64,000 nt of DNA, taken from positions 2,602,001-2,666,000 of the forward strand of contig CP168152.1 of assembly GCA_041545745.1 (NCBI GenBank), read 5' to 3'. This stretch comes from Stenotrophomonas indicatrix. GTDB lineage: Bacteria; Pseudomonadota; Gammaproteobacteria; Xanthomonadales; Xanthomonadaceae. The notes under the pieces were generated by a model. That model was not told where the DNA came from, did no database searches, and saw only the letters and a list, made by a program, of their open reading frames with translations. Within the stretch, counting starts at the first letter, position 1, and each line of letters begins with the position of its first letter. Made by a program: the position numbers and the translations under genes. This document shows, in pieces, positions 1 to 64,000 of this stretch.

Positions 1-108
1 TCGCGGCGGCGCTCCGGCGCCGCCGCTCCTACGGTAGTGCTGGCCGCTGGCCGGCAACCTCATACCCCCGATCAGAACCACGCCCAGCCGGCCAGCGGCC
101 GGCCCTAC
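1..108. repeat. Cluster of three GTAG-type palindromes
   Basis: Three GC-rich palindromes lie just past the stop of the minus-strand MFS gene. One covers 1-32 and reads GTAGGAGCGGCGGC on the minus strand, the second is at 34-58, and the third is at 87-108 in opposite orientation. The last two have a core of the form GCCGGCC-nnn-GGCCGGC and end in GTAG or CTAC. This matches the SMAG repeats known from Stenotrophomonas maltophilia. A facing pair can fold into one larger hairpin and may end or protect the transcript of the operon at 119-6486. No gene is seen here. Confidence 0.75.
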
Positions 109-118
109 CACGGGGCCA

Positions 119-1765
119 TCAGATGTCGCTGTGGTGATGTAGCGCTGCCGCCGGCAGCGGATCATGGCCACCGACGAAATGACGCACCACCGGGGCACGC
201 TCACCGCGGTGCAACGCGCGCAGCGCCTCCTGGATCGCCTTGTCGTCGGCGGTGATGCGCTCATGCTGGCGCAGGTGCTCCAACCACGACGCCGCCACGA
301 AATATTCCAAATGGATGCCCGGGGTCGCCACATCCTCGACCACGCCCCAGACCACGGCGCCATCGCGTCGACGGATCGTCCCCAGCGTGCGCATCTGCGC
401 CTGGAACGCGGCGCGATCGGCGGCATCGATGCGATATTCGACGGTCACCAGCACCGGTCCACGATCATTCGACACTGGTACCGACAGCTCTGGCGCTGGC
501 CAGTGGCCGGCCGGACTCAGGTTCAGATCTTCGGAACCGGCTATGCGCACGCGCCACACCAGCAGACCACCGATGACCGCGCCTGCAGCGGCTACCAGCA
601 ATGCCAGTTCCGGCGATGTGCGCTGCGCCAGCGCGCCCCAGCTCAGGCCACCCGCCGCCATGCCGGCCGAAAACACCATGATGTACAGGGCAAGCGCCCG
701 TGCTCTCACCCAGGCCGGCACCGCTGTCTGAGCTGCGATCTGCAACGAAGACAGCACGGTGATCCAGGCAAAGCCATTGACCAGCATCACCAGCGGCAAC
801 ACGTACCCGCTACGGGTCAGCGCCAGGCCGGCCAGGCTTGCAGCCAGGGACAAGGTGGCCAGCAGCACCAGCAGATCACGGTCGAGCCTGGCCCGCAGCT
901 TCGGCAGCAGCAGCGCACCGCCCACCGCACCGATACCGATGCAACCCAGCAGCACGCCGTACTGCCCCGCCCCACCCTGCATCTGTCCGCGCACCACCAC
1001 GGGCAGCATCGCGTTCATCGCTGCGGCAAAGAAGAAAAAGCCGGCCGATTTGATCAATACCGCCTGCAGCCGTCCGGCACGGCTGGCATAGCGCAGGCCC
1101 GCCTTCAGCCCGGCACCGAACCCTTCCGGAGGCAAGCTGGACGCCTTCGGATCACGCTTCCAGCCCCACACCACGAACAACATTGCCGCAAAGGTGACGG
1201 CGTTGAAGCCGAAGGCCCACACCGCACCCAGCTGGGCCACGATCACGCCGCCGATGGCTGGGCCGATCGAACGCGCGATGTTGATGCCGATGGAGTTGAG
1301 TGCCACCGCCGAAGCCAACATCGGTTGCGGCACCAGCTCGGAGACGATCGCGGCCTGCGCCGGCATCGCCATCGCCGCGCCGCAGCCCATGCAGAAGGTC
1401 AGCAGCACCAGCAGCTGTGGTGTCAGCAGGTCCATCGCCGTAAGCACCGCCGTCGCTGCCGCCACCAGCAGCATCCAGCCCTGGGTGAACAGCAGGTATT
1501 TCCGGCGGTCCACAATATCGGCCAGGGTGCCCGCAGCCAGCGCCAGCAGCACGATCGGCACCGTGGTTGCCGACTGCACCAGTGCCACCATCAACGCCGA
1601 GCCGGTGCGTTCAGCCATCACCCAGGCCGCAGCCACGTCGTTGACCCAGGTACCGATGTTGCTGGCCAGGATCGCCAGCCAGATCGAACGGAACATGCGG
1701 ATCTTCAGCGGCGACCAGGCGCCATCGGCCTGCGGGGAGTGTTGTGACGCGGATGCGTTCACCAT
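119..1765 (-). CDS. MFS exporter of the EntS/MFS_3 type with a C-terminal soluble domain
   Basis: A 548-residue inner-membrane transporter. The first ~415 residues hold about 12 hydrophobic helices with the MFS loop signature (ADIVDRRK, near residue 85). About 110 soluble residues follow, resembling the monooxygenase-like tail seen in the MFS_3 (transmembrane secretion effector) family, whose usual length of 520-550 fits. The substrate is unknown. I start at 1765 because a GGAG box lies seven bases upstream, whereas the ATG at 1771 is too close to it. The start overlaps the stop of the porin gene at 1759, so translation is probably coupled. It is the last gene of an operon beginning at 6486. 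Confidence 0.85.
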   Translation of the reverse strand: MVNASASQHSPQADGAWSPLKIRMFRSIWLAILASNIGTWVNDVAAAWVMAERTGSALMVALVQSATTVPIVLLALAAGTLADIVDRRKYLLFTQGWMLLVAAATAVLTAMDLLTPQLLVLLTFCMGCGAAMAMPAQAAIVSELVPQPMLASAVALNSIGINIARSIGPAIGGVIVAQLGAVWAFGFNAVTFAAMLFVVWGWKRDPKASSLPPEGFGAGLKAGLRYASRAGRLQAVLIKSAGFFFFAAAMNAMLPVVVRGQMQGGAGQYGVLLGCIGIGAVGGALLLPKLRARLDRDLLVLLATLSLAASLAGLALTRSGYVLPLVMLVNGFAWITVLSSLQIAAQTAVPAWVRARALALYIMVFSAGMAAGGLSWGALAQRTSPELALLVAAAGAVIGGLLVWRVRIAGSEDLNLSPAGHWPAPELSVPVSNDRGPVLVTVEYRIDAADRAAFQAQMRTLGTIRRRDGAVVWGVVEDVATPGIHLEYFVAASWLEHLRQHERITADDKAIQEALRALHRGERAPVVRHFVGGHDPLPAAALHHHSDI

Positions 1766-3042
1766 TGCCATGCTCCAACGAGTGAGGCAAACAGCGTGTC
1801 CTGGCCACCGGCCTGCTTCAGTGCAGGGCCCGCGTCGACCCAGGCCAGCTGCAGCTGCCATTGCCAGCGGTCATTGACCTGCCAGCGGGTTTCGGATTTG
1901 TACTGGGTACCGATGCGGCGTGCGCCACCGGCACTGCCGGGCAGCGCTGCCAACGGTGCCGGCGTGGTGTAGACCGCATCGGCGCGCCGCTGCTTCCAGG
2001 CCAGCTGTACACCCAGCTCGGTGGTCACCGCGTCATGCAGGCGCAGCGCCAGCGTCGGTTGCAGATCCATCAGGTTGGCCGGTGCCAACAGGCTGGCTTC
2101 GCTGAAATAGGCGGACTTGGGAAACAATGCATTGAACGTACCGAGCCGACCATCTCGCGGATCTCCATCGCCGCTGGCGATATCGGCCTTCAGGCCCAGG
2201 CGCGGTTGCAGCGGCAACTCTGCCCAACGCCAGCCGGTATCGGTGGCGAGAGTCCACGCGCGGATGTCCAGATCGCCGCTCACGACCCGCAGCTCACCGC
2301 CCTGCACCACCAGTTCGGTGTTCCAGTCCAGCGCACCGGATTGACCGAACCAGCGCGCGCCCAGGGTCTGCCGCCGCTCAATTCCGCTGCCTGCAGCGAA
2401 GCGCGCGCCCCCGCGACGGTAGTCCAGCAGATAGAGATCCCACTGGCTGCCGCCTGTGCGCTGCGCCGTCGTCGCATAGACACCGATCAGGTGTGCACCG
2501 TGCTCACCGCGGTCATCGAACGCCCCGGGACGGTTCTCGACCGGACGCAACGCCATCAGGTCCAGCGCGCCCAGCCGGCCCTGCCACCCCACCCGCGCAC
2601 CGTCGAAGGCCAAGCGGATGTTCGGCCCATCGCGCACCGACAGCAGGCGCGAGCTGCCATAGCCCGCTTCCTGCCTGCCCAGCTGCACGTGCATGCCAGC
2701 GCCGGCCAACCGCCAGTACGCCTGCTGTACGTCCAACGCACCGCGATCGGTACGACCTGGACCGCCGGCCTTGCCGCGCTCGGCATGTGCACCCAGCTGC
2801 AGCTTCGCCTGCCAGTCATCGCGGGCGAAGGTGGCCGACGCCAGCGCACGCAGCAGGCCGTAGCCATCCTCGCCGCCACCGACGCCGAACCGGGTCGGGT
2901 CGTAGTACATGCCACGCAGGCGCAGCGATGCATCCCACTGCAACTGGCCATCGCCAACCGCGGTACAGGCGCCGCCGTCGCAGGCCAGCGCCAACGATGG
3001 CAATGCCAGTGATGCCAGGGTCAGAACGCGAAGCACGAACAT
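1759..3042 (-). CDS. Alginate-export-family outer membrane beta-barrel protein
   Basis: A 427-residue protein with a type I signal peptide (about residues 1-20, cut after ALA). The body alternates hydrophobic and polar residues, as in beta strands, and it ends in an aromatic residue (AWQW), as outer membrane proteins do. Family members related to the alginate export domain (AlgE-like) form porins for anionic compounds. The segment around residues 95-135 (LGRQEAGYGSSRLL, then GPNIR) is typical of that family. Nothing shows that alginate is the substrate. With the exported amidohydrolase before it and the MFS gene after it, it could pass substrate or product across the outer membrane. It overlaps the preceding gene by 22 bases. 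Confidence 0.75.
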   Translation of the reverse strand: MFVLRVLTLASLALPSLALACDGGACTAVGDGQLQWDASLRLRGMYYDPTRFGVGGGEDGYGLLRALASATFARDDWQAKLQLGAHAERGKAGGPGRTDRGALDVQQAYWRLAGAGMHVQLGRQEAGYGSSRLLSVRDGPNIRLAFDGARVGWQGRLGALDLMALRPVENRPGAFDDRGEHGAHLIGVYATTAQRTGGSQWDLYLLDYRRGGARFAAGSGIERRQTLGARWFGQSGALDWNTELVVQGGELRVVSGDLDIRAWTLATDTGWRWAELPLQPRLGLKADIASGDGDPRDGRLGTFNALFPKSAYFSEASLLAPANLMDLQPTLALRLHDAVTTELGVQLAWKQRRADAVYTTPAPLAALPGSAGGARRIGTQYKSETRWQVNDRWQWQLQLAWVDAGPALKQAGGQDTLFASLVGAWQW

Positions 3043-4991
3043 CCCATCGCGCCCCAGAACGCGGTCAGGTCATCGGTTGGCGCGGCATGACGGGCCGCAT
3101 GCCCGTGCGCACCGTGAGTGCTGCAGGCTGCGCCGTGATGGTGATGATGGGCCGCCGCCAGCCCAGTGGCGGCGCCGCCGACGTGGTAGCCGCCGAACCG
3201 GTTCACCGGTGACCAGTCCGGCATCGCCGGCGGCAGCTGCGGCGCCAACCCGGCGTAGTCCCCGTCGCCATGCACGATGCGGCCACCCACCACGGTCAAC
3301 AGGCTGGTGATGTCGGCGATCTGCTGCTCATCGACGCGGAAGAAGTCGGCCGACAGCAGGATGAAGTCGGCCAGCTGGCCCTCCTTCAGCGTGCCCTTCA
3401 CCGCTTCGTCTCCAGAGAACCACGCGCTGCCCTGCGTCCACAGGCGCAGGGCCTGCTCGCGCTCCAGCAGGTTTTCATCGCCGTACAGGGCCAGGCCACC
3501 GACGGTGCGCCCGGTCACCAGCCACGACAGTGCCACCCAGGGGTTGTAGCTGGCCACGCGGGTGGCGTCGGTACCGGCGCCAACCGGCACCCCCTCGGCC
3601 AGCATCCGCTTCACCGGCGGCGTGTGCCGCGCCGCCTGCACGCCGTAGCGCTGCACGAACGCCTCGCCCTGGTAGGCCATGCGGTGCTGCACGGCAATGC
3701 CGCCGTTCAAGGCGCGGATACGCTCGATGTTGCGCGGAGTGATGGTCTCGGCGTGGTCGATGAACCAGTGCAGGCCATCGAACGGCACCTCGCGGTTGAC
3801 CCGCTCGTAGACGTCGAGGATGCGGCTGATGCTCTCGTCGTAGGTCGCATGGATGCGGAATGGCCAGCGCTTCTCCACCAGCAGCTTCACCACGTCATGC
3901 AGTTCCGGCTCCAGCTCCGGCGGCAGCTCCGGTCGCGGCTCGTTGAACAGTTCGAAATCGGCTGCCGAGAACACCAGCATCTCGCCGGCACCGTTGTGGC
4001 GCAGCAGATCATCGCCCTGGCGCGGTTGCAGCATCTCGCTCCAGCCGCGGAAATCGCTGACCTCGCTGCCCTTGTTCTGGGTGAACAGGTTGTAGGCGAT
4101 GCGTACGGTCAGCTGCTGGTCGCGGTGCAGCTGCTCGATGACCTGGTAGTCCTCGGGGTAGTTCTGGAAGCCACCGCCGGCGTCGATCACCGAAGTGATG
4201 CCCAAGCGGTTCAACTCGCGCATGAAATGGCGGGTCGAATTGGCCTGGTACTCGACCGGCAGCTTCGGCCCCTTGGCCAGGGTCGCATACAGGATCAGTG
4301 CGTTCGGCTTGGCCAGCAGCAGGCCGGTCGGGTTGCCCAGCGAATCGCGCACGATCTGTCCGCCGGGCGGATCCGGGGTTTCCTTGGTATAGCCACAGGC
4401 ACGCAGCGCGGCACGGTTGAGCAGCGCGCGGTCGTACAGGTGCAGCAGGAACACCGGCGTATCCGGGGCGATGTCGTTCAGTTCCTGCAGGGTCGGCAGG
4501 CGCTTCTCGGTGAACTGGGTCGCGGTGAATCCACCGACCACACGCACCCACTGCGGCGCGGGCGTGCGGTCAACCTGCGCCTTCAGCATGGCCATCGCAT
4601 CGGCCAGCGAGCGCAGACCGTCCCAGCGCAGCTCCAGGTTGTAGTTCAGGCCGCCGCGGATCAGGTGGGTGTGGCTGTCATTGAGGCCCGGCACCAGGCG
4701 CCGTCCCTGTGCATCGATGAGGGTAGCTTCGCTGCCCCAGTCGCGCATGATCTGTTCGTCGCTGCCGACGGCGACGATACGCCCCTCCTGCACCGCCAAT
4801 GCCTGCGCATGCGGTTGCTGCGGATCGAGGGTGGTGATGCGTGCGTTGCGGATGACCAGCGTGCTCATGCGACGCTCCTTGGAAGGGGATTCAATGGCCG
4901 TGGCGGTACCGCCAGCCAGGCCCAGCACCAGCGCGGCACCGGTGGCCAGCACCACGTTGCGGCGGCCAGGATCGAGAGGTTCGTTGCTCAT
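3021..4991 (-). CDS. Exported metal-dependent amidohydrolase (Amidohydro_3 / YtcJ-like)
   Basis: A 656-residue hydrolase of the YtcJ-like amidohydrolase class. The visible metal-site motifs are SHTHL near residue 100, FIDHAE in the middle and AGTDATR towards the end. The N-terminus has a twin-arginine-like signal (GRRNVVLATG followed by a hydrophobic stretch), which suggests export to the periplasm. A second ATG at 4868 also has a good ribosome site (AAGGAG) and would give a 615-residue protein without the signal, so the start is open. The C-terminus is rich in His and Cys (AAHHHHHGAACSTHGAHGHA), which could bind metal. The start overlaps the doxX stop as ATGA. The substrate is unknown. Confidence 0.8.
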   Translation of the reverse strand: MSNEPLDPGRRNVVLATGAALVLGLAGGTATAIESPSKERRMSTLVIRNARITTLDPQQPHAQALAVQEGRIVAVGSDEQIMRDWGSEATLIDAQGRRLVPGLNDSHTHLIRGGLNYNLELRWDGLRSLADAMAMLKAQVDRTPAPQWVRVVGGFTATQFTEKRLPTLQELNDIAPDTPVFLLHLYDRALLNRAALRACGYTKETPDPPGGQIVRDSLGNPTGLLLAKPNALILYATLAKGPKLPVEYQANSTRHFMRELNRLGITSVIDAGGGFQNYPEDYQVIEQLHRDQQLTVRIAYNLFTQNKGSEVSDFRGWSEMLQPRQGDDLLRHNGAGEMLVFSAADFELFNEPRPELPPELEPELHDVVKLLVEKRWPFRIHATYDESISRILDVYERVNREVPFDGLHWFIDHAETITPRNIERIRALNGGIAVQHRMAYQGEAFVQRYGVQAARHTPPVKRMLAEGVPVGAGTDATRVASYNPWVALSWLVTGRTVGGLALYGDENLLEREQALRLWTQGSAWFSGDEAVKGTLKEGQLADFILLSADFFRVDEQQIADITSLLTVVGGRIVHGDGDYAGLAPQLPPAMPDWSPVNRFGGYHVGGAATGLAAAHHHHHGAACSTHGAHGHAARHAAPTDDLTAFWGAMGCSCFAF

Positions 4992-5414
4992 GCGATGTCT
5001 CCAGACAGAACCAGGGCATCCACCGCCCATGCACCGGGCCCTGCCAGGGCGATGGCCAGCAATGCCAGCGTCCACAACAACGGATACTCGGCACCGCCGC
5101 GCATCCAGAACCAGCCTTTGGGCAGTGCCAGCAGTGCGGTGAAGGCGATGAACACAGCAGCCACGACCGCGGCAATCCGGGCCTGCCAGCCCAGCATCAC
5201 TGCGGTGCCGGCCACCACCTGCAGCAGCGCCAGCAGCAGTGGCAGCGGGGCCGCCGCAGGCAGGCCGAAGCCACGCAGTTCGCCAGCAAAGCCCGCCAGG
5301 CCCGGCCCGTTGAACCAGCCGAACAGTTTTCCCAGCGCGTGCGGCAGCAAGGAATCCTCCCGCTGCCACCCGCAGGATCAGCAAGGCCAGGTCGAGGCCA
5401 TGGCCATCGCGCAC
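4988..5414 (-). pseudogene. doxX-family gene split by a frameshift
   Basis: DoxX proteins are small four-helix membrane proteins, often linked to redox or sulfur metabolism. The first helix (LDLALLILRVAAGG) is encoded in one frame from a GTG at 5414. The rest, from LLPHALGKLFGWF to the end, is in another frame starting near 5350. Removing one base of the TTCC run near 5351-5354 would join them into a normal DoxX of about 140 residues. The second part could still be made from the TTG at 5350, which has GGGAGG just upstream, but it would lack helix 1. This is a real frameshift, a sequencing error or an unusual internal start; I favour the first two. The gene sits between the YcaC-like hydrolase and the amidohydrolase, overlapping the latter by ATGA. 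Confidence 0.7.
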
Positions 5415-5416
5415 GC

Positions 5417-6073
5417 TCAGTGCCCGCCTTCCTGGGCGCCGAACATGGTCTTGGCGTACTGGATGCCGACGCCATAGCCGCCGGCATGGTCGCGGGCGAT
5501 GCCGGTGGTCAGGTCGTAGGTTTCACCGCGCGCCCAGTCCCGCTGCAGTTCCAGCAGGTACTGCACGCTGGTGATCGGCACTGCACCGGCCTGCACCATG
5601 CGGGTGATCGCGCGTTCGTGCGCCTCTTCGCTCACATCGCCGCAGGCATCGGTAACCACATAGACCTCAAAGCCCTGCTCCAGTGCGGACAGCGTCGGGC
5701 CGACGATGCAGACGCTGGTCCACAGCCCGGCCAGCACCAGCCGACGCTTGCCGATGCGGTTCACCTCATCGATCACCGGCTGGTCTTCCCAGGTGTTCAT
5801 TGACGTGCGATCGAACACGGCCTGGCCCGGGAAGATCGCCGGCAGCTCCGGAAACATCGGGCCGGAGAACGACTTCTCGGCCACCGTGGTCAGCAGCACC
5901 GGCACGTTGAAGCCCTTTGCGCCCTTGCTGATCAACGACACGTTGTTGCGCAGTGCGGAGATGTCGATGGTGTGGGTGGCGAACGCCATCTGCGACTGGT
6001 AGTCGATCAGGATCAGGGCGTGGTCGGTGGGTGACAGCAGTGCTTTGGCGGGGGTGGCGGTGGCAAGGCTCAT
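5417..6073 (-). CDS. Isochorismatase-like cysteine hydrolase (YcaC type)
   Basis: A 218-residue cytoplasmic hydrolase of the isochorismatase-like superfamily. The nucleophile-side motif AGLWTSVCIVG places a cysteine at about residue 122, and the N-terminal LILIDYQ gives the acidic residue Asp24. The length matches E. coli YcaC (about 208). Where many family members have a catalytic lysine, the sequence reads VFDRTSMN, so an arginine may stand in or the alignment may be shifted. The substrate is unknown; relatives cut amides, carbamates or isochorismate. The start overlaps the stop of the upstream regulator gene as ATGA, which places it second in the operon. Confidence 0.85.
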   Translation of the reverse strand: MSLATATPAKALLSPTDHALILIDYQSQMAFATHTIDISALRNNVSLISKGAKGFNVPVLLTTVAEKSFSGPMFPELPAIFPGQAVFDRTSMNTWEDQPVIDEVNRIGKRRLVLAGLWTSVCIVGPTLSALEQGFEVYVVTDACGDVSEEAHERAITRMVQAGAVPITSVQYLLELQRDWARGETYDLTTGIARDHAGGYGVGIQYAKTMFGAQEGGH

Positions 6074-6486
6074 GGGTGGACTCCAGTGGAGGAAACAACA
6101 AGGGGACGTGCGAGCGCCGCATCACCGGCCAGATATTGGCCGGGGCTGCAGCCGGTCTCGGCACGGAAGCTGCGGACGAAATGGCTCTGGTCGAAAAAGC
6201 CCAGATGCTGGGCCAGGCAGGTCATCGACTGCCCGTGGGTCGCCAGCAGCTGCCGCGCACGTTCAATGCGCCGTCGACGCACGTAACGCAGCGGGCTGGC
6301 ACCAGTGCCACTGCGGAACAGGCGCACCAGATGGAAACGGCTCACGCAGGCGACCTCGGCCAGTTCGGTGACCCGCAGCGGCTGTGACAGGTGCGCATCG
6401 ATGTAGCGCAGCGCACGCTGCAGGGCGGCCGACTGCTGGGGCGCCAGCATGGGCATCGGCTCGGCTGGCGGAAGGACGGTAACCAT
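6070..6486 (-). CDS. AraC-family regulator made of the DNA-binding domain only
   Basis: A 138-residue protein that is almost entirely the two helix-turn-helix units of AraC/XylS regulators (residues ~25-125, including LRVTELAEVACVSRFHLVRL and the conserved HFVRSFRAETGCSPGQY). There is no separate ligand-binding domain, so it may answer to oxidative stress or a small effector, as MarA/SoxS-sized members do. I start at 6486. Upstream in-frame starts to 6549 add a low-complexity tail without similarity to the family. It is the first gene of the six-gene operon and probably regulates it. Confidence 0.8.
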   Translation of the reverse strand: MVTVLPPAEPMPMLAPQQSAALQRALRYIDAHLSQPLRVTELAEVACVSRFHLVRLFRSGTGASPLRYVRRRRIERARQLLATHGQSMTCLAQHLGFFDQSHFVRSFRAETGCSPGQYLAGDAALARPLVVSSTGVHP

Positions 6487-6565
6487 GCTGGGGCGCCGCA
6501 GCGGGGGTGGCCCATGGTGCGGTGCCAGCCGTCGGCGCCCTACCCCCAACGGTCGAGGTCAACAC

Positions 6566-6898
6566 TCACCCGATCGGGGGAGGTGACCGTCGCCACCGTC
6601 GCCGGCCGAACAGGCGCGCGTCCAGCGAATAGGCGCCCGGCCCCAGCACCAACAGTGCCAACGGCAGCAGCGACCATGGCAGCGCCGCGCCCTGCCAATA
6701 GAGCACCGACACCGCCAGCGCAACCGCCACCGGCGTCAACAGGCCGGGCAACAGCAGGCCCGTTGCCGCCAGGCACAGCCACCACGACCCACCTGCAGCA
6801 GTGGTTGGCAGCGACAGCGCGCTGGCCACGCACACTCTCAGCCACAACAATCCCAGGCCCGGGCCGCGATCGGGAAACATCACATACAAGCGTTGCAT
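6566..6898 (-). CDS. Small four-helix membrane protein, DoxX-like
   Basis: A 110-residue protein with about four hydrophobic segments and a basic, proline-rich tail. The sequence LLVLGPGAYSLDARLFGRR near the end is of the kind found in DoxX-related proteins, so it may be a second, intact DoxX-like protein near the broken one at 4988-5414. The ATG at 6898 has a clear GGAGG box ten bases upstream. It is divergent from the sensor kinase at 6995 and lies 79 bases before the AraC-type gene on the same strand. The function is unknown. Confidence 0.65.
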   Translation of the reverse strand: MQRLYVMFPDRGPGLGLLWLRVCVASALSLPTTAAGGSWWLCLAATGLLLPGLLTPVAVALAVSVLYWQGAALPWSLLPLALLVLGPGAYSLDARLFGRRRWRRSPPPIG

Positions 6899-6994
6899 TG
6901 CCGGCCTCCATCTTCCATGTCGGCGTGATAGCCGACGCCACTGCATCGCGCCTACCCCATTCGGGTCACCTGCGCCTGCCCTGCACCTGCCAGA

Positions 6995-9900
6995 ATGAAC
7001 ACCATGCGTGGCCACATCATCCCTCTCCCGCGTCGCCTGCCGGCGCTGCTGTCGTGCCTGCTGTTGTCGATCGCCCTGCCCGTGCTCGCTGCACAGCATC
7101 CGGTGATCAGCGACGGCATGCCCGGCTACCAGCACACCGCCTGGCGGGTGGGCCAAGGGGCACCCGGCGATATCTGGGACATCGCCCAGGATCGTGAGGG
7201 CATGCTGTGGCTGGCGACCGGCTCGGGCCTGTACCGCTTCGACGGTCGCCGTTTCGAACGGCAGACGCCTCCGGCGGGTGCCAGCTTCCCCTCCACCAAC
7301 ATGGTCACGCTCGGCCTCGACGGCGAGGGCGGCGGCCTGTGGATCGGCTATTTCCAGGCCGGCATCAGCCAGTTCTCGCCGCAGCGGCTGCGCAGTTTCG
7401 GGCGAGCGCAGGGCGTGCCGGTAGGCGTGGTGCCGCGCTTCGCGCATGACCGCAATGGACGCCTGTGGGCGGCAGTCAACGGTGGCCTGCGCTGGTTCGA
7501 CGGGCAACGCTGGCAGGCCCCGGCCGCCGATCAAGGCGTGCCACAACGTCGCGTGCAATGGCTGCTGCAGGACAGCCACGGCACCTTCTGGGTACTGGCC
7601 GACCTGCGCATCTGGAAGCGCCTGGCGGGAAAGACCGCATTTGAAAACACCGGCATCGCCGTCTCGCAGATGGCGACCCTGGTGGAAAGCCCGCAGGGCG
7701 AGATCTGGCTGGCCGACCGCATCCGCGGCACTTCGCCACTGGCCAACGCGCAGGGCTTGCTGCCACCCAACGAGCGTGAAGCGCGGCGCATGCCGGACCT
7801 GGTCGCGTCGCGGCTGCAGTTCACCGCCGATGGCGCACTGTGGGCCACGATGAGCCCGCAAGGTGGCGTCGCCCGCGTCACCTTCGATGGCCAGCAGGCC
7901 GTGCGCATCGAGCGCTTCGACACACCGCAGGGCCTCACCGCGACCTCGGCGGTGCCGGTCATCGCTGACCGCGAAGGCAACCTGTGGGTCGGCACCAACC
8001 TCGGCCTCAACCGCTTCCGCGCCCGCAGCGTGCAGACGCTGGCCGTCGGCCCCAGCGATCCTTACCGCTCGCTGGTAAGCGGCAGCGACGGCCGCGTGTA
8101 CGGCTATGGCGAAGACCTCAAGCTGTTCGACCTGCAGCGCCCGCTGCTGTCCGAAAGCGCGGCGCAGTTGCAGGCCGCCGCCCAGCGGGCGCCCACACCG
8201 GTCTGGCAGTTCGACTGGATCAACCTGGCGCGCACTGTCGGCGGCCACACCACACGTATTCCCCTGCCCCCACCGTTCACCGGTCAGCCCCTGCATGCCC
8301 TACTGTTCGCCGACGATGACCAGGCCTGGGTCTGCGCCGGTGAGCAGGCGGTGCTGCACTACGCGGATAACCGCTGGCGACGCGAGACACGGCTGCCCGA
8401 GCGGGCCTGTTCATCGCTGGCGCGCGCCAGCGACGGCGCGCTGCTGCTTGGCTATTCCGACGGCACGCTGCGCAGCCTGGATGCCGCATTGATCACCACG
8501 TTCGGCGCGGCACAGGGACTGTCGGTCGGCCCGATAACCGCGCTGCTTCAGCATGACGATCTACTGCTGGTTGCCGGTGAGGCGGGCCTGGCCGCGCGCC
8601 TGCGCAACGGCCGGTTCCTGCCCGTGCGCACGAACACGACTGGTATCCTTGAAGGCATCACCGGCATGGTCGCCGATGCGCAGGGACGGCTCTGGCTCAA
8701 CGGCAGCCGCGGCCTGGTGCGGCTCGAAGTCGCCACCCTGCGCAGCGCGCTGCGCGACGGCCAGCCGGTCGCTCCGCGCCTGTTCGATGCTGTCGATGGC
8801 ATGCCCGGCATTGCCCTGCAGAGCGGCCCCATCCCGACCGCCGTACTGGCCGCCGACGGCCTGCTGTGGCTGGCCACCAACCAGGGCCTGGCGTGGCTGG
8901 ACACGTTGCAGCCGCACATCAACACCATGGCGCCTGGGGTACGCATCGGTGATGTGCTGTATGGCACCACCCAGGCCCCCTTGCAGGAGGGGCTGCGCCT
9001 GCCGGCCGGAACCTCCCAGCTGCAGATCGACTATGTCGCGCTGTCGCTGGCGCGGCCCGAGCGCAATCGCTACCGCTACCGCCTGTCCGGCGTGGACGAC
9101 GGCTGGCAGGACGCTGGTAGCAGCACGCGCGCGTACTACACCAATCTGGCGCCGGGTCATTACCGTTTCGAGGTGGAGGCTGCCAATGAGGACGGCATCT
9201 GGAGCCGCGCGCCAGCCAGCCGCACGTTCCGGATCGCGCCCACGTTCCTGCAGAGCATCTGGTTCAAGTTGTTGTGCGTAGTGCTGGTGCTGGCCGTGCT
9301 GATGTTGGCCGTCCGCATCCGCAGCGGCCAGCTCGCGATGCTGTTCCGCGCCCGCCTGCAGGAGCGCAACGGCGAACGAGAACGCATCGCACGCGACCTG
9401 CACGACACCCTGCTGCAAGGCAGCCAGGGGCTCATCCTGCGGCTACATGCCATCAGCCAATCGGCACAGACGCCGGAGCCGGTACGCACCCAGTTGGAGG
9501 CGGCGATGCAGTTGGCCGAGCAGAATCTTGCCGAAGGCCGGGAACGGGTCAACGCACTGCGTGACGGACCATTTGCCGGTCACGACCTCGCCTCGGCGCT
9601 GGCCGATGTGCACGCCGAGTACGCGGGCCAAGGCACCAATCCGCTGCGCCTGACCGTGGAAGGCAGCCCACCGCCCCTGCAGACCGATGCGGCCGAAGAA
9701 GTGTTCCTGATCGGACGCGAGGCCATCCGCAATGCGTTGCGGCATGCGCAGGCCCGTGCCATCGAAGTGGAGCTGTCCTACGGCACCCGCTGTTTCCTGC
9801 TGCACGTACGCGATGATGGTGTCGGCATTGCCGACGAGAATGCCGGCCGCGGCCATTGGGGCATGCAGGGCATGCGCGAACGCGCACAGCGGCTGGGCGC

Positions 9901-10027
9901 GGAACTGCAGCTGTGGACCCGTCCGGGACTGGGTACTGAAGTCGCGCTGTCCGTGCCCGCCCGTCGCCTATATCACCGCCGTCCATCGCGCTGGCGCTGG
10001 CCCTGGAGCAGACCCACCCATGACTGA
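6995..10027 (+). CDS. Sensor histidine kinase with a periplasmic two-component propeller domain
   Basis: A 1010-residue membrane sensor. After a signal peptide or first helix (to about residue 33) come about 650 residues of propeller repeats of the Reg_prop type (for example GMLWLATGSGLYRFDG and GNLWVGTNLGLNRF). A Y_Y_Y immunoglobulin-like module with RYRYRLSGVDDGWQ follows, then a single helix near residues 755-775. The cytoplasmic part has a HisKA_3 domain with RDLHDTLLQG (phosphorylated His near residue 803) and a HATPase domain (EAIRNALRHA, DDGVGI, GMQGMRERA). It is a NarL/DegS-type kinase. Its stop overlaps the start of the response regulator by eight bases. The signal is unknown; relatives often sense carbohydrates. 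ATG 7004 is an alternative start. Confidence 0.92.
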   Translation: MNTMRGHIIPLPRRLPALLSCLLLSIALPVLAAQHPVISDGMPGYQHTAWRVGQGAPGDIWDIAQDREGMLWLATGSGLYRFDGRRFERQTPPAGASFPSTNMVTLGLDGEGGGLWIGYFQAGISQFSPQRLRSFGRAQGVPVGVVPRFAHDRNGRLWAAVNGGLRWFDGQRWQAPAADQGVPQRRVQWLLQDSHGTFWVLADLRIWKRLAGKTAFENTGIAVSQMATLVESPQGEIWLADRIRGTSPLANAQGLLPPNEREARRMPDLVASRLQFTADGALWATMSPQGGVARVTFDGQQAVRIERFDTPQGLTATSAVPVIADREGNLWVGTNLGLNRFRARSVQTLAVGPSDPYRSLVSGSDGRVYGYGEDLKLFDLQRPLLSESAAQLQAAAQRAPTPVWQFDWINLARTVGGHTTRIPLPPPFTGQPLHALLFADDDQAWVCAGEQAVLHYADNRWRRETRLPERACSSLARASDGALLLGYSDGTLRSLDAALITTFGAAQGLSVGPITALLQHDDLLLVAGEAGLAARLRNGRFLPVRTNTTGILEGITGMVADAQGRLWLNGSRGLVRLEVATLRSALRDGQPVAPRLFDAVDGMPGIALQSGPIPTAVLAADGLLWLATNQGLAWLDTLQPHINTMAPGVRIGDVLYGTTQAPLQEGLRLPAGTSQLQIDYVALSLARPERNRYRYRLSGVDDGWQDAGSSTRAYYTNLAPGHYRFEVEAANEDGIWSRAPASRTFRIAPTFLQSIWFKLLCVVLVLAVLMLAVRIRSGQLAMLFRARLQERNGERERIARDLHDTLLQGSQGLILRLHAISQSAQTPEPVRTQLEAAMQLAEQNLAEGRERVNALRDGPFAGHDLASALADVHAEYAGQGTNPLRLTVEGSPPPLQTDAAEEVFLIGREAIRNALRHAQARAIEVELSYGTRCFLLHVRDDGVGIADENAGRGHWGMQGMRERAQRLGAELQLWTRPGLGTEVALSVPARRLYHRRPSRWRWPWSRPTHD

Positions 10028-10673
10028 ATCCCCTCCTCCCATCGGCGTGCTGGTGGTTGATGACCACCCCCTGCTGCGCGATGGACTGGCGGCACTGCTG
10101 AGCACGCACGCAGACCTCCGCCTGCTCGGCGAAGCCGCCGATGGCGAAGAGGCGCTTGCCCGTTACCAGCAACTGCAACCGGATGTGGTGCTGATGGACC
10201 TGCAGATGCCGCGCATGGACGGCGTTGAAGCGATCGTGCGGATCCGCGCGCTTGATCCACGCGCCCGCATCATCGTGCTGACGACCTACCGTGGCGATGT
10301 ACGTGCGGTGCGTGCACTGCAGGCCGGGGCCAGCGCGTATCTGTTGAAGGACACGCTCCGCCACGAACTGGTGGACACCATCCGCACCGTGGCCAGCGGC
10401 CGCCGCGCCCCAATACCGGCAGAGGTGGCGGCCAGCATCGCCGCGCATGTCGTCGAAGACCGGCTGTCGCCACGCGAAACCGAAGTGCTGCGCCACGTGG
10501 CCGGCGGCCTGTCGAACAAGCGCATCGGCGAACGCATGCAGATTTCCGAGCAGACGGTGAAGGCGCACATGAAAAGCCTGATGGACAAGCTGGGCGTCGG
10601 CGACCGCACCCACGCGGTAACCCAGGCCCTGCGCCGCGGAATCATCAGCCTGGATGACACCGGCCAAGAGTGA
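10020..10673 (+). CDS. NarL/FixJ-family response regulator
   Basis: A 217-residue response regulator. The receiver domain (residues 1-120) has the acidic pair VVDDH at 13-15, the phosphorylated Asp60 in VVLMDLQMP, a Thr in VLTTY and the Lys in LLKDT. The C-terminal LuxR-type helix-turn-helix (about 150-210) contains LSPRETEVLRHVAGG and ISEQTVKAHMKSLMDKLGV. It is the partner of the overlapping kinase. The gene is followed directly by the composite palindromic element at 10674-11240, whose first hairpin begins 12 bases after the stop codon. Confidence 0.95.
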   Translation: MTESPPPIGVLVVDDHPLLRDGLAALLSTHADLRLLGEAADGEEALARYQQLQPDVVLMDLQMPRMDGVEAIVRIRALDPRARIIVLTTYRGDVRAVRALQAGASAYLLKDTLRHELVDTIRTVASGRRAPIPAEVAASIAAHVVEDRLSPRETEVLRHVAGGLSNKRIGERMQISEQTVKAHMKSLMDKLGVGDRTHAVTQALRRGIISLDDTGQE

Positions 10674-11240
10674 AGGGGGTTCGACCGGGCTGCGCCCGGC
10701 ACCCGCAGAGGCCGAAGCAACAGCAACAGCCGAAGCAACAGCAACAGCAAAAGCTGGCCTCCTGTGGGATGGCGGGGCGGGTCCGGTTGCGGGGGACGCC
10801 GTGAATCCATCCATGGAGGCTCGGTCGCGCCATCCATGGCGCTCACGCCCCCGCAACCGGACCCACCCCGCCTTCGACAATTTCCCGCTGCTGTTGGGCT
10901 GCTGTTGGTAGCTGTCGACCTTGGTCGACACGATCCACGCCATGCGTAGATGCTCTTCGATCACTTATCGAAATATTCGATTTCGATGGAGATTCATCCA
11001 CGCATGAGGTGGATCCATCAGACATCGGAAATCTGTCGAAGGTGGGGCGGTGTCGGATTGCGGGGCATCCGCGCCATGGATGGCGCGGCTGAGCCTACAA
11101 GGACGTACTTGCGGCGTCCCCGCAATCCGACACCGCCCCGCCCCCCACGGAATACCCGCTGTTGCTGTTGCTGTTGCTGTTGAGGTTGCCGGCCAGCGGC
11201 CGGCACTACAGCAGGTGCAGGGCGCAGCCCTGCCGAACAC
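10674..11240. repeat. Composite nested palindromic element, copy A
   Basis: This non-coding element fills the gap between the convergent response regulator and MFS genes. From the outside in, on both sides, it has four layers. First come terminal hairpins CCGGGC-TGC-GCCCGG (10685-10699) and GCAGGGC-GCA-GCCCTGC (11217-11233). Next come CAACAG-type runs (10712-10754) answered by CTGTTG runs (11159-11184). Then come long hairpins with 25-base arms (10771-10795 with 10848-10872, and 11041-11065 with 11118-11142), each with a 52-base loop that folds again. Last are GTAG-type palindromes around the centre TCGAAATATTCGA at 10968-10980. A standard GTTGCC..CTAC palindrome sits at 11185-11209. The right half is a diverged reverse complement of the left. 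A second copy is at 27545-28178. Confidence 0.85.
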
Positions 11241-11244
11241 ACCC

Positions 11245-12441
<1,197 letters not shown>

Positions 12442-12494
12442 GGGGGCATCCGGGAAAGAAGTGGAACGTAGGGTGCCTGTATTCGTAGTACGCC

Positions 12495-12513
12495 TGTAGT
12501 AGGCTCACCTACA
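12495..12513. promoter_or_regulatory. Candidate LysR operator between the MFS and LysR genes
   Basis: The 19-bp sequence TGTAGTAGGCTCACCTACA has outer arms TGTAG and CTACA separated by nine bases, and an inner perfect pair GTAGG-CTCA-CCTAC. LysR-type regulators usually bind T-N11-A sites with short inverted arms in the gap shared with a divergent target. It lies 16 bases before the LysR start codon. A second partial copy, GTAGTACGCC, lies just upstream at 12486. Binding is inferred. Confidence 0.5.
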
Positions 12514-12528
12514 TACTTGTCATACGCC

Positions 12529-13464
12529 ATGCGCATGAACGAACTTGCCTCGGGCGGCGACCGCCTGGACCTGCTGCGTACTTTCCTGCGTATCGTGGAC
12601 AGCGGCAGCCTTTCTGCTGCTGCCCTCCAACTGGGCACCACCCAGCCCACCGTCAGCCGTCGGCTTCAAGCCTTGGAGCGACAACTGGGTCTGCGCCTGC
12701 TGCAACGGTCTACCCACGGCCTGCTGCTGACCGAGGACGGCCAGCGCTGCCAACGCCATGCACAGCGGGTGGTGGACGAATGGGAAGCGCTGCAGGCCGA
12801 GCTGCACGGCCAGGCCCAGATGCTCAGCGGTCGCCTGCGGGTGATGGTGCCGCACGCATTCGGCCAGGCGCAGCTGCTGCCGACCATGCTCGACTTCCTG
12901 GCCCGGCATCCGCAGTTGAGCCTGGAGTGGATCCTCGAGGACCGCCGCCCGGACTTCATCGCCGAAGGCATCGACTGCGCGGTGCGGGTCGGCACGGTCG
13001 ATGAACCGCGCGTGGTCGCCCTGCCGCTGGCCGAAGTACCGCGCATCGTGGTGGCCGCACCGTCGCTGGCCGATGCGGGTTCGATCACCACGCCCAAACA
13101 AGCGCAGGCACTGCCGTGGATCTCGCTGGTCACCTACTACCGCGAACGTCTGCTGCTGCACGACGCGCAGGGCCGCGCGCATACGCTGTCGATCACGCCA
13201 CGCCTGCTGAGTGACAACCTGTTCGTGGTGCAGCAGGCCGCACGCGCCGGCTTGGGTGCGGCGCTGGTTTCAGCCTGGCTGGTGGCCGAAGACCTGGCAG
13301 AAGAACGCTTGGTGCAGCTGCTGCCGGACTGGCAGGCACCACCGCTGCCGGTGCATCTGGTGTTCCCCGCTGCGCGACAGCAACCCCTGCGCCTGCGCGC
13401 CTTCATCGACGCGATGAAAGCCGCGCTGCCGCAGCTGCATGGCATGCGGCCGGCAGCAAAGTGA
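12529..13464 (+). CDS. LysR-family transcriptional regulator
   Basis: A 311-residue LysR-type regulator. The N-terminal winged helix-turn-helix (about residues 8-65) includes GSLSAAALQLGTTQPTVSRRLQALERQLG, and an effector domain of about 210 residues follows (RLRVMVPHAFG to VHLVFPAARQQPLRLRAFIDAMK). ATG 12529 is preferred; ATG 12535 is also possible, and a TTG at 12517 would place the start inside the operator region. It probably controls the divergent MFS gene and itself. The inducer is unknown. Confidence 0.9.
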   Translation: MRMNELASGGDRLDLLRTFLRIVDSGSLSAAALQLGTTQPTVSRRLQALERQLGLRLLQRSTHGLLLTEDGQRCQRHAQRVVDEWEALQAELHGQAQMLSGRLRVMVPHAFGQAQLLPTMLDFLARHPQLSLEWILEDRRPDFIAEGIDCAVRVGTVDEPRVVALPLAEVPRIVVAAPSLADAGSITTPKQAQALPWISLVTYYRERLLLHDAQGRAHTLSITPRLLSDNLFVVQQAARAGLGAALVSAWLVAEDLAEERLVQLLPDWQAPPLPVHLVFPAARQQPLRLRAFIDAMKAALPQLHGMRPAAK

Positions 13465-13491
13465 CAGCCGGGCGGCGCAGGAAGCTGCCGC

Positions 13492-14682
13492 CTAGTTCAA
13501 CCTTGCCTTGATCAGCGGTCGCAGCAGGTAGTTCAGCACACTGCGCTTGCCGGTCAGGATATCCACGTCGGCCACCATACCGGGGATGATCGGCAGGACC
13601 TCGCCATGCCGCCGCAACTGGCTGCCGTCGGTGCGGATGAGCACCTGGTAGAAGGACTCCTTGCCGCGTGGCGTGTCCTCCTCGATCGTATCGGCGCTGA
13701 TCTGCTCCACGGTGCCACTGAGCTCGCCATAGATGGTGTAGTCGTACGCCGTGATCTTGACCTTCGCCTGCATGCCCGGGACCAGGAAAGCCACATCGCG
13801 CGGCTTGATCCGCGCCTCCACCAACAGCCGCTCCTCCACTGGAATCACCTCCATGATGGGCTCTCCCGGCGGGATGACACCCCCGCGGGTGTTGATCAGC
13901 ACCGTGTTCACCCGCCCACGCACCGGGGACAGGATCTCGGTGCGCCGCAACTGGTCCTGGCGCTGGTGCACGATGGGCTCCAGCGACGAAAGCTCTGCTT
14001 TCAACTTGGACCGTTCGGTATAGGCGTCCTGGAAATAGGTATTGCGCAGCTCGCTGAGCTTTCCGGAGAGCGTAGCGATCTCCTGGGCGAGCTTGAGTTC
14101 CTCCATCTGGCTGACCGCGTTGCGCGCCACCAGCGGACGGACGATGCGCAACTGGTCACGGGCGATGGCCAGCTGCTGGCCGATGGCGGCCGAACTCTGC
14201 TGCAGTGTGGCGCGACGCGACTGGTAGAGCTCCTGCTCCGATCTTGCAAGCGCGCTGTCACCGGGGATGTCAGCCGGAAATTCGATGGTCCCCTTGCCCA
14301 GGACCTCAGCCTCGAGGCGGGCGATGGCCGCGCGCAGCACCTGCGACTGGTTGGCCGACTCTTCGTAGTTGGTGCGGAAGTGGGTTTCTTCCAGCCGCAC
14401 CAGCGGTTGCCCCACCACCACCAGGTCGCCTTCCTTCACCAGCAACCGGTCGAGGATGCCGCCCTCCAGACTCTGGATCTTCTGCATGCGGCTGAACGGC
14501 ACAACCCGGCCTTCGCCTCGAGTGACCTGGTCCAACTGGGCCAGCGCCGCCCACAGCACGGCGATCGCCACTGTTGCCAGCAGCACCCACAGCAGCGGGC
14601 GGTACACCGGATGGGTGGCCGCCAGCAGCGGGTCGGCCAGGTCTCGGCGCAGCCGTTGCGCATTCCTCCGGCGGTCAGCCAT
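13492..14682 (-). CDS. lapC: Type I secretion membrane-fusion (HlyD/LapC-type) adaptor
   Basis: A 396-residue periplasmic adaptor with one N-terminal membrane helix (VYRPLLWVLLATVAIAVLWAALAQLD). A lipoyl-like half-domain (GGILDRLLVKEGDLVVVGQPLVRLE), a long coiled-coil section and the second lipoyl half with beta-barrel (ILSPVRGRVNTVLI) follow. It links the ABC exporter to the TolC-like channel for adhesin export. The start at 14682 has a GGAGGG box and overlaps the ABC gene stop by eight bases. It is the last gene of the four-gene adhesin operon. The symbol follows the Pseudomonas lap naming; BapD in Salmonella is the equivalent. Confidence 0.9.
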   Translation of the reverse strand: MADRRRNAQRLRRDLADPLLAATHPVYRPLLWVLLATVAIAVLWAALAQLDQVTRGEGRVVPFSRMQKIQSLEGGILDRLLVKEGDLVVVGQPLVRLEETHFRTNYEESANQSQVLRAAIARLEAEVLGKGTIEFPADIPGDSALARSEQELYQSRRATLQQSSAAIGQQLAIARDQLRIVRPLVARNAVSQMEELKLAQEIATLSGKLSELRNTYFQDAYTERSKLKAELSSLEPIVHQRQDQLRRTEILSPVRGRVNTVLINTRGGVIPPGEPIMEVIPVEERLLVEARIKPRDVAFLVPGMQAKVKITAYDYTIYGELSGTVEQISADTIEEDTPRGKESFYQVLIRTDGSQLRRHGEVLPIIPGMVADVDILTGKRSVLNYLLRPLIKARLN

Positions 14683-16837
14683 GGTGCCCTCCAGCGACGG
14701 CGGCGATCGGCTGTACCTGGTTGCCCTGCACGACCTGATCCAACGGCCCGTCCATGATGATCCTGCCGTCACGCATCACCACGGCCCGTTCCACCAGAGC
14801 CAGCATGCTGCGCTTGTGCGTGGTCAGCACCAGCGTGCGCTGACCTAGCCAGCGCTGCAGGAACTGCACGACATGGGTTTCGCTGTGCTGATCGAACGCG
14901 GCGGTGGGTTCGTCCAGCAACACGATGGGAGGATCCTGCAGGATCACCCGGGCCAGCCCGATCGCCTGGCGCTGGCCACCGGAGAGACTGCCGTTGCCCA
15001 GCACCATCTGATCCAGGCCCAGTGGATTGCCGCGGACGAAGGGGCCGATACCGACTGCGTCCAACGCCTCAAGCAGCTCTTCATCGCGCCAGGCAGCACC
15101 TTCCAGATTGAGGTTCTCGCGCAGCGTGCCGTGGAACAGCGCCACATCCTGCGGCAGATAGCCGATGTTGCGTGCACGGTCGCCCGGATCGATCTGCGAC
15201 AGTGCCACGTCATCGAGCAGCATCCGCCCCTGCTGCGGCGTGACCAATCCCGACAACAAGCGCAACAGGCTGGACTTGCCGGCGCCGTTTCCGCCGAGCA
15301 GCGCCACACGCTGCCCCGGCGCGATGGAGAGCCCGTGAACGTCGACCACCCATGCGCCCTCGCCGAACGCAAGCCGCACTTCATGCAACTGGTACGCCCC
15401 CTGCAACCTTGGCTTGTGCACGAAGCGCGCGCCCTGTGGCCGTTCCTGTTCAGCACCCATCAACTGGTCCAGCCCCTCCATGGCCACCTTGGTGTGCTGC
15501 CAGCGACCGAGCACCGCCGCGACCTGCGACAGCGGCGCGACGGCGCGCGAAGCCAGGATCGAGCAGGCCACCAGTGCACCGACCGTCATCGCACCGTCGT
15601 GGATGCGGTACACGCCGAAGGCGACCACGCCGACGTAGCACAGCTGCTGGACCACCGCAGCACCATGACTGATGCTGGCCGTCAACGTACTGGATTTCAG
15701 CGCGGTACCGGCCAGTTGCGCGGTAAGGGATTCCCAGTGCTTCAGGCTGCGGCCCTCCGCACGCGTGGCCTTGACCGTCTCCAGGTGCTCGAACGCCTCC
15801 AGCAGTATGCTGTTCTTCATCGCGCCCTCGCGCAGGTTCTGCCGCGAAAGCTCACCCAGCCGCCGCTGCGCCAGCAAACCCGGCAACACCATCAGCACAC
15901 AGGCCACGATCGGTACCCAGACCACATGGCCGCCGATCAGGGCGATCAGCAGCAGGAACACAAAAACGAATGGCAGGTCGCTCAGCAAGGCCGCCGTGGA
16001 CGAGGTGAAGAAGTCACGCACGCCCTCGAACTCACGCACCTGGGTACTGAACGCGCCCATCGAAGCGGGCTTTGCTGCTACCCGGGTGCCCAGAACGCGG
16101 GCGAACAGCAGTGTGCCCAACTGCAGGTCCATGCGCTTGCCCAGCACTTGCAGCAACTGTCCGCGCAGTACCCGCAGCACGCCTTCGATCACCACGGCCA
16201 CGGCAACACCACTGGCCAGCACCCACAGCGTGTCGAATGCTGCCACGGGTACCACGCGGTCATAGACCTGCATGGCGAAAATGGCCGTGGCGATGGCCAG
16301 CAGGTTGGCGACGAACGCGGCAGCACCCACCTCCGCATAGGAGCGCCACAACTGCCGCAACGGTCCATAGAACCAGTGCTGGTCATCACCGGCGGCAAAA
16401 CTGCCGACCCGCCCGTCAGAGCGGAAGCGGGGCTTGGCAAACACGGCCGTACCGCTGTAGAGCGATTGCAGGGCCGGCAATGCCATCGCCTGCGCCCCGC
16501 CGTCGGCCTGCGGTACTTCCACCCGTACCTGGCCGTCTTCCAGGGCAGTCAGCAGAACGGTGTTGCCATTGTTCAACAGCAGCAGTGCCGGCAACAGGTA
16601 GTCATCAATATCAACCAGATCGAAAGCCTCGACGCGGGCATTCAGATCAGCGCGGCGCAGCGCACGCGGCACCCGCTGCAACGGCAGGCGCCCCTGTTCC
16701 AGGGCGATGCCATCGACCAGTTCGGCGGCACCGAGCGGTCGTCCGAGCCGCGCGCACAGCAGCAACAGGCCATCCTGCAGTGGGTCGCGTGGCAGGTTGC
16801 TGCTGCCACCGGCCACTTCAATGCGCGGCGTCTGCAT
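14675..16837 (-). CDS. lapB: Type I secretion ABC exporter, permease-ATPase (LapB type)
   Basis: A 720-residue inner-membrane ABC transporter that exports the adhesin. An N-terminal C39-like domain (residues ~15-140) reads DGLLLLCARLGR where peptidases have the catalytic Cys motif, so it should dock substrate and not cut it. The membrane domain spans about 160-450. The ATPase has Walker A GGNGAGKSS, signature LSGGQRQ, Walker B VLLDEPTA and the H-loop THK. Its start overlaps the TolC-like gene stop by 20 bases. Confidence 0.92.
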   Translation of the reverse strand: MQTPRIEVAGGSSNLPRDPLQDGLLLLCARLGRPLGAAELVDGIALEQGRLPLQRVPRALRRADLNARVEAFDLVDIDDYLLPALLLLNNGNTVLLTALEDGQVRVEVPQADGGAQAMALPALQSLYSGTAVFAKPRFRSDGRVGSFAAGDDQHWFYGPLRQLWRSYAEVGAAAFVANLLAIATAIFAMQVYDRVVPVAAFDTLWVLASGVAVAVVIEGVLRVLRGQLLQVLGKRMDLQLGTLLFARVLGTRVAAKPASMGAFSTQVREFEGVRDFFTSSTAALLSDLPFVFVFLLLIALIGGHVVWVPIVACVLMVLPGLLAQRRLGELSRQNLREGAMKNSILLEAFEHLETVKATRAEGRSLKHWESLTAQLAGTALKSSTLTASISHGAAVVQQLCYVGVVAFGVYRIHDGAMTVGALVACSILASRAVAPLSQVAAVLGRWQHTKVAMEGLDQLMGAEQERPQGARFVHKPRLQGAYQLHEVRLAFGEGAWVVDVHGLSIAPGQRVALLGGNGAGKSSLLRLLSGLVTPQQGRMLLDDVALSQIDPGDRARNIGYLPQDVALFHGTLRENLNLEGAAWRDEELLEALDAVGIGPFVRGNPLGLDQMVLGNGSLSGGQRQAIGLARVILQDPPIVLLDEPTAAFDQHSETHVVQFLQRWLGQRTLVLTTHKRSMLALVERAVVMRDGRIIMDGPLDQVVQGNQVQPIAAVAGGHHG

Positions 16838-18089
16838 GGGTCCTCCCTCCTAGCAGTTCGCCAAGCTGCCCGACCTGGGCCGCCGCGCGGTAATCGATGC
16901 GGATACGCTCCATGCGCAGCGTAGCCAGCTGCCGTTCGGCCTCCATCCGCTCACGCTGTACGCTGAGCAGATCGATGATGTCGCGACGCCCGACCTGGAA
17001 TTGATCGTGGTAAAGGGTTCCAACCCGGCTGGACTCATCCACCTGCTGCTGCAATGCCTGTTCACGCAGCACCAGCGCATCGCCGTTGTCGAACAGCGTG
17101 CGCATCTTGCGGCGCAGGTCGCGACGGGTGGCGTCGGCCGACCAGCGCGCAGCTTCCAGGCGCTGCCGTGCCGCCGCCGGGCGCTGGAAATTGCTGAGTC
17201 CTCTCACCACGTCCATCCGCAGCCGCAGCGAGACCACCGAGTCGTTTTCCATCTGGCCACCGATCTCCCGGCGCAGCGCCGACGCCTCGACATTCAACTG
17301 CGGCTTCAGCGCGGCGCGCGATTCCGCCAGTTCGGCCTCGGCTGCGGCCGCGTCCTCGCTGGACTCGCGCAGCAGTGGCGCCGCATCGATCGCCGCTTCC
17401 AGTTCCTGCTGCCAGGGGCGAGCGTCCGCCGACAGCACCGGCACCTGCAGCTGCCCCGGGGTCTGCCCCAGCAGCAACGCAAGCTGGTTGTCGGCATCGC
17501 GCAGTGCGCCTTCTTCCAGCGCGAGCTGGTCCTGGCCACGCGCGAATTCCAGTTGGGCCCTGTCCAGCTCGGTGCGATCGGCATAGCCGCTGCCGCTGCG
17601 ATCCCGGGCCATGCCACGCACGCCCTCGATGCGCTGCAGGAAGTCGCGCACTGCCGCCACCCGCTCACGCGCGACCAGCACATCCAGATACGTTTCAATG
17701 ATGTCCAGTGCCGCATCGTCGCGGGCAACCTCCAGCGCGGCCAGATAGCGCCGCTCGGTCGCCGATGCTGCAGCCACCTGGCTACGGGTGCGTCCCCAGT
17801 CGAACAGCATCTGCGACAACGTCACGTCATACACCATTTCAGACATGTGCCCCGCCTGCGGCCCGCCCGACACCTGCAGGGCAGGAAAGTAGCCGCCACG
17901 CGCGATCTTCACATCGGTCCCGGCCCGCTCGGCTTCGCTCAGCGCCGCGCGGACCCTGGGATGAATCGCCAGCCCCGCCTGTACCGCCTGCTCTACGCTC
18001 ATTGCACAGGTTCCTGCGGGAACTCCCGCCAGCAGGAGGAGCGCGAACGCTCCTCCCACCCACCGCCTCCCACACGGGCGTTGCTGCAT
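16818..18089 (-). CDS. lapE: TolC-family outer membrane channel of the adhesin secretion system
   Basis: A 423-residue TolC-like protein with a signal peptide (cut near residue 29, after GTCA). Two repeated halves are rich in heptad helices, and a conserved segment QMLFDWGRTRSQVAAASAT lies near residue 95. It should form the trimeric duct through the outer membrane for the type I secretion machinery encoded by the next two genes. The start codon overlaps the stop of the adhesin by one base (TGATG), so the two are translationally coupled. Length and position match BapB in Salmonella and LapE-type channels. Confidence 0.9.
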   Translation of the reverse strand: MQQRPCGRRWVGGAFALLLLAGVPAGTCAMSVEQAVQAGLAIHPRVRAALSEAERAGTDVKIARGGYFPALQVSGGPQAGHMSEMVYDVTLSQMLFDWGRTRSQVAAASATERRYLAALEVARDDAALDIIETYLDVLVARERVAAVRDFLQRIEGVRGMARDRSGSGYADRTELDRAQLEFARGQDQLALEEGALRDADNQLALLLGQTPGQLQVPVLSADARPWQQELEAAIDAAPLLRESSEDAAAAEAELAESRAALKPQLNVEASALRREIGGQMENDSVVSLRLRMDVVRGLSNFQRPAAARQRLEAARWSADATRRDLRRKMRTLFDNGDALVLREQALQQQVDESSRVGTLYHDQFQVGRRDIIDLLSVQRERMEAERQLATLRMERIRIDYRAAAQVGQLGELLGGRTHADAAH

Positions 18090-21000
18090 CAGGCCACCAC
18101 CTGCACCGTGTTGTCTTCAACCAGCAGCGTGGTGCTGCCAAAGGTGTACACGTCGTAGGTGATGCCGTTGATGAGCTGCGTGGTACCCGTGTCCACCGCG
18201 CCAACCACGTTCAGGGTGTCATTGCTCTCGCCGGTGATCTGCAGCGTGTTGTTGCCATCGGTGATGGCATCCATCTCCGCAGCCGTCAGGGTCAGCACGC
18301 TGCCCGAGTCGCCCGTGCCCAGATCGACGCGCTCGATGTTGCTGAGTGTGCCGACGCCGACCGCGTTGTAGTCCAGGTCGATGCCGTTGGCCAGCAGCAA
18401 CGTGTCGAACCCGTCGCCGCCGTCGATGCTGACGAAGTTGGTCGCGGTGATCTGGACCGTGTCATTGCCGGTGCCCGCCACCACATGGTCACCGGTACCC
18501 ACGTTGAAGATCAGGTCACTGCCGTCGCTGCCGTTGATGTGCTCCGAACTGCCGTCGGCACCGGACAGTACATCGTCGCCGGAGGTACCGTTGACGTCGA
18601 TTTCGCCGATGTTCAGCGACAGCCCGTTCGGGCTGAGGGTAATGCCATAGGCGGCGCTGTCGTTGCCATTGGTGTCGGTGGACACCACGTTGAACGAGAT
18701 CTGCGAGCCGAGGTTGAGGATGTCGGTGATGTTCAACCCAAGCTGGGTCAGCACGCTGGGGCTGAGCAGGTTCAACGAGAAGTTCCCGCTCGCGTCGGCC
18801 TGGATCGGCAGCAGCTCCACATTCAACGCCGGCGTGATCACGCGGATAACCACGCTGGAGTTGGGCTCGGTGGTTCCGCTGAGGCCGAACCGCGGGTCGA
18901 GCGGGTTGAGGCTGACATCAACACCGAAGTTGCCGATCGTGACCGGCTGCTCGATGCTGGTACCCACGCCGATGCTGGCGACATTGCTCGGGTTGCCGGC
19001 TGGATCGCGGCCGACCACGCCGACCTGGGCATTCAGCAACTGGTCCCAACCGAAGTCGATGTCCAGGTCGGTCAGCAGATTGAGCGACGCCAGCCCGCTG
19101 TTGTCGGCGGTAACCGTAGCGGTTGCGGTCACCCCGCCCACATTCACGGTGACGGTAAGCTCGGTACCGGGCTCCGCGGAGATGGTCAGCAGGTTGCCCA
19201 CCAGCGACAGCACAGGTGTGGCCGGCGGTACGGTGTCGATGTTGAACGCCACCGGCGCGGATGCGGCACCGCCGTTGATATCGGCCGTGATCGTCGAGGC
19301 TCCTTCCGGGAACGGCCCTTGGCCGCCGGGCGGGGTCAAGGTCAGGGTCACCGTTCCCGCCGCGATATCACCTGCTGTCAGGGTATGGCTGACCTCGGCC
19401 TCGTAACCGTTCTGTCCGGCGAACTTCACCGTCACGACCTGCCCGACCTGCATCGTCGGGCGGACCGTGACATCCACCTGGATACCGTCGCCGATTTCAG
19501 CGGCGTTGATCCAGGTGTCGACCGACTCCGGCACGCTGATGGCCGGCGGTGCGAGGTCCGGCGCATTGATCGTTGCCGGGCCACTGATATTGCCCGCAGC
19601 ATCCACCGCGACGCCGACGATCAGCTCGCCCGTGACCAACGCTGGCGAGAACGGCAGTGTGAAGTTGCCGCTGCCGTCGACGTTCACCGTGATCGCGTTG
19701 GCGGTGTCGCCATTCACAACGATGCGTACCTGGCTGTTGGGTTCGGCCGTGCCGGTCAGCAGTGCGCCGTCGGCGCTGATGCTCAGCAGCGGTGCCGTTG
19801 GCGCCACCGTGTCAACCGTGGTGCTGGCTGGACCGCTGGTGTTGCCGGCCGGGTCCTGCGCCACCGCATTGATCACCGTGCCATCGGCCAGCGGCGTGCC
19901 CGGCGTGAAGCTCCAATTGCCGCTGCCGTCGGCGGTGGCCTGACCAATCGGGTTACCGCCGCCGTCAGTGAGGATCACGGTTGCACCCGCTTCGGCGGTA
20001 CCGCTGATCACCGTACCGTTGCTCGGGGCGATCACCGGCGTAGCTGGCGCCAGCGCGTCGACCGTGGTGCTGGCCGGGCCACTGGTGTTGCCGGCCGGGT
20101 CCTGCGCCACCGCATTGATCACCGTGCCATCGGCCAGCGGCGTGCCCGGCGTGAAGCTCCAATTGCCGCTGCCGTCGGCGGTGACCTGCCCGATCGGGTT
20201 GCCGCCGCCGTCGGTGAGGATCACGGTTGCACCCGCTTCGGCGGTGCCACTGATCTCTGCCCCGTTGCTCGGGTCGATCACCGGCGCGGCCGGCGCAACC
20301 GAATCCACCGTGGTGCTGACCGGGCCACTGGTATTACCGGCCGGATCCTGGGCCACCGCGTTGATCACCGTGCCATCGGCCAGCGGCGTGCCTGGGCTGA
20401 AGCTCCAGTTGCCGCTGCCGTCGGCCGTCACCTGCCCGATTGGGTTGCCGCCGCCGTCGGTCAGAATCACGGTGGCACCCGCTTCGGCGGTACCGCTGAT
20501 CTCTGCCCCGTTGCTCGGGTCGATCACCGGCGCGGCCGGCGCAACCGAATCCACCGTGGTGCTGACCGGGCCGCTGGTGTTGCCGGCCAGGTCCTGCGCC
20601 ACCGCATTGATCACCGTGCCATCGGCCAGCGGCGTGCCCGGCGTGAAGCTCCAGTTGCCGCTGCCGTCGGCGGTGGCCTGACCAATCGGGTTACCGCCGC
20701 CGTCAATGAGGATCACGGTTGCACCCGCTTCGGCGGTACCGCTGATCACCGTACCGTTGCTCGGGGCGATCACCGGCGTAGCTGGCGCCAGCGCGTCGAC
20801 CGTGGTGCTGGCCGGGCCACTGGTGTTGCCGGCCGGGTCCTGCGCCACGGCATTGATCACCGTGCCATCGGCCAGCGGCGTGCCCGGCGTGAAGCTCCAA
20901 TTGCCGCTGCCGTCGGCGGTGACCTGCCCGATCGGGTTGCCGCCGCCGTCGGTGAGGATCACGGTTGCACCCGCTTCGGCGGTGCCACTGATCTCTGCCC

Positions 21001-23797
21001 CGTTGCTCGGGTCGATCACCGGCGCCGCCGGCGCCAGACCGTCGACCGTGATCACCGCCGGCGCACTGTCAGTGCCGCCAGGGCTGCGGGCCACCACATT
21101 GACCAACGTGCCGTCCGGCAGCGGTACTCCGGGGGTGAACGACCAGTTGCCGCTGCCGTCGGCGGTGACCTGCCCGATCGGGTTGCCACCGCCGTCGGTA
21201 ATGATGATTGTGTTGCCGGCGTCGGCGGTGCCACTGATGACCGAGCCATTGCTCGGGTCGACCTGCGGGATCGACGGCAACGACGCATCGACCGTGGTGC
21301 TGCCGGGAGGGCTGGTATTGCCGGCCGCATCGGTCGCAGTGGCATTCACCACCGTGCCGTTGGCCAGTTGTACCGCTGGAGTGAACGTCCAGTTGCCACT
21401 GCCATCGGCAATGACCTGGCCGATCGGGTTGCCGCTGCCATCAGTCAAGGTGACGCTGCTGTTCGCCTCGGCGGTACCAGCAAGCACATTGCCGTTGCTC
21501 GGATTGACCACCGGCGCCGCTGGGGCAAGGGAATCTACTGTGGTGGTGGCCTGCGGACCGATGTTGCCCGCCGCGTCCTGGACCACCGCGTTGACCACCG
21601 TGCCGTTGGCAAGCGGAGTCGCAGGTGTAAACGACCAGTTGCCGCTGCCATCGGCGACGACCTGACCGATCGGATTGCCGCCGCCGTCAGTCAGGATCAC
21701 GGTTGCACCCGCTTCAGCGGTGCCGCTGATGGTCACGCCATTGCTGGGATCAACCACCGGTGCAGCGGGTGCCATGGCGTCCACCGTTGTGGCAGCCTGC
21801 GGGCCGGTGTTGCCGGTAGGATCGGTCGCCGTAGCGACGATCACCGTGCCATTGGCCAGCGGCGTGCCCGGGGTGAAGCTCCAGTTGCCACTGCCATCGG
21901 CAGTGACCTGGCCGATCGGATTGCCACTGCCATCGGTCAGGGTCACGGTCGCGCCGGCCTCGGCGGTACCGCTGATCACCGAGCCATTGCTCGCATTGAG
22001 CACCGGCGCGGCAGGCGCACTGGCGTCGACCGTGACGGTGGCTGCCGGACTGCTGTTGCCGGCGGCATCCTCGGCCACCACGTTGACCACGGTGCCGTCA
22101 GCCAATGGCGTGCCTGGCGTGAAGCTCCAGTTGCCACTGCCATCGGCGATGACCTGGCCGATCGGATTGCCGCTGCCGTCGGTCAGGGTCACGGTGCTGC
22201 CCGGTTCGGCAGTGCCGCTCAGGCTGCTGCCGTTGCTCAGGTCGACGGTAGGCACGGCCGGCGGCACCGCATCCACGGTCGCGCTGCCCGGCCCGCTGGT
22301 GTTGCCGGCCGCATCGGTCGCAGTGGCATTGACCACCGTGCCATCGGCCAACGGCGTGCCCGGCGTGAAGCTCCAGTTGCCACTGCCATCGGCGACGACC
22401 TGGCCGATCGGGTTACCACTGCCGTCGATCAGGGTCACGGTTGCGCCGGCTTCGGCCGTACCGCTGATGGTTACGCCGTTGCTCGGGTCGACCACCGGCG
22501 CAGCGGGCGCCACGGCGTCCACGGTGGTCGAGGCCGTCGGGCTGTTGTTGCCCGCGCTGTCCTGGGCAATCGCGTTCACAACAGTGCCATCGGGCAGCGG
22601 CGTGGGCGGCGTGAAGCTCCAGTCGCCATTGGCATCGGCCACGGTCTGGCCGATCGGATTGCCATCGCCGTCTGTCAGCACGATGGTCAGCCCGGCGCCA
22701 GCCGTGCCGGAAATGACGCTGCCATTGCTGGCATCCAGCAGCGGGGCATCCGGATAGTCCGGCGCCTGCACCAACACCGGCGGACTGCTGTTGCCGGCCG
22801 GGTCGGTAACCACCACGCTGACGGTTTCACCATTGGTCAGCGACGGATCCAGCGGAAGCGTGAACTGGCCATCACTGCCCACCACACCGGTGATGTCCGG
22901 TTGACCATCGCCGTTGGTATCCACACCCACAGTCGCGCCGGGTTCGCCATTGCCACTCACGCTGCTGCCGTCGTCGGCCACCACCACGTTGGTGGCAGCG
23001 GCAGGCGGCGTGGAATCCGGTGCGGTCACCTGCCCCGGTCCGCTCACGTTGCCAGCCGCATCGGCCAAGGTTACGGTGATCTGTTCGCCGTTGGTCAGCG
23101 GCGGCGACAGCGTGATGCTGAAGCGGCCGTCGGCGCCCACGGTGCCGGTTGCATCCGGTCGTCCGTCGCCGTTGCTGTCCACTCGCACGGTAGCGCCCGC
23201 TTCGCCGCGGCCGGTCAAGGTACGGCCATCGGCACTGACCGCCAGCGCGGTCGGGGTGGAAGGTGCAGTGGTATCCGGCGGCGTTGGCGCCGGCGGCGGG
23301 GGTGACGTTCCGCCACCGCCGCCATCACCGCCGCCATCACCGCCGCTGCTGGCCAGCGCGACCGCCGCACCCACTGCCGCAAGCCCGCCCAGGATCATCG
23401 CGCCACTGACACCACCGCCGGTCGTGGCAGCGCCGGCAGCGGTCATTGAATCGAATCCGGCCGGGGTGTCCTGCGGCAGGTAGCTCGCGGCCAGCGGGCC
23501 GTCACTGGCTGCTGCCGGAAGGTCAACCGCGACGAGCTTTTCCTCGTCGACCAGGAACAGTTGGCTCGGGGCCTGCCCATCGACATGGAAATTTGCGATG
23601 CGCACGCTCTCGCCGCTCTTGAGCTGGACCACCAGATCCTGGCCATCCTTTACGTAGCCGGCGACTTGATCCGGATCGATGTTCAGTGCGACGTCACTGC
23701 TCTGTCGAAGCACCACTACGTTGTTGGCAACAGTGGTGGCCGGGGTATCGGCGGAGATGGTTTCACTGACCGGAACAACCTTGACGCGAATAGCCAT
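18089..23797 (-). CDS. BapA-like giant repeat adhesin secreted by type I secretion
   Basis: A 1902-residue surface protein. Residues 1-100 form a BapA/LapF-type prefix (IRVKVVPVSETISADTPAT). A Gly/Ala-rich hydrophobic stretch (about 130-150), a Gly-Asp linker and a Pro-rich run (164-173) follow. Two Ig-like modules carry calcium-site-like loops (DSNGDGRPD at 207-215, DTNGDGQPD at 293-301). Twelve 82-residue Ig-like repeats span 344-1327, then more divergent Ig modules. The C-terminal RTX-like secretion region (DGSDLIFNVGTGDHVVAGTGNDT) begins about 150 residues before the end. It is expected to promote cell adhesion and biofilm growth. TAAG at 119-122 resembles a LapG cleavage site. ATG 23797 has a GAGG box. 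Confidence 0.9.
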   Translation of the reverse strand: MAIRVKVVPVSETISADTPATTVANNVVVLRQSSDVALNIDPDQVAGYVKDGQDLVVQLKSGESVRIANFHVDGQAPSQLFLVDEEKLVAVDLPAAASDGPLAASYLPQDTPAGFDSMTAAGAATTGGGVSGAMILGGLAAVGAAVALASSGGDGGGDGGGGGTSPPPPAPTPPDTTAPSTPTALAVSADGRTLTGRGEAGATVRVDSNGDGRPDATGTVGADGRFSITLSPPLTNGEQITVTLADAAGNVSGPGQVTAPDSTPPAAATNVVVADDGSSVSGNGEPGATVGVDTNGDGQPDITGVVGSDGQFTLPLDPSLTNGETVSVVVTDPAGNSSPPVLVQAPDYPDAPLLDASNGSVISGTAGAGLTIVLTDGDGNPIGQTVADANGDWSFTPPTPLPDGTVVNAIAQDSAGNNSPTASTTVDAVAPAAPVVDPSNGVTISGTAEAGATVTLIDGSGNPIGQVVADGSGNWSFTPGTPLADGTVVNATATDAAGNTSGPGSATVDAVPPAVPTVDLSNGSSLSGTAEPGSTVTLTDGSGNPIGQVIADGSGNWSFTPGTPLADGTVVNVVAEDAAGNSSPAATVTVDASAPAAPVLNASNGSVISGTAEAGATVTLTDGSGNPIGQVTADGSGNWSFTPGTPLANGTVIVATATDPTGNTGPQAATTVDAMAPAAPVVDPSNGVTISGTAEAGATVILTDGGGNPIGQVVADGSGNWSFTPATPLANGTVVNAVVQDAAGNIGPQATTTVDSLAPAAPVVNPSNGNVLAGTAEANSSVTLTDGSGNPIGQVIADGSGNWTFTPAVQLANGTVVNATATDAAGNTSPPGSTTVDASLPSIPQVDPSNGSVISGTADAGNTIIITDGGGNPIGQVTADGSGNWSFTPGVPLPDGTLVNVVARSPGGTDSAPAVITVDGLAPAAPVIDPSNGAEISGTAEAGATVILTDGGGNPIGQVTADGSGNWSFTPGTPLADGTVINAVAQDPAGNTSGPASTTVDALAPATPVIAPSNGTVISGTAEAGATVILIDGGGNPIGQATADGSGNWSFTPGTPLADGTVINAVAQDLAGNTSGPVSTTVDSVAPAAPVIDPSNGAEISGTAEAGATVILTDGGGNPIGQVTADGSGNWSFSPGTPLADGTVINAVAQDPAGNTSGPVSTTVDSVAPAAPVIDPSNGAEISGTAEAGATVILTDGGGNPIGQVTADGSGNWSFTPGTPLADGTVINAVAQDPAGNTSGPASTTVDALAPATPVIAPSNGTVISGTAEAGATVILTDGGGNPIGQATADGSGNWSFTPGTPLADGTVINAVAQDPAGNTSGPASTTVDTVAPTAPLLSISADGALLTGTAEPNSQVRIVVNGDTANAITVNVDGSGNFTLPFSPALVTGELIVGVAVDAAGNISGPATINAPDLAPPAISVPESVDTWINAAEIGDGIQVDVTVRPTMQVGQVVTVKFAGQNGYEAEVSHTLTAGDIAAGTVTLTLTPPGGQGPFPEGASTITADINGGAASAPVAFNIDTVPPATPVLSLVGNLLTISAEPGTELTVTVNVGGVTATATVTADNSGLASLNLLTDLDIDFGWDQLLNAQVGVVGRDPAGNPSNVASIGVGTSIEQPVTIGNFGVDVSLNPLDPRFGLSGTTEPNSSVVIRVITPALNVELLPIQADASGNFSLNLLSPSVLTQLGLNITDILNLGSQISFNVVSTDTNGNDSAAYGITLSPNGLSLNIGEIDVNGTSGDDVLSGADGSSEHINGSDGSDLIFNVGTGDHVVAGTGNDTVQITATNFVSIDGGDGFDTLLLANGIDLDYNAVGVGTLSNIERVDLGTGDSGSVLTLTAAEMDAITDGNNTLQITGESNDTLNVVGAVDTGTTQLINGITYDVYTFGSTTLLVEDNTVQVVA
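19817..22768 (-). repeat. Twelve tandem 246-bp units inside the adhesin gene
   Basis: Each unit encodes 82 residues of the pattern SNGxxISGTAEAGATV, GNPIGQV, ADGSGNWSFTPGTPLADGT and AGNTSGP. There are twelve units with no length change. The five units nearest the C-terminus of the array (units 8-12) are the most alike. Units 8-9 and 11-12 are almost identical over long stretches at a distance of 738 bp, exactly three units, which points to a recent duplication of a three-unit block or gene conversion. Repeat number is likely to vary between strains, and assembly errors are possible here. Confidence 0.92.
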
Positions 23798-24353
23798 TGG
23801 ACGGTCCTCTGATCGATGGGGGACACCGCCATGCGCAGAACAACGACACGCACAGCGATGGCGCTGGCACGGCAGTTCGAAGAATGTCTGGATGAAGCCA
23901 TCCACAGCCTGCGCAGAGCGCGGCTGGGTAAACGAAGCTTCGGGAACGGACGCAACCGGATGCAGCGACGTGTGCGTCCGGCAATGCCACTAAGGCGGAT
24001 TACGATCTGGGCGCGTGGTCCACATGCATGTACGACAATCCTCTTGTCTGGAATCGCCAACGCGCGCGTGTGAACGCCGTCAGGGCCGTCGGACGTCGAC
24101 CATCATTTCCCCCGCCCGATGGAGGCGATATACACGGGAAGGAGGTGAACGCTGCATGGAAATTCTGTGTAGAGCGCGTATATCAAGAACACTTCACATC
24201 AATTATGTGAATTGCATCACGCCTTCACTGGGCCTGCTACCGTGCGGTTGCTGGGCGGTGCAGCCGAAATTGCGCAGCGCACAAGAAAAATGGCGGGAAT
24301 GCGCGCGTGCCATACACGCCGCATCCCGCCCTCTGGCTGCTGCCATGATCCAG
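23798..24353. other. 556-bp gap upstream of the adhesin gene
   Basis: No conserved gene is seen. The part from about 24000 to 24250 is less GC-rich than its surroundings, as promoter regions often are here, and should hold the adhesin promoter on the minus strand. It also carries a possible small plus-strand reading frame with a perfect ribosome site (24156) and the terminator of the amidohydrolase gene (24286-24330). A long untranslated leader of several hundred bases is possible for the adhesin mRNA. Confidence 0.5.
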
Positions 24354-24377
24354 TCAGGGCGAGGACTTGGCCGCTGA
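24156..24377 (+). CDS. Possible small protein of 73 residues with a perfect ribosome site
   Basis: ATG 24156 is preceded, eight bases away, by AAGGAGGTG, complementary to the 16S rRNA tail and the strongest such site I noticed in the window. The product starts MEILCRARISRTLHINYV and contains CGCW. It has no membrane helix or domain that I recognise. Codon choice (AGA, ATA, ACA, TCA) is unlike the neighbouring genes. The end of the frame runs across the terminator and into the tail of the opposite gene, which argues against a conserved 73-residue product. It could be a short leader peptide or no gene at all. Confidence 0.25.
   Translation: MEILCRARISRTLHINYVNCITPSLGLLPCGCWAVQPKLRSAQEKWRECARAIHAASRPLAAAMIQSGRGLGR
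24286..24330 (-). terminator. Rho-independent terminator of the amidohydrolase gene
   Basis: Read on the minus strand, GGCGGGATGCG pairs with CGCATTCCCGCC around a GC-rich inner hairpin, followed directly by ATTTTTC. It starts 23 bases after the stop codon of the gene at 24354-25817. This also shields the divergent adhesin promoter region from read-through. Confidence 0.8.
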
Positions 24378-25817
24378 CTCGGTACTCCATGCAGCGACCT
24401 TGGCCTTGGTGTCGGCCAGCATCCTGTCCAGCGCCGCGCGATCGTACACGTCACCGCGCAGGATCACGCTGTCGATTTTTTCGGTGGCAGCGATGTCCTG
24501 CAACGGGTTGGCCGTCAGCAGTACCAGATCGGCCGCCTTGCCCGTGGCGACGCCGCCATAGCGCTGCATCTGGCCGAACCAGGCCGGGCCCGAACGGGTC
24601 GCGGCCGACAGCGCCTGCGGTGCGCTCAGGCCTTCCTTCACGAACAACTGCAGTTCCTGGTGCAGGCCGATGCCCGGGTAGTTGAACGAATTGAGGAAGC
24701 CGGCATCGGTACCGGCAATGATCGTCACCCCCGCTTCCTGCAGCAGCGGCAGCACCGCAGCCACCTGGTGGTACTGCGCATGGCGCGCCTCGATCTGCGC
24801 CGGGGTGGCCTTGGCCGCGCGTTCGATGCGCCAGGTGTAGGTCGCACGCAGGCCCGGGCCGATATAGGCCAGATACGGGTCGTTGGCGTGGTCATCCTGG
24901 TCGAGGAAGTCGAGGATGCGGCCACCGTTGAGGGTCGGCGTCACGAATACGCCACGCTTGGCGAAATCACGGTAGGCATGCAGCGCGGTCTCGCGATCGA
25001 AGCTGGCGTCGAGCCGGCGGTTGGCTTCGGCGCGATCGATGCGCCCGGCGCCGAAATCGGCCGCGATCTGCGCCTCGTCCTTGCTGCCAGCCTTGAAGGC
25101 ATAGTCCAGATGCTCGATCGAGGCCAGGCCTGCATCCACGGCCTGTTCCACCGTCAACGCCATCGGAATATGGCCCGAGGCCTTGAGGCCCGCCTTGCGC
25201 GCCGCGCTGGCCGAGTACAGGAACAGTTCCGGGGTCAGCGTGCTGTCGGTGATCTTCACGAAGTCGACCTTGTCGTGCTGCAGGCGCTCGATCGCCTTGT
25301 CCGCGTCGGCCTTGCTGCCCACCTCGATCGTGCCCTTCCAGACCGGCTTGATGCCTTCGATCTTCGCACCCGACGTCAGCAGCCGCGGACCGAACAGCGT
25401 GCCGTTGGCGATGTCGCCGCGCCACTGCAGTACCTGCTGCGGCAGATCACCGGAGCAGTCACGGATCGTGGTGATGCCATGGGCGATGTACAGCGGCAGC
25501 AGTGCCTTGTTCTCTTCCACCAGCGCCGGGCCGCCGCCGAAATGCACGTGCATGTCCCACAGGCCCGGAATCAGGTACTTGCCCTTGGCATCGATCTGGC
25601 GGCTGCTGCTCCACTGGCTGCGCACCTGCGCATCGGGACCGACCGCGACGATGTCCTCGCCACGGATGACCACGCTCTGCCCGGGCACGCTGCGCGCGTG
25701 CTCGACATCGACCACCGTGGCGTTGCGGATCAGCAAGTCAGCGCGCTCGGCGGCAGACGCCGACAGCGGTGCAACCGCAAGAAGGACGGCAAGGGACAAC
25801 GGATGGGAACGGAACAT
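24354..25817 (-). CDS. Exported amidohydrolase family protein (imidazolonepropionase-like fold)
   Basis: A 487-residue enzyme with a signal peptide (HPLSLAVLLAVAPLSASA) and a metal-dependent hydrolase fold. Metal-site motifs are GLWDMHVHFGG near residue 80, VDFVKITDS (a lysine that could be carboxylated), GHIPMALT, SIEHLDYAF and IIAGTDAGFLN. Related proteins include Xaa-Pro dipeptidases and other periplasmic amidohydrolases; the substrate is unknown. ATG 25817 is chosen because AGGA lies nine bases upstream, whereas ATG 25826 has no proper ribosome site. It follows the ankyrin lipoprotein gene by 49 bases on the same strand, probably in one transcript, and ends at a clear terminator. Confidence 0.82.
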   Translation of the reverse strand: MFRSHPLSLAVLLAVAPLSASAAERADLLIRNATVVDVEHARSVPGQSVVIRGEDIVAVGPDAQVRSQWSSSRQIDAKGKYLIPGLWDMHVHFGGGPALVEENKALLPLYIAHGITTIRDCSGDLPQQVLQWRGDIANGTLFGPRLLTSGAKIEGIKPVWKGTIEVGSKADADKAIERLQHDKVDFVKITDSTLTPELFLYSASAARKAGLKASGHIPMALTVEQAVDAGLASIEHLDYAFKAGSKDEAQIAADFGAGRIDRAEANRRLDASFDRETALHAYRDFAKRGVFVTPTLNGGRILDFLDQDDHANDPYLAYIGPGLRATYTWRIERAAKATPAQIEARHAQYHQVAAVLPLLQEAGVTIIAGTDAGFLNSFNYPGIGLHQELQLFVKEGLSAPQALSAATRSGPAWFGQMQRYGGVATGKAADLVLLTANPLQDIAATEKIDSVILRGDVYDRAALDRMLADTKAKVAAWSTESAAKSSP

Positions 25818-25866
25818 GGACAGCATCCTGGTGGGCACGGCAACGTGCGGGTGGAAGGGACAGGTG

Positions 25867-26568
25867 TCAGCGTGTCGCGCCGTGTTGGCGCAGCACTGTT
25901 TCGATGTTGGCGTAACCGCGTTGCCGGGCATGCGCCAGCGGCGTTACGCCGTCGCCATCGGCAAGCTCGGGGTTGGCACCAGCGTCCAGCAGCAGTTGCA
26001 CGATCTGCACGTGGCGCGGACCGCCATCACCGAACAGGATCGCCTCCAGCAGCGCAGTCCAGTGCAGGCGATTGACATGGTCCACCGCCACGCCGGCGCG
26101 CAGCAGCGTACGCACGGTAGCGACGTGGCCGCGTTCGGCAGCGGGAATCAGCGCGGTACCGCCATAGCGGTTGGTGCTGCGCAGGTCTGCACCGTGCGCG
26201 AGGGTCAGCGCCAGGATCTCATCCAGGCCGCGCGCACCAGCGTACAGGTAGGCGCTGTCCTGCATCGTGTCCTTGGCATTGACGTCGGCACCGGCCTCGA
26301 TCAGCTCACGCGCCGCGTCCACGTTGTTGCCGTGGGTGGCCAGCAGCAGGGCCGTGCGGCCTTGGCCGTCACGCGCCTCCAGATCGGCACCCGCATCCAG
26401 TGCCTCGCGCACGGCGCGGGCATCACCGCGGCTGGCGGCATCGCGCAGCTGCGCATCGGCGTCGCTTCGGGAAGTCGCCGTACACGCCGGGATGACCATG
26501 GCCAGCAGGCACAGCAGCAGCATGCGGGCCAATGCCGAACGGCGCTGCCGGGAGCGAGGGTGGTGCAT
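25867..26568 (-). CDS. Ankyrin-repeat lipoprotein
   Basis: A 233-residue protein with a basic N-terminus, a hydrophobic segment (ARMLLLCLLAMVIPAC) and a cysteine in a lipobox-like position near residue 29, so it is probably a lipoprotein. The rest is five to six ankyrin repeats (AVREALDAGADLEARDGQGRTALLLA and so on), used for protein-protein contacts. ATG 26568 has GAGGAG upstream. It lies directly before an exported amidohydrolase, and such pairs of ankyrin proteins with periplasmic enzymes suggest a chaperone or regulatory role; that is inference. It is divergent from a LysR gene 94 bases away. Confidence 0.8.
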   Translation of the reverse strand: MHHPRSRQRRSALARMLLLCLLAMVIPACTATSRSDADAQLRDAASRGDARAVREALDAGADLEARDGQGRTALLLATHGNNVDAARELIEAGADVNAKDTMQDSAYLYAGARGLDEILALTLAHGADLRSTNRYGGTALIPAAERGHVATVRTLLRAGVAVDHVNRLHWTALLEAILFGDGGPRHVQIVQLLLDAGANPELADGDGVTPLAHARQRGYANIETVLRQHGATR

Positions 26569-26662
26569 CGTGACTCTCCTCATGCGCGATGGCGCCGGCC
26601 ATTGCCGGCCTCTGCCCTGCATGGTAGAAGTCGGCACGGGTATCCAGAAGTGAAATGTTCAA

Positions 26663-27544
26663 ATGCAAGACAGTGCCAAATCGAATAGAACAGTGTTCGA
26701 ACTGGACCTGCTGCGTGCCTTGGTGATGGTCGCCGACTGCGGCAGCTTCACCACGGCGGCCACCCGCCTGCATTCAACCCAGTCCACGGTCAGCCAGAAG
26801 GTGCGGCGGCTGGAGGAGCTCGCCGGTCACCGTCTGCTTGAGCGCGGCCACCGCGACGTGCATCCCACCGATGCCGGCCACACCCTGCTGGGCTATGCCC
26901 GGCGCATGCTGGATCTGAACGAGGAACTGGCCCAGGCCTTGGCCGGTGCCACCGTGGAGACCGCGGTGCGCATCGGCGTGCCGGAGGACTTCGTGAACCC
27001 GCAGACCACGCGCATGCTGGCCGCCTTCAGTCGCCGCCACCCGCAGGTCAAGCTGGAAATCAGCAGCGGCCTCAGCCGTGATCTGGCCCATGGCTTCGAC
27101 CATGGCGAGCTGGATCTGGTGCTGGTCAAGCAGCGTCGCAACACCCGCCAGGCCGTGCACTGCCGGCGCGAACCGATGCATTGGATCGACAGCCTGCGCA
27201 GCAGCAGCCTGCAGCAGGACCCGCTGCCACTGGTCACCTTCCCGCCACGCGGGCTGTACCGCGACGAGATGATCCAGGCCGTCGAAGCGCTGGGTCTGCG
27301 CTGGCGCATCGCGTTCACCAGTTCCTCGCTGAGCGGCATCCAGGGTGCGGTGGCGGACGGCATCGGCATCAGCCTGCTGCCACGGCGCGCGGTCAACCGC
27401 GAACACCGCATCATCGATGGCGAGCGCGATCTACCGGTGGTCGACAACTACGAGATCGGCCTGCTGCATCGCGCCGATGCCGATGACGCGGTGCGTGCGC
27501 TGGCCGCTGAACTCTGGCGGCAGGTGCAACGCGAGCCGGAGTGA
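26663..27544 (+). CDS. LysR-family transcriptional regulator
   Basis: A 293-residue LysR regulator. The winged helix-turn-helix lies at about residues 14-72 (GSFTTAATRLHSTQSTVSQKVRRLEELAG), followed by the effector-binding domain (VRIGVPEDFVNP and onward). It is divergent from the ankyrin-amidohydrolase pair and probably controls it. The first ATG (26663) is used; the protein begins with a short tail before FELDLLRALV, where most relatives start, so a GTG at 26693 is an alternative. The gene is followed by composite palindromic element B eight bases after its stop. Confidence 0.88.
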   Translation: MQDSAKSNRTVFELDLLRALVMVADCGSFTTAATRLHSTQSTVSQKVRRLEELAGHRLLERGHRDVHPTDAGHTLLGYARRMLDLNEELAQALAGATVETAVRIGVPEDFVNPQTTRMLAAFSRRHPQVKLEISSGLSRDLAHGFDHGELDLVLVKQRRNTRQAVHCRREPMHWIDSLRSSSLQQDPLPLVTFPPRGLYRDEMIQAVEALGLRWRIAFTSSSLSGIQGAVADGIGISLLPRRAVNREHRIIDGERDLPVVDNYEIGLLHRADADDAVRALAAELWRQVQREPE

Positions 27545-28178
27545 AAGGTTGGCAGGGCTGCGCCCTGCACCCGCCGAAGCGACGTCAACGTCAACGTCAA
27601 AAGCGGGCTACCCGTGGGATGGCGAGGTGGGTCCGGTTGCGGGGGACGCCGTAAACCCGTCCTTGGGGCTTGGCCGCGGCATCCATGCCGCGGACACCCC
27701 CGCAACCGGACCCACCCCGCCTTCGACAGATCTCCGCGATTTGTCGGAATGGCATGGCCTGCTCTTGGTGGGTGTCGACCTTGGTCGAGACGTAGATCCA
27801 CGCCACGCGTGGATGCTTTTCGTTCAATTGTCGAAATATTCGATTTCGATGGAGATTCATCCACGCATGGCGTGGATCTACCAGACACCGAAAAACTGTC
27901 GAAGGCGGGGCGGTGTCGGATTGCGGGGTGTCCGCGGCATGGGCCCGAGGCATGCCTCGGGCGGGTTGGGCAGGACGCCCAACCCCGGTCTTGCCGTGTG
28001 TGCAGGACTGCGCACACGAGCAAGCCGCGGCCAAGCCTACAGGGACGTACTTGCGGCGTCCCCGCAATCCGACACCGCCCCGCCCTCCCACGGGATGCGG
28101 CTGTTGCTTCGGCTGTTGCTGTTGAAGTTGCCGGCCAGCGGCCGGCACTCCCAATGGGTGCCGGGCGCCGCCCGGCCG
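27545..28178. repeat. Composite nested palindromic element, copy B
   Basis: This is the second copy of the element at 10674-11240, again exactly between two convergent genes. It has the same order: terminal hairpin GCAGGGC-TGC-GCCCTGC (27552-27568), an ACGTCA/CAACGT-type run, a long hairpin beginning at GGTGGGTCCGG (27626) and closed at 27695-27720, and GTAG-type palindromes around TCGAAATATTCGA (27831-27843). A second long hairpin (from 27901, closed near 28060-28086), CTGTTG runs, a GTTGCC palindrome at 28137 and a terminal hairpin CCGGGC-GCC-GCCCGG (28161-28175) complete it. The loop of the second long hairpin is longer than in copy A and carries three extra stem-loops at about 27946-28019. 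Stem changes relative to copy A are compensatory. Confidence 0.85.
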
Positions 28179-29339
28179 CTACAGCCAGCGACCGTCGACC
28201 ACCACGCGGCGCTCCACCGGCACCCCTGCCACCGCAGCCGGACCATGATCGGCACGTACCGCCACGAAGGTGGCCGGAAGACCGTCTGCAATGCCGTACT
28301 GCGGCAACCCGATCACCGTCGCCGCATGGGTGGTGACCATGTCCAGCGCCAGCATCAGGTCCGCATCGGTGTAGAAGCCGGAGCGGTAACCGAGCAGCAT
28401 CGCCCGCTGCAGCAGGTCGCCACTGCCGTAGGGCCACCAGCAGTCGCGGATGTTGTCGTTGCCGGCAAACACGCGTACACCCGCGTCGTGCAGTGCGCGC
28501 AACGGCGGGAACGGATGGTCGCCCGGTGCGTTGCTCATGATCGCCACGCCTGCGGCAGCCAACGCCTCACCCACCTGCAGCGCCCGCGCCAACGACACCT
28601 CACCCAGCGCATAGGCGTGACTGACCGCCACCCTGCCCTGCAGGCCCGACGCACGCGTGCGCGCCGCGATCCGCAGCAGCTGCGCCAGCCCGGTCTCGCC
28701 CGGCTCGTGCAAATGGATGTCCAGCCGCACGCCATAGCGCTCGGCCAGCCCGAACAGCAACGCCAGCTGGCCGTCGGCATCCCCGTCCAGCGTGCTCGGA
28801 TCGATGCCACCCAGTACTTCCACCCCTGCAGCAATCACCTGTTCCAGAACCGCCGCCGTACCCGGGCACGACATCACCCCCGCCTGCGGGAACGCCACCA
28901 GCTGGATGCGCATGATGTCGGCACAGCGCAGCGCCGCCTCGCGCACGGCCTGCAGATGGTGCAGGCCGGTGCTGCCATCGATGTCGACGTGGCAACGCAT
29001 CGCCACCGTACCGAATCCGCTGCACTGGCGGATCAGCGCCTCGGCACGGTCCGCCATCGGTGCAGCGGCGGCAATCGCGGCCTTTTCCACCGCCAGGCGC
29101 TCACGCAGGCTGCTCACCGGCTGATGCGGATGCCAGCGGTCGCCGACGAAGCTCTTGTCCAGATGGATATGGCCGTCGACCAGTCCAGGCAGAACGGTAA
29201 AGCCGGTCAGGTCGACGCTTTCGGCTCCCTCTGCTGCGGCATCATCGCCGTTGATGCCGACGAAACGGCCATCATGGACGTGGAAATGCAGTGGGGTACC
29301 GTCGCGATCGACGCCACCATGGATGAACTGCAGGGTCAT
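28179..29339 (-). CDS. Cytosine deaminase-like amidohydrolase
   Basis: A 386-residue metal-dependent hydrolase of the cytosine deaminase / N-isopropylammelide amidohydrolase group. Visible metal-site and active-site motifs are GLVDGHIHLDKSF (HxH, near residue 60), HLHEPGE, the VSHAYALG histidine and AGNDNIRDCWWPYG with the late aspartate. It probably hydrolyses a cyclic amide or removes an amino group from a nitrogenous ring; the substrate is not known. ATG 29339 has GGGAG upstream. Its stop lies three bases beyond the last hairpin of composite element B. Confidence 0.82.
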   Translation of the reverse strand: MTLQFIHGGVDRDGTPLHFHVHDGRFVGINGDDAAAEGAESVDLTGFTVLPGLVDGHIHLDKSFVGDRWHPHQPVSSLRERLAVEKAAIAAAAPMADRAEALIRQCSGFGTVAMRCHVDIDGSTGLHHLQAVREAALRCADIMRIQLVAFPQAGVMSCPGTAAVLEQVIAAGVEVLGGIDPSTLDGDADGQLALLFGLAERYGVRLDIHLHEPGETGLAQLLRIAARTRASGLQGRVAVSHAYALGEVSLARALQVGEALAAAGVAIMSNAPGDHPFPPLRALHDAGVRVFAGNDNIRDCWWPYGSGDLLQRAMLLGYRSGFYTDADLMLALDMVTTHAATVIGLPQYGIADGLPATFVAVRADHGPAAVAGVPVERRVVVDGRWL

Positions 29340-29523
29340 CAGGTTCTCCCGGAAAGCCAACACTGGCGCCATCCTGCCCGCCGCCGCTGCCATCGGCCAA
29401 CGAAATATCTGCATGTCATGCATTCACAAGCACGATGAATCCCGCCCGCGACCGTGCGCCGCAGGGACGCCGGATGCACGCCTGAACGGGTAACATGGGC
29501 GCCTGTTTCCGCTGTGATACCGC

Positions 29524-30165
29524 ATGGGCCCGCCCTACCGCCACGATCGTCTTCGCCGCTGGCAGGCCGCGTCCCTGTTGGCCGCCGCCCCGATCGCCAG
29601 CCTGTCCGCCACCGATGCCGCCGCCAGCGCGCCCCTGCAGGCGCCGCCGGGCCAGCAGCGGATCGCCTCGGCTGCGCTGGTCGAGGTGCTGCACCAGCGC
29701 GTGCTGACCGGCCAGAGCGCCACCGCCACCCTGGAAAGCTGGTGCGCCGAGCACGGCCTGGCCGAGCAGGCCCGGGTCCGCGCGGTGCGCGTGCATGGCC
29801 AGGACAAGCCCGCGCCGGCCGACGTGCTGCAGGCCTTGGGCGCCGATGCCTCTACGCCACTGCGTTACCGCCGCGTGCAGCTGGCCTGCGGCAGCCGGGT
29901 GCTGTCGGAGGCCGACAACTGGTACCTGCCCGATCATCTCAGCCCGGCCATGAACCAGGTGCTCGACACGACCGACGAGCCCTTTGGCCGCGTGGTCGGC
30001 CCGCTCGGCTTCCAGCGCCAGACCGTGACCGACCAGACCTTCTGGCCGCCGCGCGGCGAAGGCGACCACGGCGTGATCCTGGAAGTGCGCGCCCTGCTGC
30101 GCGACCGCCAGCAGCAGCCTTTCAGCTACGTCATCGAGTCATATCTGGTGCAGGCACTGCCCTGA
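29524..30165 (+). CDS. Exported protein with a chorismate-lyase-like (UbiC/UTRA) fold
   Basis: A 213-residue protein with a twin-arginine-like or ordinary signal region (RLRRWQAASLLAAAPIASL). The C-terminal half (YRRVQLACGSRVLSEADNWY, then TTDEPFGRVVGPL and VILEVRALL) resembles the chorismate lyase / UTRA fold. True UbiC is cytoplasmic and shorter, so this is not likely to be the ubiquinone enzyme itself. The function is unknown. A bidirectional terminator follows 22 bases later. Confidence 0.55.
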   Translation: MGPPYRHDRLRRWQAASLLAAAPIASLSATDAAASAPLQAPPGQQRIASAALVEVLHQRVLTGQSATATLESWCAEHGLAEQARVRAVRVHGQDKPAPADVLQALGADASTPLRYRRVQLACGSRVLSEADNWYLPDHLSPAMNQVLDTTDEPFGRVVGPLGFQRQTVTDQTFWPPRGEGDHGVILEVRALLRDRQQQPFSYVIESYLVQALP

Positions 30166-30187
30166 TCCAGCAACGAACTGAACAGAG

Positions 30188-30212
30188 AAAGGCCCGGCAT
30201 TGCCGGGCCTTT
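30188..30212. terminator. Bidirectional Rho-independent terminator
   Basis: AAAGGCCCGGC-ATT-GCCGGGCCTTT is a perfect 11-bp stem with a three-base loop. It ends in T on both strands and sits between the convergent genes ending at 30165 and 30228. Confidence 0.9.
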
Positions 30213-30227
30213 CGTTTACCGCTTCGA

Positions 30228-32954
30228 TCAACGGAACCGGTAATCCAGCTCCACCCAGAACTGACGGCCATACGGGTCGTAGTTGCCGACCGGATAGAAC
30301 GGCCAACCACCCCCATTCCTATCCGCCGGCGGCCGGCTGTCGCGCAGGTTGTTGACGATCACACCCAGTGTCAGGTTCTCGCCGAACTGGCGGAACACAC
30401 TGGCGTTGTAGGTCATGTACGGCCCGATGCGGCCACTGCCATCGCTCTTCGGCAACGAGCCATAGCGGTTGCCATAGATCGTCGCGGTCCAGTCGCCCTG
30501 GTTCCAGGTGATGCTGCCATTGGCCTTGCTGCGCCACTGCCAGTCATCCAGTGAATTGCGGATGTCGCGCACTTCGTCATCGGCAAACTGCTTGTACTCG
30601 TGCTCCAGCACCAGCGTGTAAGCCAGACGCGTGGTGAAGCGGCCATAGCGGCCCGCATCGAAGCGCCAGTTGCCCTTCAGGTCGATGCCGCGCACCGATT
30701 CGGACGCCGCATTGATCGGGTTGATCAGTACGCGGGTCACCTGGTCCGGCTGCACGGTGGCATTGGAGGGGTTGCGGATCACCCGGGACAGCGCGTCCTG
30801 GCACAGCGGCGAACCGATGTCGCGCGCTTCGCCGCCGAGGGTGCGACCCAGCCGGCAGTCGGCCTCATCCCGCAGGATGCGGCTGGTGTCGAGGCTGGTC
30901 ACCTCGTTGTCGATGCGGATGTCGTAGTAGTCAGCGCTGAAATCCAGCCCGGACAGCGGCGACCAGACCACCCCGAAGCCATACGATTTGGCCGACTCCG
31001 GCTGCAGTTGCGGGTTGGCGCGGTTGCTGTAGTCGATCGACAGGCCGTTGTAGTCGCAGTTGTCATACGACTGGCCGGCGGTGCGGCAGCGCCAGTAGTC
31101 GGTCATGCCCGGGTTGTAGCCACGGGTCTCGGTGGCGAACACATAGTTCATGTCCGGCGCGCGGAAGCTGGTGGCCGCGGTGCCGCGGATCAGCAGGCTT
31201 TCGATCGGACGGAATTCGACACCGAAGCTCCACGTTGCTTTGCCGAGATGCTCGCCACCGGCGCGGTACTGGTCGTAGCGACCTGCCAATGTGGTGGTCA
31301 GCGACTGCAGCAACGGCAGTTGCAGTTCAATACCCGCCGCATAGCGGTCACGTTCGCCACCGGCACCGATGCCGGCGCTGGTGTTCCAGAATTCACCGGT
31401 GCCCAGGCGCGGGTCCGGACGGTTGCGGTAGCCCTGGCTGCCCGCTTCGACCACCGCGGCCAATGCGGCGTCGCCACCCGGCAAGGCGAACAGGCGACCA
31501 TTGACCGTCGCACTGAAGGTCTGCAGCCACGCAGCGTTGCGGCTCTCCTGGTAGTCGGACAGGCGACCGTACTCATCGGGCGTCAGCGGCCGGAACAGGC
31601 GCGACGGATCCGGCGCATAGACCTCCACGCCGTTGCGCACCCCCAGCTGCGGACCCAGCAGGTACTCGTTGATGCCTGCCAGCAGCACCGGGCGGCGCGT
31701 GCGGTTCTCGTAGCGTGAACGGCTGTAGACCGCTTCGTAGTCCCAGCCGCTGTCGCCGATCTGGCCACGCGCACCGACATTGAACGACCACGAGCTTTCC
31801 AGGAAGCGATTGGCGTTGCGCGGCAGGCCACCGATCTCCTCCGGCGCGAAGCGGCGGTACCAGCTCTCCAGATTGCCCGTGTTCTGGTTGTAGAAATAGT
31901 TGCGTGACGAGGTCCAGGTGGGTGCGCGCGTGTTGTTGTGGATCCGTGCGCTGCCCACGGCGACATCGGCGAACAGGTCGGTGGTGTCGTTGACGTGGAA
32001 CGTCAGCAGGCCGTAGCCGTTGAGGTTGCGCTTCTCGGTCTGCACGGTCCAGTAGCTGGCAGCGGCTTCGTTGCTGCCGCAGTACCATCCTTGGCGCGGG
32101 TTGTTGGCGCGCAGCACGCTGCCACCGTAGATGGCCGAGGCCGCATCGCAACCGGCAACGCCCGGATCGATGTTGCGACCGGTGGCTGCATTGCGGCGAT
32201 AGGCGACGGCCGTCGGCTGCGGCGCCTTGCCGGTGGGATCATCGTCCAGCGAATCCATGAAGTCGCGCTGCCGCGCGTGGATCGCCTTGCGCACGTCCAG
32301 TTCGAAGCCGAACAGGCCTTCCCAGCGCTCGCCCGAGCTGCCGCCCACCACCTGCACGCGCTGGTTGTCACCACCACCCTGCTGGGTGCCGCCGGCACGC
32401 ACGTTGACGTCCACGCCGTCGAAACGGTCCTTGAGGATGATGTTGACCACGCCGGCGATCGCATCGGAACCGTACACCGCCGATGCGCCGGCGGCCAGCA
32501 CCTCGATGCGCTCGATCAACGCACTGGGGATGTTGGCCAGGTTGACCACGTTCACCGAGCCTTCGTAGGCCAGCGGATAGTCGGCCTGGCGGCGGCCGTT
32601 GACCAGCACCAGCGTGCGGTTGGGGCCCAGGCCACGCAGGTTGATGGTGTTCGCCGCCGGGGTGAAGGTATTGCCGAAGTCCTCGCCCTGCACGTTGCCG
32701 GTGTTCTCAGTGAGCGCGCTCAACGCATCGAATGCGTTGCGGTAGCCCTGTGCATCGATCTGCTCGCGGCTGATCACCGTGACCGGCGATGGCCCCTCGA
32801 CGCCGGCACGCGGGATGCGCGAGCCAGTGACCTTCACTTCCTGCAATGACGTGGGTGCGCTTTCCTGCGCGAAGGCCGGCAACGAGGCCAGCATCAGGGA
32901 CGACAAGGCAAGCACCAGCGGACGCGGGCGCAGCGCCAGGGAAGAGGCGGACAT
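30228..32954 (-). CDS. TonB-dependent outer membrane receptor
   Basis: A 908-residue receptor with a signal peptide (LPAFA, cut before QESAPT, about residue 29). The plug domain (about 45-170) has LRGLGPNRTLVLVNGRR and IERIEVLAAGASAVYGSDAIAGVVNI. A 22-strand-type barrel follows and ends in YRFR. It imports a ligand through the outer membrane using TonB energy. The plug type is shared by many Xanthomonadaceae receptors; the ligand (siderophore, peptide or carbohydrate) cannot be told, and no partner transporter lies next to it. Confidence 0.92.
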   Translation of the reverse strand: MSASSLALRPRPLVLALSSLMLASLPAFAQESAPTSLQEVKVTGSRIPRAGVEGPSPVTVISREQIDAQGYRNAFDALSALTENTGNVQGEDFGNTFTPAANTINLRGLGPNRTLVLVNGRRQADYPLAYEGSVNVVNLANIPSALIERIEVLAAGASAVYGSDAIAGVVNIILKDRFDGVDVNVRAGGTQQGGGDNQRVQVVGGSSGERWEGLFGFELDVRKAIHARQRDFMDSLDDDPTGKAPQPTAVAYRRNAATGRNIDPGVAGCDAASAIYGGSVLRANNPRQGWYCGSNEAAASYWTVQTEKRNLNGYGLLTFHVNDTTDLFADVAVGSARIHNNTRAPTWTSSRNYFYNQNTGNLESWYRRFAPEEIGGLPRNANRFLESSWSFNVGARGQIGDSGWDYEAVYSRSRYENRTRRPVLLAGINEYLLGPQLGVRNGVEVYAPDPSRLFRPLTPDEYGRLSDYQESRNAAWLQTFSATVNGRLFALPGGDAALAAVVEAGSQGYRNRPDPRLGTGEFWNTSAGIGAGGERDRYAAGIELQLPLLQSLTTTLAGRYDQYRAGGEHLGKATWSFGVEFRPIESLLIRGTAATSFRAPDMNYVFATETRGYNPGMTDYWRCRTAGQSYDNCDYNGLSIDYSNRANPQLQPESAKSYGFGVVWSPLSGLDFSADYYDIRIDNEVTSLDTSRILRDEADCRLGRTLGGEARDIGSPLCQDALSRVIRNPSNATVQPDQVTRVLINPINAASESVRGIDLKGNWRFDAGRYGRFTTRLAYTLVLEHEYKQFADDEVRDIRNSLDDWQWRSKANGSITWNQGDWTATIYGNRYGSLPKSDGSGRIGPYMTYNASVFRQFGENLTLGVIVNNLRDSRPPADRNGGGWPFYPVGNYDPYGRQFWVELDYRFR

Positions 32955-33173
32955 GGGCTTCCTGGGGGAGTTGGGCGGGTGGTCCGGGGCGCTGGCGACG
33001 GTGCGCGCATAACGATCCCGTAACGAAAGTGTCCTGAACGGATGGTTGCAACGGAAATGACCAGCCCTGATGGCCTTATGCCTGAACCGAATCAGACCGC
33101 AGGCAGCGACGTCACCGCGTTTGCAACTTGTTTCATTGTTCCCGCTCGCCGCTGTGCGTCATCGTCCCACCCC

Positions 33174-33779
33174 ATGAACCGGTATTTCCCTGCTTCCCTG
33201 CCACCGCTGCGACCGGTGCTGCGCCGCCATCTCCTGCTGCTCCAGCACGGGCCTGTCGTACTGCGACCCCTGCAGCGTTCAGATCTTTCCGCCTGGCGCC
33301 ACTATTATCAGAAGGTCGAACGCAGCAGCAACCTGCCTGGCCATTTCGACGCTGAAGCCCACTTCCTCTGCGGTGTGCAGCGTTCGCAGCTGCAACACGA
33401 CAACGATCATCTGCTGCTGGGCAGCTTCGATGCAGTGGGTGAGCTGCTGGACCAGCTGAACCTGCGCCTGCATTGCGCGCATGCGCGCAGCGTCGAACTG
33501 CGCTGGCTGCATGCCGGGGGATGCCCACAGCAGCGCCAGCTGCACCCATCATTGCAGGCGCTGTGCACGTTCCTGTTCGAACAGGTGGGAATCCGTCGCT
33601 TGTTCGTCCTGCTGCCGCCCGATACGGGAAGCGAAGTGGTCGCCACCTTGCAGGCCGTCGGCTTCGAGCGCGAAGGCCTGCTGCGCGACCACCACCTGGA
33701 TGCCGAGGGCTGGCAGGACCGCCAGCTGTACGCGCTGACTGCCCCCGTCTGGCTGCAACGACAGCCGACGGAAAACTAG
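33174..33779 (+). CDS. GNAT-family N-acetyltransferase (RimJ-like)
   Basis: A 201-residue acetyltransferase. The start of the domain (GPVVLRPLQRSDLSAWRHYY) and the later section (LHPSLQALCTFLFEQVGIRRLFVLLPPDTGSEV, LQAVGFEREGLLRDHH) match the RimJ/RimL type, where the last block binds acetyl-CoA. The target is unknown. ATG 33174 is chosen by similarity to family starts; no good ribosome site is visible, and an upstream ATG at 33042 adds a tail unlike the family. The stop shares the palindrome CTAG with the stop of the opposite cdh gene. Confidence 0.7.
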   Translation: MNRYFPASLPPLRPVLRRHLLLLQHGPVVLRPLQRSDLSAWRHYYQKVERSSNLPGHFDAEAHFLCGVQRSQLQHDNDHLLLGSFDAVGELLDQLNLRLHCAHARSVELRWLHAGGCPQQRQLHPSLQALCTFLFEQVGIRRLFVLLPPDTGSEVVATLQAVGFEREGLLRDHHLDAEGWQDRQLYALTAPVWLQRQPTEN

Positions 33780-34549
33780 CGCACCCGCTCCAGCGCGGCA
33801 TCCGCGCCGGTCAACACGCTGCAGGCATGGTCCTGCAGCTCCTCGGCGCTGGCATCGTTGCCACTGTCCGGGTCCAGCTGCGTGGCCAGCAGGATGAAAC
33901 CCGGCACGCCGTGCACGTCCTCGCGTCCCGCCACCAGCAGACTCCATTGGCCAACCTTGTCCACACCGCTCAGGCCATAGGCCAGCAGGTTGAGCGGATT
34001 GGCCGTCAACGCCTCGCCCGGCAGCAGCCGTACCTGGTACTGATGGCCGCGCAACAGCACCGGAAGTGGTGCCCACTGCGTGCCGAGGGTCGCGCGATTT
34101 TCTTCCAACGCCTGCAGAACGTCAGCGCGCAGGCAGTCGACGTGGATGTGCAGCTGGTGCTGCGAACGGCCATGTGGCGAATTCAATGCCAGGCTGGCGA
34201 CGCTGCGCGGCAGCGGCTGGCCCAGCGCCTGTTCGGTGCGCGTGCGGGCCTGCCAGGCGGCGGCGAAGTAATTGGGTGCGCCACGCCGGTACAGCGTGGG
34301 GCTTTCGATGCCACTGACCTTGTCCAGCGGCATCAGCAGGAACTGATAGTGGCCGTGCGCATCCTTGACCAGCACATCGCGGTGGTCGGCTGCCGGCCGC
34401 ACCTGCAGGCAGTCACCCCGTGGCGACTGTCCGCCCTGGCAATCACGCTCGATCAGGCGCCACAGCGCATCCGAATGTGCCGGCGGCGGCGCGGGGGGCA
34501 CGCTGGCACAACCGGCCAGCAACATCAGGGGCAGCAGCAGAAATCGCAC
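33776..34549 (-). CDS. cdh: CDP-diacylglycerol diphosphatase, lipoprotein-like
   Basis: A 257-residue enzyme that splits CDP-diacylglycerol into CMP and phosphatidic acid in phospholipid metabolism. Family landmarks are DVLVKDAHGHYQFLLMP, KVSGIESPTLYRRGAPNYFAAAW and the HIT-like active site QHQLHIHVDCL. The N-terminus has a lipobox (LMLLAGC), so it is probably attached to a membrane, compared with the membrane-anchored E. coli enzyme of about 250 residues. The stop codons of this gene and the convergent acetyltransferase overlap. Confidence 0.88.
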   Translation of the reverse strand: MRFLLLPLMLLAGCASVPPAPPPAHSDALWRLIERDCQGGQSPRGDCLQVRPAADHRDVLVKDAHGHYQFLLMPLDKVSGIESPTLYRRGAPNYFAAAWQARTRTEQALGQPLPRSVASLALNSPHGRSQHQLHIHVDCLRADVLQALEENRATLGTQWAPLPVLLRGHQYQVRLLPGEALTANPLNLLAYGLSGVDKVGQWSLLVAGREDVHGVPGFILLATQLDPDSGNDASAEELQDHACSVLTGADAALERVR

Positions 34550-34618
34550 GGCAACAACTCGCGGGATCAGGCGCGACAGGCAGCGCCGCGCGCCATTCTA
34601 GCCAGTGGGATGTGGCAA

Positions 34619-35281
34619 TCAGTAGGTGCCGAACGGCACTTCAACCACGACCGGTGCACCCGTAGGCAGCGGCTGCAGGGTATAGCGGTCCAGTGCGCCA
34701 TCATCATCGGCCAGCGGCTGGCGATGGAACTGCAGGCGATAATGGGCCTCGCCCAGGCGCACCTCGCTGGCGTCGGCGGCCAGCGCGGCCGCGTCCGGCA
34801 GCAGCAGCCCACCCAGATCGCTGTAGGCACCGGCAACATCGGCGAAACCATAGTCGGCCAGTTCATCCACCCGCTGCATCGCATAGACATGCGGCAGGTA
34901 CGGGCGCGCCGGGCTGCGGCCATTGCTCAGATCGGTCACCCCGGCCTGCGGCAGGTGGTACTGCTCGCGCAGCGCGGCAACACCCAGCGACTCGCTGGCC
35001 ACCTGCAGGCAGCACACCGCGCGCTTGCCTTCACGGTCGAGGATCGCGAAGCGATCACCCCGGGTGGCGGCCTGCGGCAGCATCGCGAACGCCAGGTTGC
35101 GCTGCGCCGGCTGGTAACCGGCTTCGGTCTGCAGGTTGCGCCAGCCACCAAACACCGGCGTTTCGGCAGCCGGCGCTGCGACCGGTTCGTCGGCCACGGC
35201 CCCCCCTGTCATGCAAAGCAGCGACAGCACTGCCAGCGCCTTCACTGCGTTCTGCCTGCCACGCAAACTGCCTGCCGTCAT
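34619..35281 (-). CDS. Exported protein of unknown function
   Basis: A 220-residue protein with a signal peptide (LAVLSLLCMTGGAVADE, cut near residue 30). The mature part has two cysteines side by side (RAVCCLQVASE) and a mixed composition without a domain I recognise. ATG 35281 is the start that gives a proper signal peptide; longer frames upstream read across the opposite I78 gene. It lies 69 bases before cdh on the same strand and may share its transcript. I cannot give a function. Confidence 0.6.
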   Translation of the reverse strand: MTAGSLRGRQNAVKALAVLSLLCMTGGAVADEPVAAPAAETPVFGGWRNLQTEAGYQPAQRNLAFAMLPQAATRGDRFAILDREGKRAVCCLQVASESLGVAALREQYHLPQAGVTDLSNGRSPARPYLPHVYAMQRVDELADYGFADVAGAYSDLGGLLLPDAAALAADASEVRLGEAHYRLQFHRQPLADDDGALDRYTLQPLPTGAPVVVEVPFGTY

Positions 35282-35449
35282 ACCCGATCCAACACCTGCA
35301 CCGGACTGGCCCGGTCTGCCCGCCGGCACACTGCCAGCAACGCCGGCCACTATGCAGCGCGGCGGCCGCGCGGGCAATGACCCGAACGCTGCCGGGTTTC
35401 GCGCGGTCAGTGCTATCGTGCCGCCAATCCCCTGCGCAGGAGCGCCCGC

Positions 35450-35743
35450 ATGACCATCCGCCTGACTCTGTTGCTGCCCGCCTCGGCCTTGTTGCTGTCG
35501 GCCTGTGTCAGCACTCCCGGCCCGGAGGTCAAGGGCAGTGGCCGCTGCGATGCCAGCCAGCTGGGCTGGGCCATCGGTCAGCCCGCCAACGAACCGAACA
35601 TCCGCCGCCTGTCCAGCGAAAGCGGCGCAGGCATGGTCAATCCCATCGGCCCGGCCACCATCACCACCAAGGACATCCGCCAGGACCGCCTGCGCGTGTT
35701 CGTGGACAAGGACAACATCATCACCGCTACCCGCTGCGAGTAA
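35450..35743 (+). CDS. I78-family peptidase inhibitor lipoprotein
   Basis: A 97-residue lipoprotein. The signal ends in the lipobox LLLSAC (Cys19). The mature part has the family pattern GWAIGQPANEPNIRRLSSESGA, split here as GWAIGQPANE then NIRRLSSESGA, followed by DRLRVFVDKDNIITATRCE. I78 proteins are small serine-peptidase inhibitors; the cysteines at residues 33 and 96 could form a disulfide. It is divergent from the exported protein at 34619-35281. Confidence 0.85.
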   Translation: MTIRLTLLLPASALLLSACVSTPGPEVKGSGRCDASQLGWAIGQPANEPNIRRLSSESGAGMVNPIGPATITTKDIRQDRLRVFVDKDNIITATRCE

Positions 35744-35756
35744 GCGCGTCACGGCC

Positions 35757-35786
35757 GTAGCGCGGAGCCGGGCATACGCTCGGCTC
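35757..35786. repeat. GTAG-type palindrome between convergent genes
   Basis: GTAGCGC is followed by GGAGCCG, a loop and CGGCTCC. The stem sits seven bases before the stop of the minus-strand gene at 35793 and 14 bases after the I78 gene. It probably acts as a hairpin terminator or is one more repeat of the GTAG class. Confidence 0.55.
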
Positions 35787-35792
35787 CATGGC

Positions 35793-36665
35793 TCAGGGCT
35801 CGGTGTAGCCCGAGCACTCCGGCAGCGGCTGATCCGGCTGGTAAGCCCCTGAAGTGAAGCGGAAGGTACGCGTGTAGCTGCATTCCGCGTCCTGTTCGGT
35901 ACGCAGATCCTTCTTCCTCAACCGTCCCTTGGCCAGCGAGTCGCGCTGCGGTGATACCCCGGCCGGATAGTTGGTCGCCTCGGTCCGGTAGCGCAGCACA
36001 GGCATGCCCTGCCCTTCGGTTGCCAGCGCAAGTTTCGCATCGAAGCTGTACTCGTCATGGCAGGCACCAGCGCGCTGATCGAAATCGCGCTCACTGAAAC
36101 AGGCCCGGATCATCTTGTTGGCCGACAAGGCAACGGACAGCACGTCGGCGTCCACCTGGATGCCTTCATCGAGATGGCGGATGCGCGCCAGTCGCAGAGT
36201 CGATGCGCCGGCACCGCCGCCGGAATACATCGCGCGGGCCTCCACCAGACCGCCGACCAGCACGTTCTGCAGTACTGCCTGTTGTGGATCGGCCACGGCC
36301 TGGCCTGCACCCACGCCGGGCGCCAGGCGCACGATGAAAGGCCAGACCCGCAGGTCGCCATCGTCAACCACGTCGATGGGGACGTGGCGCATCTGCGGTT
36401 CGGCTTCATCACCGGCGCGCTCGGCAACTTCCAGCGCTGCCGGCTGGTCTTCGCCCGTTGCAGGCAACGCCCGCACGCACCACTGGCCATCGGCAGTGCA
36501 GTAGCGCTCGGGCTCTTCCGCTCCCCGCTCGCGCTGCAGCAGCAGCGCCTCCAGCTGGTTGCCTGCCGCGTCCCGTTGAACGGGCGCGACGTCCGCCGCC
36601 GCAGGCAGCGAGGATGCCAGCAGCAGTGCAGACAGCACGGCGTAAGCAATACGCGTGGAATTCAT
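35793..36665 (-). CDS. Exported protein of unknown function
   Basis: A 290-residue protein with a signal peptide (IAYAVLSALLLASSLPAAA, cut near residue 23). The mature protein contains six cysteines, among them CTADGQWCVR and DQRAGACHDEY, which suggests disulfides in the periplasm. No domain is recognised. ATG 36665 has AGGA five bases upstream; ATG 36671 is the alternative. It lies downstream of dld on the same strand, with 67 bases between, but nothing links it to lactate use. Confidence 0.65.
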   Translation of the reverse strand: MNSTRIAYAVLSALLLASSLPAAADVAPVQRDAAGNQLEALLLQRERGAEEPERYCTADGQWCVRALPATGEDQPAALEVAERAGDEAEPQMRHVPIDVVDDGDLRVWPFIVRLAPGVGAGQAVADPQQAVLQNVLVGGLVEARAMYSGGGAGASTLRLARIRHLDEGIQVDADVLSVALSANKMIRACFSERDFDQRAGACHDEYSFDAKLALATEGQGMPVLRYRTEATNYPAGVSPQRDSLAKGRLRKKDLRTEQDAECSYTRTFRFTSGAYQPDQPLPECSGYTEP

Positions 36666-36732
36666 GATCATCCTGTGCGCCCCGGCACGTCCTTGCGAGG
36701 GACCGATGGTAGCGCAGGCGTTGCGTTGCGAC

Positions 36733-38439
36733 TCAGTGCCCCTCGCAGTCGCAGCCACCCCACCCTTTCGCCTTCGACGTCTGGCCGATGCCGGGGTTGA
36801 AGGTATTGCTCGGGTCCAGCGTGCGGTAGAAGCCGGCCAGCGCCGGCTTGGCCGGATACAGGTGGCCGACATTGTGCTCGGCCGGATATTCGGCACCGCG
36901 CTGGTCCAGCAACGCCCACATCGCATGCTCGATGGCCATCGGGTCTTCACCCTTGCGCGCGATGTAGTCCTGGTGGAACACGTGGCACAGGAAGTGGCCG
37001 TAGTACAGCTTGTGCAGCAGGCGGCCATCGATATCAGCCGGCAACTGCTCGAACCAGTCGGCATCGTCGCGGCGCAGCGCAATGTCCAGCGCGACAATGT
37101 CCTGCACCTGCGCACGGTGCACTTCGCGGTAGCGCACGGCGGCACCGGCCACGGCGAAGCGATGCAGGAACGCCTTGCGCCCTTCGTCCGCCGTGCAGTG
37201 GAAGTAACCGCCTTCATGGTCGTTGAAGAAGCCGCGCAGCCACGCCTCGGTGGCGGCCGCATCCTGCGCGGACACCTTCAGCAGCAGGTGATGCTCGTAA
37301 CGCTGCCGAAACTCGCCCATGCGCTTGGGCAGGTGCGAAGGCAGCAGACCGGTCAGCGCCTGCATCATCCGGTCGGTGACACCGCGCAGGCCCAGCCGTT
37401 CGAACCAGCCATCAACCCGGCTCTTCAGCGCGAACGCAGCCGGTACGCGTGCGGTGCCGAGCTTGTCGATCAGCAGGAAACTGTCCTTGCCGTAGCGCTC
37501 GCCGATGTCATAGGCATCCCGGTGGATGTACTCGCCGGCGATGGGCAGGCGCTCGAAGCCGGTCAGCAGTTGGCGGCGGATCGCGGTCAGGCTGTCGGTG
37601 CGGTTGCTGCCGATATAGAAGACCTCGGCGGCCTCCTTCTCGAAGGTATCCAGGCGCACGGCGAACACGGCCAGCTTGCCCGCCGAACCGGCTGCCTCGA
37701 AATGGCGGCTGGGGTCGGCATTGAAGCGTGCCGGGGTATCGGCGTCCACCTTGCGTACTTCCTCGGCGTAACGCGGATCGGAGGCGGCACGGCCATCACC
37801 GTTGCTGACATCTGCAGCGCTGTAGTTGCCGTCCTGCAGGCGCTGCAGGATCTGCTCGGGCGTATCGCCCAGCGCGATGCCCAGATGGTTGACCAGCTGC
37901 AGTTCGCCCCGCGCGTCAACCTGTGCATACAGCGCCAGCTCGGTATAGGCAGGGCCACGGCGCACCAGTGCGCCACCGGAGTTGTTGCAGATGCCGCCCA
38001 GCACCGAGGCGCCGATGCACGACGAGCCGATCACCGAGTGAGGCTCGCGACCCAGCGGTGCCAGCGTCTGCTCCAGGCGGTCCAGCGTCGCGCCGGGCAG
38101 GCACAGTACCTGGCGGCCTTCGTTCAACAGCTGGATGCCGGCCAGGCGCAGGGTGCTGACCAGCACGATCGGTCGACCGTAGTCATCGCCGTCCGGGGTG
38201 GAACCGCCGGTCAGGCCGGTATTGGCTGCCTGCAGGATGATCGCCGCGCCGCCCTGCACCGCCGCCTGCAGCACCCGCCACAGCTGCAGCAGCGAGCCCG
38301 GACGCACCACCGCCAGCACCGGGCCGTCGCCGAAGCGATAGCCGCGACGGAAGCGGCGGGTGGCCTTGTCGCCGGTCAGTACGTGGCGGTCCCCCACCGC
38401 GGCACGCAACTGTTCCAGCACCGTATCGCGATCACTCAT
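36733..38439 (-). CDS. dld: Quinone-dependent D-lactate dehydrogenase
   Basis: A 568-residue FAD enzyme that oxidises D-lactate to pyruvate and passes electrons to quinone at the inner membrane. FAD-binding landmarks are [16 protein letters not shown] near residue 75 and [17 protein letters not shown] near 140. The C-terminal cap has the family ending [12 protein letters not shown]. The length matches E. coli Dld (571). The protein ends in a Cys-rich GGCDCEGH. The start overlaps the stop of lldD as ATGA. With lldD it lets the cell use both lactate isomers taken up by LldP. Confidence 0.95.
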
Positions 38440-39575
38440 GGCAGGCGCACCAGCGAATCACGGCCGATGTCGGCGATGCGGTGCGCACCGGTCAGTGTCA
38501 TCGCCACGCGCATTTCCTTGGCGATCAGGTCCAGCAGATGGGCCACACCGGCCTCGCCCTGCGCGGCAAGCGCGTAGACGAAGGCGCGACCCAGCAGCAC
38601 GGTATCGGCGCCCAGCGCCAGCATGCGCACCACGTCCAGACCGGTGCGGATACCCGAATCGGCGAGGATCTTCAGGTCGCCCTGCACCGCATCGGCGATG
38701 GCAGGCAAGGCACGTGCAGTGGACAGCACACCATCGAGCTGACGCCCGCCATGGTTGGAGACCACGATGCCATCGGCCCCGAACGCGACCGCATCGCGCG
38801 CATCGTCCGGGTCGAGGATGCCCTTGATCACCATCGGGCCTTTCCAGAACTCGCGGATCCACTCCAGGTCCTTCCACGAAATGGACGGATCGAAGTTGCT
38901 GCCCAGCCAGCCGATGTAGTCCTCCAGGCCCGTTGGGTTGCCACGGTAGGTGGAGATGTTGCCGAGGTCATGCGGGCGTCCGCGCAGGCCCACGTCCCAC
39001 GCCCAGCAGGGATGGGTGATGGCCTGGCCGATGCGGCGCATTGCAGCGTTCGGACCACTCATGCCCGAGTGTGCGTCGCGATAGCGCGCGCCCGGCACCG
39101 GCATGTCGACAGTGAACACCAGGGTGGTCACACCCGCCGCCTGCGCGCGCTCCAGCGCATTGCGCATGAAACCACGGTCGCGCAGCACGTACAGCTGGAA
39201 CCACATCGGGCGCTGGATCGCCGGCGCGACTTCTTCGATCGGGCACACCGACACCGTGGACAGCGTGAACGGAATGCCGCGGCTGTCGGCCGCACGCGCG
39301 GCCTGCACTTCGCCGCGACGGGCATACATGCCGGTCAGACCGACCGGTGCCAGTGCCACCGGCATCGCCAGTTTCTCGCCGAACAGCTCGGTTTCCAGGC
39401 TCAGGTCGGACATGTTGCGCAGGACGCGCTGGCGCAGCGCGATGTCGGACAGATCGGACACGTTGCGCTTCAGCGTGTGCTCGGCATACGCGCCACCATC
39501 GATGTAGTGGAACAGGAACGGCGGCAGCCGACGCTCGGCTGCGGCACGGTAATCGGTGGAGGCGGAGATGATCAT
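38436..39575 (-). CDS. lldD: FMN-dependent L-lactate dehydrogenase
   Basis: A 379-residue flavoprotein of the alpha-hydroxyacid oxidase family that oxidises L-lactate to pyruvate with transfer to quinone. Visible landmarks are [13 protein letters not shown] near residue 25, the substrate-site [21 protein letters not shown], the lysine in MVIKGI and the catalytic histidine and arginine in [11 protein letters not shown]. The length is near that of E. coli LldD (396). ATG 39575 is used; longer frames upstream would run into lldR. It starts four bases after the lldR stop. Confidence 0.95.
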
Positions 39576-39579
39576 GGGG

Positions 39580-40344
39580 TCAACCGTGTGGGGAAGGTAG
39601 ACGCGAAGCCCGCGCACGCCGGGCTTCGTTGTCATCGAGGGTGCGCAGCGTGGTGTGCACGAACTCGAGGTGGGCATGCGCGGCGGCGCGCGCGCGTTCG
39701 GGATCGCCGGCCAGCACCGCATCCATCATTTCGCGGTGCTGGTCGGACAACGGCGAGAAGGTCCTGGCCGAGGTGTACAGCTTTTCGCGGCTCTGCGAGA
39801 TGTTGGTCTGCAGCAGCTCGAACAGCCCGCGCATCACCTGCAGCAGCACCAGGTTGTGCGAGGCCTCGGCGATGGACAGGTGGAAGGCCGCATCGGCCTC
39901 GGCTTCGCCGGCGGGGTCGTCCTTGCCATGCGCGTCCATCATGGTCTGGAACGCCTGGGCGATGCGCGCGCGGTCCTCGTCGGTGGCACGCAGCGCCGCG
40001 TGCCAGGCCGTGGCGCCTTCCAGCGCGTGGCGGATTTCCAGCACATCGAAGCGGTATTCCGGGTCGCCCTGGAACAGCGGCAGGTACGGCACCAGCGGTT
40101 CATCCAGCGCCTGCCGCGCACGTGCGGCGGGCTCGCTCACGTAAGTGCCTCCGCCTACCCGCGCGGTCAGCAGACCATGACTGGACAACTGCGCGATGGC
40201 CTCGCGCAATGCGGTGCGCGAGACCCCCAGCTGAACCGCCAGCGTGCGCTCGGCCGGTAGCCTGTCGCCCGGCTGCAGCTGCCGTTCCTGCACCAGCGCG
40301 CGCAGCTGCGCCGCGACCTTGTCCGAAACCCGTTGTGTGCTCAT
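39580..40344 (-). CDS. lldR: GntR/FadR-family lactate regulator
   Basis: A 254-residue regulator with an N-terminal winged helix ([26 protein letters not shown]) and a C-terminal FadR-type (FCD) ligand domain with the histidines of a metal site ([18 protein letters not shown]). LldR regulators bind TGGT-N3-ACCA sites and release or rearrange on lactate. Two such sites lie upstream of lldP. It is the second gene of the lactate operon, as in E. coli (lldPRD). Confidence 0.92.
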
Positions 40345-40396
40345 GGCGCCATTGTGGCCCGAAGCACGCCGCTGTTGGTCGGCCTGCTCTGCATGC

Positions 40397-42055
40397 TCAG
40401 GGAATCATCCAGGTCAACCAGTAGGCCTGGGCCAGGGTGATCAGGCCGACCATCGTGGTGAAGATCAGGCTGTGCTTGACGGTGAAGCGGAACAGATCCG
40501 ACTCCTTGCCGGCCAGGCCCACCGCCGCGCAGGCAATGGCAATGGACTGCGGCGAGATCATCTTGCCGGTGACACCGCCGGTGGTGTTGGCTGCCACCAG
40601 CAGCACGTCGGACACGCCGATCTGCTGGGCGGTGGTGGCCTGCAGCGCCGAGAACAGCGCATTGGACGAGGTATCCGAGCCGGTCAGGAACACGCCCAGC
40701 CAGCCCAGGAACGGCGAGAAGAACGGGAACGCCTTGCCGGTGTGCGCCAGTGCCAGCGCCAGTGTGGCCGACAGGCCCGAATAGTTGGCGATGAAGGCAA
40801 AGGCCAGCACCATGCCGATCGAGAAGATCGGCATGCGCAGTTCGCGCACGGTTTCACCGAAGGTCTGCAGCGCAGCCTTGGCCGGCATCCGCAGCGCGAT
40901 GATCGCGATCACTGCCGCCAGGATGATCGAGGTACCCGTGGCCGAGAACCAGTCGAACTTATACACCGCCTCATAGCTCAGCGGCGCATCGACGATCGGC
41001 GGCATCTTCTGCACCAGCTGGTCCAGGCCCGGCACCGGAATCTTCAGCACCCAGCCTTCAAGCGGGCCACCGGCTGCGAACAGCGACTTGAACGGCTTGA
41101 TGCTCCACACGGTGACCATCGCAGTGAGGATCAGGAACGGCGACCACGCCTTGGCGATCTGGCCGACGCTGTGGCGCGGCGCCTCCATTGCCTGTGCGGC
41201 CGCCTCAGCGCTGGTTTCGGTATCGAAGCGGAAGATCCGTACCGGCTTCCAGCGGCGCAGGAACAGGGTCAGGCAGACCAGCGACGCCAGCGAGGCGGTG
41301 ATGTCCGGCAGTTCCGGGCCGATGAAGTTGGAGGTCAGGTACTGGGCGATGGCGAACGAACCGCCGGCCACCAGCACCGCCGGCCAGGTTTCCTTGACGC
41401 CGCGCCAGCCATCCATGATCGCCATGATCCAGAACAGCACGATGACAGTCAGGAACGGCAGCTGGCGGCCCGCCATCTGGCCGATCTCAAAGGCGTCCAG
41501 GCCGGTCACCTGCCCCGCCACGATGATCGGGATGCCCATCGCGCCGAACGCCACCGGCGCGGTGTTGACGATCAGGCACAGGCCGGCCGCATACAGCGGT
41601 TTGAAGCCCAGCCCAACCAGCAGCGCGGCGGTGATCGCCACCGGCGCACCGAACCCGGCCGCACCTTCCAGGAAGGCACCGAAGGCGAAGCCAACCATCA
41701 GCATCTGCAACCGCTGGTCCTCGGTGACCGACAGGATCGAGGCGCGGATGATGTCGAACTGGCCGGTCTTGACCGAGACCTTGTACAGGAACACCGCGCC
41801 GATGATGATCCAGGCGATCGGCCACAGGCCATAGACGAAGCCGAAGCCGGCCGCGCCCAGCGCCTGCGCAACGGGCATGCGATAGAACAGCAGCGCCACG
41901 GCAAGCGCGATGACCACGGTGAGGGTGCCGGCGATCCAGCCCTTCATGCGCAGCACCGCCAGGGCAATGAAGAAGAAGGCGATCGGCAGCAGCGCGATCA
42001 GGCTCGACAACCACAGGTTGCCAGCGGGGTCGTACACATGTTGCCAGGGCTGCAT
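40397..42055 (-). CDS. lldP: L-lactate permease
   Basis: A 552-residue membrane protein, almost the same length as E. coli LldP (551), with about 12-14 helices. It moves lactate with protons. Family segments are [48 protein letters not shown] and [20 protein letters not shown] start at 42055 ([13 protein letters not shown]), which aligns with the family; the longer frame to 42130 would run through an operator. It is the first gene of lldP-lldR-lldD-dld. Confidence 0.95.
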
Positions 42056-42115
42056 AGGGCTCTCGACAGGAACAGGAGGTTCCCCACCGCGTGGGGGCGT
42101 CGTGTCCGTCACATA

Positions 42116-42129
42116 TTGGTCGTACCACA
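42116..42129. promoter_or_regulatory. LldR operator 1 upstream of lldP
   Basis: The core TGGTCGTACCA (42117-42127) is a palindrome of the TGGT-N3-ACCA kind bound by LldR/FadR-type GntR regulators. It lies about 60 bases upstream of the lldP start. Confidence 0.7.
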
Positions 42130-42208
42130 TTAACCAATGATCGGACCACAGGCGCGAATTGAACCGCCAATCGTGCCGAAAGCCTATTAGACCATAGGGC
42201 TACACGGA

Positions 42209-42228
42209 ATTATTGGCCGTACCAATTA
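42209..42228. promoter_or_regulatory. LldR operator 2 upstream of lldP
   Basis: TTGGCCGTACCAA (42213-42225) lies inside an AT-rich flank. It has the same centre (CGT) and arms as operator 1. The two centres are 97 bp apart, so the promoter probably lies between them. E. coli lldPRD also has two LldR operators flanking its promoter. The site lies just before the stop codon of the next upstream gene at 42232. Confidence 0.7.
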
Positions 42229-42231
42229 TGA

Positions 42232-42681
42232 CTACAACTTCTTCTCCACCCTCCGTATCACCGCCAGCACCAGCAGGCACAGCACGCTGACACCAAGTGC
42301 GATCGCATACTTGCCGATGCCCACGGCAATACCGATGGCCGCAGCCATCACCAGCGAACTGGCCGTGGTGAGCCCACTGACCTGGTCTTCGTGATTGCCG
42401 CGCAGGATGGTACCGGCGGCAACGAAGCCCACGCAGGCCACCACCGCTTCGATCAATCGCACCGGGTCGACCTGCAGCAGATCGCGGTAGCGTTCCTGCT
42501 GGAAGTGTTCGGCCACCGAGTCACCGAGGCCTACGATCAGCGCGGCGGCACCGGCAATCAACATGTGCGTGCGCAGGCCGGCTGCGTGCTTGCCCATCTC
42601 GCGCTCTACGCCCAGCACGCCGCCAAAGACCATGGCGGCGGCCACGCGCAGCAGAATGGACATGTCCTGGGTGAGTTCCAT
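42232..42681 (-). CDS. MgtC/SapB-family membrane protein
   Basis: A 149-residue inner-membrane protein with about four to five helices. It has the family opening LLRVAAAMVFGGVLGVEREMGKHAAGLRTHMLI, with GVLGVERE and AGLRTH as the conserved block, and later GFVAAGTILR and LTTASSLV. It corresponds to the N-terminal MgtC domain alone, without the C-terminal soluble domain. MgtC proteins in pathogens help survival at low magnesium and act on the ATP synthase; SapB-like members of this size have no proven role. It stands alone. Confidence 0.88.
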   Translation of the reverse strand: MELTQDMSILLRVAAAMVFGGVLGVEREMGKHAAGLRTHMLIAGAAALIVGLGDSVAEHFQQERYRDLLQVDPVRLIEAVVACVGFVAAGTILRGNHEDQVSGLTTASSLVMAAAIGIAVGIGKYAIALGVSVLCLLVLAVIRRVEKKL

Positions 42682-42824
42682 AGAGAGGCTCCGAAAGTTT
42701 CCCGGAGCGTTGCGCGGGGGCCGTGGGACGGCGGTGAAGGCGATGGCACGCCCTCTTCACCGCGCGGATTCATCGAGGCATGGCGTCGACCTGTTGATCA
42801 CCGCCATGCGTACCCCGCACCCGG

Positions 42825-43583
42825 TTACTGCGCCAGATAGCCACCGTCGATGGCGTAGTACGCACCCGTCGCGAACGAGGCATCGTCGCTGGCCAGCCAG
42901 GCCACCAGCGCCGCCACTTCCTGCGGTGTTCCCAAGCGCTTGAGCGCATGCCGCCCTTCCAGCGTTGCCCGCACCTTGGCGTCCATCTTTTCAAGCAACG
43001 GCGTGTTGATGAAGCCCGGGCCCACCGCATTGATGCGGATGCCATCGGCGGCATGCTCCCATGCAGCCGTCTGGGTCAGGCCGACCACACCATGTTTGGC
43101 GGCCGCGTAGGCGGTCGAGCCGGCATAGCCCACCTGGCCCAGGATGGAGGCCATGTTGATGATGCTGCCGCCGCTGCCCGCCGCACGCATCGCCTGGATC
43201 TGCGCCCGCTGGCACAGGAACACGCTGGTCAGGTTCACATCGACCACGCGTTTCCAGCCATCGATCGGGTAGTCGCCGCTGCTTGCCGCTGGCCCGCCGA
43301 TGCCCGCATTGTTCACCGCGATGTGCACGCCGCCCAGTTCCTTCACCGTGCGCTGCACCGCCGCTTCCACCGCAGCCTCGTCGGTGACATCCAACGCGAT
43401 GCCGATAGCCTCGGCACCCTGGCTGAGCAGCGCGGCTACTGTTGCGTCCACCGCTTCCTGCTTCAGGTCCCATACCGAAATGCGCGCACCGGATGCAGCG
43501 AGTGTTTCCGCTACCGCCAGGCCGATACCGGAAACACCGCCGGTCACGATCGCGGTTTTTCCGTTGAGCTGGTAATCAATCAT
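42825..43583 (-). CDS. Short-chain dehydrogenase/reductase (classical SDR)
   Basis: A 252-residue NAD(P)-dependent oxidoreductase. It has the cofactor motif TGGVSGIG near residue 14, NNAGIGG near 88, an active-site serine in NMASILG and the YAAAK catalytic pair near residue 157, as expected for classical SDRs. The substrate is unknown. Asp at the end of strand 2 (VWDLK) suggests NAD rather than NADP. ATG 43583 has GGAG upstream. An AraC-type regulator starts divergently 319 bases away and may control it. Confidence 0.88.
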   Translation of the reverse strand: MIDYQLNGKTAIVTGGVSGIGLAVAETLAASGARISVWDLKQEAVDATVAALLSQGAEAIGIALDVTDEAAVEAAVQRTVKELGGVHIAVNNAGIGGPAASSGDYPIDGWKRVVDVNLTSVFLCQRAQIQAMRAAGSGGSIINMASILGQVGYAGSTAYAAAKHGVVGLTQTAAWEHAADGIRINAVGPGFINTPLLEKMDAKVRATLEGRHALKRLGTPQEVAALVAWLASDDASFATGAYYAIDGGYLAQ

Positions 43584-43902
43584 CTGTGGTCTCCATGTGT
43601 GGGAAATCGATACGGACACATCCGTCCGAATCCACAATACGCCTTCGCTTGTGACGAATGCGCTGCCTGCGGCTTCCCTGCACGATCACCGTACGCACAC
43701 GCATTGCAACGCAACCGGCAACTTGGCCGTAATTGCAAATCGATTGACCCACTCGGCATCGCATTCGCGTTGGGGATCGAGAAAATGACAGGTAGCTTTT
43801 TCCAACTCTGAAAGCGCAAGACCGATCCGCGCTGCAGGTGCACGAGGGAACGTGCGGGCACATCGTCGCCGGCACCCGTCTTTTATTGTTGAGCGCCGAG
43901 CG
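43584..43902. promoter_or_regulatory. Divergent promoter region between the SDR and AraC genes
   Basis: This 319-bp gap has no gene. A small palindrome ACGGA-CACA-TCCGT lies at 43612-43625, 29 bases upstream of the SDR start, where a regulator could bind. The part near 43730-43810 is AT-richer. Nothing else is recognised. Confidence 0.4.
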
Positions 43903-44856
43903 ATGTCCCGATATTTCACGTTTGCCGATTACCGCCGTTTTGGCCAGCGCCATGGCTATGACTACCGCGCCGATCCCCGCCACGTGCGCGAAGAACAGTG
44001 GGCCGGCCACGGCGACCTGCACGAACAGACACTGCGCGGGGGAATGAGCCTGATCGCGTCGGATGTACACAACCGGATCGCTTACACCGCCACCGCCCAC
44101 GAACGCCCCGGCCTGGCGATCCGCCTGATGCTGCAGGGCCAGGTCGACGTGCAGGTTCCGCAGCGCAGCGACTTCAGCCTGCGCGCCGGCGCCGCGGTGA
44201 CCACCAGCCACCGCGATCACGTTGCGATGGTGGGTGTGCATCCAGGCAATACGCGCTTGCGCGGCGTCAGCCTGATGGTCCCGGCCGAGCTGGACCCGGA
44301 CATGCTGCGGCAACCCAAGCTGCAGCAGGCGCTCGATTCACACCTGGAATGCAGGCACTGGGCCATCCCGCACGCGATGCTGCCGACCCTCGCGCAGTTG
44401 TTCGAAAGCCCTTGGCAGGACGATCTGGATGCACTCTGGCGCGAAGGCGTGGCGCTGCAGCTGCTGACGGTGGGCCTGCAGGCCGATGACCTGCACGTCG
44501 AAGGCGCACGCACGCTGCGCAGCGGCCAGCGCAGCCGGCTCGAGCGCGTGCGGGCCTTCCTGCACGACGATCCCGCCCATGCGCACAGCCTGGTCGAGCT
44601 GGCCCAGCTGGCCTGCATGAGCCCCAGCGCGCTGCGCCGGCACTTCGTCCAGGAGTATGGCTGCTCGGTATTCGACTACCTGCACGAACAGCGCATGCGC
44701 CATGCCGAGCAAGGCCTTCGTGAATCCGGCTGGAGCGTGGAGCGCGCGGCTGCGGAAACCGGCTATCGGCATCCCAGCAACTTCGCTGCCGCATTCCGCA
44801 AGCGCTTCGGGCTGGTGCCCAGCCGCTGGCGCACCGGGCCGTCGAAGGTCGGCTGA
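43903..44856 (+). CDS. AraC-family transcriptional regulator
   Basis: A 317-residue regulator with an N-terminal sensing domain of about 200 residues and a C-terminal pair of helix-turn-helix units. These include SLVELAQLACMSPSALRRHFVQEYGCSVFDYL and GYRHPSNFAAAFRKRFGLVPSRW, split here for length. The ATG at 43903 (MSRYFTFADYRRF) fits; an earlier ATG at 43852 would add a basic tail. It is divergent from the SDR gene. It is followed 15 bases later by the tandem palindrome array. Confidence 0.85.
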   Translation: MSRYFTFADYRRFGQRHGYDYRADPRHVREEQWAGHGDLHEQTLRGGMSLIASDVHNRIAYTATAHERPGLAIRLMLQGQVDVQVPQRSDFSLRAGAAVTTSHRDHVAMVGVHPGNTRLRGVSLMVPAELDPDMLRQPKLQQALDSHLECRHWAIPHAMLPTLAQLFESPWQDDLDALWREGVALQLLTVGLQADDLHVEGARTLRSGQRSRLERVRAFLHDDPAHAHSLVELAQLACMSPSALRRHFVQEYGCSVFDYLHEQRMRHAEQGLRESGWSVERAAAETGYRHPSNFAAAFRKRFGLVPSRWRTGPSKVG

Positions 44857-44871
44857 CGCCCATCCGCTCTG

Positions 44872-45410
44872 GTAGGTGTCGACCTTGGTCGACACGCTTT
44901 CGCACCACCACGTTGCCGGCCAGCGGCCGCACTACCACGCCGGTCCTGCAGGTGATCCGTTCCGGTAGGTGTCGACCTTGGTCGACACGCTTTCGCACCG
45001 CCACGTTGCCGGCCAGCGGCCGGCACTACCACGCCGGTCCTGCAGGCGATCCGTTCCGGTAGGTGTCGACCTTGGTCGACACGCTTTCGCACCACCACGT
45101 TGCCGGCCAGCGGCCGGCACTACCATGCCGGTCCTGCAGGTGATCCGTTCCGGTAGGTGTCGACCTTGGTCGACACGCTTTCGCACCGCCACGTTGCCGG
45201 CCAGCGGCCGGCACTACCATGCCGGTCCTGCAGGCGATCCGTTCCGGTAGGTGTCGACCTTGGTCGACACGCTTTCGCACCACCGCGTTGCCGGCCAGCG
45301 GCCGCACTACCACGCCGGTCCTGCAGGCGATCCGTTCCGGTAGGTGTCGACCTTGGTCGACACGCTTTCGCACCACCACGTTGCCGGCCAGCGGCCGGCA
45401 CTACCACATC
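44872..45410. repeat. Six tandem 93-94-bp units, each with two different GTAG palindromes
   Basis: Units start at 44872, 44965, 45059, 45153, 45247 and 45340. Each has palindrome 1 (GTAGGTGTCGACCTTGGTC and onward), a spacer, palindrome 2 in the other orientation (GTTGCCGGCCAGCGGCC, ending CACTAC) and a linker with CCGGTCCTGCAGG. Units 1 and 5 lack one G in palindrome 2, making them 93 long; the other spacings are 94. Units differ otherwise by only one or a few bases. The array fills the gap between the convergent AraC and ester hydrolase genes. It is a dense tandem version of the SMAG class, like BIMEs of enterobacteria. Confidence 0.92.
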
Positions 45411-45414
45411 CGCC

Positions 45415-47325
45415 TCAATACACCGGCAGTTCGATGTAGCTGGCCTGCGCGGCGCTGTGCCACACCCGCTGCGTGGCCTTCTGGTAGTCACCCGGCTTGG
45501 CCAGGTAGATGTTGGGCACGTAGGTCTGCGGGTTGCGGTCGTACAGCGGGAACAGGCTGGACTGCACCTGCACCATCACCCGGTGGCCCTTCTGGAAGGT
45601 GTGGTTGGCATTGGGCAGATCGAAGCGGTACGGCAGCACCTGGTTGGCCGCCAGCGCCTTGGGATCGCTGAAGCTCTCGCGGTAACGGCCACGGAAGATC
45701 GCCAGTGACACCGGCAGCTCATAGCCGCCCATCTCCGGCGTCGATGCCTCCTGGTCCGGATACACGTCGATCAGCTTCACCACCCAGTCGCTGTCGGTGC
45801 CGCTGGTGGACGCCTGCAGGTTCACCACCGGCGTCCCTCCGATGCGCAGCGGTGCGGTCAACGGCTCGGTGATGAAGGTCAGTACGTCGGGCCGGCCATC
45901 GACGAAGCGCTGGTCCTTGACCAGCCAGGTGGTCCACATGTCGCGGTCGCCAAAACGCACCGGGCGCGGTACGAACGGCACCGGCTTGGCCGGATCGGAC
46001 ACGTATTCTTCGAAGTCGCCCTCGCCCGCCGCCGGCGCCTGGAATGCCAGCTTGCCGCCGGCACGCAGGTACAGCGGCTTGCTGTGTGCCGCGCACGCCT
46101 TCTCGCAGCTGCGCGGCCAGCCCTGCAGGCGGTCCCAGTGGTTTTCACCGGTGTTGTAGACCAGCACCGGTGGCGTATCGGCCGTCGGCGCGCTGTCTAC
46201 CAGGTACTGGTCGAAGAACGGCTTGAGCACGTCGCGGCGGAACTGCAGCGCGGTATCACCTTCGAATTTCAGCACCCCAAGCTGGCTGCCGTCATAGTTC
46301 ACCTGGCTGTGCCGCCACGGGCCCATCACCAGGTAGTTGTGGGTATTGCCGGTATCGCGCCCTTCCATCGCCTGGTAGGCATGGTTGGCACCCCACATGT
46401 CTTCCTGGTCCCACAGGCCCTGCAGCCACATGGTCGGCACCTTCAGCGGCGTCTTCGCCATCACCGCATCCAGCGCCTGGCCCTGCCAGAACGCATCGTA
46501 TGCAGGGTGCTGCACCAGCTTCTTCCACCAGGTCAGCTGGTCCACGCCGGTGAAGCGCGCGTAGTCGCCGGCCGAGCCGATGCGCAGGAAAGTGCTGTAA
46601 TCGTCATAACCCAGCGACGGCAGTGGCGTCCCCTTGCCACGCTTCTCGGTCTGCATGGCGAAGTAGTTGAAATTGACCTGGCGGAAGGCGCCGTAGTTGA
46701 GCCAGTCGTCGCCCATCCAGCCGTCGACCATCGGGCTCTGCGGCGCTGCCACCTTCAGTGCCGGGTGTGGATCGGTCAGCGCCATCACCACGGTGAAGCC
46801 TTCATACGAGGATCCGAGCATGCCGACCTTGCCGTTGGTCTCCGGCACATGCTTGACCAGCCAATCGATGGTGTCCCAGGCATCGGTGGAATGATCGACC
46901 TTGGTACCGTTCAGCGGCCCGCGCAGCGGCCGGGTCATCACGTAATCGCCCTCGGAACCGAACTTGCCACGGATGTCCTGGAACACGCGGATGTAGCCGC
47001 CATCGACGAACACTTCATCGCCCTGCGGCAGCAGATCGCGCATGCGCGGAGAATCACTGCGGCTGGCGCGGCCGGCGGCGTCGTACGGTGTGCGGGTCAG
47101 TAGGATCGGTGCGTTGCGGGCGCCCTTGGGTACCACGATCACCGTATACAACTTGGTGCCATCGCGCATCGGCACCATCACCACGCGCTTGTCGTAGTCG
47201 CGGCCCACATCGGGGGCGACGAAAGGTTTTCCGCTGATGTCCGGGGTCATCGGCGGCGTGTCGGCGGCCAGCACGGCGCTGGACAGGCTCAAGGCTACGG
47301 CAACAGCAACGGCACGCACACGCAT
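45415..47325 (-). CDS. Alpha-amino acid ester hydrolase / CocE-NonD family serine hydrolase
   Basis: A 636-residue exported enzyme (signal peptide to about residue 20, SAVLA). The nucleophile is Ser173 in GSSYEG, followed by Asp306 in LQGLWDQED and His339 in GPWRHSQ. Asp207, Glu308 and Asp309 match the acidic cluster that binds the substrate amino group. Each position is one less than in the X. citri alpha-amino acid ester hydrolase, known to make and cleave beta-lactams with an alpha-amino group such as ampicillin and cephalexin. A C-terminal jelly-roll domain completes it. Many annotations call this glutaryl-7-ACA acylase. ATG 47325 has GGAGG eight bases upstream. The activity here is inferred. 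Confidence 0.88.
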   Translation of the reverse strand: MRVRAVAVAVALSLSSAVLAADTPPMTPDISGKPFVAPDVGRDYDKRVVMVPMRDGTKLYTVIVVPKGARNAPILLTRTPYDAAGRASRSDSPRMRDLLPQGDEVFVDGGYIRVFQDIRGKFGSEGDYVMTRPLRGPLNGTKVDHSTDAWDTIDWLVKHVPETNGKVGMLGSSYEGFTVVMALTDPHPALKVAAPQSPMVDGWMGDDWLNYGAFRQVNFNYFAMQTEKRGKGTPLPSLGYDDYSTFLRIGSAGDYARFTGVDQLTWWKKLVQHPAYDAFWQGQALDAVMAKTPLKVPTMWLQGLWDQEDMWGANHAYQAMEGRDTGNTHNYLVMGPWRHSQVNYDGSQLGVLKFEGDTALQFRRDVLKPFFDQYLVDSAPTADTPPVLVYNTGENHWDRLQGWPRSCEKACAAHSKPLYLRAGGKLAFQAPAAGEGDFEEYVSDPAKPVPFVPRPVRFGDRDMWTTWLVKDQRFVDGRPDVLTFITEPLTAPLRIGGTPVVNLQASTSGTDSDWVVKLIDVYPDQEASTPEMGGYELPVSLAIFRGRYRESFSDPKALAANQVLPYRFDLPNANHTFQKGHRVMVQVQSSLFPLYDRNPQTYVPNIYLAKPGDYQKATQRVWHSAAQASYIELPVY

Positions 47326-47447
47326 GGACATTACCTCCCGGCAGGAAAGGCCCCAGCCTACTCCCGTAGCCCCTGGCAAAGCGTGTGCCTGCTTTGCATT
47401 CTGCGGCGTTTACAGGCAGGACTGATGGCACATGCGCCACGCACCCG

Positions 47448-47519
47448 GTAGTGCCGGCCGCTGGCCGGCAACCGCACCGCCAAAGGTTGATGGAGTTGCC
47501 GGCCAGCGGCCGGCACTAC
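47448..47519. repeat. Facing pair of GTAG palindromes
   Basis: GTAGTGCCGGCCGCTGGCC at 47448 and its mirror form ending CCGGCACTAC at 47519 lie 22 bases apart. They face each other and can fold into one large hairpin. They sit between the SnoaL-like gene's stop and the start of the ester hydrolase gene on the same strand. Confidence 0.85.
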
Positions 47520-47526
47520 CCGAACA

Positions 47527-47913
47527 TCAGCTCACCGGCACTTCGTGGAGCACCAGCCAACGCCAGCGTCCATCTTCATGGCGCAGCACCGCCAGCGATT
47601 CCCGCCATGCGGTTTCTCCTTCGCCAACGGCATGCCCCTCGCGGTAGCGCAGCACCGCCAGCGGCGACGGGGCGTCCACCGCCTGCACAGCCTCGATGGC
47701 GATCCGCAGTCCTGGCCGGGCGCCGTATCCGCCCACGAACAGCGCCTGCACGGCGGCGCGGTCCAGCCTGCGACCGGAGATGCCGACCATGCTGAAGTCC
47801 GCGCAGAAATGTTCCATCAGATCAGCCAGTGCATCGGCCGCGACCTCTGCGCGGAACCAGGCCTGCAGCTTGTCGTGCAGCAGGTGGATTTCGTGTTCGG
47901 CGGTCATGTCCAT
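47527..47913 (-). CDS. SnoaL/NTF2-like small protein
   Basis: A 128-residue protein of the cone-like NTF2 fold (HDKLQAWFRAEVAADALADLMEHFCADFSMVG, then the C-terminal GRWRWLVLHEVPVS), shown here in short parts. Such proteins include small enzymes and non-catalytic subunits. The start shares one base with the MFS stop (TGATG), so it is the second gene of an MFS operon. The function is unknown. Confidence 0.65.
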   Translation of the reverse strand: MDMTAEHEIHLLHDKLQAWFRAEVAADALADLMEHFCADFSMVGISGRRLDRAAVQALFVGGYGARPGLRIAIEAVQAVDAPSPLAVLRYREGHAVGEGETAWRESLAVLRHEDGRWRWLVLHEVPVS

Positions 47914-49271
47914 CAAGCAGTCTCCGGAGTGGAAAGGGAATGCAGCTGCGACCGGCGCAGCAGCGCCAATGGCAACAGGGTGAGTACGGCCGCCAAGCCC
48001 AGCACCACGCCGGTGGCATGCGCCGGCCACCACTGCATGGCCAAGGCCAGCAGCAGAGCGATGGCGGCGGTACCCAGGCAGAAGCTGAGCTGGCGGTTGA
48101 GGTTCCACAGCGCGCTGGCATCGCCCAGCGCCTCGGCGTCCACACCATGGAACGCCAGCGTCTGCGCGGTGCTGCTGCACAGGCTGCCGCCCGCACCCAT
48201 CAGGGCGAACAGCATGGCGGCCAGCACAAACGACGGCTGTGATTGCAGCGCCATCAACAGCAGACCGCTGGCCTGCAGGACCATGCCCAGCCGCAGCACC
48301 GAGCCCGGCCCGAAGCGCGCCAGCAATCGCCGGCTGCCGGTGATTGCCAGTGCCGAGGCCAGCGCCCACGGCAACATCAAGGCGCCGATCTGCGCGGCGC
48401 TGTAACCGGCGTGGTTCAACTGCAAGGTACTGGCCAGCTGGCTGCCGATGAACACACCCGGCACCGCCAGATAGACCAGCATCGCCATGCGCAGGCCTCG
48501 ATGGGACAGCAGCGACCAGCGCAGCAGCGGCTGCGGCTGCCGGCGTGCATTACGCAGGTGGGCGATGGCCAGCACTGCTGCCAGCAGCAGCAACCCTGCG
48601 CCGACGAAGCGATGGCCGGGCTCACCCAGCCAGGTCAGCGCCAGCAGCAACGCGCCCAGCGCAGACATCGCGGTGGTCAACGCATAGCCCTGCAGGCGCG
48701 GCGCACTGCGCCGGCCATCAGCCGGCATCCATGCCAGTACCAGGGCGATCGCCAGCACCGCCAGCGGCAGGCTGGCCCACAGCACGCCGCGCCAGGACAG
48801 CCACTGCACCAGCAGGCCGCCAAGAGCCGGCGCCAGTGCCGGCACCAGCAATGCCACCAGCAGGATGCGCCGGGTCAGCGCACCGCGTTGTTCAGGCGTG
48901 CACTGCCGGTACGCCGCCGCCTGCGCCACCGGAATCAGCAGGCCACCGGCCAGCCCCTGCAGCAACCGCCAGCCCAGCAGCCAACCAATGGACGGTGCGG
49001 CGCCGGCCAGGCCCGCGGCCGCCGCGAACAACAACAAGGCAACCAGCAACAGGCGACGCTCACCGCAGCGCGCGGCCAACCAGGGTGCCAGCGGAATCAC
49101 CACGCTCAGACCCAGCATGTAGGCGGTGCCCACCCAGGCCAGGGTGCCGATGTCCACATGCAGCTCGGCCGCCAGGGCCGGGTAGGCCACCGTGGCGATG
49201 AACATGTTGACCAGGTCCAGGGCGAACACCAGCAGGAAGATCGCCTCATGGCGCAGGCGGGGGGAAGGCAT
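47913..49271 (-). CDS. MFS multidrug-type exporter (EmrB/QacA-like)
   Basis: A 452-residue membrane protein with about 12-14 helices. The first helix reads AIFLLVFALDLVNMFIATVAYPAL, the usual opening of the drug-proton antiporter DHA2 type. Loop 2-3 has PLAPWLAARCGERR and helix 4 has LQGLAGGLLIPVAQAA. It is divergent from a LysR regulator 104 bases away with a clear palindrome between. The substrate is unknown. Confidence 0.85.
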   Translation of the reverse strand: MPSPRLRHEAIFLLVFALDLVNMFIATVAYPALAAELHVDIGTLAWVGTAYMLGLSVVIPLAPWLAARCGERRLLLVALLLFAAAAGLAGAAPSIGWLLGWRLLQGLAGGLLIPVAQAAAYRQCTPEQRGALTRRILLVALLVPALAPALGGLLVQWLSWRGVLWASLPLAVLAIALVLAWMPADGRRSAPRLQGYALTTAMSALGALLLALTWLGEPGHRFVGAGLLLLAAVLAIAHLRNARRQPQPLLRWSLLSHRGLRMAMLVYLAVPGVFIGSQLASTLQLNHAGYSAAQIGALMLPWALASALAITGSRRLLARFGPGSVLRLGMVLQASGLLLMALQSQPSFVLAAMLFALMGAGGSLCSSTAQTLAFHGVDAEALGDASALWNLNRQLSFCLGTAAIALLLALAMQWWPAHATGVVLGLAAVLTLLPLALLRRSQLHSLSTPETA

Positions 49272-49346
49272 CAGCAGGCTCCAGCAGCGAAGGCGACAGC
49301 ATCGCGGACCGGCGTTGTTGGAAAAACTCGACGACAACTGCAACAC

Positions 49347-49365
49347 TGTCAAACCTGTTTTGACA
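49347..49365. promoter_or_regulatory. LysR operator between the MFS and LysR genes
   Basis: TGTCAAA-CCTGT-TTTGACA is a perfect 7+7 inverted repeat with a five-base centre, 10 bases before the LysR start codon. It fits the LysR T-N11-A pattern and the position expected for autoregulation. Confidence 0.7.
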
Positions 49366-49375
49366 ATCAACCACC

Positions 49376-50272
49376 ATGGTCAGCCTCGATCGCTTCGATA
49401 TCTTCCGCGCCGTGGTCGAGGCCGGCAGCCTGACCGCTGCCGCTGATCGCCTCGGCCTGAGTCGCGCGGTGGTCAGCTTCAACCTGAAGCGGCTGGAGCA
49501 GGAGCTGGGCGTGACCCTGCTGCTGCGCAGTACCCGCCACCTCGCGCTGACCGAGGCCGGCGAACAGTTCCTGCAGCACTGCGTGCAGGCACTGGATGCC
49601 GCGCAGGCCGCGATCGATGCCGCACGCCGCGACCAGCATCAGCTGCAGGGCGTACTGCGCCTGACCACCACCCCGGAGTACGCGCAGCTGCGGCTGATTC
49701 CGGCACTGGAAGCCTTCCGCGCGCAGCATCCAGCCCTGCTGCTGCATCTATCGACCTCGCCGGCACCGGCCGACCTGATTCCCGAACGCTTCGATCTGGC
49801 GATCCGCCTTGGCCGCCTGCCGGACTCGGGACTGCATGCCAGCGAGCTGGAGCGGCATCCGTTGTGTGCAGTCGCCGCGCCCGCTTTGCTGGCTCGCCTG
49901 CCATCCGCCGATGCTGTCGATGACCCCGTACAGCTGGGCACCCTGCCCCGCCTTGGCTATCCCCGCCTGGCCGATGTGCCGGTGGTAGCACCAGATGGCA
50001 GCGATGCGCTGTTCGCCACCAACCCGGGCAACGCAGTGATACGCGTGGATGGGGCCAGCAGCCTGCGCGCGTTTGCCGTGGCCGGTGCAGGAGTGACCGT
50101 GCTGCCACGCTGGCTGATCGAGGACGATCTCGCCCACGACCGCCTGCGGCCCGTGCTGCGCCAGCACCGCTTTCCTCAGCAGAGCGTGTACGCGGTGTAC
50201 CCGCACAGCAGCCAACCCTCGCCGAAGGTGCGGCAGCTGATCGATTTCCTGCGCGTGTGGTTTGGAACATGA
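49376..50272 (+). CDS. LysR-family transcriptional regulator
   Basis: A 298-residue LysR regulator with the N-terminal helix-turn-helix (GSLTAAADRLGLSRAVVSFNLKRLEQELGV; residues ~17-46) and an effector domain (VLRLTTTPEYAQLRLIPAL onward). It probably represses or activates the divergent MFS-SnoaL pair through the palindrome at 49347. Its stop codon overlaps the first base of the perfect 29-bp inverted repeat at 50272. Confidence 0.9.
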   Translation: MVSLDRFDIFRAVVEAGSLTAAADRLGLSRAVVSFNLKRLEQELGVTLLLRSTRHLALTEAGEQFLQHCVQALDAAQAAIDAARRDQHQLQGVLRLTTTPEYAQLRLIPALEAFRAQHPALLLHLSTSPAPADLIPERFDLAIRLGRLPDSGLHASELERHPLCAVAAPALLARLPSADAVDDPVQLGTLPRLGYPRLADVPVVAPDGSDALFATNPGNAVIRVDGASSLRAFAVAGAGVTVLPRWLIEDDLAHDRLRPVLRQHRFPQQSVYAVYPHSSQPSPKVRQLIDFLRVWFGT

Positions 50273-50336
50273 AAAGGGGACGGAGGGGATTAAGTCGTTT
50301 GTGGCATAAACGACTTAATCCCCTCCGTCCCCTTTT
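50272..50336. terminator. Perfect 29-bp inverted repeat at the 3' ends of convergent genes
   Basis: The arm AAAAGGGGACGGAGGGGATT and nine further bases (50272-50300) pair without mismatch with 50308-50336 around the loop GTGGCAT. The right end is TTTTTT, so the hairpin can terminate the LysR transcript, and with its A-run also the opposite one. A perfect stem this long is more typical of a mobile palindromic repeat than of an ordinary terminator. Confidence 0.8.
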
Positions 50337-50338
50337 TT

Positions 50339-50360
50339 CACGGCCCCTTGCGGGGCCGTG
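50339..50360. terminator. Second hairpin, GH3 side
   Basis: CACGGCCCCTTGCGGGGCCG and two more bases form a stem of nine pairs around a short loop, 27 bases after the GH3 stop on the minus strand. Read from that side it is followed by the T-poor TGAAAAAAGG, so termination from the GH3 side may rely on the next hairpin. Confidence 0.6.
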
Positions 50361-50386
50361 CTTTCAAGCATAAGAACCGCGCCGGA

Positions 50387-53182
50387 TCAGCGCAGCACCT
50401 GCTCCACCAACTGCACGTCCACCGTCTGCAACGGCTCGGCAGCATTGCGCGACAGCTGCACCTGGTAGGTGCCGCCGGCGATCTTCCACTGGCGCGCCTG
50501 TGCATCGTAATGGGCCAGGGTCTTCGGCTCGGCTTCGATGCGGATGCGGCGCTGTTCGCCCGGCTGCAGGTTCACCTTGTCGTAGCCGATCAGGCGGATC
50601 GGCGTGGTGCTGCCAGCCGGCAGCTTCAGGTACAGCTGGGCGACGTCGGCACCGGCGCGCTTGCCGGTGTTGCGGATGTCGACGCTGGCGACCAGGCGCG
50701 AGCCTTCCACGCTCACCTTCAGGTTTTCATAGGCGAACGAGGTGTAGGACAGGCCATGGCCGAAGGCGAAGGTCGGGGTCAGGCCCTTGGCTGCCATCCA
50801 CTTGTAGCCGACGTTGGCACCTTCGATATCGAAATCGAACACATCGCCGAACGGCTTGGCCGGCTTGAAGCCGAGGCCATCGATGTGCGGACGCGGCAGC
50901 TGCGATTCGTCCACCACCCAGGTCACCGGCAGGCGGCCGGACGGATTGGCCTGCCCGGTCAGCAGCGCGGCAATGCCTTCACCGCCGCGGATGCCCGGGT
51001 ACCAGGCCTGCAGCACCGCCGGTACCCGCGCCAGCCACGGCGTGCGCACCGGGCCATTGGTCTCCAGCACCAGCACGGTCTTCGGGTTGGCCTTGGCCAC
51101 CGCTGAAATCAGGGCGTCCTGGTTGTCCGGCAGCTGCATGTCCGGCAGGTCCACCGATTCAGCTGCCCACTGGGTAGCAAACACGATGGCCACATCCGCC
51201 TGCGCGGCAGCCTTGGCCGCAGCGGCAGCATTGGTGCCGTCCACATAGGTGATGGTGGCATCCGGACGTGCGGCACGCAGCGATTCCAGCGGCGAGGACG
51301 GATGGAAGATCACCGGGCCCGGCCAGGTGGTCGGCAGCACGCCCGGCACCGCATTGGTGCCCTTGGCGGTCACACCCACCATCGACGAACCACCGCCACC
51401 GATCACGCCCTTGTCGGCATGGCCACCGATGATGACGATGCGCTTGGCGCTGTCGGCCAGCGGCAGCAGGCTGCCTTCATTGCGCAGCAGCACGCTGCCT
51501 TCTTCCACCGTGCGCTGGGCCACGGCGAAACCGGCCTCGGCGTCGACCTTCTGGTGCTGCGGCGGGTTGTCGAAGTTGCCGTGCAGGAACATCGTGCGCA
51601 GGATGCGCGCGACCATGTCGTTCAGGCGCGCCTGCGGCACCACGCCGCCGTGCACCGCCAAGCGCAACGGCTCATCGAAGAACACCGCCGCATCGAACAC
51701 TTCACCGGCCGACTGCTGGTCCAGGCCGGCCAGCGCCGCCTTCGAACCACTGTGCACGCCGCCCCAGTCGGACATCACGAAACCAGGGAATTTCCACTCC
51801 TGCTTCAGCACCTGATTCATCAGGTAGCCGTTCTCGCAGCCGTAGGTGCCATTGATCTTGTTGTAGGAGCACATCGCCACACCCGGACGACCGGCTTCCA
51901 ACGCGATCTCGAACGCCAGCAGATCCGACTCGTGCATGGCCTGTTCGCCGATGCGCACGTCGTGGAAATTGCGGCGGGTCTCCATGTCGTTCAGCGCGAA
52001 GTGCTTCATCGAGGAGATCACGTGCTGGCTCTGCACGCCCTGGATCACCGCGCCGACCATCGAACCGGCCAGCAGCGGGTCTTCACCGGCATATTCGAAG
52101 TTGCGGCCGTTGCGCGGGTCACGCTGCAGGTTGACGCTGCCGGACAGCAGGATGTTGAAGCGCTGCTGCCAGGCTTCGCGGCCCATCGTTGCACCGCCGG
52201 CAAAGGCAACACCACGGTTCCAGGTCGACGCCGTGGACGGGCCCGACGGCATCGCCGTGGCGAAGTCACCCGGGCGGATGCCACCCGGATTGGTCACGCC
52301 CACGCCGGCGTCGGCCGACTGCTGCGACGGAATACCCAAGCGCGCCACGCCCGGCACGAAACCGGCCGAACCCACCGCACCTTCCGGCAGCTTGCCGCCA
52401 TCCTTGCCCAGCCCGAAGTAGCTGTGCAGCATCTGGAACTTCTCGTCCTCGGTCATCGTCTTCAGCAGCAGCGCAGCGCGCGCATCGGCGGTGAGGGTGG
52501 TGTCCATCCACGGCTGCTCGCCGCCCTTGTCGGCGGCATAGGCCAGGGTCAGCAGGGTCGCACGCAGCGTGCTGCCTTCCACCTTGAACGGCGCACTGCT
52601 GGCGGCCTGGAAACCATCGCTGAAATAGCTGGCATCGGCTTCCAGGGCCACGCGTGCCGGGTCGAAGCCGGCCGCCTTGGCCGATTCACCGGCCACCGCG
52701 CCGAGCAGCACCGCCGGTGCGCCCAGTCGCGAACGCGACACCAGTGCCGGCAACTGCGAAGCACCGGCGCCCGCGTCGGTGTAGACCGCCACTGCATGGC
52801 GGCCGTCATCCAGGCGCAGGTAGTTCAGGCCCGGCTGGTCCGGGCCGGATTCGGCGGCGATCGGCAGCCGGGTCAACACGGCCTGGCCGTGCTGGGTCTG
52901 GCCGTCATCCTTGCCGGCGGCGATGAAGCGGTACTGGTAGCCCAGGCCATCGGCCAGCAGCTGCAGCGGATCGACCTGGCCGATGCCGCGCTGTACTTGG
53001 CGAACGCTGACCGCATCCACCTGCAGGGTCTTCAACTGGGCAGCCAGGGCCGGCATCGCGTCCGCGGTCGGCGCCTGTTCCAGCGTCAGCACGGTGAAGG
53101 CGGCGGAGTCGGCCCAGGCCGGGGTGGCCAGTGCGGCAGACAGGGCCAGGGACAGGGCGAGCGGCTTTGTAAACGTTTTCAT
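50387..53182 (-). CDS. Exported GH3 beta-glucosidase-type enzyme with an EEP-like N-terminal domain
   Basis: A 931-residue exported enzyme (signal peptide to ~residue 25, TPAWA). Residues ~28-205 resemble an endonuclease/exonuclease/phosphatase fold (LADGLGYQYRFIAAGKDDGQ, HGQAVLTRLPI), but the usual catalytic residues are not evident. The GH3 part follows: the TIM-like domain with SSMKHFALND and FVMSDWGGVH (Asp nucleophile), the sandwich domain with AVLQAWYPGIRGGEG, and a fibronectin-III-like C-terminus with TFAFGHGLSY. It should remove sugars from plant or other glycosides in the periplasm. ATG 53182 gives the proper signal. Confidence 0.87.
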   Translation of the reverse strand: MKTFTKPLALSLALSAALATPAWADSAAFTVLTLEQAPTADAMPALAAQLKTLQVDAVSVRQVQRGIGQVDPLQLLADGLGYQYRFIAAGKDDGQTQHGQAVLTRLPIAAESGPDQPGLNYLRLDDGRHAVAVYTDAGAGASQLPALVSRSRLGAPAVLLGAVAGESAKAAGFDPARVALEADASYFSDGFQAASSAPFKVEGSTLRATLLTLAYAADKGGEQPWMDTTLTADARAALLLKTMTEDEKFQMLHSYFGLGKDGGKLPEGAVGSAGFVPGVARLGIPSQQSADAGVGVTNPGGIRPGDFATAMPSGPSTASTWNRGVAFAGGATMGREAWQQRFNILLSGSVNLQRDPRNGRNFEYAGEDPLLAGSMVGAVIQGVQSQHVISSMKHFALNDMETRRNFHDVRIGEQAMHESDLLAFEIALEAGRPGVAMCSYNKINGTYGCENGYLMNQVLKQEWKFPGFVMSDWGGVHSGSKAALAGLDQQSAGEVFDAAVFFDEPLRLAVHGGVVPQARLNDMVARILRTMFLHGNFDNPPQHQKVDAEAGFAVAQRTVEEGSVLLRNEGSLLPLADSAKRIVIIGGHADKGVIGGGGSSMVGVTAKGTNAVPGVLPTTWPGPVIFHPSSPLESLRAARPDATITYVDGTNAAAAAKAAAQADVAIVFATQWAAESVDLPDMQLPDNQDALISAVAKANPKTVLVLETNGPVRTPWLARVPAVLQAWYPGIRGGEGIAALLTGQANPSGRLPVTWVVDESQLPRPHIDGLGFKPAKPFGDVFDFDIEGANVGYKWMAAKGLTPTFAFGHGLSYTSFAYENLKVSVEGSRLVASVDIRNTGKRAGADVAQLYLKLPAGSTTPIRLIGYDKVNLQPGEQRRIRIEAEPKTLAHYDAQARQWKIAGGTYQVQLSRNAAEPLQTVDVQLVEQVLR

Positions 53183-53518
53183 CGGCGGGCGTAATTCCGT
53201 TGCCAAGGCAATCGGTCCAGGGAAAGTGCCGCCGAAGGGTGCAGCGTCATGCCGCGCATGCGTTGCCGGGCAACGCCTTGCAGGCCAGAGGACGAGCCGG
53301 TCTGCGCGCGGGACCCTCCTCCCGTGCGTGACAACCTGCCTGTCCGGGCCGCGCAGAGCGACCCATCATGTGAAGAGTGTGCGAGGGCGTTCATCGCTGT
53401 CAACAGGACCTAAGTCACAGGCGCGATGTGCGGACTGGTTATCAGCCCATCACCGGCGGTCATCAACGGGCTGCACGGCGCTGCCGATAATGGATCTCCC
53501 CGGCGACGAATCGAGCCC
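53183..53518. other. 336-bp gap between divergent genes
   Basis: No gene is seen. A short palindrome CGTTGCC-GGGCAACG lies at 53261-53275, about 80 bases upstream of the GH3 start, and could be part of its control region. The rest is without recognisable structure. Confidence 0.4.
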
Positions 53519-53953
53519 ATGACCGTACATCGCGACTTCGACCATCTCTGGCGCGACCGCTGTGACACCTCCAGCCAGCGCAGCCCGCGCGTGCTGATCC
53601 GGGTGTTCGTCGCCCCCGGCGAGCTGGAACGCAGCGTGGCCTTCTACGAGCAACTGCAGGGTGTGGTCGCCGATGCCGGCTTTCCGTTTCCCGATGCGGG
53701 CCTGCGGCTGGCGATGGTCGGTGCGTTCCTGCTGATCGAAGGCTGCGACGAGGCGTTAGCGCCCTTCACGTCGACCACGGGCACGTTGCTGGTCGACGAC
53801 GTTCGGCCGTATCACGAAAAACTGGTGGCCGCTGGCGCCGAGATCATCTTTCCGCTGCAGGTAGTGCCCACCGGTGCGGCGTTCAATGCGGTGCATCCCG
53901 ACGGCACCGTGGTCGAGTACGTGCACCATCGGCCGGACCCGCAGGGGCGCTGA
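53519..53953 (+). CDS. VOC/glyoxalase-superfamily protein
   Basis: A 144-residue protein with a vicinal-oxygen-chelate-like fold (VLIRVFVAPGELERSVAFYEQL, then LRLAMVGAFLLIEG and a final EYVHHRPDP). It could be a lyase, dioxygenase or a non-enzymatic binding protein. The residue sets of glyoxalase I are not clear. ATG 53519 is chosen for similarity; an earlier ATG at 53426 adds an unrelated tail. It lies between the GH3 gene and a run of GTAG palindromes. Confidence 0.7.
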   Translation: MTVHRDFDHLWRDRCDTSSQRSPRVLIRVFVAPGELERSVAFYEQLQGVVADAGFPFPDAGLRLAMVGAFLLIEGCDEALAPFTSTTGTLLVDDVRPYHEKLVAAGAEIIFPLQVVPTGAAFNAVHPDGTVVEYVHHRPDPQGR

Positions 53954-53972
53954 GGCGGCGCGCCCCACCTCA

Positions 53973-54092
53973 GTAGATCCACGCCATGCGTGGATGCCTT
54001 GCACCCGGAGCCATGCGGCACCATGACCGCTATCCACGCATGGCGTGGATCTACTGCTCTACCTGCGTCATACACGCATGGCGTGGACCTAC
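53973..54092. repeat. Three GTAG palindromes
   Basis: GTAGATCCACGCCATGCGTG at 53973, its mirror ending GCGTGGATCTAC at 54054, and a third, shortened copy ending GGCGTGGACCTAC at 54092 lie between the VOC and AraC genes. The last ends nine bases before the AraC start codon and so covers its ribosome site region, which lacks a normal GGAGG. Confidence 0.85.
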
Positions 54093-54101
54093 AATGCGAC
54101 C

Positions 54102-54782
54102 ATGTCCTCTCCCGCTTTACCCTGGAATGGCACCCTGCTGCTGGATGCACACGTTGCCGTGCTGCAGGGCCACGCCGGTGACAGCGCTGCGCATGCGCAT
54201 TACGCCCATCAACTGCTGCTGAGCGAAGGCGCGCCCTGGCAGATCGAGATCGATGGCGCGCGGCAGCAAGGCCAGCGCTTATGGCTGCCCTCCTTCCAGC
54301 CACACGCGATCCTGTCGGGGCCCGCTGACGGCTGCACGGTGTTCCTCGAACCGGCGCATGCCGACCTCGAACAGATCCAGCAGCATCTGCAGTCATTGCC
54401 AGGCAATGCCGCGCAGCTGCACGAGTGGCTGCCGCGACTGAGCCGCCCGCAGCCCCTGGACCGTCGCGTGCAGGCGGCGCTGGCCCGCATCACCCAGCAC
54501 CTGCCCGGCCCGGTGCCGGCCGCCGATATCGCCGAGGCCGCGCATCTGTCGACCAGCCAGCTGCATCGGCGCTTCCAGTCCGAGCTGGCGGTGACCCTGC
54601 GCGGCTGGGTGCTGTGGCAACGGCTGCGCAGCGCGCTGGCGCATCATCTGCACGGACATAGCCTGACCGACAGCGCGCATGCTGCCGGTTTCGCCGACCT
54701 TCCCCACCTCTCGCGCAGCCTGCGCCGCATGTTCGGCATCAGCGCCGCACAACTGCAGGGTCTGCAGCTGCACGCGGCCTGA
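54102..54782 (+). CDS. AraC-family transcriptional regulator
   Basis: A 226-residue regulator with a cupin-like N-terminal part of about 110 residues and the AraC helix-turn-helix pair at the end (VPAADIAEAAHLSTSQLHRR, then AGFADLPHLSRSLRRMFGI). ATG 54102 is used; the frame is open upstream to 54045, but that part lies inside the repeat. It converges on the fatty-acid-hydroxylase gene with only eight bases between. Confidence 0.82.
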   Translation: MSSPALPWNGTLLLDAHVAVLQGHAGDSAAHAHYAHQLLLSEGAPWQIEIDGARQQGQRLWLPSFQPHAILSGPADGCTVFLEPAHADLEQIQQHLQSLPGNAAQLHEWLPRLSRPQPLDRRVQAALARITQHLPGPVPAADIAEAAHLSTSQLHRRFQSELAVTLRGWVLWQRLRSALAHHLHGHSLTDSAHAAGFADLPHLSRSLRRMFGISAAQLQGLQLHAA

Positions 54783-54790
54783 CGCCCCGA

Positions 54791-55681
54791 TCAACCGCGC
54801 CTGCGCAGCCCCTCCGGCAGCTCCGGCACATCGCCATGCGGCAGCTCGCGGAAGGGCGCCAGCAGTTGTGCGGAATACGCCTGCGGATAGCCCGGCTGGC
54901 TGCCAATGCCCAGATCACGCTGCCGCAACCGATAGCACGGCGCATCGAACGCCGTCCCCAGCAGGTGGTCCCACACGGTCAGGAACAAGCCGAAATTGAC
55001 GTCGCCCGCAGTGCCATAGCGGATGTGGTGGAAGCGATGCAGCGGCGCCCATGCCATCACCCTGCCCAGCACACCCGGGCGCATGTCCACGTTGGAATGC
55101 TGCAGCAACAACTGGATCGCAATGGCAAACGCCAGCACTGCGGCCACCGGCATCGGCATGCCCAACAGCAGCAGCGGCAGTACGCCGCCCACCGCTTCGG
55201 CGGCCTGGTGCAGTGGGTGTTTCATCAAACCATTGAAGCCATACATGCGGGTCACGCTGTGATGCACCGCATGCAGCCGCCACAACCAGCCGATGCGATG
55301 GCTGGCGTAGTGCACCAGGGTGATGCCAAGGTCAGCCGCGATGATCGCCACCAGCACCTGCAGCGCGAATGGCCACTGCATCGGCCAGACGTGCCAGGGC
55401 ACGATCGCCGCCAGCAGCGGCACCGTGGCGATCGACAGCAGGTTCAGGCTTTCATTGACCAGCGCATGCAGGACGTCGCGCAGGCGGTCACCCTGGTCGT
55501 GGTTGAACGCCCGATCGTACGGCCACAGCCGTTCGGCAGCGAACGACACCGCGATGGCGACAGCCAGCAAGGCAAGCAGCCACAACGGGTCACCGTGGGA
55601 GTGGCCGACCCAGGCGATGGCAGCGGCAACAAAACCCAGCAGGAACAACGGGGCATACAGGCGGAGCATCCAGTGTTTCAT
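54791..55681 (-). CDS. Sterol desaturase / fatty acid hydroxylase superfamily membrane enzyme
   Basis: A 296-residue membrane protein with about four helices and the histidine clusters of the diiron hydroxylases: HYASH near residue 125, HAVHHS a little later and HRFHH near 215. Such enzymes hydroxylate or desaturate lipids or sterol-like molecules using oxygen. The substrate is unknown. ATG 55681 (MKHWMLRLYAPLFLL) gives a clean first helix; longer frames read through repeats. Confidence 0.85.
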   Translation of the reverse strand: MKHWMLRLYAPLFLLGFVAAAIAWVGHSHGDPLWLLALLAVAIAVSFAAERLWPYDRAFNHDQGDRLRDVLHALVNESLNLLSIATVPLLAAIVPWHVWPMQWPFALQVLVAIIAADLGITLVHYASHRIGWLWRLHAVHHSVTRMYGFNGLMKHPLHQAAEAVGGVLPLLLLGMPMPVAAVLAFAIAIQLLLQHSNVDMRPGVLGRVMAWAPLHRFHHIRYGTAGDVNFGLFLTVWDHLLGTAFDAPCYRLRQRDLGIGSQPGYPQAYSAQLLAPFRELPHGDVPELPEGLRRRG

Positions 55682-55769
55682 GGGCAACCCGGGAAGTAAG
55701 GGCCTGCATGTTGGCGGGGCGTACAGACTGTCGGCTTGAACAAACGGCGCAACCCCTGCGTCCACCCTG

Positions 55770-55990
55770 GTAGAGGCCCACCTTGGTGGGCACTGTTGGC
55801 GGGCACTGCTCGCCCACATCCACGCATGGCCTGGATCTACTGTTCGAAGGCCCGGCAAACCACGGTGGGTGCCAACCTTGGCCGGCACCGCTTTTTCCCA
55901 TCCACGCACGGTGTGGCTCTACTACGGGAAGGCCGGCTTTTCCGCATCCAGGCCACCCATTCCCCAGTAGATCCACGCCATGCGTGGATG
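55770..55990. repeat. Five palindromes of the GTAG type upstream of imuA
   Basis: Palindromes are at 55770-55793 (GTAGAGGCCCACC..), 55817-55840, about 55862-55890, 55899-55922 and 55967-55990 (GTAGATCCACGCC..). They belong to at least three sequence types. They fill most of the gap between the fatty-acid-hydroxylase gene and the LexA box and could isolate the imu operon from upstream transcription. There is no gene here. Confidence 0.8.
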
Positions 55991-56038
55991 CTTTTGATCT
56001 GCTCCTTCAGCAAGCTGAAACCCCACCCTCCGATTTCA

Positions 56039-56053
56039 TTAGTAATATTACTC
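56039..56053 (+). promoter_or_regulatory. LexA operator of the imuA-imuB-dnaE2 operon
   Basis: TTAGTAATATTACTC fits the Xanthomonadaceae LexA consensus TTAG-N6-TACT. Its core AGTAATATTACT is a perfect palindrome. It lies 128 bases upstream of the imuA start. LexA-controlled expression after DNA damage is known for this cassette in related bacteria. Confidence 0.85.
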
Positions 56054-56180
56054 ACAAGGCGAGTAGCATGTCCGGTCTCAGCCCCTGATACCGGCCTGTC
56101 GATACTCGCTCCATGCCTGCCGTTTCCGCCCACTTCTGTCGCTTCCCGCCAGCCCGGCACCTCCTTGGGAGGACCGGCTG

Positions 56181-56795
56181 ATGGGCGCCGTCGTCGCCCT
56201 CGACCGCCTGCTGGATGGCCGCCAGGTCTGGCGCGGGCCGGCACGCCAGGGGCAGGCCAGCGACCATCTGGCCAGCGGCCACCCGGCGCTGGACGCGCGC
56301 CTGCCCGGCGGTGGCTGGCCAGCCAGCGGGCTGTGCGAAGTGCTGCAGGCCGCGCCCGGGGTCGGCGAACTGGCCCTGGTCTGGCCGGCGCTGGCAAAAC
56401 TGAGCCAGCATGATCGGCCGATCGTGCTGGTCGCCCCGCCCCACCGCCTGCATGCCCCGGCATGGGCCGCCGCCGGGCTCGACCTGGCCCAGCTGCAGAT
56501 CATCCACGCCGCACCGAAGCAGGCGCTGTGGGCGGCCGAGCAGTGCCTGCGCTCTGCTGCCTGCGCCGCCGTGCTGTGTTGGCCGCAACAGGCCGACGAT
56601 CGCGCCCTGCGTCGCCTGCAGGTTGCTGCCGACAGCGGCCAGTGCCTGGGTTTCGTGTTCCGCGAGCTCCGCGCCGCCCGCAACCCCTCCCCGGCCAGCC
56701 TGCGCCTGCAGCTCGACCACGGCCAGGTGCGGGTGTTGAAGTGCCGCGGCGGGTTGCCACCGGCGCAGCCGTTGCCGCTGGCCATCACCCACTGA
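56181..56795 (+). CDS. imuA: ImuA, SOS mutagenesis accessory protein
   Basis: A 204-residue RecA/SulA-like protein of the mutagenesis cassette. The sequence DHLASGHPALDARLPGGGWP and the later CLGFVFRE, ARNPSPASLRLQL are typical. Unlike RecA, it lacks a complete Walker A motif. ImuA binds RecA and helps recruit ImuB and DnaE2 to damaged DNA. GGAGG precedes ATG 56181 by nine bases. It is the first gene of the cassette; imuB starts nine bases after its stop codon. Confidence 0.93.
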   Translation: MGAVVALDRLLDGRQVWRGPARQGQASDHLASGHPALDARLPGGGWPASGLCEVLQAAPGVGELALVWPALAKLSQHDRPIVLVAPPHRLHAPAWAAAGLDLAQLQIIHAAPKQALWAAEQCLRSAACAAVLCWPQQADDRALRRLQVAADSGQCLGFVFRELRAARNPSPASLRLQLDHGQVRVLKCRGGLPPAQPLPLAITH

Positions 56796-56804
56796 GGCCG
56801 CGCC

Positions 56805-58214
56805 ATGCACTGGGCCTGCCTGTTGTTGCCGCAGCTGGCGCTGGACAGCATGCTGCGCCTGCAGCCCGATCCGCAGCGGCCGCTGGTGCTGCTGCAGGGG
56901 CCGGCGCAGCGTCGTGTGCTGCGTGCGGTCAGCCCGGCCGCGCGGGCAGCGGGATTGCGCCCGGGCATGCTGCTGTCGGCTGCGCAGGTACTGGTGCAGG
57001 ACCTGCAGCTGCACGACTACGATCCCAGCGTCGAACAGCACACCCGGCAGTTTCTGGCCAGCTGGCTGTATGCCACCAGCTCGCTGGTCAGCCTTGATTT
57101 TCCGCATGCGCTGGTGCTGGAGATCGGTGCCAGCCGTGCCCTGTTCGGTGATTGGCTGACGATCGAACAACGCCTGCGCCACGGCCTGCACGAACTGGGC
57201 TTCCGCCATCGCCTGGTCGCCGCCCCCAACCCGCATGCCGCGCGCGTGCTGGCCAATGTGCACGATGGTCTCGGCATCGATGCTCAGCAACTGCCCGCCG
57301 CACTGGCGCAGCTGCCACTGGCGCGTAGTGGCCTGCCCGTTGATGCGGTGACCGTGCTGGCACGCTCCGGCCTGCGCACGCTGGGCGCGGCCTTCGACCT
57401 GCCACGTGAAAGCCTGGCCCGTCGCTTCGCCCCCGGGGTGCTGCAGCAGCTGGATGCCGTGCGCGGCCTGGGCAACGCGCCGTTGCGCTATTACCAGCCG
57501 CCGGACCGGTTCGATGCGCGCATCGAATTCGAATACGAGATCGAATCCAGCCAGGCCCTGCTGTTCCCGCTGCGGCGCCTGCTGCTGGACCTGGCCGCGT
57601 TCCTGTGTTCGCGCGATGGCGGCGTGCAGCGTTTCGACCTGCATTTCGAGCACGACATGCTTCCGGCCAGCGTGCTGACCATCGGCCTGCTCGCCCCCGA
57701 ACGCGATGCGGCGCTGCTGTTCGAGATCGCGCGCAACCGCATGGAAGCCTTCGTCCTGCCCGCCGGCAGCCGTGCGCTGCGCCTGCAGGCCGAGCAGCTG
57801 CCGCCGTTCGTACCGGCCGCGCGTGATCTGTTCGATACGCGCCCAGCGCAGGCGATGCCATGGACCCAGCTGCGAGAGCGACTGCGTGCCCGCCTTGGCG
57901 ATGACGCCGTGCAGCCACTGGCCGTGCAGGCCGACCACCGCCCCGAACGTGCCAGCGGCACCCAACCGCCGACCAAGCCACCTGCCTGGTGGCCGCTACG
58001 CCCCGGCTGGCTGCTGGATACGCCGCAGCCGCTGCGCGATCCGCGCCTGCGTATCGTCGCCGGGCCGGAGCGGATCGAATCGGGCTGGTGGGACCAGGCC
58101 GACGCACGCCGCGACTATTACGTGGTGGAAACCGCGCAGGGCCAACGCGGCTGGGCCTTCCGCACGCGCAATGATCCGCATGCACCGTGGATGCTGCACG
58201 GCTGGTTCGGTTGA
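56805..58214 (+). CDS. imuB: ImuB, catalytically inactive Y-family polymerase homologue
   Basis: A 469-residue protein related to DinB-type polymerases that serves as a scaffold joining DnaE2, the beta clamp and ImuA. The motif positions that hold the metal-binding acidic residues in active Y-family enzymes read [12 protein letters not shown] and lack the SIDEA-type pair, as expected for ImuB. The C-terminal part ([20 protein letters not shown]) is the conserved ImuB tail. Its end is followed five bases later by the dnaE2 start. Confidence 0.92.
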
Positions 58215-58219
58215 GCCCC

Positions 58220-61200
58220 ATGCACACCGACCTGCCCGGGTACGCCGAGCTGCATTGCCTGTCGGCCTTCAGTTTCCAGCGTGGCGCCTCCATCGCCGAG
58301 GAACTGTTCGCACGCGCCGCCGGCCAAGGCTATCGCGCGTTGGCGATCACCGACGAGTGCTCGTTGGCCGGCATCGTGCGCGCCTGGCAGGCGGCGAAGA
58401 CACACGGCGTGGCGCTGATCGTCGGCGCCGAATTCCAGGTTGAAGACGGGCCGAAGCTGGCCCTGCTGTGCACCGACCAGACAGCCTATGCGGGGCTGTG
58501 CCAACTAATCACGACCTGCCGGCGACGGGCGGCCAAGGGCGAATACCGCTGCCTGCGCGAGGACCTGCATGGACTCCCCGAGGGGCTGCTGTGCCTGTGG
58601 CTGGACCGGCAACCGGCGGCCACCGAACTGGAACTGCTGCACCGTTGTTTTCCACAGCGCCTGTGGCTGGCGGTGGAGCTGCACCACGAACATGACGACA
58701 CGCGCCGGCTGCAACAGTTGCAGGCCTTCGGCGAACGCCACCAGTTGCCACTGGTCGCCAGTGGCGACGTGCACATGCACGTGCGCCGGCGCCGCGCCCT
58801 GCAGGACACGCTGACTGCGATCCGCCACCGCTGCAGCGTGGCCGAGGCCGGCTGGCGGCTGTTTGCCAACGGCGAGCGCCATCTACGCCCACGCACCGCA
58901 CTGGCCCAGCTGTATCCGCCCGAACTGCTGGCTGAAACCCTGCGCATCGCCGAACGCTGCCACTTCACCCTGGACCAGCTGAAATACACCTACCCGCGCG
59001 AACTGGTGCCCGAGGGCCACGACCCGGACAGCTGGCTGCGCGCCTTGGTCGAGAAAAATATTCCCTGGCGTTGGCCAAAGGGCATCGAGCCCGCGCAACG
59101 TGAGCAGATCGAACACGAGCTGGACCTGATCGCGAAGAAACAGTACGCGTCCTACTTCCTCACCGTGCAGGACATCGTAGGTTTCGCGCGCAGCAAGGAC
59201 ATTCTGTGTCAGGGGCGCGGTTCGGCAGCCAACTCGGCGGTGTGTTTCGTACTGGGCGTGACCGAGATCGACCCGGCGCGCAGCAACCTGCTGTTCGAGC
59301 GTTTCATCTCCGCCGAGCGTGATGAACCACCGGACATCGACATCGACTTCGAGCACGAGCGCCGCGAGGAAGTGCTGCAGTACGTGTTCAACCGCTATGG
59401 CCGTGAGCGTGCCGCGTTGACTGCGGTGGCGATCAGCTACCGTGGCCGCAGCGCTATCCGCGATGTCGCCCGTGCGCTGGGCCTACCGATGGACCAGGTC
59501 AACGAGCTGGGCGCGGCGATGGATCATTGGGGCGGCAACATCCCGCTGCCGGAGACCCTGCGCGAGCGCGGTTTTGATCCGGAAACACCGTTGATGCGAC
59601 GGCTGCTGGCATTGACCGCCGAGCTGATCGATTTTCCGCGCCACCTGTCGCAGCATCCGGGTGGCTTCGTGATTTCCGAACACCCGCTGTCGACGTTGGT
59701 GCCGGTGGAGAACGCGGCGATGGCCGACCGCACCGTCATCCAGTGGGACAAGGACGACCTGGACGCCACCGGCCTGATGAAGGTCGACTGCCTGGCACTG
59801 GGCATGCTCACCGCCATCCGCAAATGCCTGGCGATGCTGCAGCAGCATGGCCTGCATGCAGGGCGGATGGATGCCATTCCCTCCAAAGATGCCAGAACCT
59901 ACGACATGATCTGCGCCGCCGACACCATCGGCGTGTTCCAGATCGAATCGCGCGCGCAGATGGCGATGCTGCCACGCATGCAGCCGCGCAATTTCTATGA
60001 CCTGGTGATCGAGGTGGCGATCGTGCGCCCCGGCCCGATCCAGGGCGACATGGTCCACCCCTACCTGGAGCGCCGGCGGATCCTGCGCGAACAGGGCCCG
60101 GATGCGTTGAACGACCCGGACAACCCGCTGTATCCAGCGCGACTGGAACGCGTGTTCGCGCGCACTCTGGGCGTGCCCTTGTTCCAGGAGCAGGTGATGC
60201 AGCTGGCGGTGGATGCAGCTGGCTACACTGCAGGCGAAGCCGATGCCCTGCGCCGCTCGATGGCCGCCTGGAAGCGTCGTGGCGGCCTGGAGCCCCATCG
60301 CGAAAAGCTTCTGACCGGCATGCTGAAAAATGGTTTCAGCCTGGAATACGGCGAGCACCTGTTCGAGCAGATCAAGGGTTTCGGCGATTACGGATTTCCC
60401 GAAAGCCACGCCGCCAGCTTCGCCCTGCTCACCTATGCCAGTTGCTGGCTGAAGTGCCATCATCCGGCCGCGTTCGCCGCCAGCCTGATCAACAGCCAAC
60501 CGCTGGGCTTCTACAGCCCCGACCAGCTGCTGCAGGATGCGCGCCGGCATGGCATCACCGTACTGCCGGTGGACGTGCGCCACAGTGATTGGGACTGCAC
60601 GCTGGACTTCAGCAAAGGCGCGGCGGCAATTCGCCTCGGCCTGCGCCTGGTCGATGGCTGCAGCGAACCGGCCGCGCAGGCCATCATGCGCGAACGCGCG
60701 CGGCGTCCGTTCGACGATGTCGGCGACCTCTGCCAACGCGCCGCACTGGATCGCCGCCAGCAGGGCCTGCTCGCCGATGCCGGCGCCCTGCGCGGCCTCA
60801 GCGGCCATCGCCACCGTGCACGCTGGGATATTTCCGGCGTGGAGAACCGCCTGCCGTTGTTCGACCAGGCCCGCGCCACCGCCGAAGCACGCGTGGCCCT
60901 GCCCCTGCCCAGCGCCTGGGAAGACATGCAGGCCGATTACCGCAGCACCGGCACCACCCTCGGCCGCCATCCGATGTCATTCCTGCGCGCGCAGCTGCGA
61001 ACCCGCGGTTGCCTGGATGCCGCGCAGCTGGCCAGCCACGGCCATGGCCGGCGCGTACGCATCGCCGGCCTGGTACGCATGCGCCAGCGCCCGCAGACCG
61101 CCAGCGGCGTCACCTTCCTTACCCTGGAAGATGAAACCGGCATGGTCAACGCCGTGGTCTGGCGACATCTGGCCGACCGCCAGCACCGCATCCTGGTAGA

Positions 61201-61330
61201 CACGCAGCTGATGCAGATCGATGGCCGACTGGAACGCGTGGATGGCGTGCAGCATGTGATCGTGCAGCGCATGCATTGCCTGGACCAACTGCTGCAGGGA
61301 CTGCGCAGCCACAGCCGCGACTTCCATTGA
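58220..61330 (+). CDS. dnaE2: DnaE2, error-prone DNA polymerase III alpha
   Basis: A 1036-residue translesion polymerase. Domains in order are PHP ([21 protein letters not shown] onward, residues 5-220), the polymerase palm and fingers with catalytic aspartates in [16 protein letters not shown], the helix-hairpin-helix region (about 800-880), and a C-terminal OB fold ([13 protein letters not shown] to GMVNAVVW). The usual length is 1030-1080. The C-terminal clamp region of replicative DnaE is shortened, typical for DnaE2. With ImuA and ImuB it copies past lesions at the cost of mutation. Confidence 0.95.
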
Positions 61331-61412
61331 CGATACACACCGTCACACAACGAACTGGCCACGATCGACCGGATTCCGCTATCGTCGGCCACGTCCAAGG
61401 AAGGAATACACA

Positions 61413-61919
61413 ATGGCTCGTGCCCTGACCCTGACCACCCTGGTGGTCGCCACACTCGCGTTGCTCGTTTCCGGCTGGACCGCTTGGAACCTGCATCGCA
61501 GCCAGTCACCGCAACGCGTGATCGAAGCGCGCGGCCTGATCATCCACGATGCCAGCGGCCAGCCGCGGGTGATCCTCGGTGCACCGGTCCCCGATCCCCT
61601 CAGCCAAGGCCGCCCGCAGGGGCCGCGTGCCACCCCCTTGTCCGGCGTGATCCTGCTCGGCCCCGATGGTTCCGAGCGCGGCGGCTACGGCACCAGCGAC
61701 CGGGGTGGCGAAGCCCTGCTTACCCTGGACGATGCCACCGGCACCACCGAAGTCTTCAAAGTGGTCGCCAACCCGGACCGCGGTGCCAGCCTGATGGTCA
61801 AGCACCAGAACAACACCGGCGCCATGCTGAGTTCCTGGCAGGGCAAGCCGGAGCTGGTGTTCCTGGACGACAGCGGCCAGTCCTACTACGTGCGACCCGG
61901 CGCCAGCGCCGCGCCCTGA
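61413..61919 (+). CDS. Membrane-anchored protein of unknown function
   Basis: A 168-residue protein with an N-terminal membrane segment (TLTTLVVATLALLVSGWTAW), which is a signal anchor, then a beta-rich periplasmic part with repeated GxxRxxLGAP- and DDxTGT-type turns. ATG 61413 has AAGGAAGG upstream. No domain is recognised. It lies 82 bases after dnaE2 and ends six bases before the stop of the opposite mocR-type gene. The function is unknown. Confidence 0.65.
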   Translation: MARALTLTTLVVATLALLVSGWTAWNLHRSQSPQRVIEARGLIIHDASGQPRVILGAPVPDPLSQGRPQGPRATPLSGVILLGPDGSERGGYGTSDRGGEALLTLDDATGTTEVFKVVANPDRGASLMVKHQNNTGAMLSSWQGKPELVFLDDSGQSYYVRPGASAAP

Positions 61920-61925
61920 GCACGC

Positions 61926-63209
61926 TCAGCGCATCACCGCCGCCAGGTCATCGGCCAATCGCCGTTGCTGCGCCGGGCCGAGTGCCGCACAGGTGATGCG
62001 CAGCCCATGCGCCGGTGCAGCCACGGCAAAGACTTCACCTCCACGCACATGCCAGCCACGCGCGGCCAGCGCCAGCACCTGCGGTGTGCTGTCGGCCGGC
62101 AGTGGCAACCACAGATTCAGGCCTTCCATCGGCACGGGTGTCGGCAGCCCGCGCGCCTGCAACAGCGCCTGCAGACCCTGCAGCCGCTGCTGGTAGCGCT
62201 CACCGGCCGCGGCGACCTTCGCTCGTTGCTGCGCCGACTCCAATACCGCACTGACCGCATCCTGCAACAGGTGGCTGACCCAGCCGGTGCCCGCCGCCAA
62301 GCGCAGGCGCAGGCGCGCCGCGGTCTGCCCATCGCAGGCCAACCAGGCCACGCGCAGGTCCGGGCCCAATGCCTTGGACAACGAACGCAGCAGCGCCCAA
62401 CGCCGACCGTCCATCGGCAACACCGAGTGATAGGCCTGTTGCGAGAGCAGCACGTAGTGATCGTCGATCAGCACCGCCACCTGCGGATAGCCGGCCAGCA
62501 ATTGGCGAAGCGCACGCGCACGCTTCGCATCCAGGCTGGCACCGGTGGGATTGTGTGCGCGTGGGGTCAGCAGCACCGCACGTGCGCCGGCATCCAACGC
62601 CTGCCGCAGTGATTCCACCTGCATGCCGTGCGCATCCACCGCCACCGGCAACGGCGCATGCCCGGCCGCACCGAGTACGTTGAGGCTGCCCAGGAAACAG
62701 GGATCCTCCACTGCGATGCGGTCCCCCGGCAGCAGCCACGCCGACAACAGACGCTCGATGCCATCGACCGCGCCATGGGTCAGTTCCAGCGCATAGCCCG
62801 GCGGGCAATCGGCATCCAGCGAGGCCTGTGCCAGGCGTTGCATGCGTGGATCTACCGTCTCCACCCCATACAGGCGCGAGGTCGTCGCAGCTACGCGCAG
62901 GCTGGGCAGGCAGCGCGGATCCGGATTACCGCCGGCCAGATCATGCAGGGCCAGTCCCGGCGCACTGCCCTCGCGCGCCATCGTCGCTGGCAGGCCGCGC
63001 ACCACGGTGCCGCGACGCCCTGCCGTACTGGCCAGGCCCGCCGCGTCCAGCCGCTTGTAGGCGGCGGCCACGGTATTGCGGTTGACCTCCAGCTGATCGG
63101 CCAGATCCCGCACCGGCGGCAGCACGCTGCCCGCCGCCAGATGGCCACTACCGATGCCCTCGCGGATGCTGTCGAAGATCGCTTCGGCGCTGCTCCCGGT
63201 GATTTTCAT
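61926..63209 (-). CDS. MocR-type (GntR + aminotransferase-like) regulator
   Basis: A 427-residue protein. The N-terminal GntR helix-turn-helix (residues ~8-70, DLADQLEVNRNTVAAAYKRL) is joined to a class I aminotransferase-like domain. The PLP lysine is probably the one in RSLSKALGPDLRVAW, with HNPTG and IDDHY of the cofactor site. MocR proteins bind PLP and regulate B6, GABA or other amine genes. The size is that of PtsJ (about 430), and the neighbour is the PLP-binding yggS, divergent, so a role in PLP homeostasis is likely. A direct repeat in the gap overlaps its own ribosome site. Confidence 0.87.
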   Translation of the reverse strand: MKITGSSAEAIFDSIREGIGSGHLAAGSVLPPVRDLADQLEVNRNTVAAAYKRLDAAGLASTAGRRGTVVRGLPATMAREGSAPGLALHDLAGGNPDPRCLPSLRVAATTSRLYGVETVDPRMQRLAQASLDADCPPGYALELTHGAVDGIERLLSAWLLPGDRIAVEDPCFLGSLNVLGAAGHAPLPVAVDAHGMQVESLRQALDAGARAVLLTPRAHNPTGASLDAKRARALRQLLAGYPQVAVLIDDHYVLLSQQAYHSVLPMDGRRWALLRSLSKALGPDLRVAWLACDGQTAARLRLRLAAGTGWVSHLLQDAVSAVLESAQQRAKVAAAGERYQQRLQGLQALLQARGLPTPVPMEGLNLWLPLPADSTPQVLALAARGWHVRGGEVFAVAAPAHGLRITCAALGPAQQRRLADDLAAVMR

Positions 63210-63210
63210 T

Positions 63211-63245
63211 TTGTCCTATGCCAAACTATCTCTTGTCCTGTGCCA
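63211..63245. promoter_or_regulatory. Direct-repeat operator for the MocR-type regulator
   Basis: TTGTCCTATGCCA (63211-63223) and TTGTCCTGTGCCA (63233-63245) are direct repeats with one mismatch, exactly 22 bp apart (two helix turns). MocR dimers bind such spaced direct repeats. Repeat 1 lies against the start codon of the mocR-type gene and covers its AGGA ribosome site, so it should repress itself. Both lie upstream of yggS. Confidence 0.72.
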
Positions 63246-63284
63246 GTGTATCCCACCCTGGCCACCCCGCACCGGAGGTGCCCC

Positions 63285-64000
63285 ATGTCCCTCGCCCCCG
63301 CCGACTGGCCCGTCGCCCAGTCCGTCGAACAGATCGCCGCCAACCTGGTCACCGTACGCCAGCGCATCGCCAGCGCCTGCGCCCGCGCCGGTCGTGATCC
63401 GGCCAGCGTGCGCCTGCTGCCGGTCAGCAAGACCGTCGATGAAGCGCGCATCCGCATGGCCGTCGCCGCCGGCTGCCACGAACTGGGTGAGAACAAGGTG
63501 CAGGAGGCACAACGCAAGGCCGAGGCCATGGCCGACCTTGGCGTGCACTGGTCGGTCATCGGCCACCTGCAGACCAACAAGGCCCGGTACGTCGCACGCT
63601 TCGCCAGCGAGTTCCAGGCGCTGGACAGCCTGCGCGTGGCCGAGGCGCTGCAGCAGCGACTGCTGCTGGAGGACCGCACGCTGGATGTGTTCGTACAGGT
63701 CAACACCTCGGCCGAGCCCAGCAAATACGGCCTGGAACCGGCTGCGGTGGCCGACTTCGTGCATCAGCTGCCCGCCTTCGACCGCCTGCGCGTGCGCGGC
63801 CTGATGACCCTGGCCATCTTCACTGCGGACGTGGAGCGTGTACGCGCCTGCTTCGTGCGCCTGCGCGAGCTGCGCGACCAGTTGCAGCAGACGGCACCGG
63901 CTGGCATCGACCTGTCGCAGCTGTCGATGGGCATGTCCGGTGATTTTGAAGTCGCCATCGAGGAAGGCGCCACTGTCGTCCGTGTCGGCCAGGCGATCTT
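63285..64000 (+). CDS. yggS: YggS-family pyridoxal phosphate homeostasis protein, cut off by the window end
   Basis: The first 238 residues of a PLP-binding protein (family length 230-260). The PLP lysine is that of LLPVSKTV near residue 46. Other landmarks are GENKVQEA, WSVIGHLQTNKARYV, VQVNTSAEPSKYG, LMTLAIF and the late LSMGMSGDFEVAIEEGATVVRVG. It keeps free PLP and amino acid metabolism in balance. GGAGG lies seven bases before ATG 63285. The gene is divergent from the MocR-type regulator. The end is outside the window. Confidence 0.93.
   Translation, partial: MSLAPADWPVAQSVEQIAANLVTVRQRIASACARAGRDPASVRLLPVSKTVDEARIRMAVAAGCHELGENKVQEAQRKAEAMADLGVHWSVIGHLQTNKARYVARFASEFQALDSLRVAEALQQRLLLEDRTLDVFVQVNTSAEPSKYGLEPAAVADFVHQLPAFDRLRVRGLMTLAIFTADVERVRACFVRLRELRDQLQQTAPAGIDLSQLSMGMSGDFEVAIEEGATVVRVGQAI

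What the first reader, a model, noticed from the sequence alone, without database searches (positions are those of the whole stretch)
10674..11240. Composite nested palindrome filling a convergent gap (copy A)
The element runs from 12 bases after one stop codon to 12 bases before the other and is mirrored at every level about TCGAAATATTCGA: terminal hairpins, CAACAG/CTGTTG runs, two long hairpins with 25-base arms and folded 52-base loops, and GTAG palindromes. The right half is a diverged reverse complement of the left. Together with copy B it suggests an undescribed repeat family selected for structure. It might be a transcription barrier between convergent genes, a structured RNA, or a mobile palindromic element.
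Basis: partly seen in the sequence, partly recalled or inferred. Interest (0 to 1): 0.78.

Follow-up and report, generated by a model that had tools for sequence, protein, structure and literature searches.

The report
Paired mobile hairpins with RsmA-like loops
The palindrome is one of about a hundred intergenic repeat sites in this bacterium's genome, mostly at gene ends; each carries one or two copies of a hairpin related to a known Yersinia repeat, and the hairpin tips look like binding sites for the global RNA-binding regulator RsmA/CsrA.

Summary
The 567-bp element is a highly structured, dispersed repeat. This Stenotrophomonas-like genome holds at least 146 copies of its hairpin unit at 95 intergenic sites (capped). 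The mirror symmetry is two facing copies of one ~114-nt unit plus known GTAG (SMAG) repeats; all 48 true two-unit sites face each other. Sites are enriched between convergent genes (36/95 against 43/375 other gaps) and rare in divergent gaps. Type-1 outer hairpins start a median 9 nt after stop codons.

Stems covary while two inner hairpins are conserved. The unit is not wholly undescribed: its core is homologous to the Yersinia palindrome YPAL/RU-2 and occurs in 67 of 369 Gammaproteobacteria genomes.

New: on one strand both inner loops read CANGGANG with free N, the ANGGAN hexaloop bound by CsrA/RsmA, 20 nt apart, and stem mismatches are mostly G.U on that strand. I infer a mobile gene-end palindrome carrying dual RsmA-binding modules. 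Against: no transcription or binding data, no consistent orientation, no promoter, and Rfam's Yersinia sRNA Ysr224 is modelled on the opposite strand.

The parts
10674..11240 (.). Copy A, composite element between two convergent genes
10685..10699 (.). Left outer (type-1) hairpin CCGGGCTGCGCCCGG, starting 12 nt after the stop codon
10715..10754 (+). Left hexamer tract (CAACAG and variants)
10767..10880 (-). Left YPAL-type hairpin unit; the GGA strand is the - strand (model R1 reads the + strand)
   Evidence: R1 129.2 bits
10808..10815 (-). Loop A of the left unit, CATGGATG
   Evidence: sequence; motif counts
10831..10838 (-). Loop B of the left unit, CATGGATG
   Evidence: sequence; motif counts
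10908..10931 (+). GTAG palindrome GTAGCTGTCGACCTTGGTCGACAC (SMAG-like)
   Evidence: sequence; SMAG described in PMC2613905
10932..10952 (+). GATCCACGCCATGCGTAGATG palindrome (SMAG-like)
   Evidence: sequence
10968..10980 (.). Centre TCGAAATATTCGA
   Evidence: sequence
11033..11146 (+). Right YPAL-type hairpin unit; the GGA strand is the + strand (model R1 reads the - strand)
   Evidence: R1 126.2 bits
11075..11082 (+). Loop B of the right unit, CATGGATG
   Evidence: sequence
11098..11105 (+). Loop A of the right unit, CAAGGACG
   Evidence: sequence
11158..11183 (+). Right hexamer tract (CTGTTG)
11188..11209 (-). SMAG repeat GTAGTGCCGGCCGCTGGCCGGC
   Evidence: sequence; consensus in PMC2613905
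11218..11232 (.). Right outer hairpin CAGGGCGCAGCCCTG
27617..27729 (-). Copy B, left unit (GGA strand -)
   Evidence: R1 118.7 bits
27896..28088 (+). Copy B, right unit (GGA strand +), 193 nt because further palindromes are nested in loop B
   Evidence: R1 93.8 bits; loop list

Best explanation
The element is a mobile, gene-end-associated composite palindrome: two facing copies of a YPAL/RU-2-type hairpin unit, with SMAG (REP) repeats between them, close behind the stop codons of a convergent gene pair. SHOWN: dispersed family; facing pairs; position at gene 3' ends; filled, partial and near-empty alleles at one orthologous site; covarying stems; homology of the core to YPAL; two CANGGANG loops at fixed spacing on one strand. 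INFERRED: the unit acts as RNA of that strand and offers two high-affinity sites to one RsmA/CsrA dimer. A transcript reading in from either flanking gene passes one unit in the inert sense and the other in the binding sense, so the facing arrangement would give each read-through transcript one RsmA-binding module that titrates RsmA or tunes the stability of those 3' ends.
For: Family and facing pairs. Gene-end position. Alleles of 38 to 693 bp at one orthologous gap in near relatives. Covariation. YPAL homology. Loops: ANGGA in 146/150 loop A and 148/150 loop B; two CANGGANG in 183 of 193 non-redundant units, 143 from this genome and 50 from others, and in 31 of 34 class-wide matches; N takes all four letters while flanking pairs covary; GGA-to-GGA spacing 20 nt in 138/140, 38/43 and 31/31. 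Published target: ANGGAX hexaloop directly on a stem, dimer bridging of sites 10-63 nt apart (passages). Stem mismatches on the R1 strand 71 A.C to 13 G.U here and 20 to 5 in 51 units of other genomes, i.e. G.U wobbles on the GGA strand. CsrA in 29 of 29 core-positive genomes of the phylum sample against 191 of 369 others.
Against: No transcription or binding data. Single units show no consistent orientation: in co-directional gaps the GGA strand is sense in 14 and antisense in 8 here, but 7 and 14 in named class loci. Rfam's Ysr224, an expressed Yersinia sRNA, matches the strand without GGA loops. No promoter or T-tailed terminator in copy A, and centres of 47 pairs score below shuffled. The SELEX study as reviewed found few very stable hairpins, whereas loop B sits on 6-8 pairs inside a ~25-bp stem. 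Mismatch skew excludes one near-fixed pair (on the R1 strand G.U in 118 of 146) by my choice, and in the class-wide set it is not seen (10 G.U, 14 A.C on the GGA strand). Unpaired G>A also exceeds C>T (18/600, 13/1040), so mutation bias may contribute. In the class sample the CsrA association is weak (62/67 against 250/302, p 0.06).
Confidence: 0.5

Rival explanations
1. Selfish palindromic element: the conserved inner loops are the recognition site of an unidentified transposase acting on single-stranded DNA of one strand, and the likeness to RsmA sites is coincidental. Insertion is tolerated mainly at gene 3' ends, which explains position and lack of orientation bias.
For: Dispersed copies in both orientations; filled and near-empty alleles; PMC2229807 (passages) reports YPAL target duplications and targets at dyad symmetries; strand skew would equally fit a single-stranded DNA hairpin.
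Against: No transposase partner: R1 has 0 hits in 30 loci around Y1_Tnp (PF01797) genes from many genomes, and units persist with unrelated stems between genera. The free N and the 20-nt spacing match the CsrA target in detail.
Confidence: 0.27
2. Structural 3'-end element: the long stems protect or terminate mRNAs of both flanking genes (two-way terminator, RNase III site or barrier); the inner loops matter little.
For: Very stable hairpins on both strands; position a median 9 nt behind stop codons; palindromes are reported as mRNA stability determinants in Yersinia (PMC2267715, passages).
Against: The loops, not the stems, are conserved in sequence. No T-tailed terminator in copy A.
Confidence: 0.18
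3. Pair of outward sRNA genes: a bidirectional promoter in the centre drives two RsmA-sponge sRNAs ending in the outer hairpins.
For: The GGA strand of each unit reads outward from the centre.
Against: No promoter-like site in copy A; 47 pair centres score below shuffled for a sigma-70 pattern. Other promoter types were not scanned.
Confidence: 0.05

Closest known systems
YPAL / RU-2 (Yersinia palindromic sequence, ~168 bp)
   Same: Homologous core with the same two inner hairpins, loops CAAGGATG and CATGGATG, inside a long stem (RU-2 sequence in PMC2759123; fold; core model 64.7 bits in Yersinia similis). Intergenic, targets at dyad symmetry, presence/absence (PMC2229807, passages).
   Different: Here usually paired face to face, with SMAG repeats, hexamer tracts and outer hairpins, 550 bp in all; stems GC-rich and unrelated by eye; target duplications not shown.
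Ysr224 (Rfam RF02770, Yersinia sRNA)
   Same: Best Rfam match of the hairpin, 35.8 bits, with near identity over both inner hairpins.
   Different: Far below the gathering score of 70; modelled on the strand without GGA loops; several unrelated microRNA families score nearly as high because of the long stem.
SMAG / GTAG REP repeats of S. maltophilia
   Same: The GTAG palindromes inside copy A fit the published consensus (PMC2613905, section read).
   Different: SMAGs are ~24-bp palindromes; they are a component, not the long hairpin. Hairpin units are not linked to Y1 transposase genes.
CsrB/RsmZ-type sponge RNAs and RsmU
   Same: Repeated ANGGAN hexaloops closed by C-G; RsmU also derives from an mRNA 3' UTR (PMC7694677, passages).
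   Different: Dispersed repeats with long stems, two GGA loops per unit; expression and RsmA binding unknown.

Membership tests
YPAL/RU-2-type element | homologous core with two inner hairpins in a long stem | tested here: met
YPAL/RU-2-type element | intergenic, close behind stop codons | tested here: met
   (the stop-codon rule for YPAL itself is recalled; the original paper is not held)
YPAL/RU-2-type element | presence/absence polymorphism between related genomes | tested here: met
   one locus, 12 other genomes measured
YPAL/RU-2-type element | target site duplications of 3-26 bp | not tested
   needs many filled/empty pairs
Rfam Ysr224 (RF02770) | score at or above the gathering threshold | tested here: not met
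   35.8 bits against 70; 0 matches at gathering
SMAG/REP with RAYT | GTAG-tagged short palindrome | tested here: met
   for the inner repeats only
SMAG/REP with RAYT | long hairpin unit beside a Y1 (RAYT-type) transposase gene | tested here: not met
   0 R1 hits in 30 Y1_Tnp loci, 94,864 bases
CsrA/RsmA-sequestering RNA | several ANGGAN loops in hairpins | tested here: met
CsrA/RsmA-sequestering RNA | own promoter and terminator | tested here: not met
   sigma-70 and T-tail scans only
CsrA/RsmA-sequestering RNA | expression and binding to RsmA | not testable with these tools
   needs RNA-seq and EMSA/CLIP

The most novel reading that the evidence does not exclude
A Gammaproteobacteria-wide family of mobile palindromes is a vehicle for dual-site RsmA/CsrA-binding RNA. 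In Stenotrophomonas it has multiplied to about 150 modules (about 300 ANGGAN loops), forming a distributed RsmA sponge embedded in mRNA 3' ends that could stand in for CsrB/RsmZ-type RNAs, no homologue of which was found in Xanthomonas.
Probability: 0.35. Interest if true: 0.87.

Novelty: new variant of a known kind. Interest (0 to 1): 0.66.

Why it matters
What YPAL/RU-2-type repeats do, and what titrates RsmA in Xanthomonadaceae, are open. PMC3937308 (2014, passages) says rsmB homologues had not been identified in Xanthomonas and suggests an undiscovered mechanism; PMC7694677 (2020, passages) adds one sponge, RsmU, described as limited to Xanthomonas. If these loops bind RsmA, one abundant mobile repeat links both questions, and a gel shift with a single hairpin tests it. 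It would also show how a repeat can spread binding sites for a global regulator along a genome.

Tried and rejected
Rejected: chance palindrome. Coding origin: open frames overlap the element in several frames, but stem covariation and the loop pattern have no codon logic (inference, not tested). Y1/RAYT-mobilised REP for the long unit. Outward sigma-70 promoters. Rfam family at threshold.

Led nowhere: the orientation test on named class loci used a crude longest-ORF caller; of 83 units tallied, 30 fell inside an ORF, 13 at edges, 40 were usable. The original YPAL paper is not held; what I say of YPAL rests on passages in PMC2229807, PMC2759123, PMC2847712 and PMC2267715. Prior-art searches: (YPAL with CsrA: 0 papers; CsrA with repetitive extragenic palindromic and GGA: 0). 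The library is open-access only; the main SMAG paper and most subscription papers are not in it.

Rows dropped before counts: 4 identical rows (150 to 146); 21 overlapping echoes in A3 (72 to 51); units longer than 130 nt; one near-fixed pair; one of 48 pairs with a short centre.

Full report
WHAT IS THERE. Copy A fills the gap between the stop codons at 10671-10673 (+) and 11245 (-). Its ends are 28-nt inverted repeats, 86% complementary, each with its own small hairpin; inside are hexamer tracts, two long hairpins and GTAG repeats. RNA folding is far beyond dinucleotide shuffles on both strands, z -18.0 and -23.4, 0 of 100 shuffles as good. No Rfam family reaches its gathering score in the window.

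A FAMILY. BLAST against its own genome gives 117 matches with 40 of 500 candidates scored; 20 other places match over at least 490 of 567 positions at 72-83% identity. A covariance model (R1) of the hairpin unit from 34 copies finds 146 units among 150 scored candidates. They fall into 95 sites: 48 facing pairs (+-), 24 single +, 21 single -, one ++-, and one apparent -+ that is a single palindrome read on both strands. A rescan of 88 fetched stretches plus the window gave 153 matches, so the number is a lower bound, and some 'single' sites prove to be pairs with an enlarged partner. The mirror symmetry is therefore two facing copies of one oriented unit. In the genus, 28 of 37 genomes (own included) have R1 hits and 9 have none.

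WHERE IT SITS. None of the 95 sites overlaps a called gene by more than 40 nt: 36 lie in convergent, 51 in co-directional and 8 in divergent gaps. Other gaps in the same stretches are 43 convergent, 265 co-directional and 67 divergent. The convergent excess has p 1.5e-8; the divergent deficit against gaps of at least 100 bp (54 of 137) has p 6.6e-8. A type-1 outer hairpin was recognised beside 89 of 146 units, a second type beside 31, neither within 110 nt of 26. The type-1 hairpin begins a median 9 nt (quartiles 8-12) after the stop codon on 59 stop-facing sides, against 67.5 nt on 30 start-facing sides. The gene caller is a simple codon-usage script of mine.

MOBILITY. At the orthologous gap, measured in 12 other genomes of the genus, the interval between the two stops is 567, 574, 693, 523, 356, 291 and 291 bp where whole, partial or nested elements are present, and 38 bp in G026, where little more than CCGGCAGGGCGCGCCGCCCTGCCGG remains. 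Four more distant genomes show 3-35 bp, by extrapolated alignment of gene ends. Further palindromes are inserted in unit loops in some copies. This is one locus; whether G026 shows the state before insertion or after deletion is not proven.

STRUCTURE. In 34 units 24 of 39 pairs show two-sided change. In 146 distinct rows 33 of 39 do, and 98.2% of cells pair against 77.3% in shuffles and 42-50% when partners are slid; that alignment was fitted to the model. The stem changes almost freely; the two inner hairpins do not. Between genera the stems are unrelated in sequence yet paired.

KINSHIP. The sub-threshold Rfam hit Ysr224 (35.8 bits, gathering 70) led to YPAL/RU-2. The RU-2 sequence printed in PMC2759123 (passages) contains the same core and folds with the same two inner hairpins. 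A 68-nt core model (R2) from 49 sequences hits 67 of 369 Gammaproteobacteria genomes and 29 of 398 genomes of the phylum, all 29 in this class. It scores 64.7 bits in Yersinia similis and 67.1 in Pectobacterium. In the family sample 71 of 247 genomes, 16 of 54 genera, carry R1 hits. Two core matches lie in contigs filed as alphaproteobacterial MAGs (L342, L370); whether these are mis-binned was not checked.

THE LOOPS. Read on the strand complementary to R1, the inner loops are CA-N-GGA-N-G. ANGGA is present in 146 of 150 loop A and 148 of 150 loop B in this genome. Two CANGGANG occur in 183 of 193 non-redundant units, 143 from this genome and 50 from others, and in 31 of 34 class-wide core matches in 29 of the 30 loci. 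N takes all four letters while the flanking pairs covary. The distance between the two GGA is 20 nt in 138/140, 38/43 and 31/31 units with both motifs. PMC4005645 and PMC7652899 (passages) give as high-affinity CsrA/RsmE target an ANGGAX hexaloop directly on a stem, SELEX consensus RUACARGGAUGU, and dimer bridging of two sites 10-63 nt apart with an optimum above 18 nt. The match is close in sequence, in structure and in which positions are free.

WHICH STRAND. Uncompensated stem mismatches on the R1 strand are 71 A.C against 13 G.U in 146 rows, over 23 and 11 positions, with A.C ahead in the context classes that have counts, bar one tie. By distinct position, type and context they are 46 against 12; by position and type 27 against 12. 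In 51 units of other genomes they are 20 against 5. A.C on that strand is G.U on the GGA strand. These counts leave out one near-fixed pair next to loop A, which lies inside the ANGGAN hexaloop; with it the other-genome count is 21 A.C to 32 G.U. The class-wide set shows no such skew (10 G.U, 14 A.C on the GGA strand, that pair included). Unpaired G>A (18 of 600) also exceeds C>T (13 of 1040), so mutation bias may contribute. Rfam's Ysr224 is modelled on the other strand.

CO-OCCURRENCE WITH CsrA. In the phylum sample all 29 R2-positive genomes have CsrA against 191 of 369 others. In the class sample it is 62 of 67 against 250 of 302 (p 0.06), or 56 of 57 against 223 of 257 among good genomes (p 0.009). 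I matched the printed lists by hand. The exceptions are G310, G370, G401 and G642 (67-88% complete) and G496 (98%). Shared ancestry and genome size weaken this.

AGAINST. In co-directional gaps single units have the GGA strand sense in 14 and antisense in 8 here, and 7 and 14 in the named class loci: no consistent orientation. No sigma-70 promoter lies in the centres. No transcription or binding data were available. R2 contains the motif, so the class-wide search favours it; the free N and the spacing are the less biased parts.

CONCLUSION. Well supported: a dispersed, structure-selected, probably mobile composite palindrome made of two facing YPAL-type units at gene ends. Proposed, at about even odds: the unit is a dual-site RsmA/CsrA-binding RNA module. 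The searches listed found no paper that holds both YPAL and CsrA (open-access library only).

Noticed in passing
window 27896-28088; L181; L104 2738-2929; L072 3074-3263; L127 3080-3269: Further palindromes are nested in loop A or loop B of some units; the loop-B insert of copy B brings two more hairpins with AGGA in their loops.
   Followed up: partly
31 of 146 units in the own genome, e.g. L061 2801-2916 and L119 2801-2916: A second composite type has a different outer hairpin (CCAACGGCGCAGCCCCTCGTGG-like, at most 4 mismatches) and more varied stems.
   Followed up: no
centres of L012, L013, L017, L020, L023, L180, L181: GGGGTCAGATCCG...CGGATCTGACCCC palindromes fit the GGGGWSAS motif given for TIRYT-flanking repeats in PMC3733652.
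   Followed up: no
upstream flanks of units, e.g. own genome 3926588: Hexamer tracts (CAACAG, CAACGG, CAACGT and variants) differ in unit and number between copies, like a microsatellite.
   Followed up: no
L217 1238-1352, L220 1672-1787, L228 1665-1792: Weak R1 hits with long stems of another layout; all three carry CCATGG-type loops, and two have an ACAGGATGT loop.
   Followed up: no
G004, G007, G016, G018, G024, G025, G028, G030, G034: Nine of 37 genomes of the genus have no R1 hit at E 1e-6, so the repeat is absent or diverged in whole lineages.
   Followed up: no
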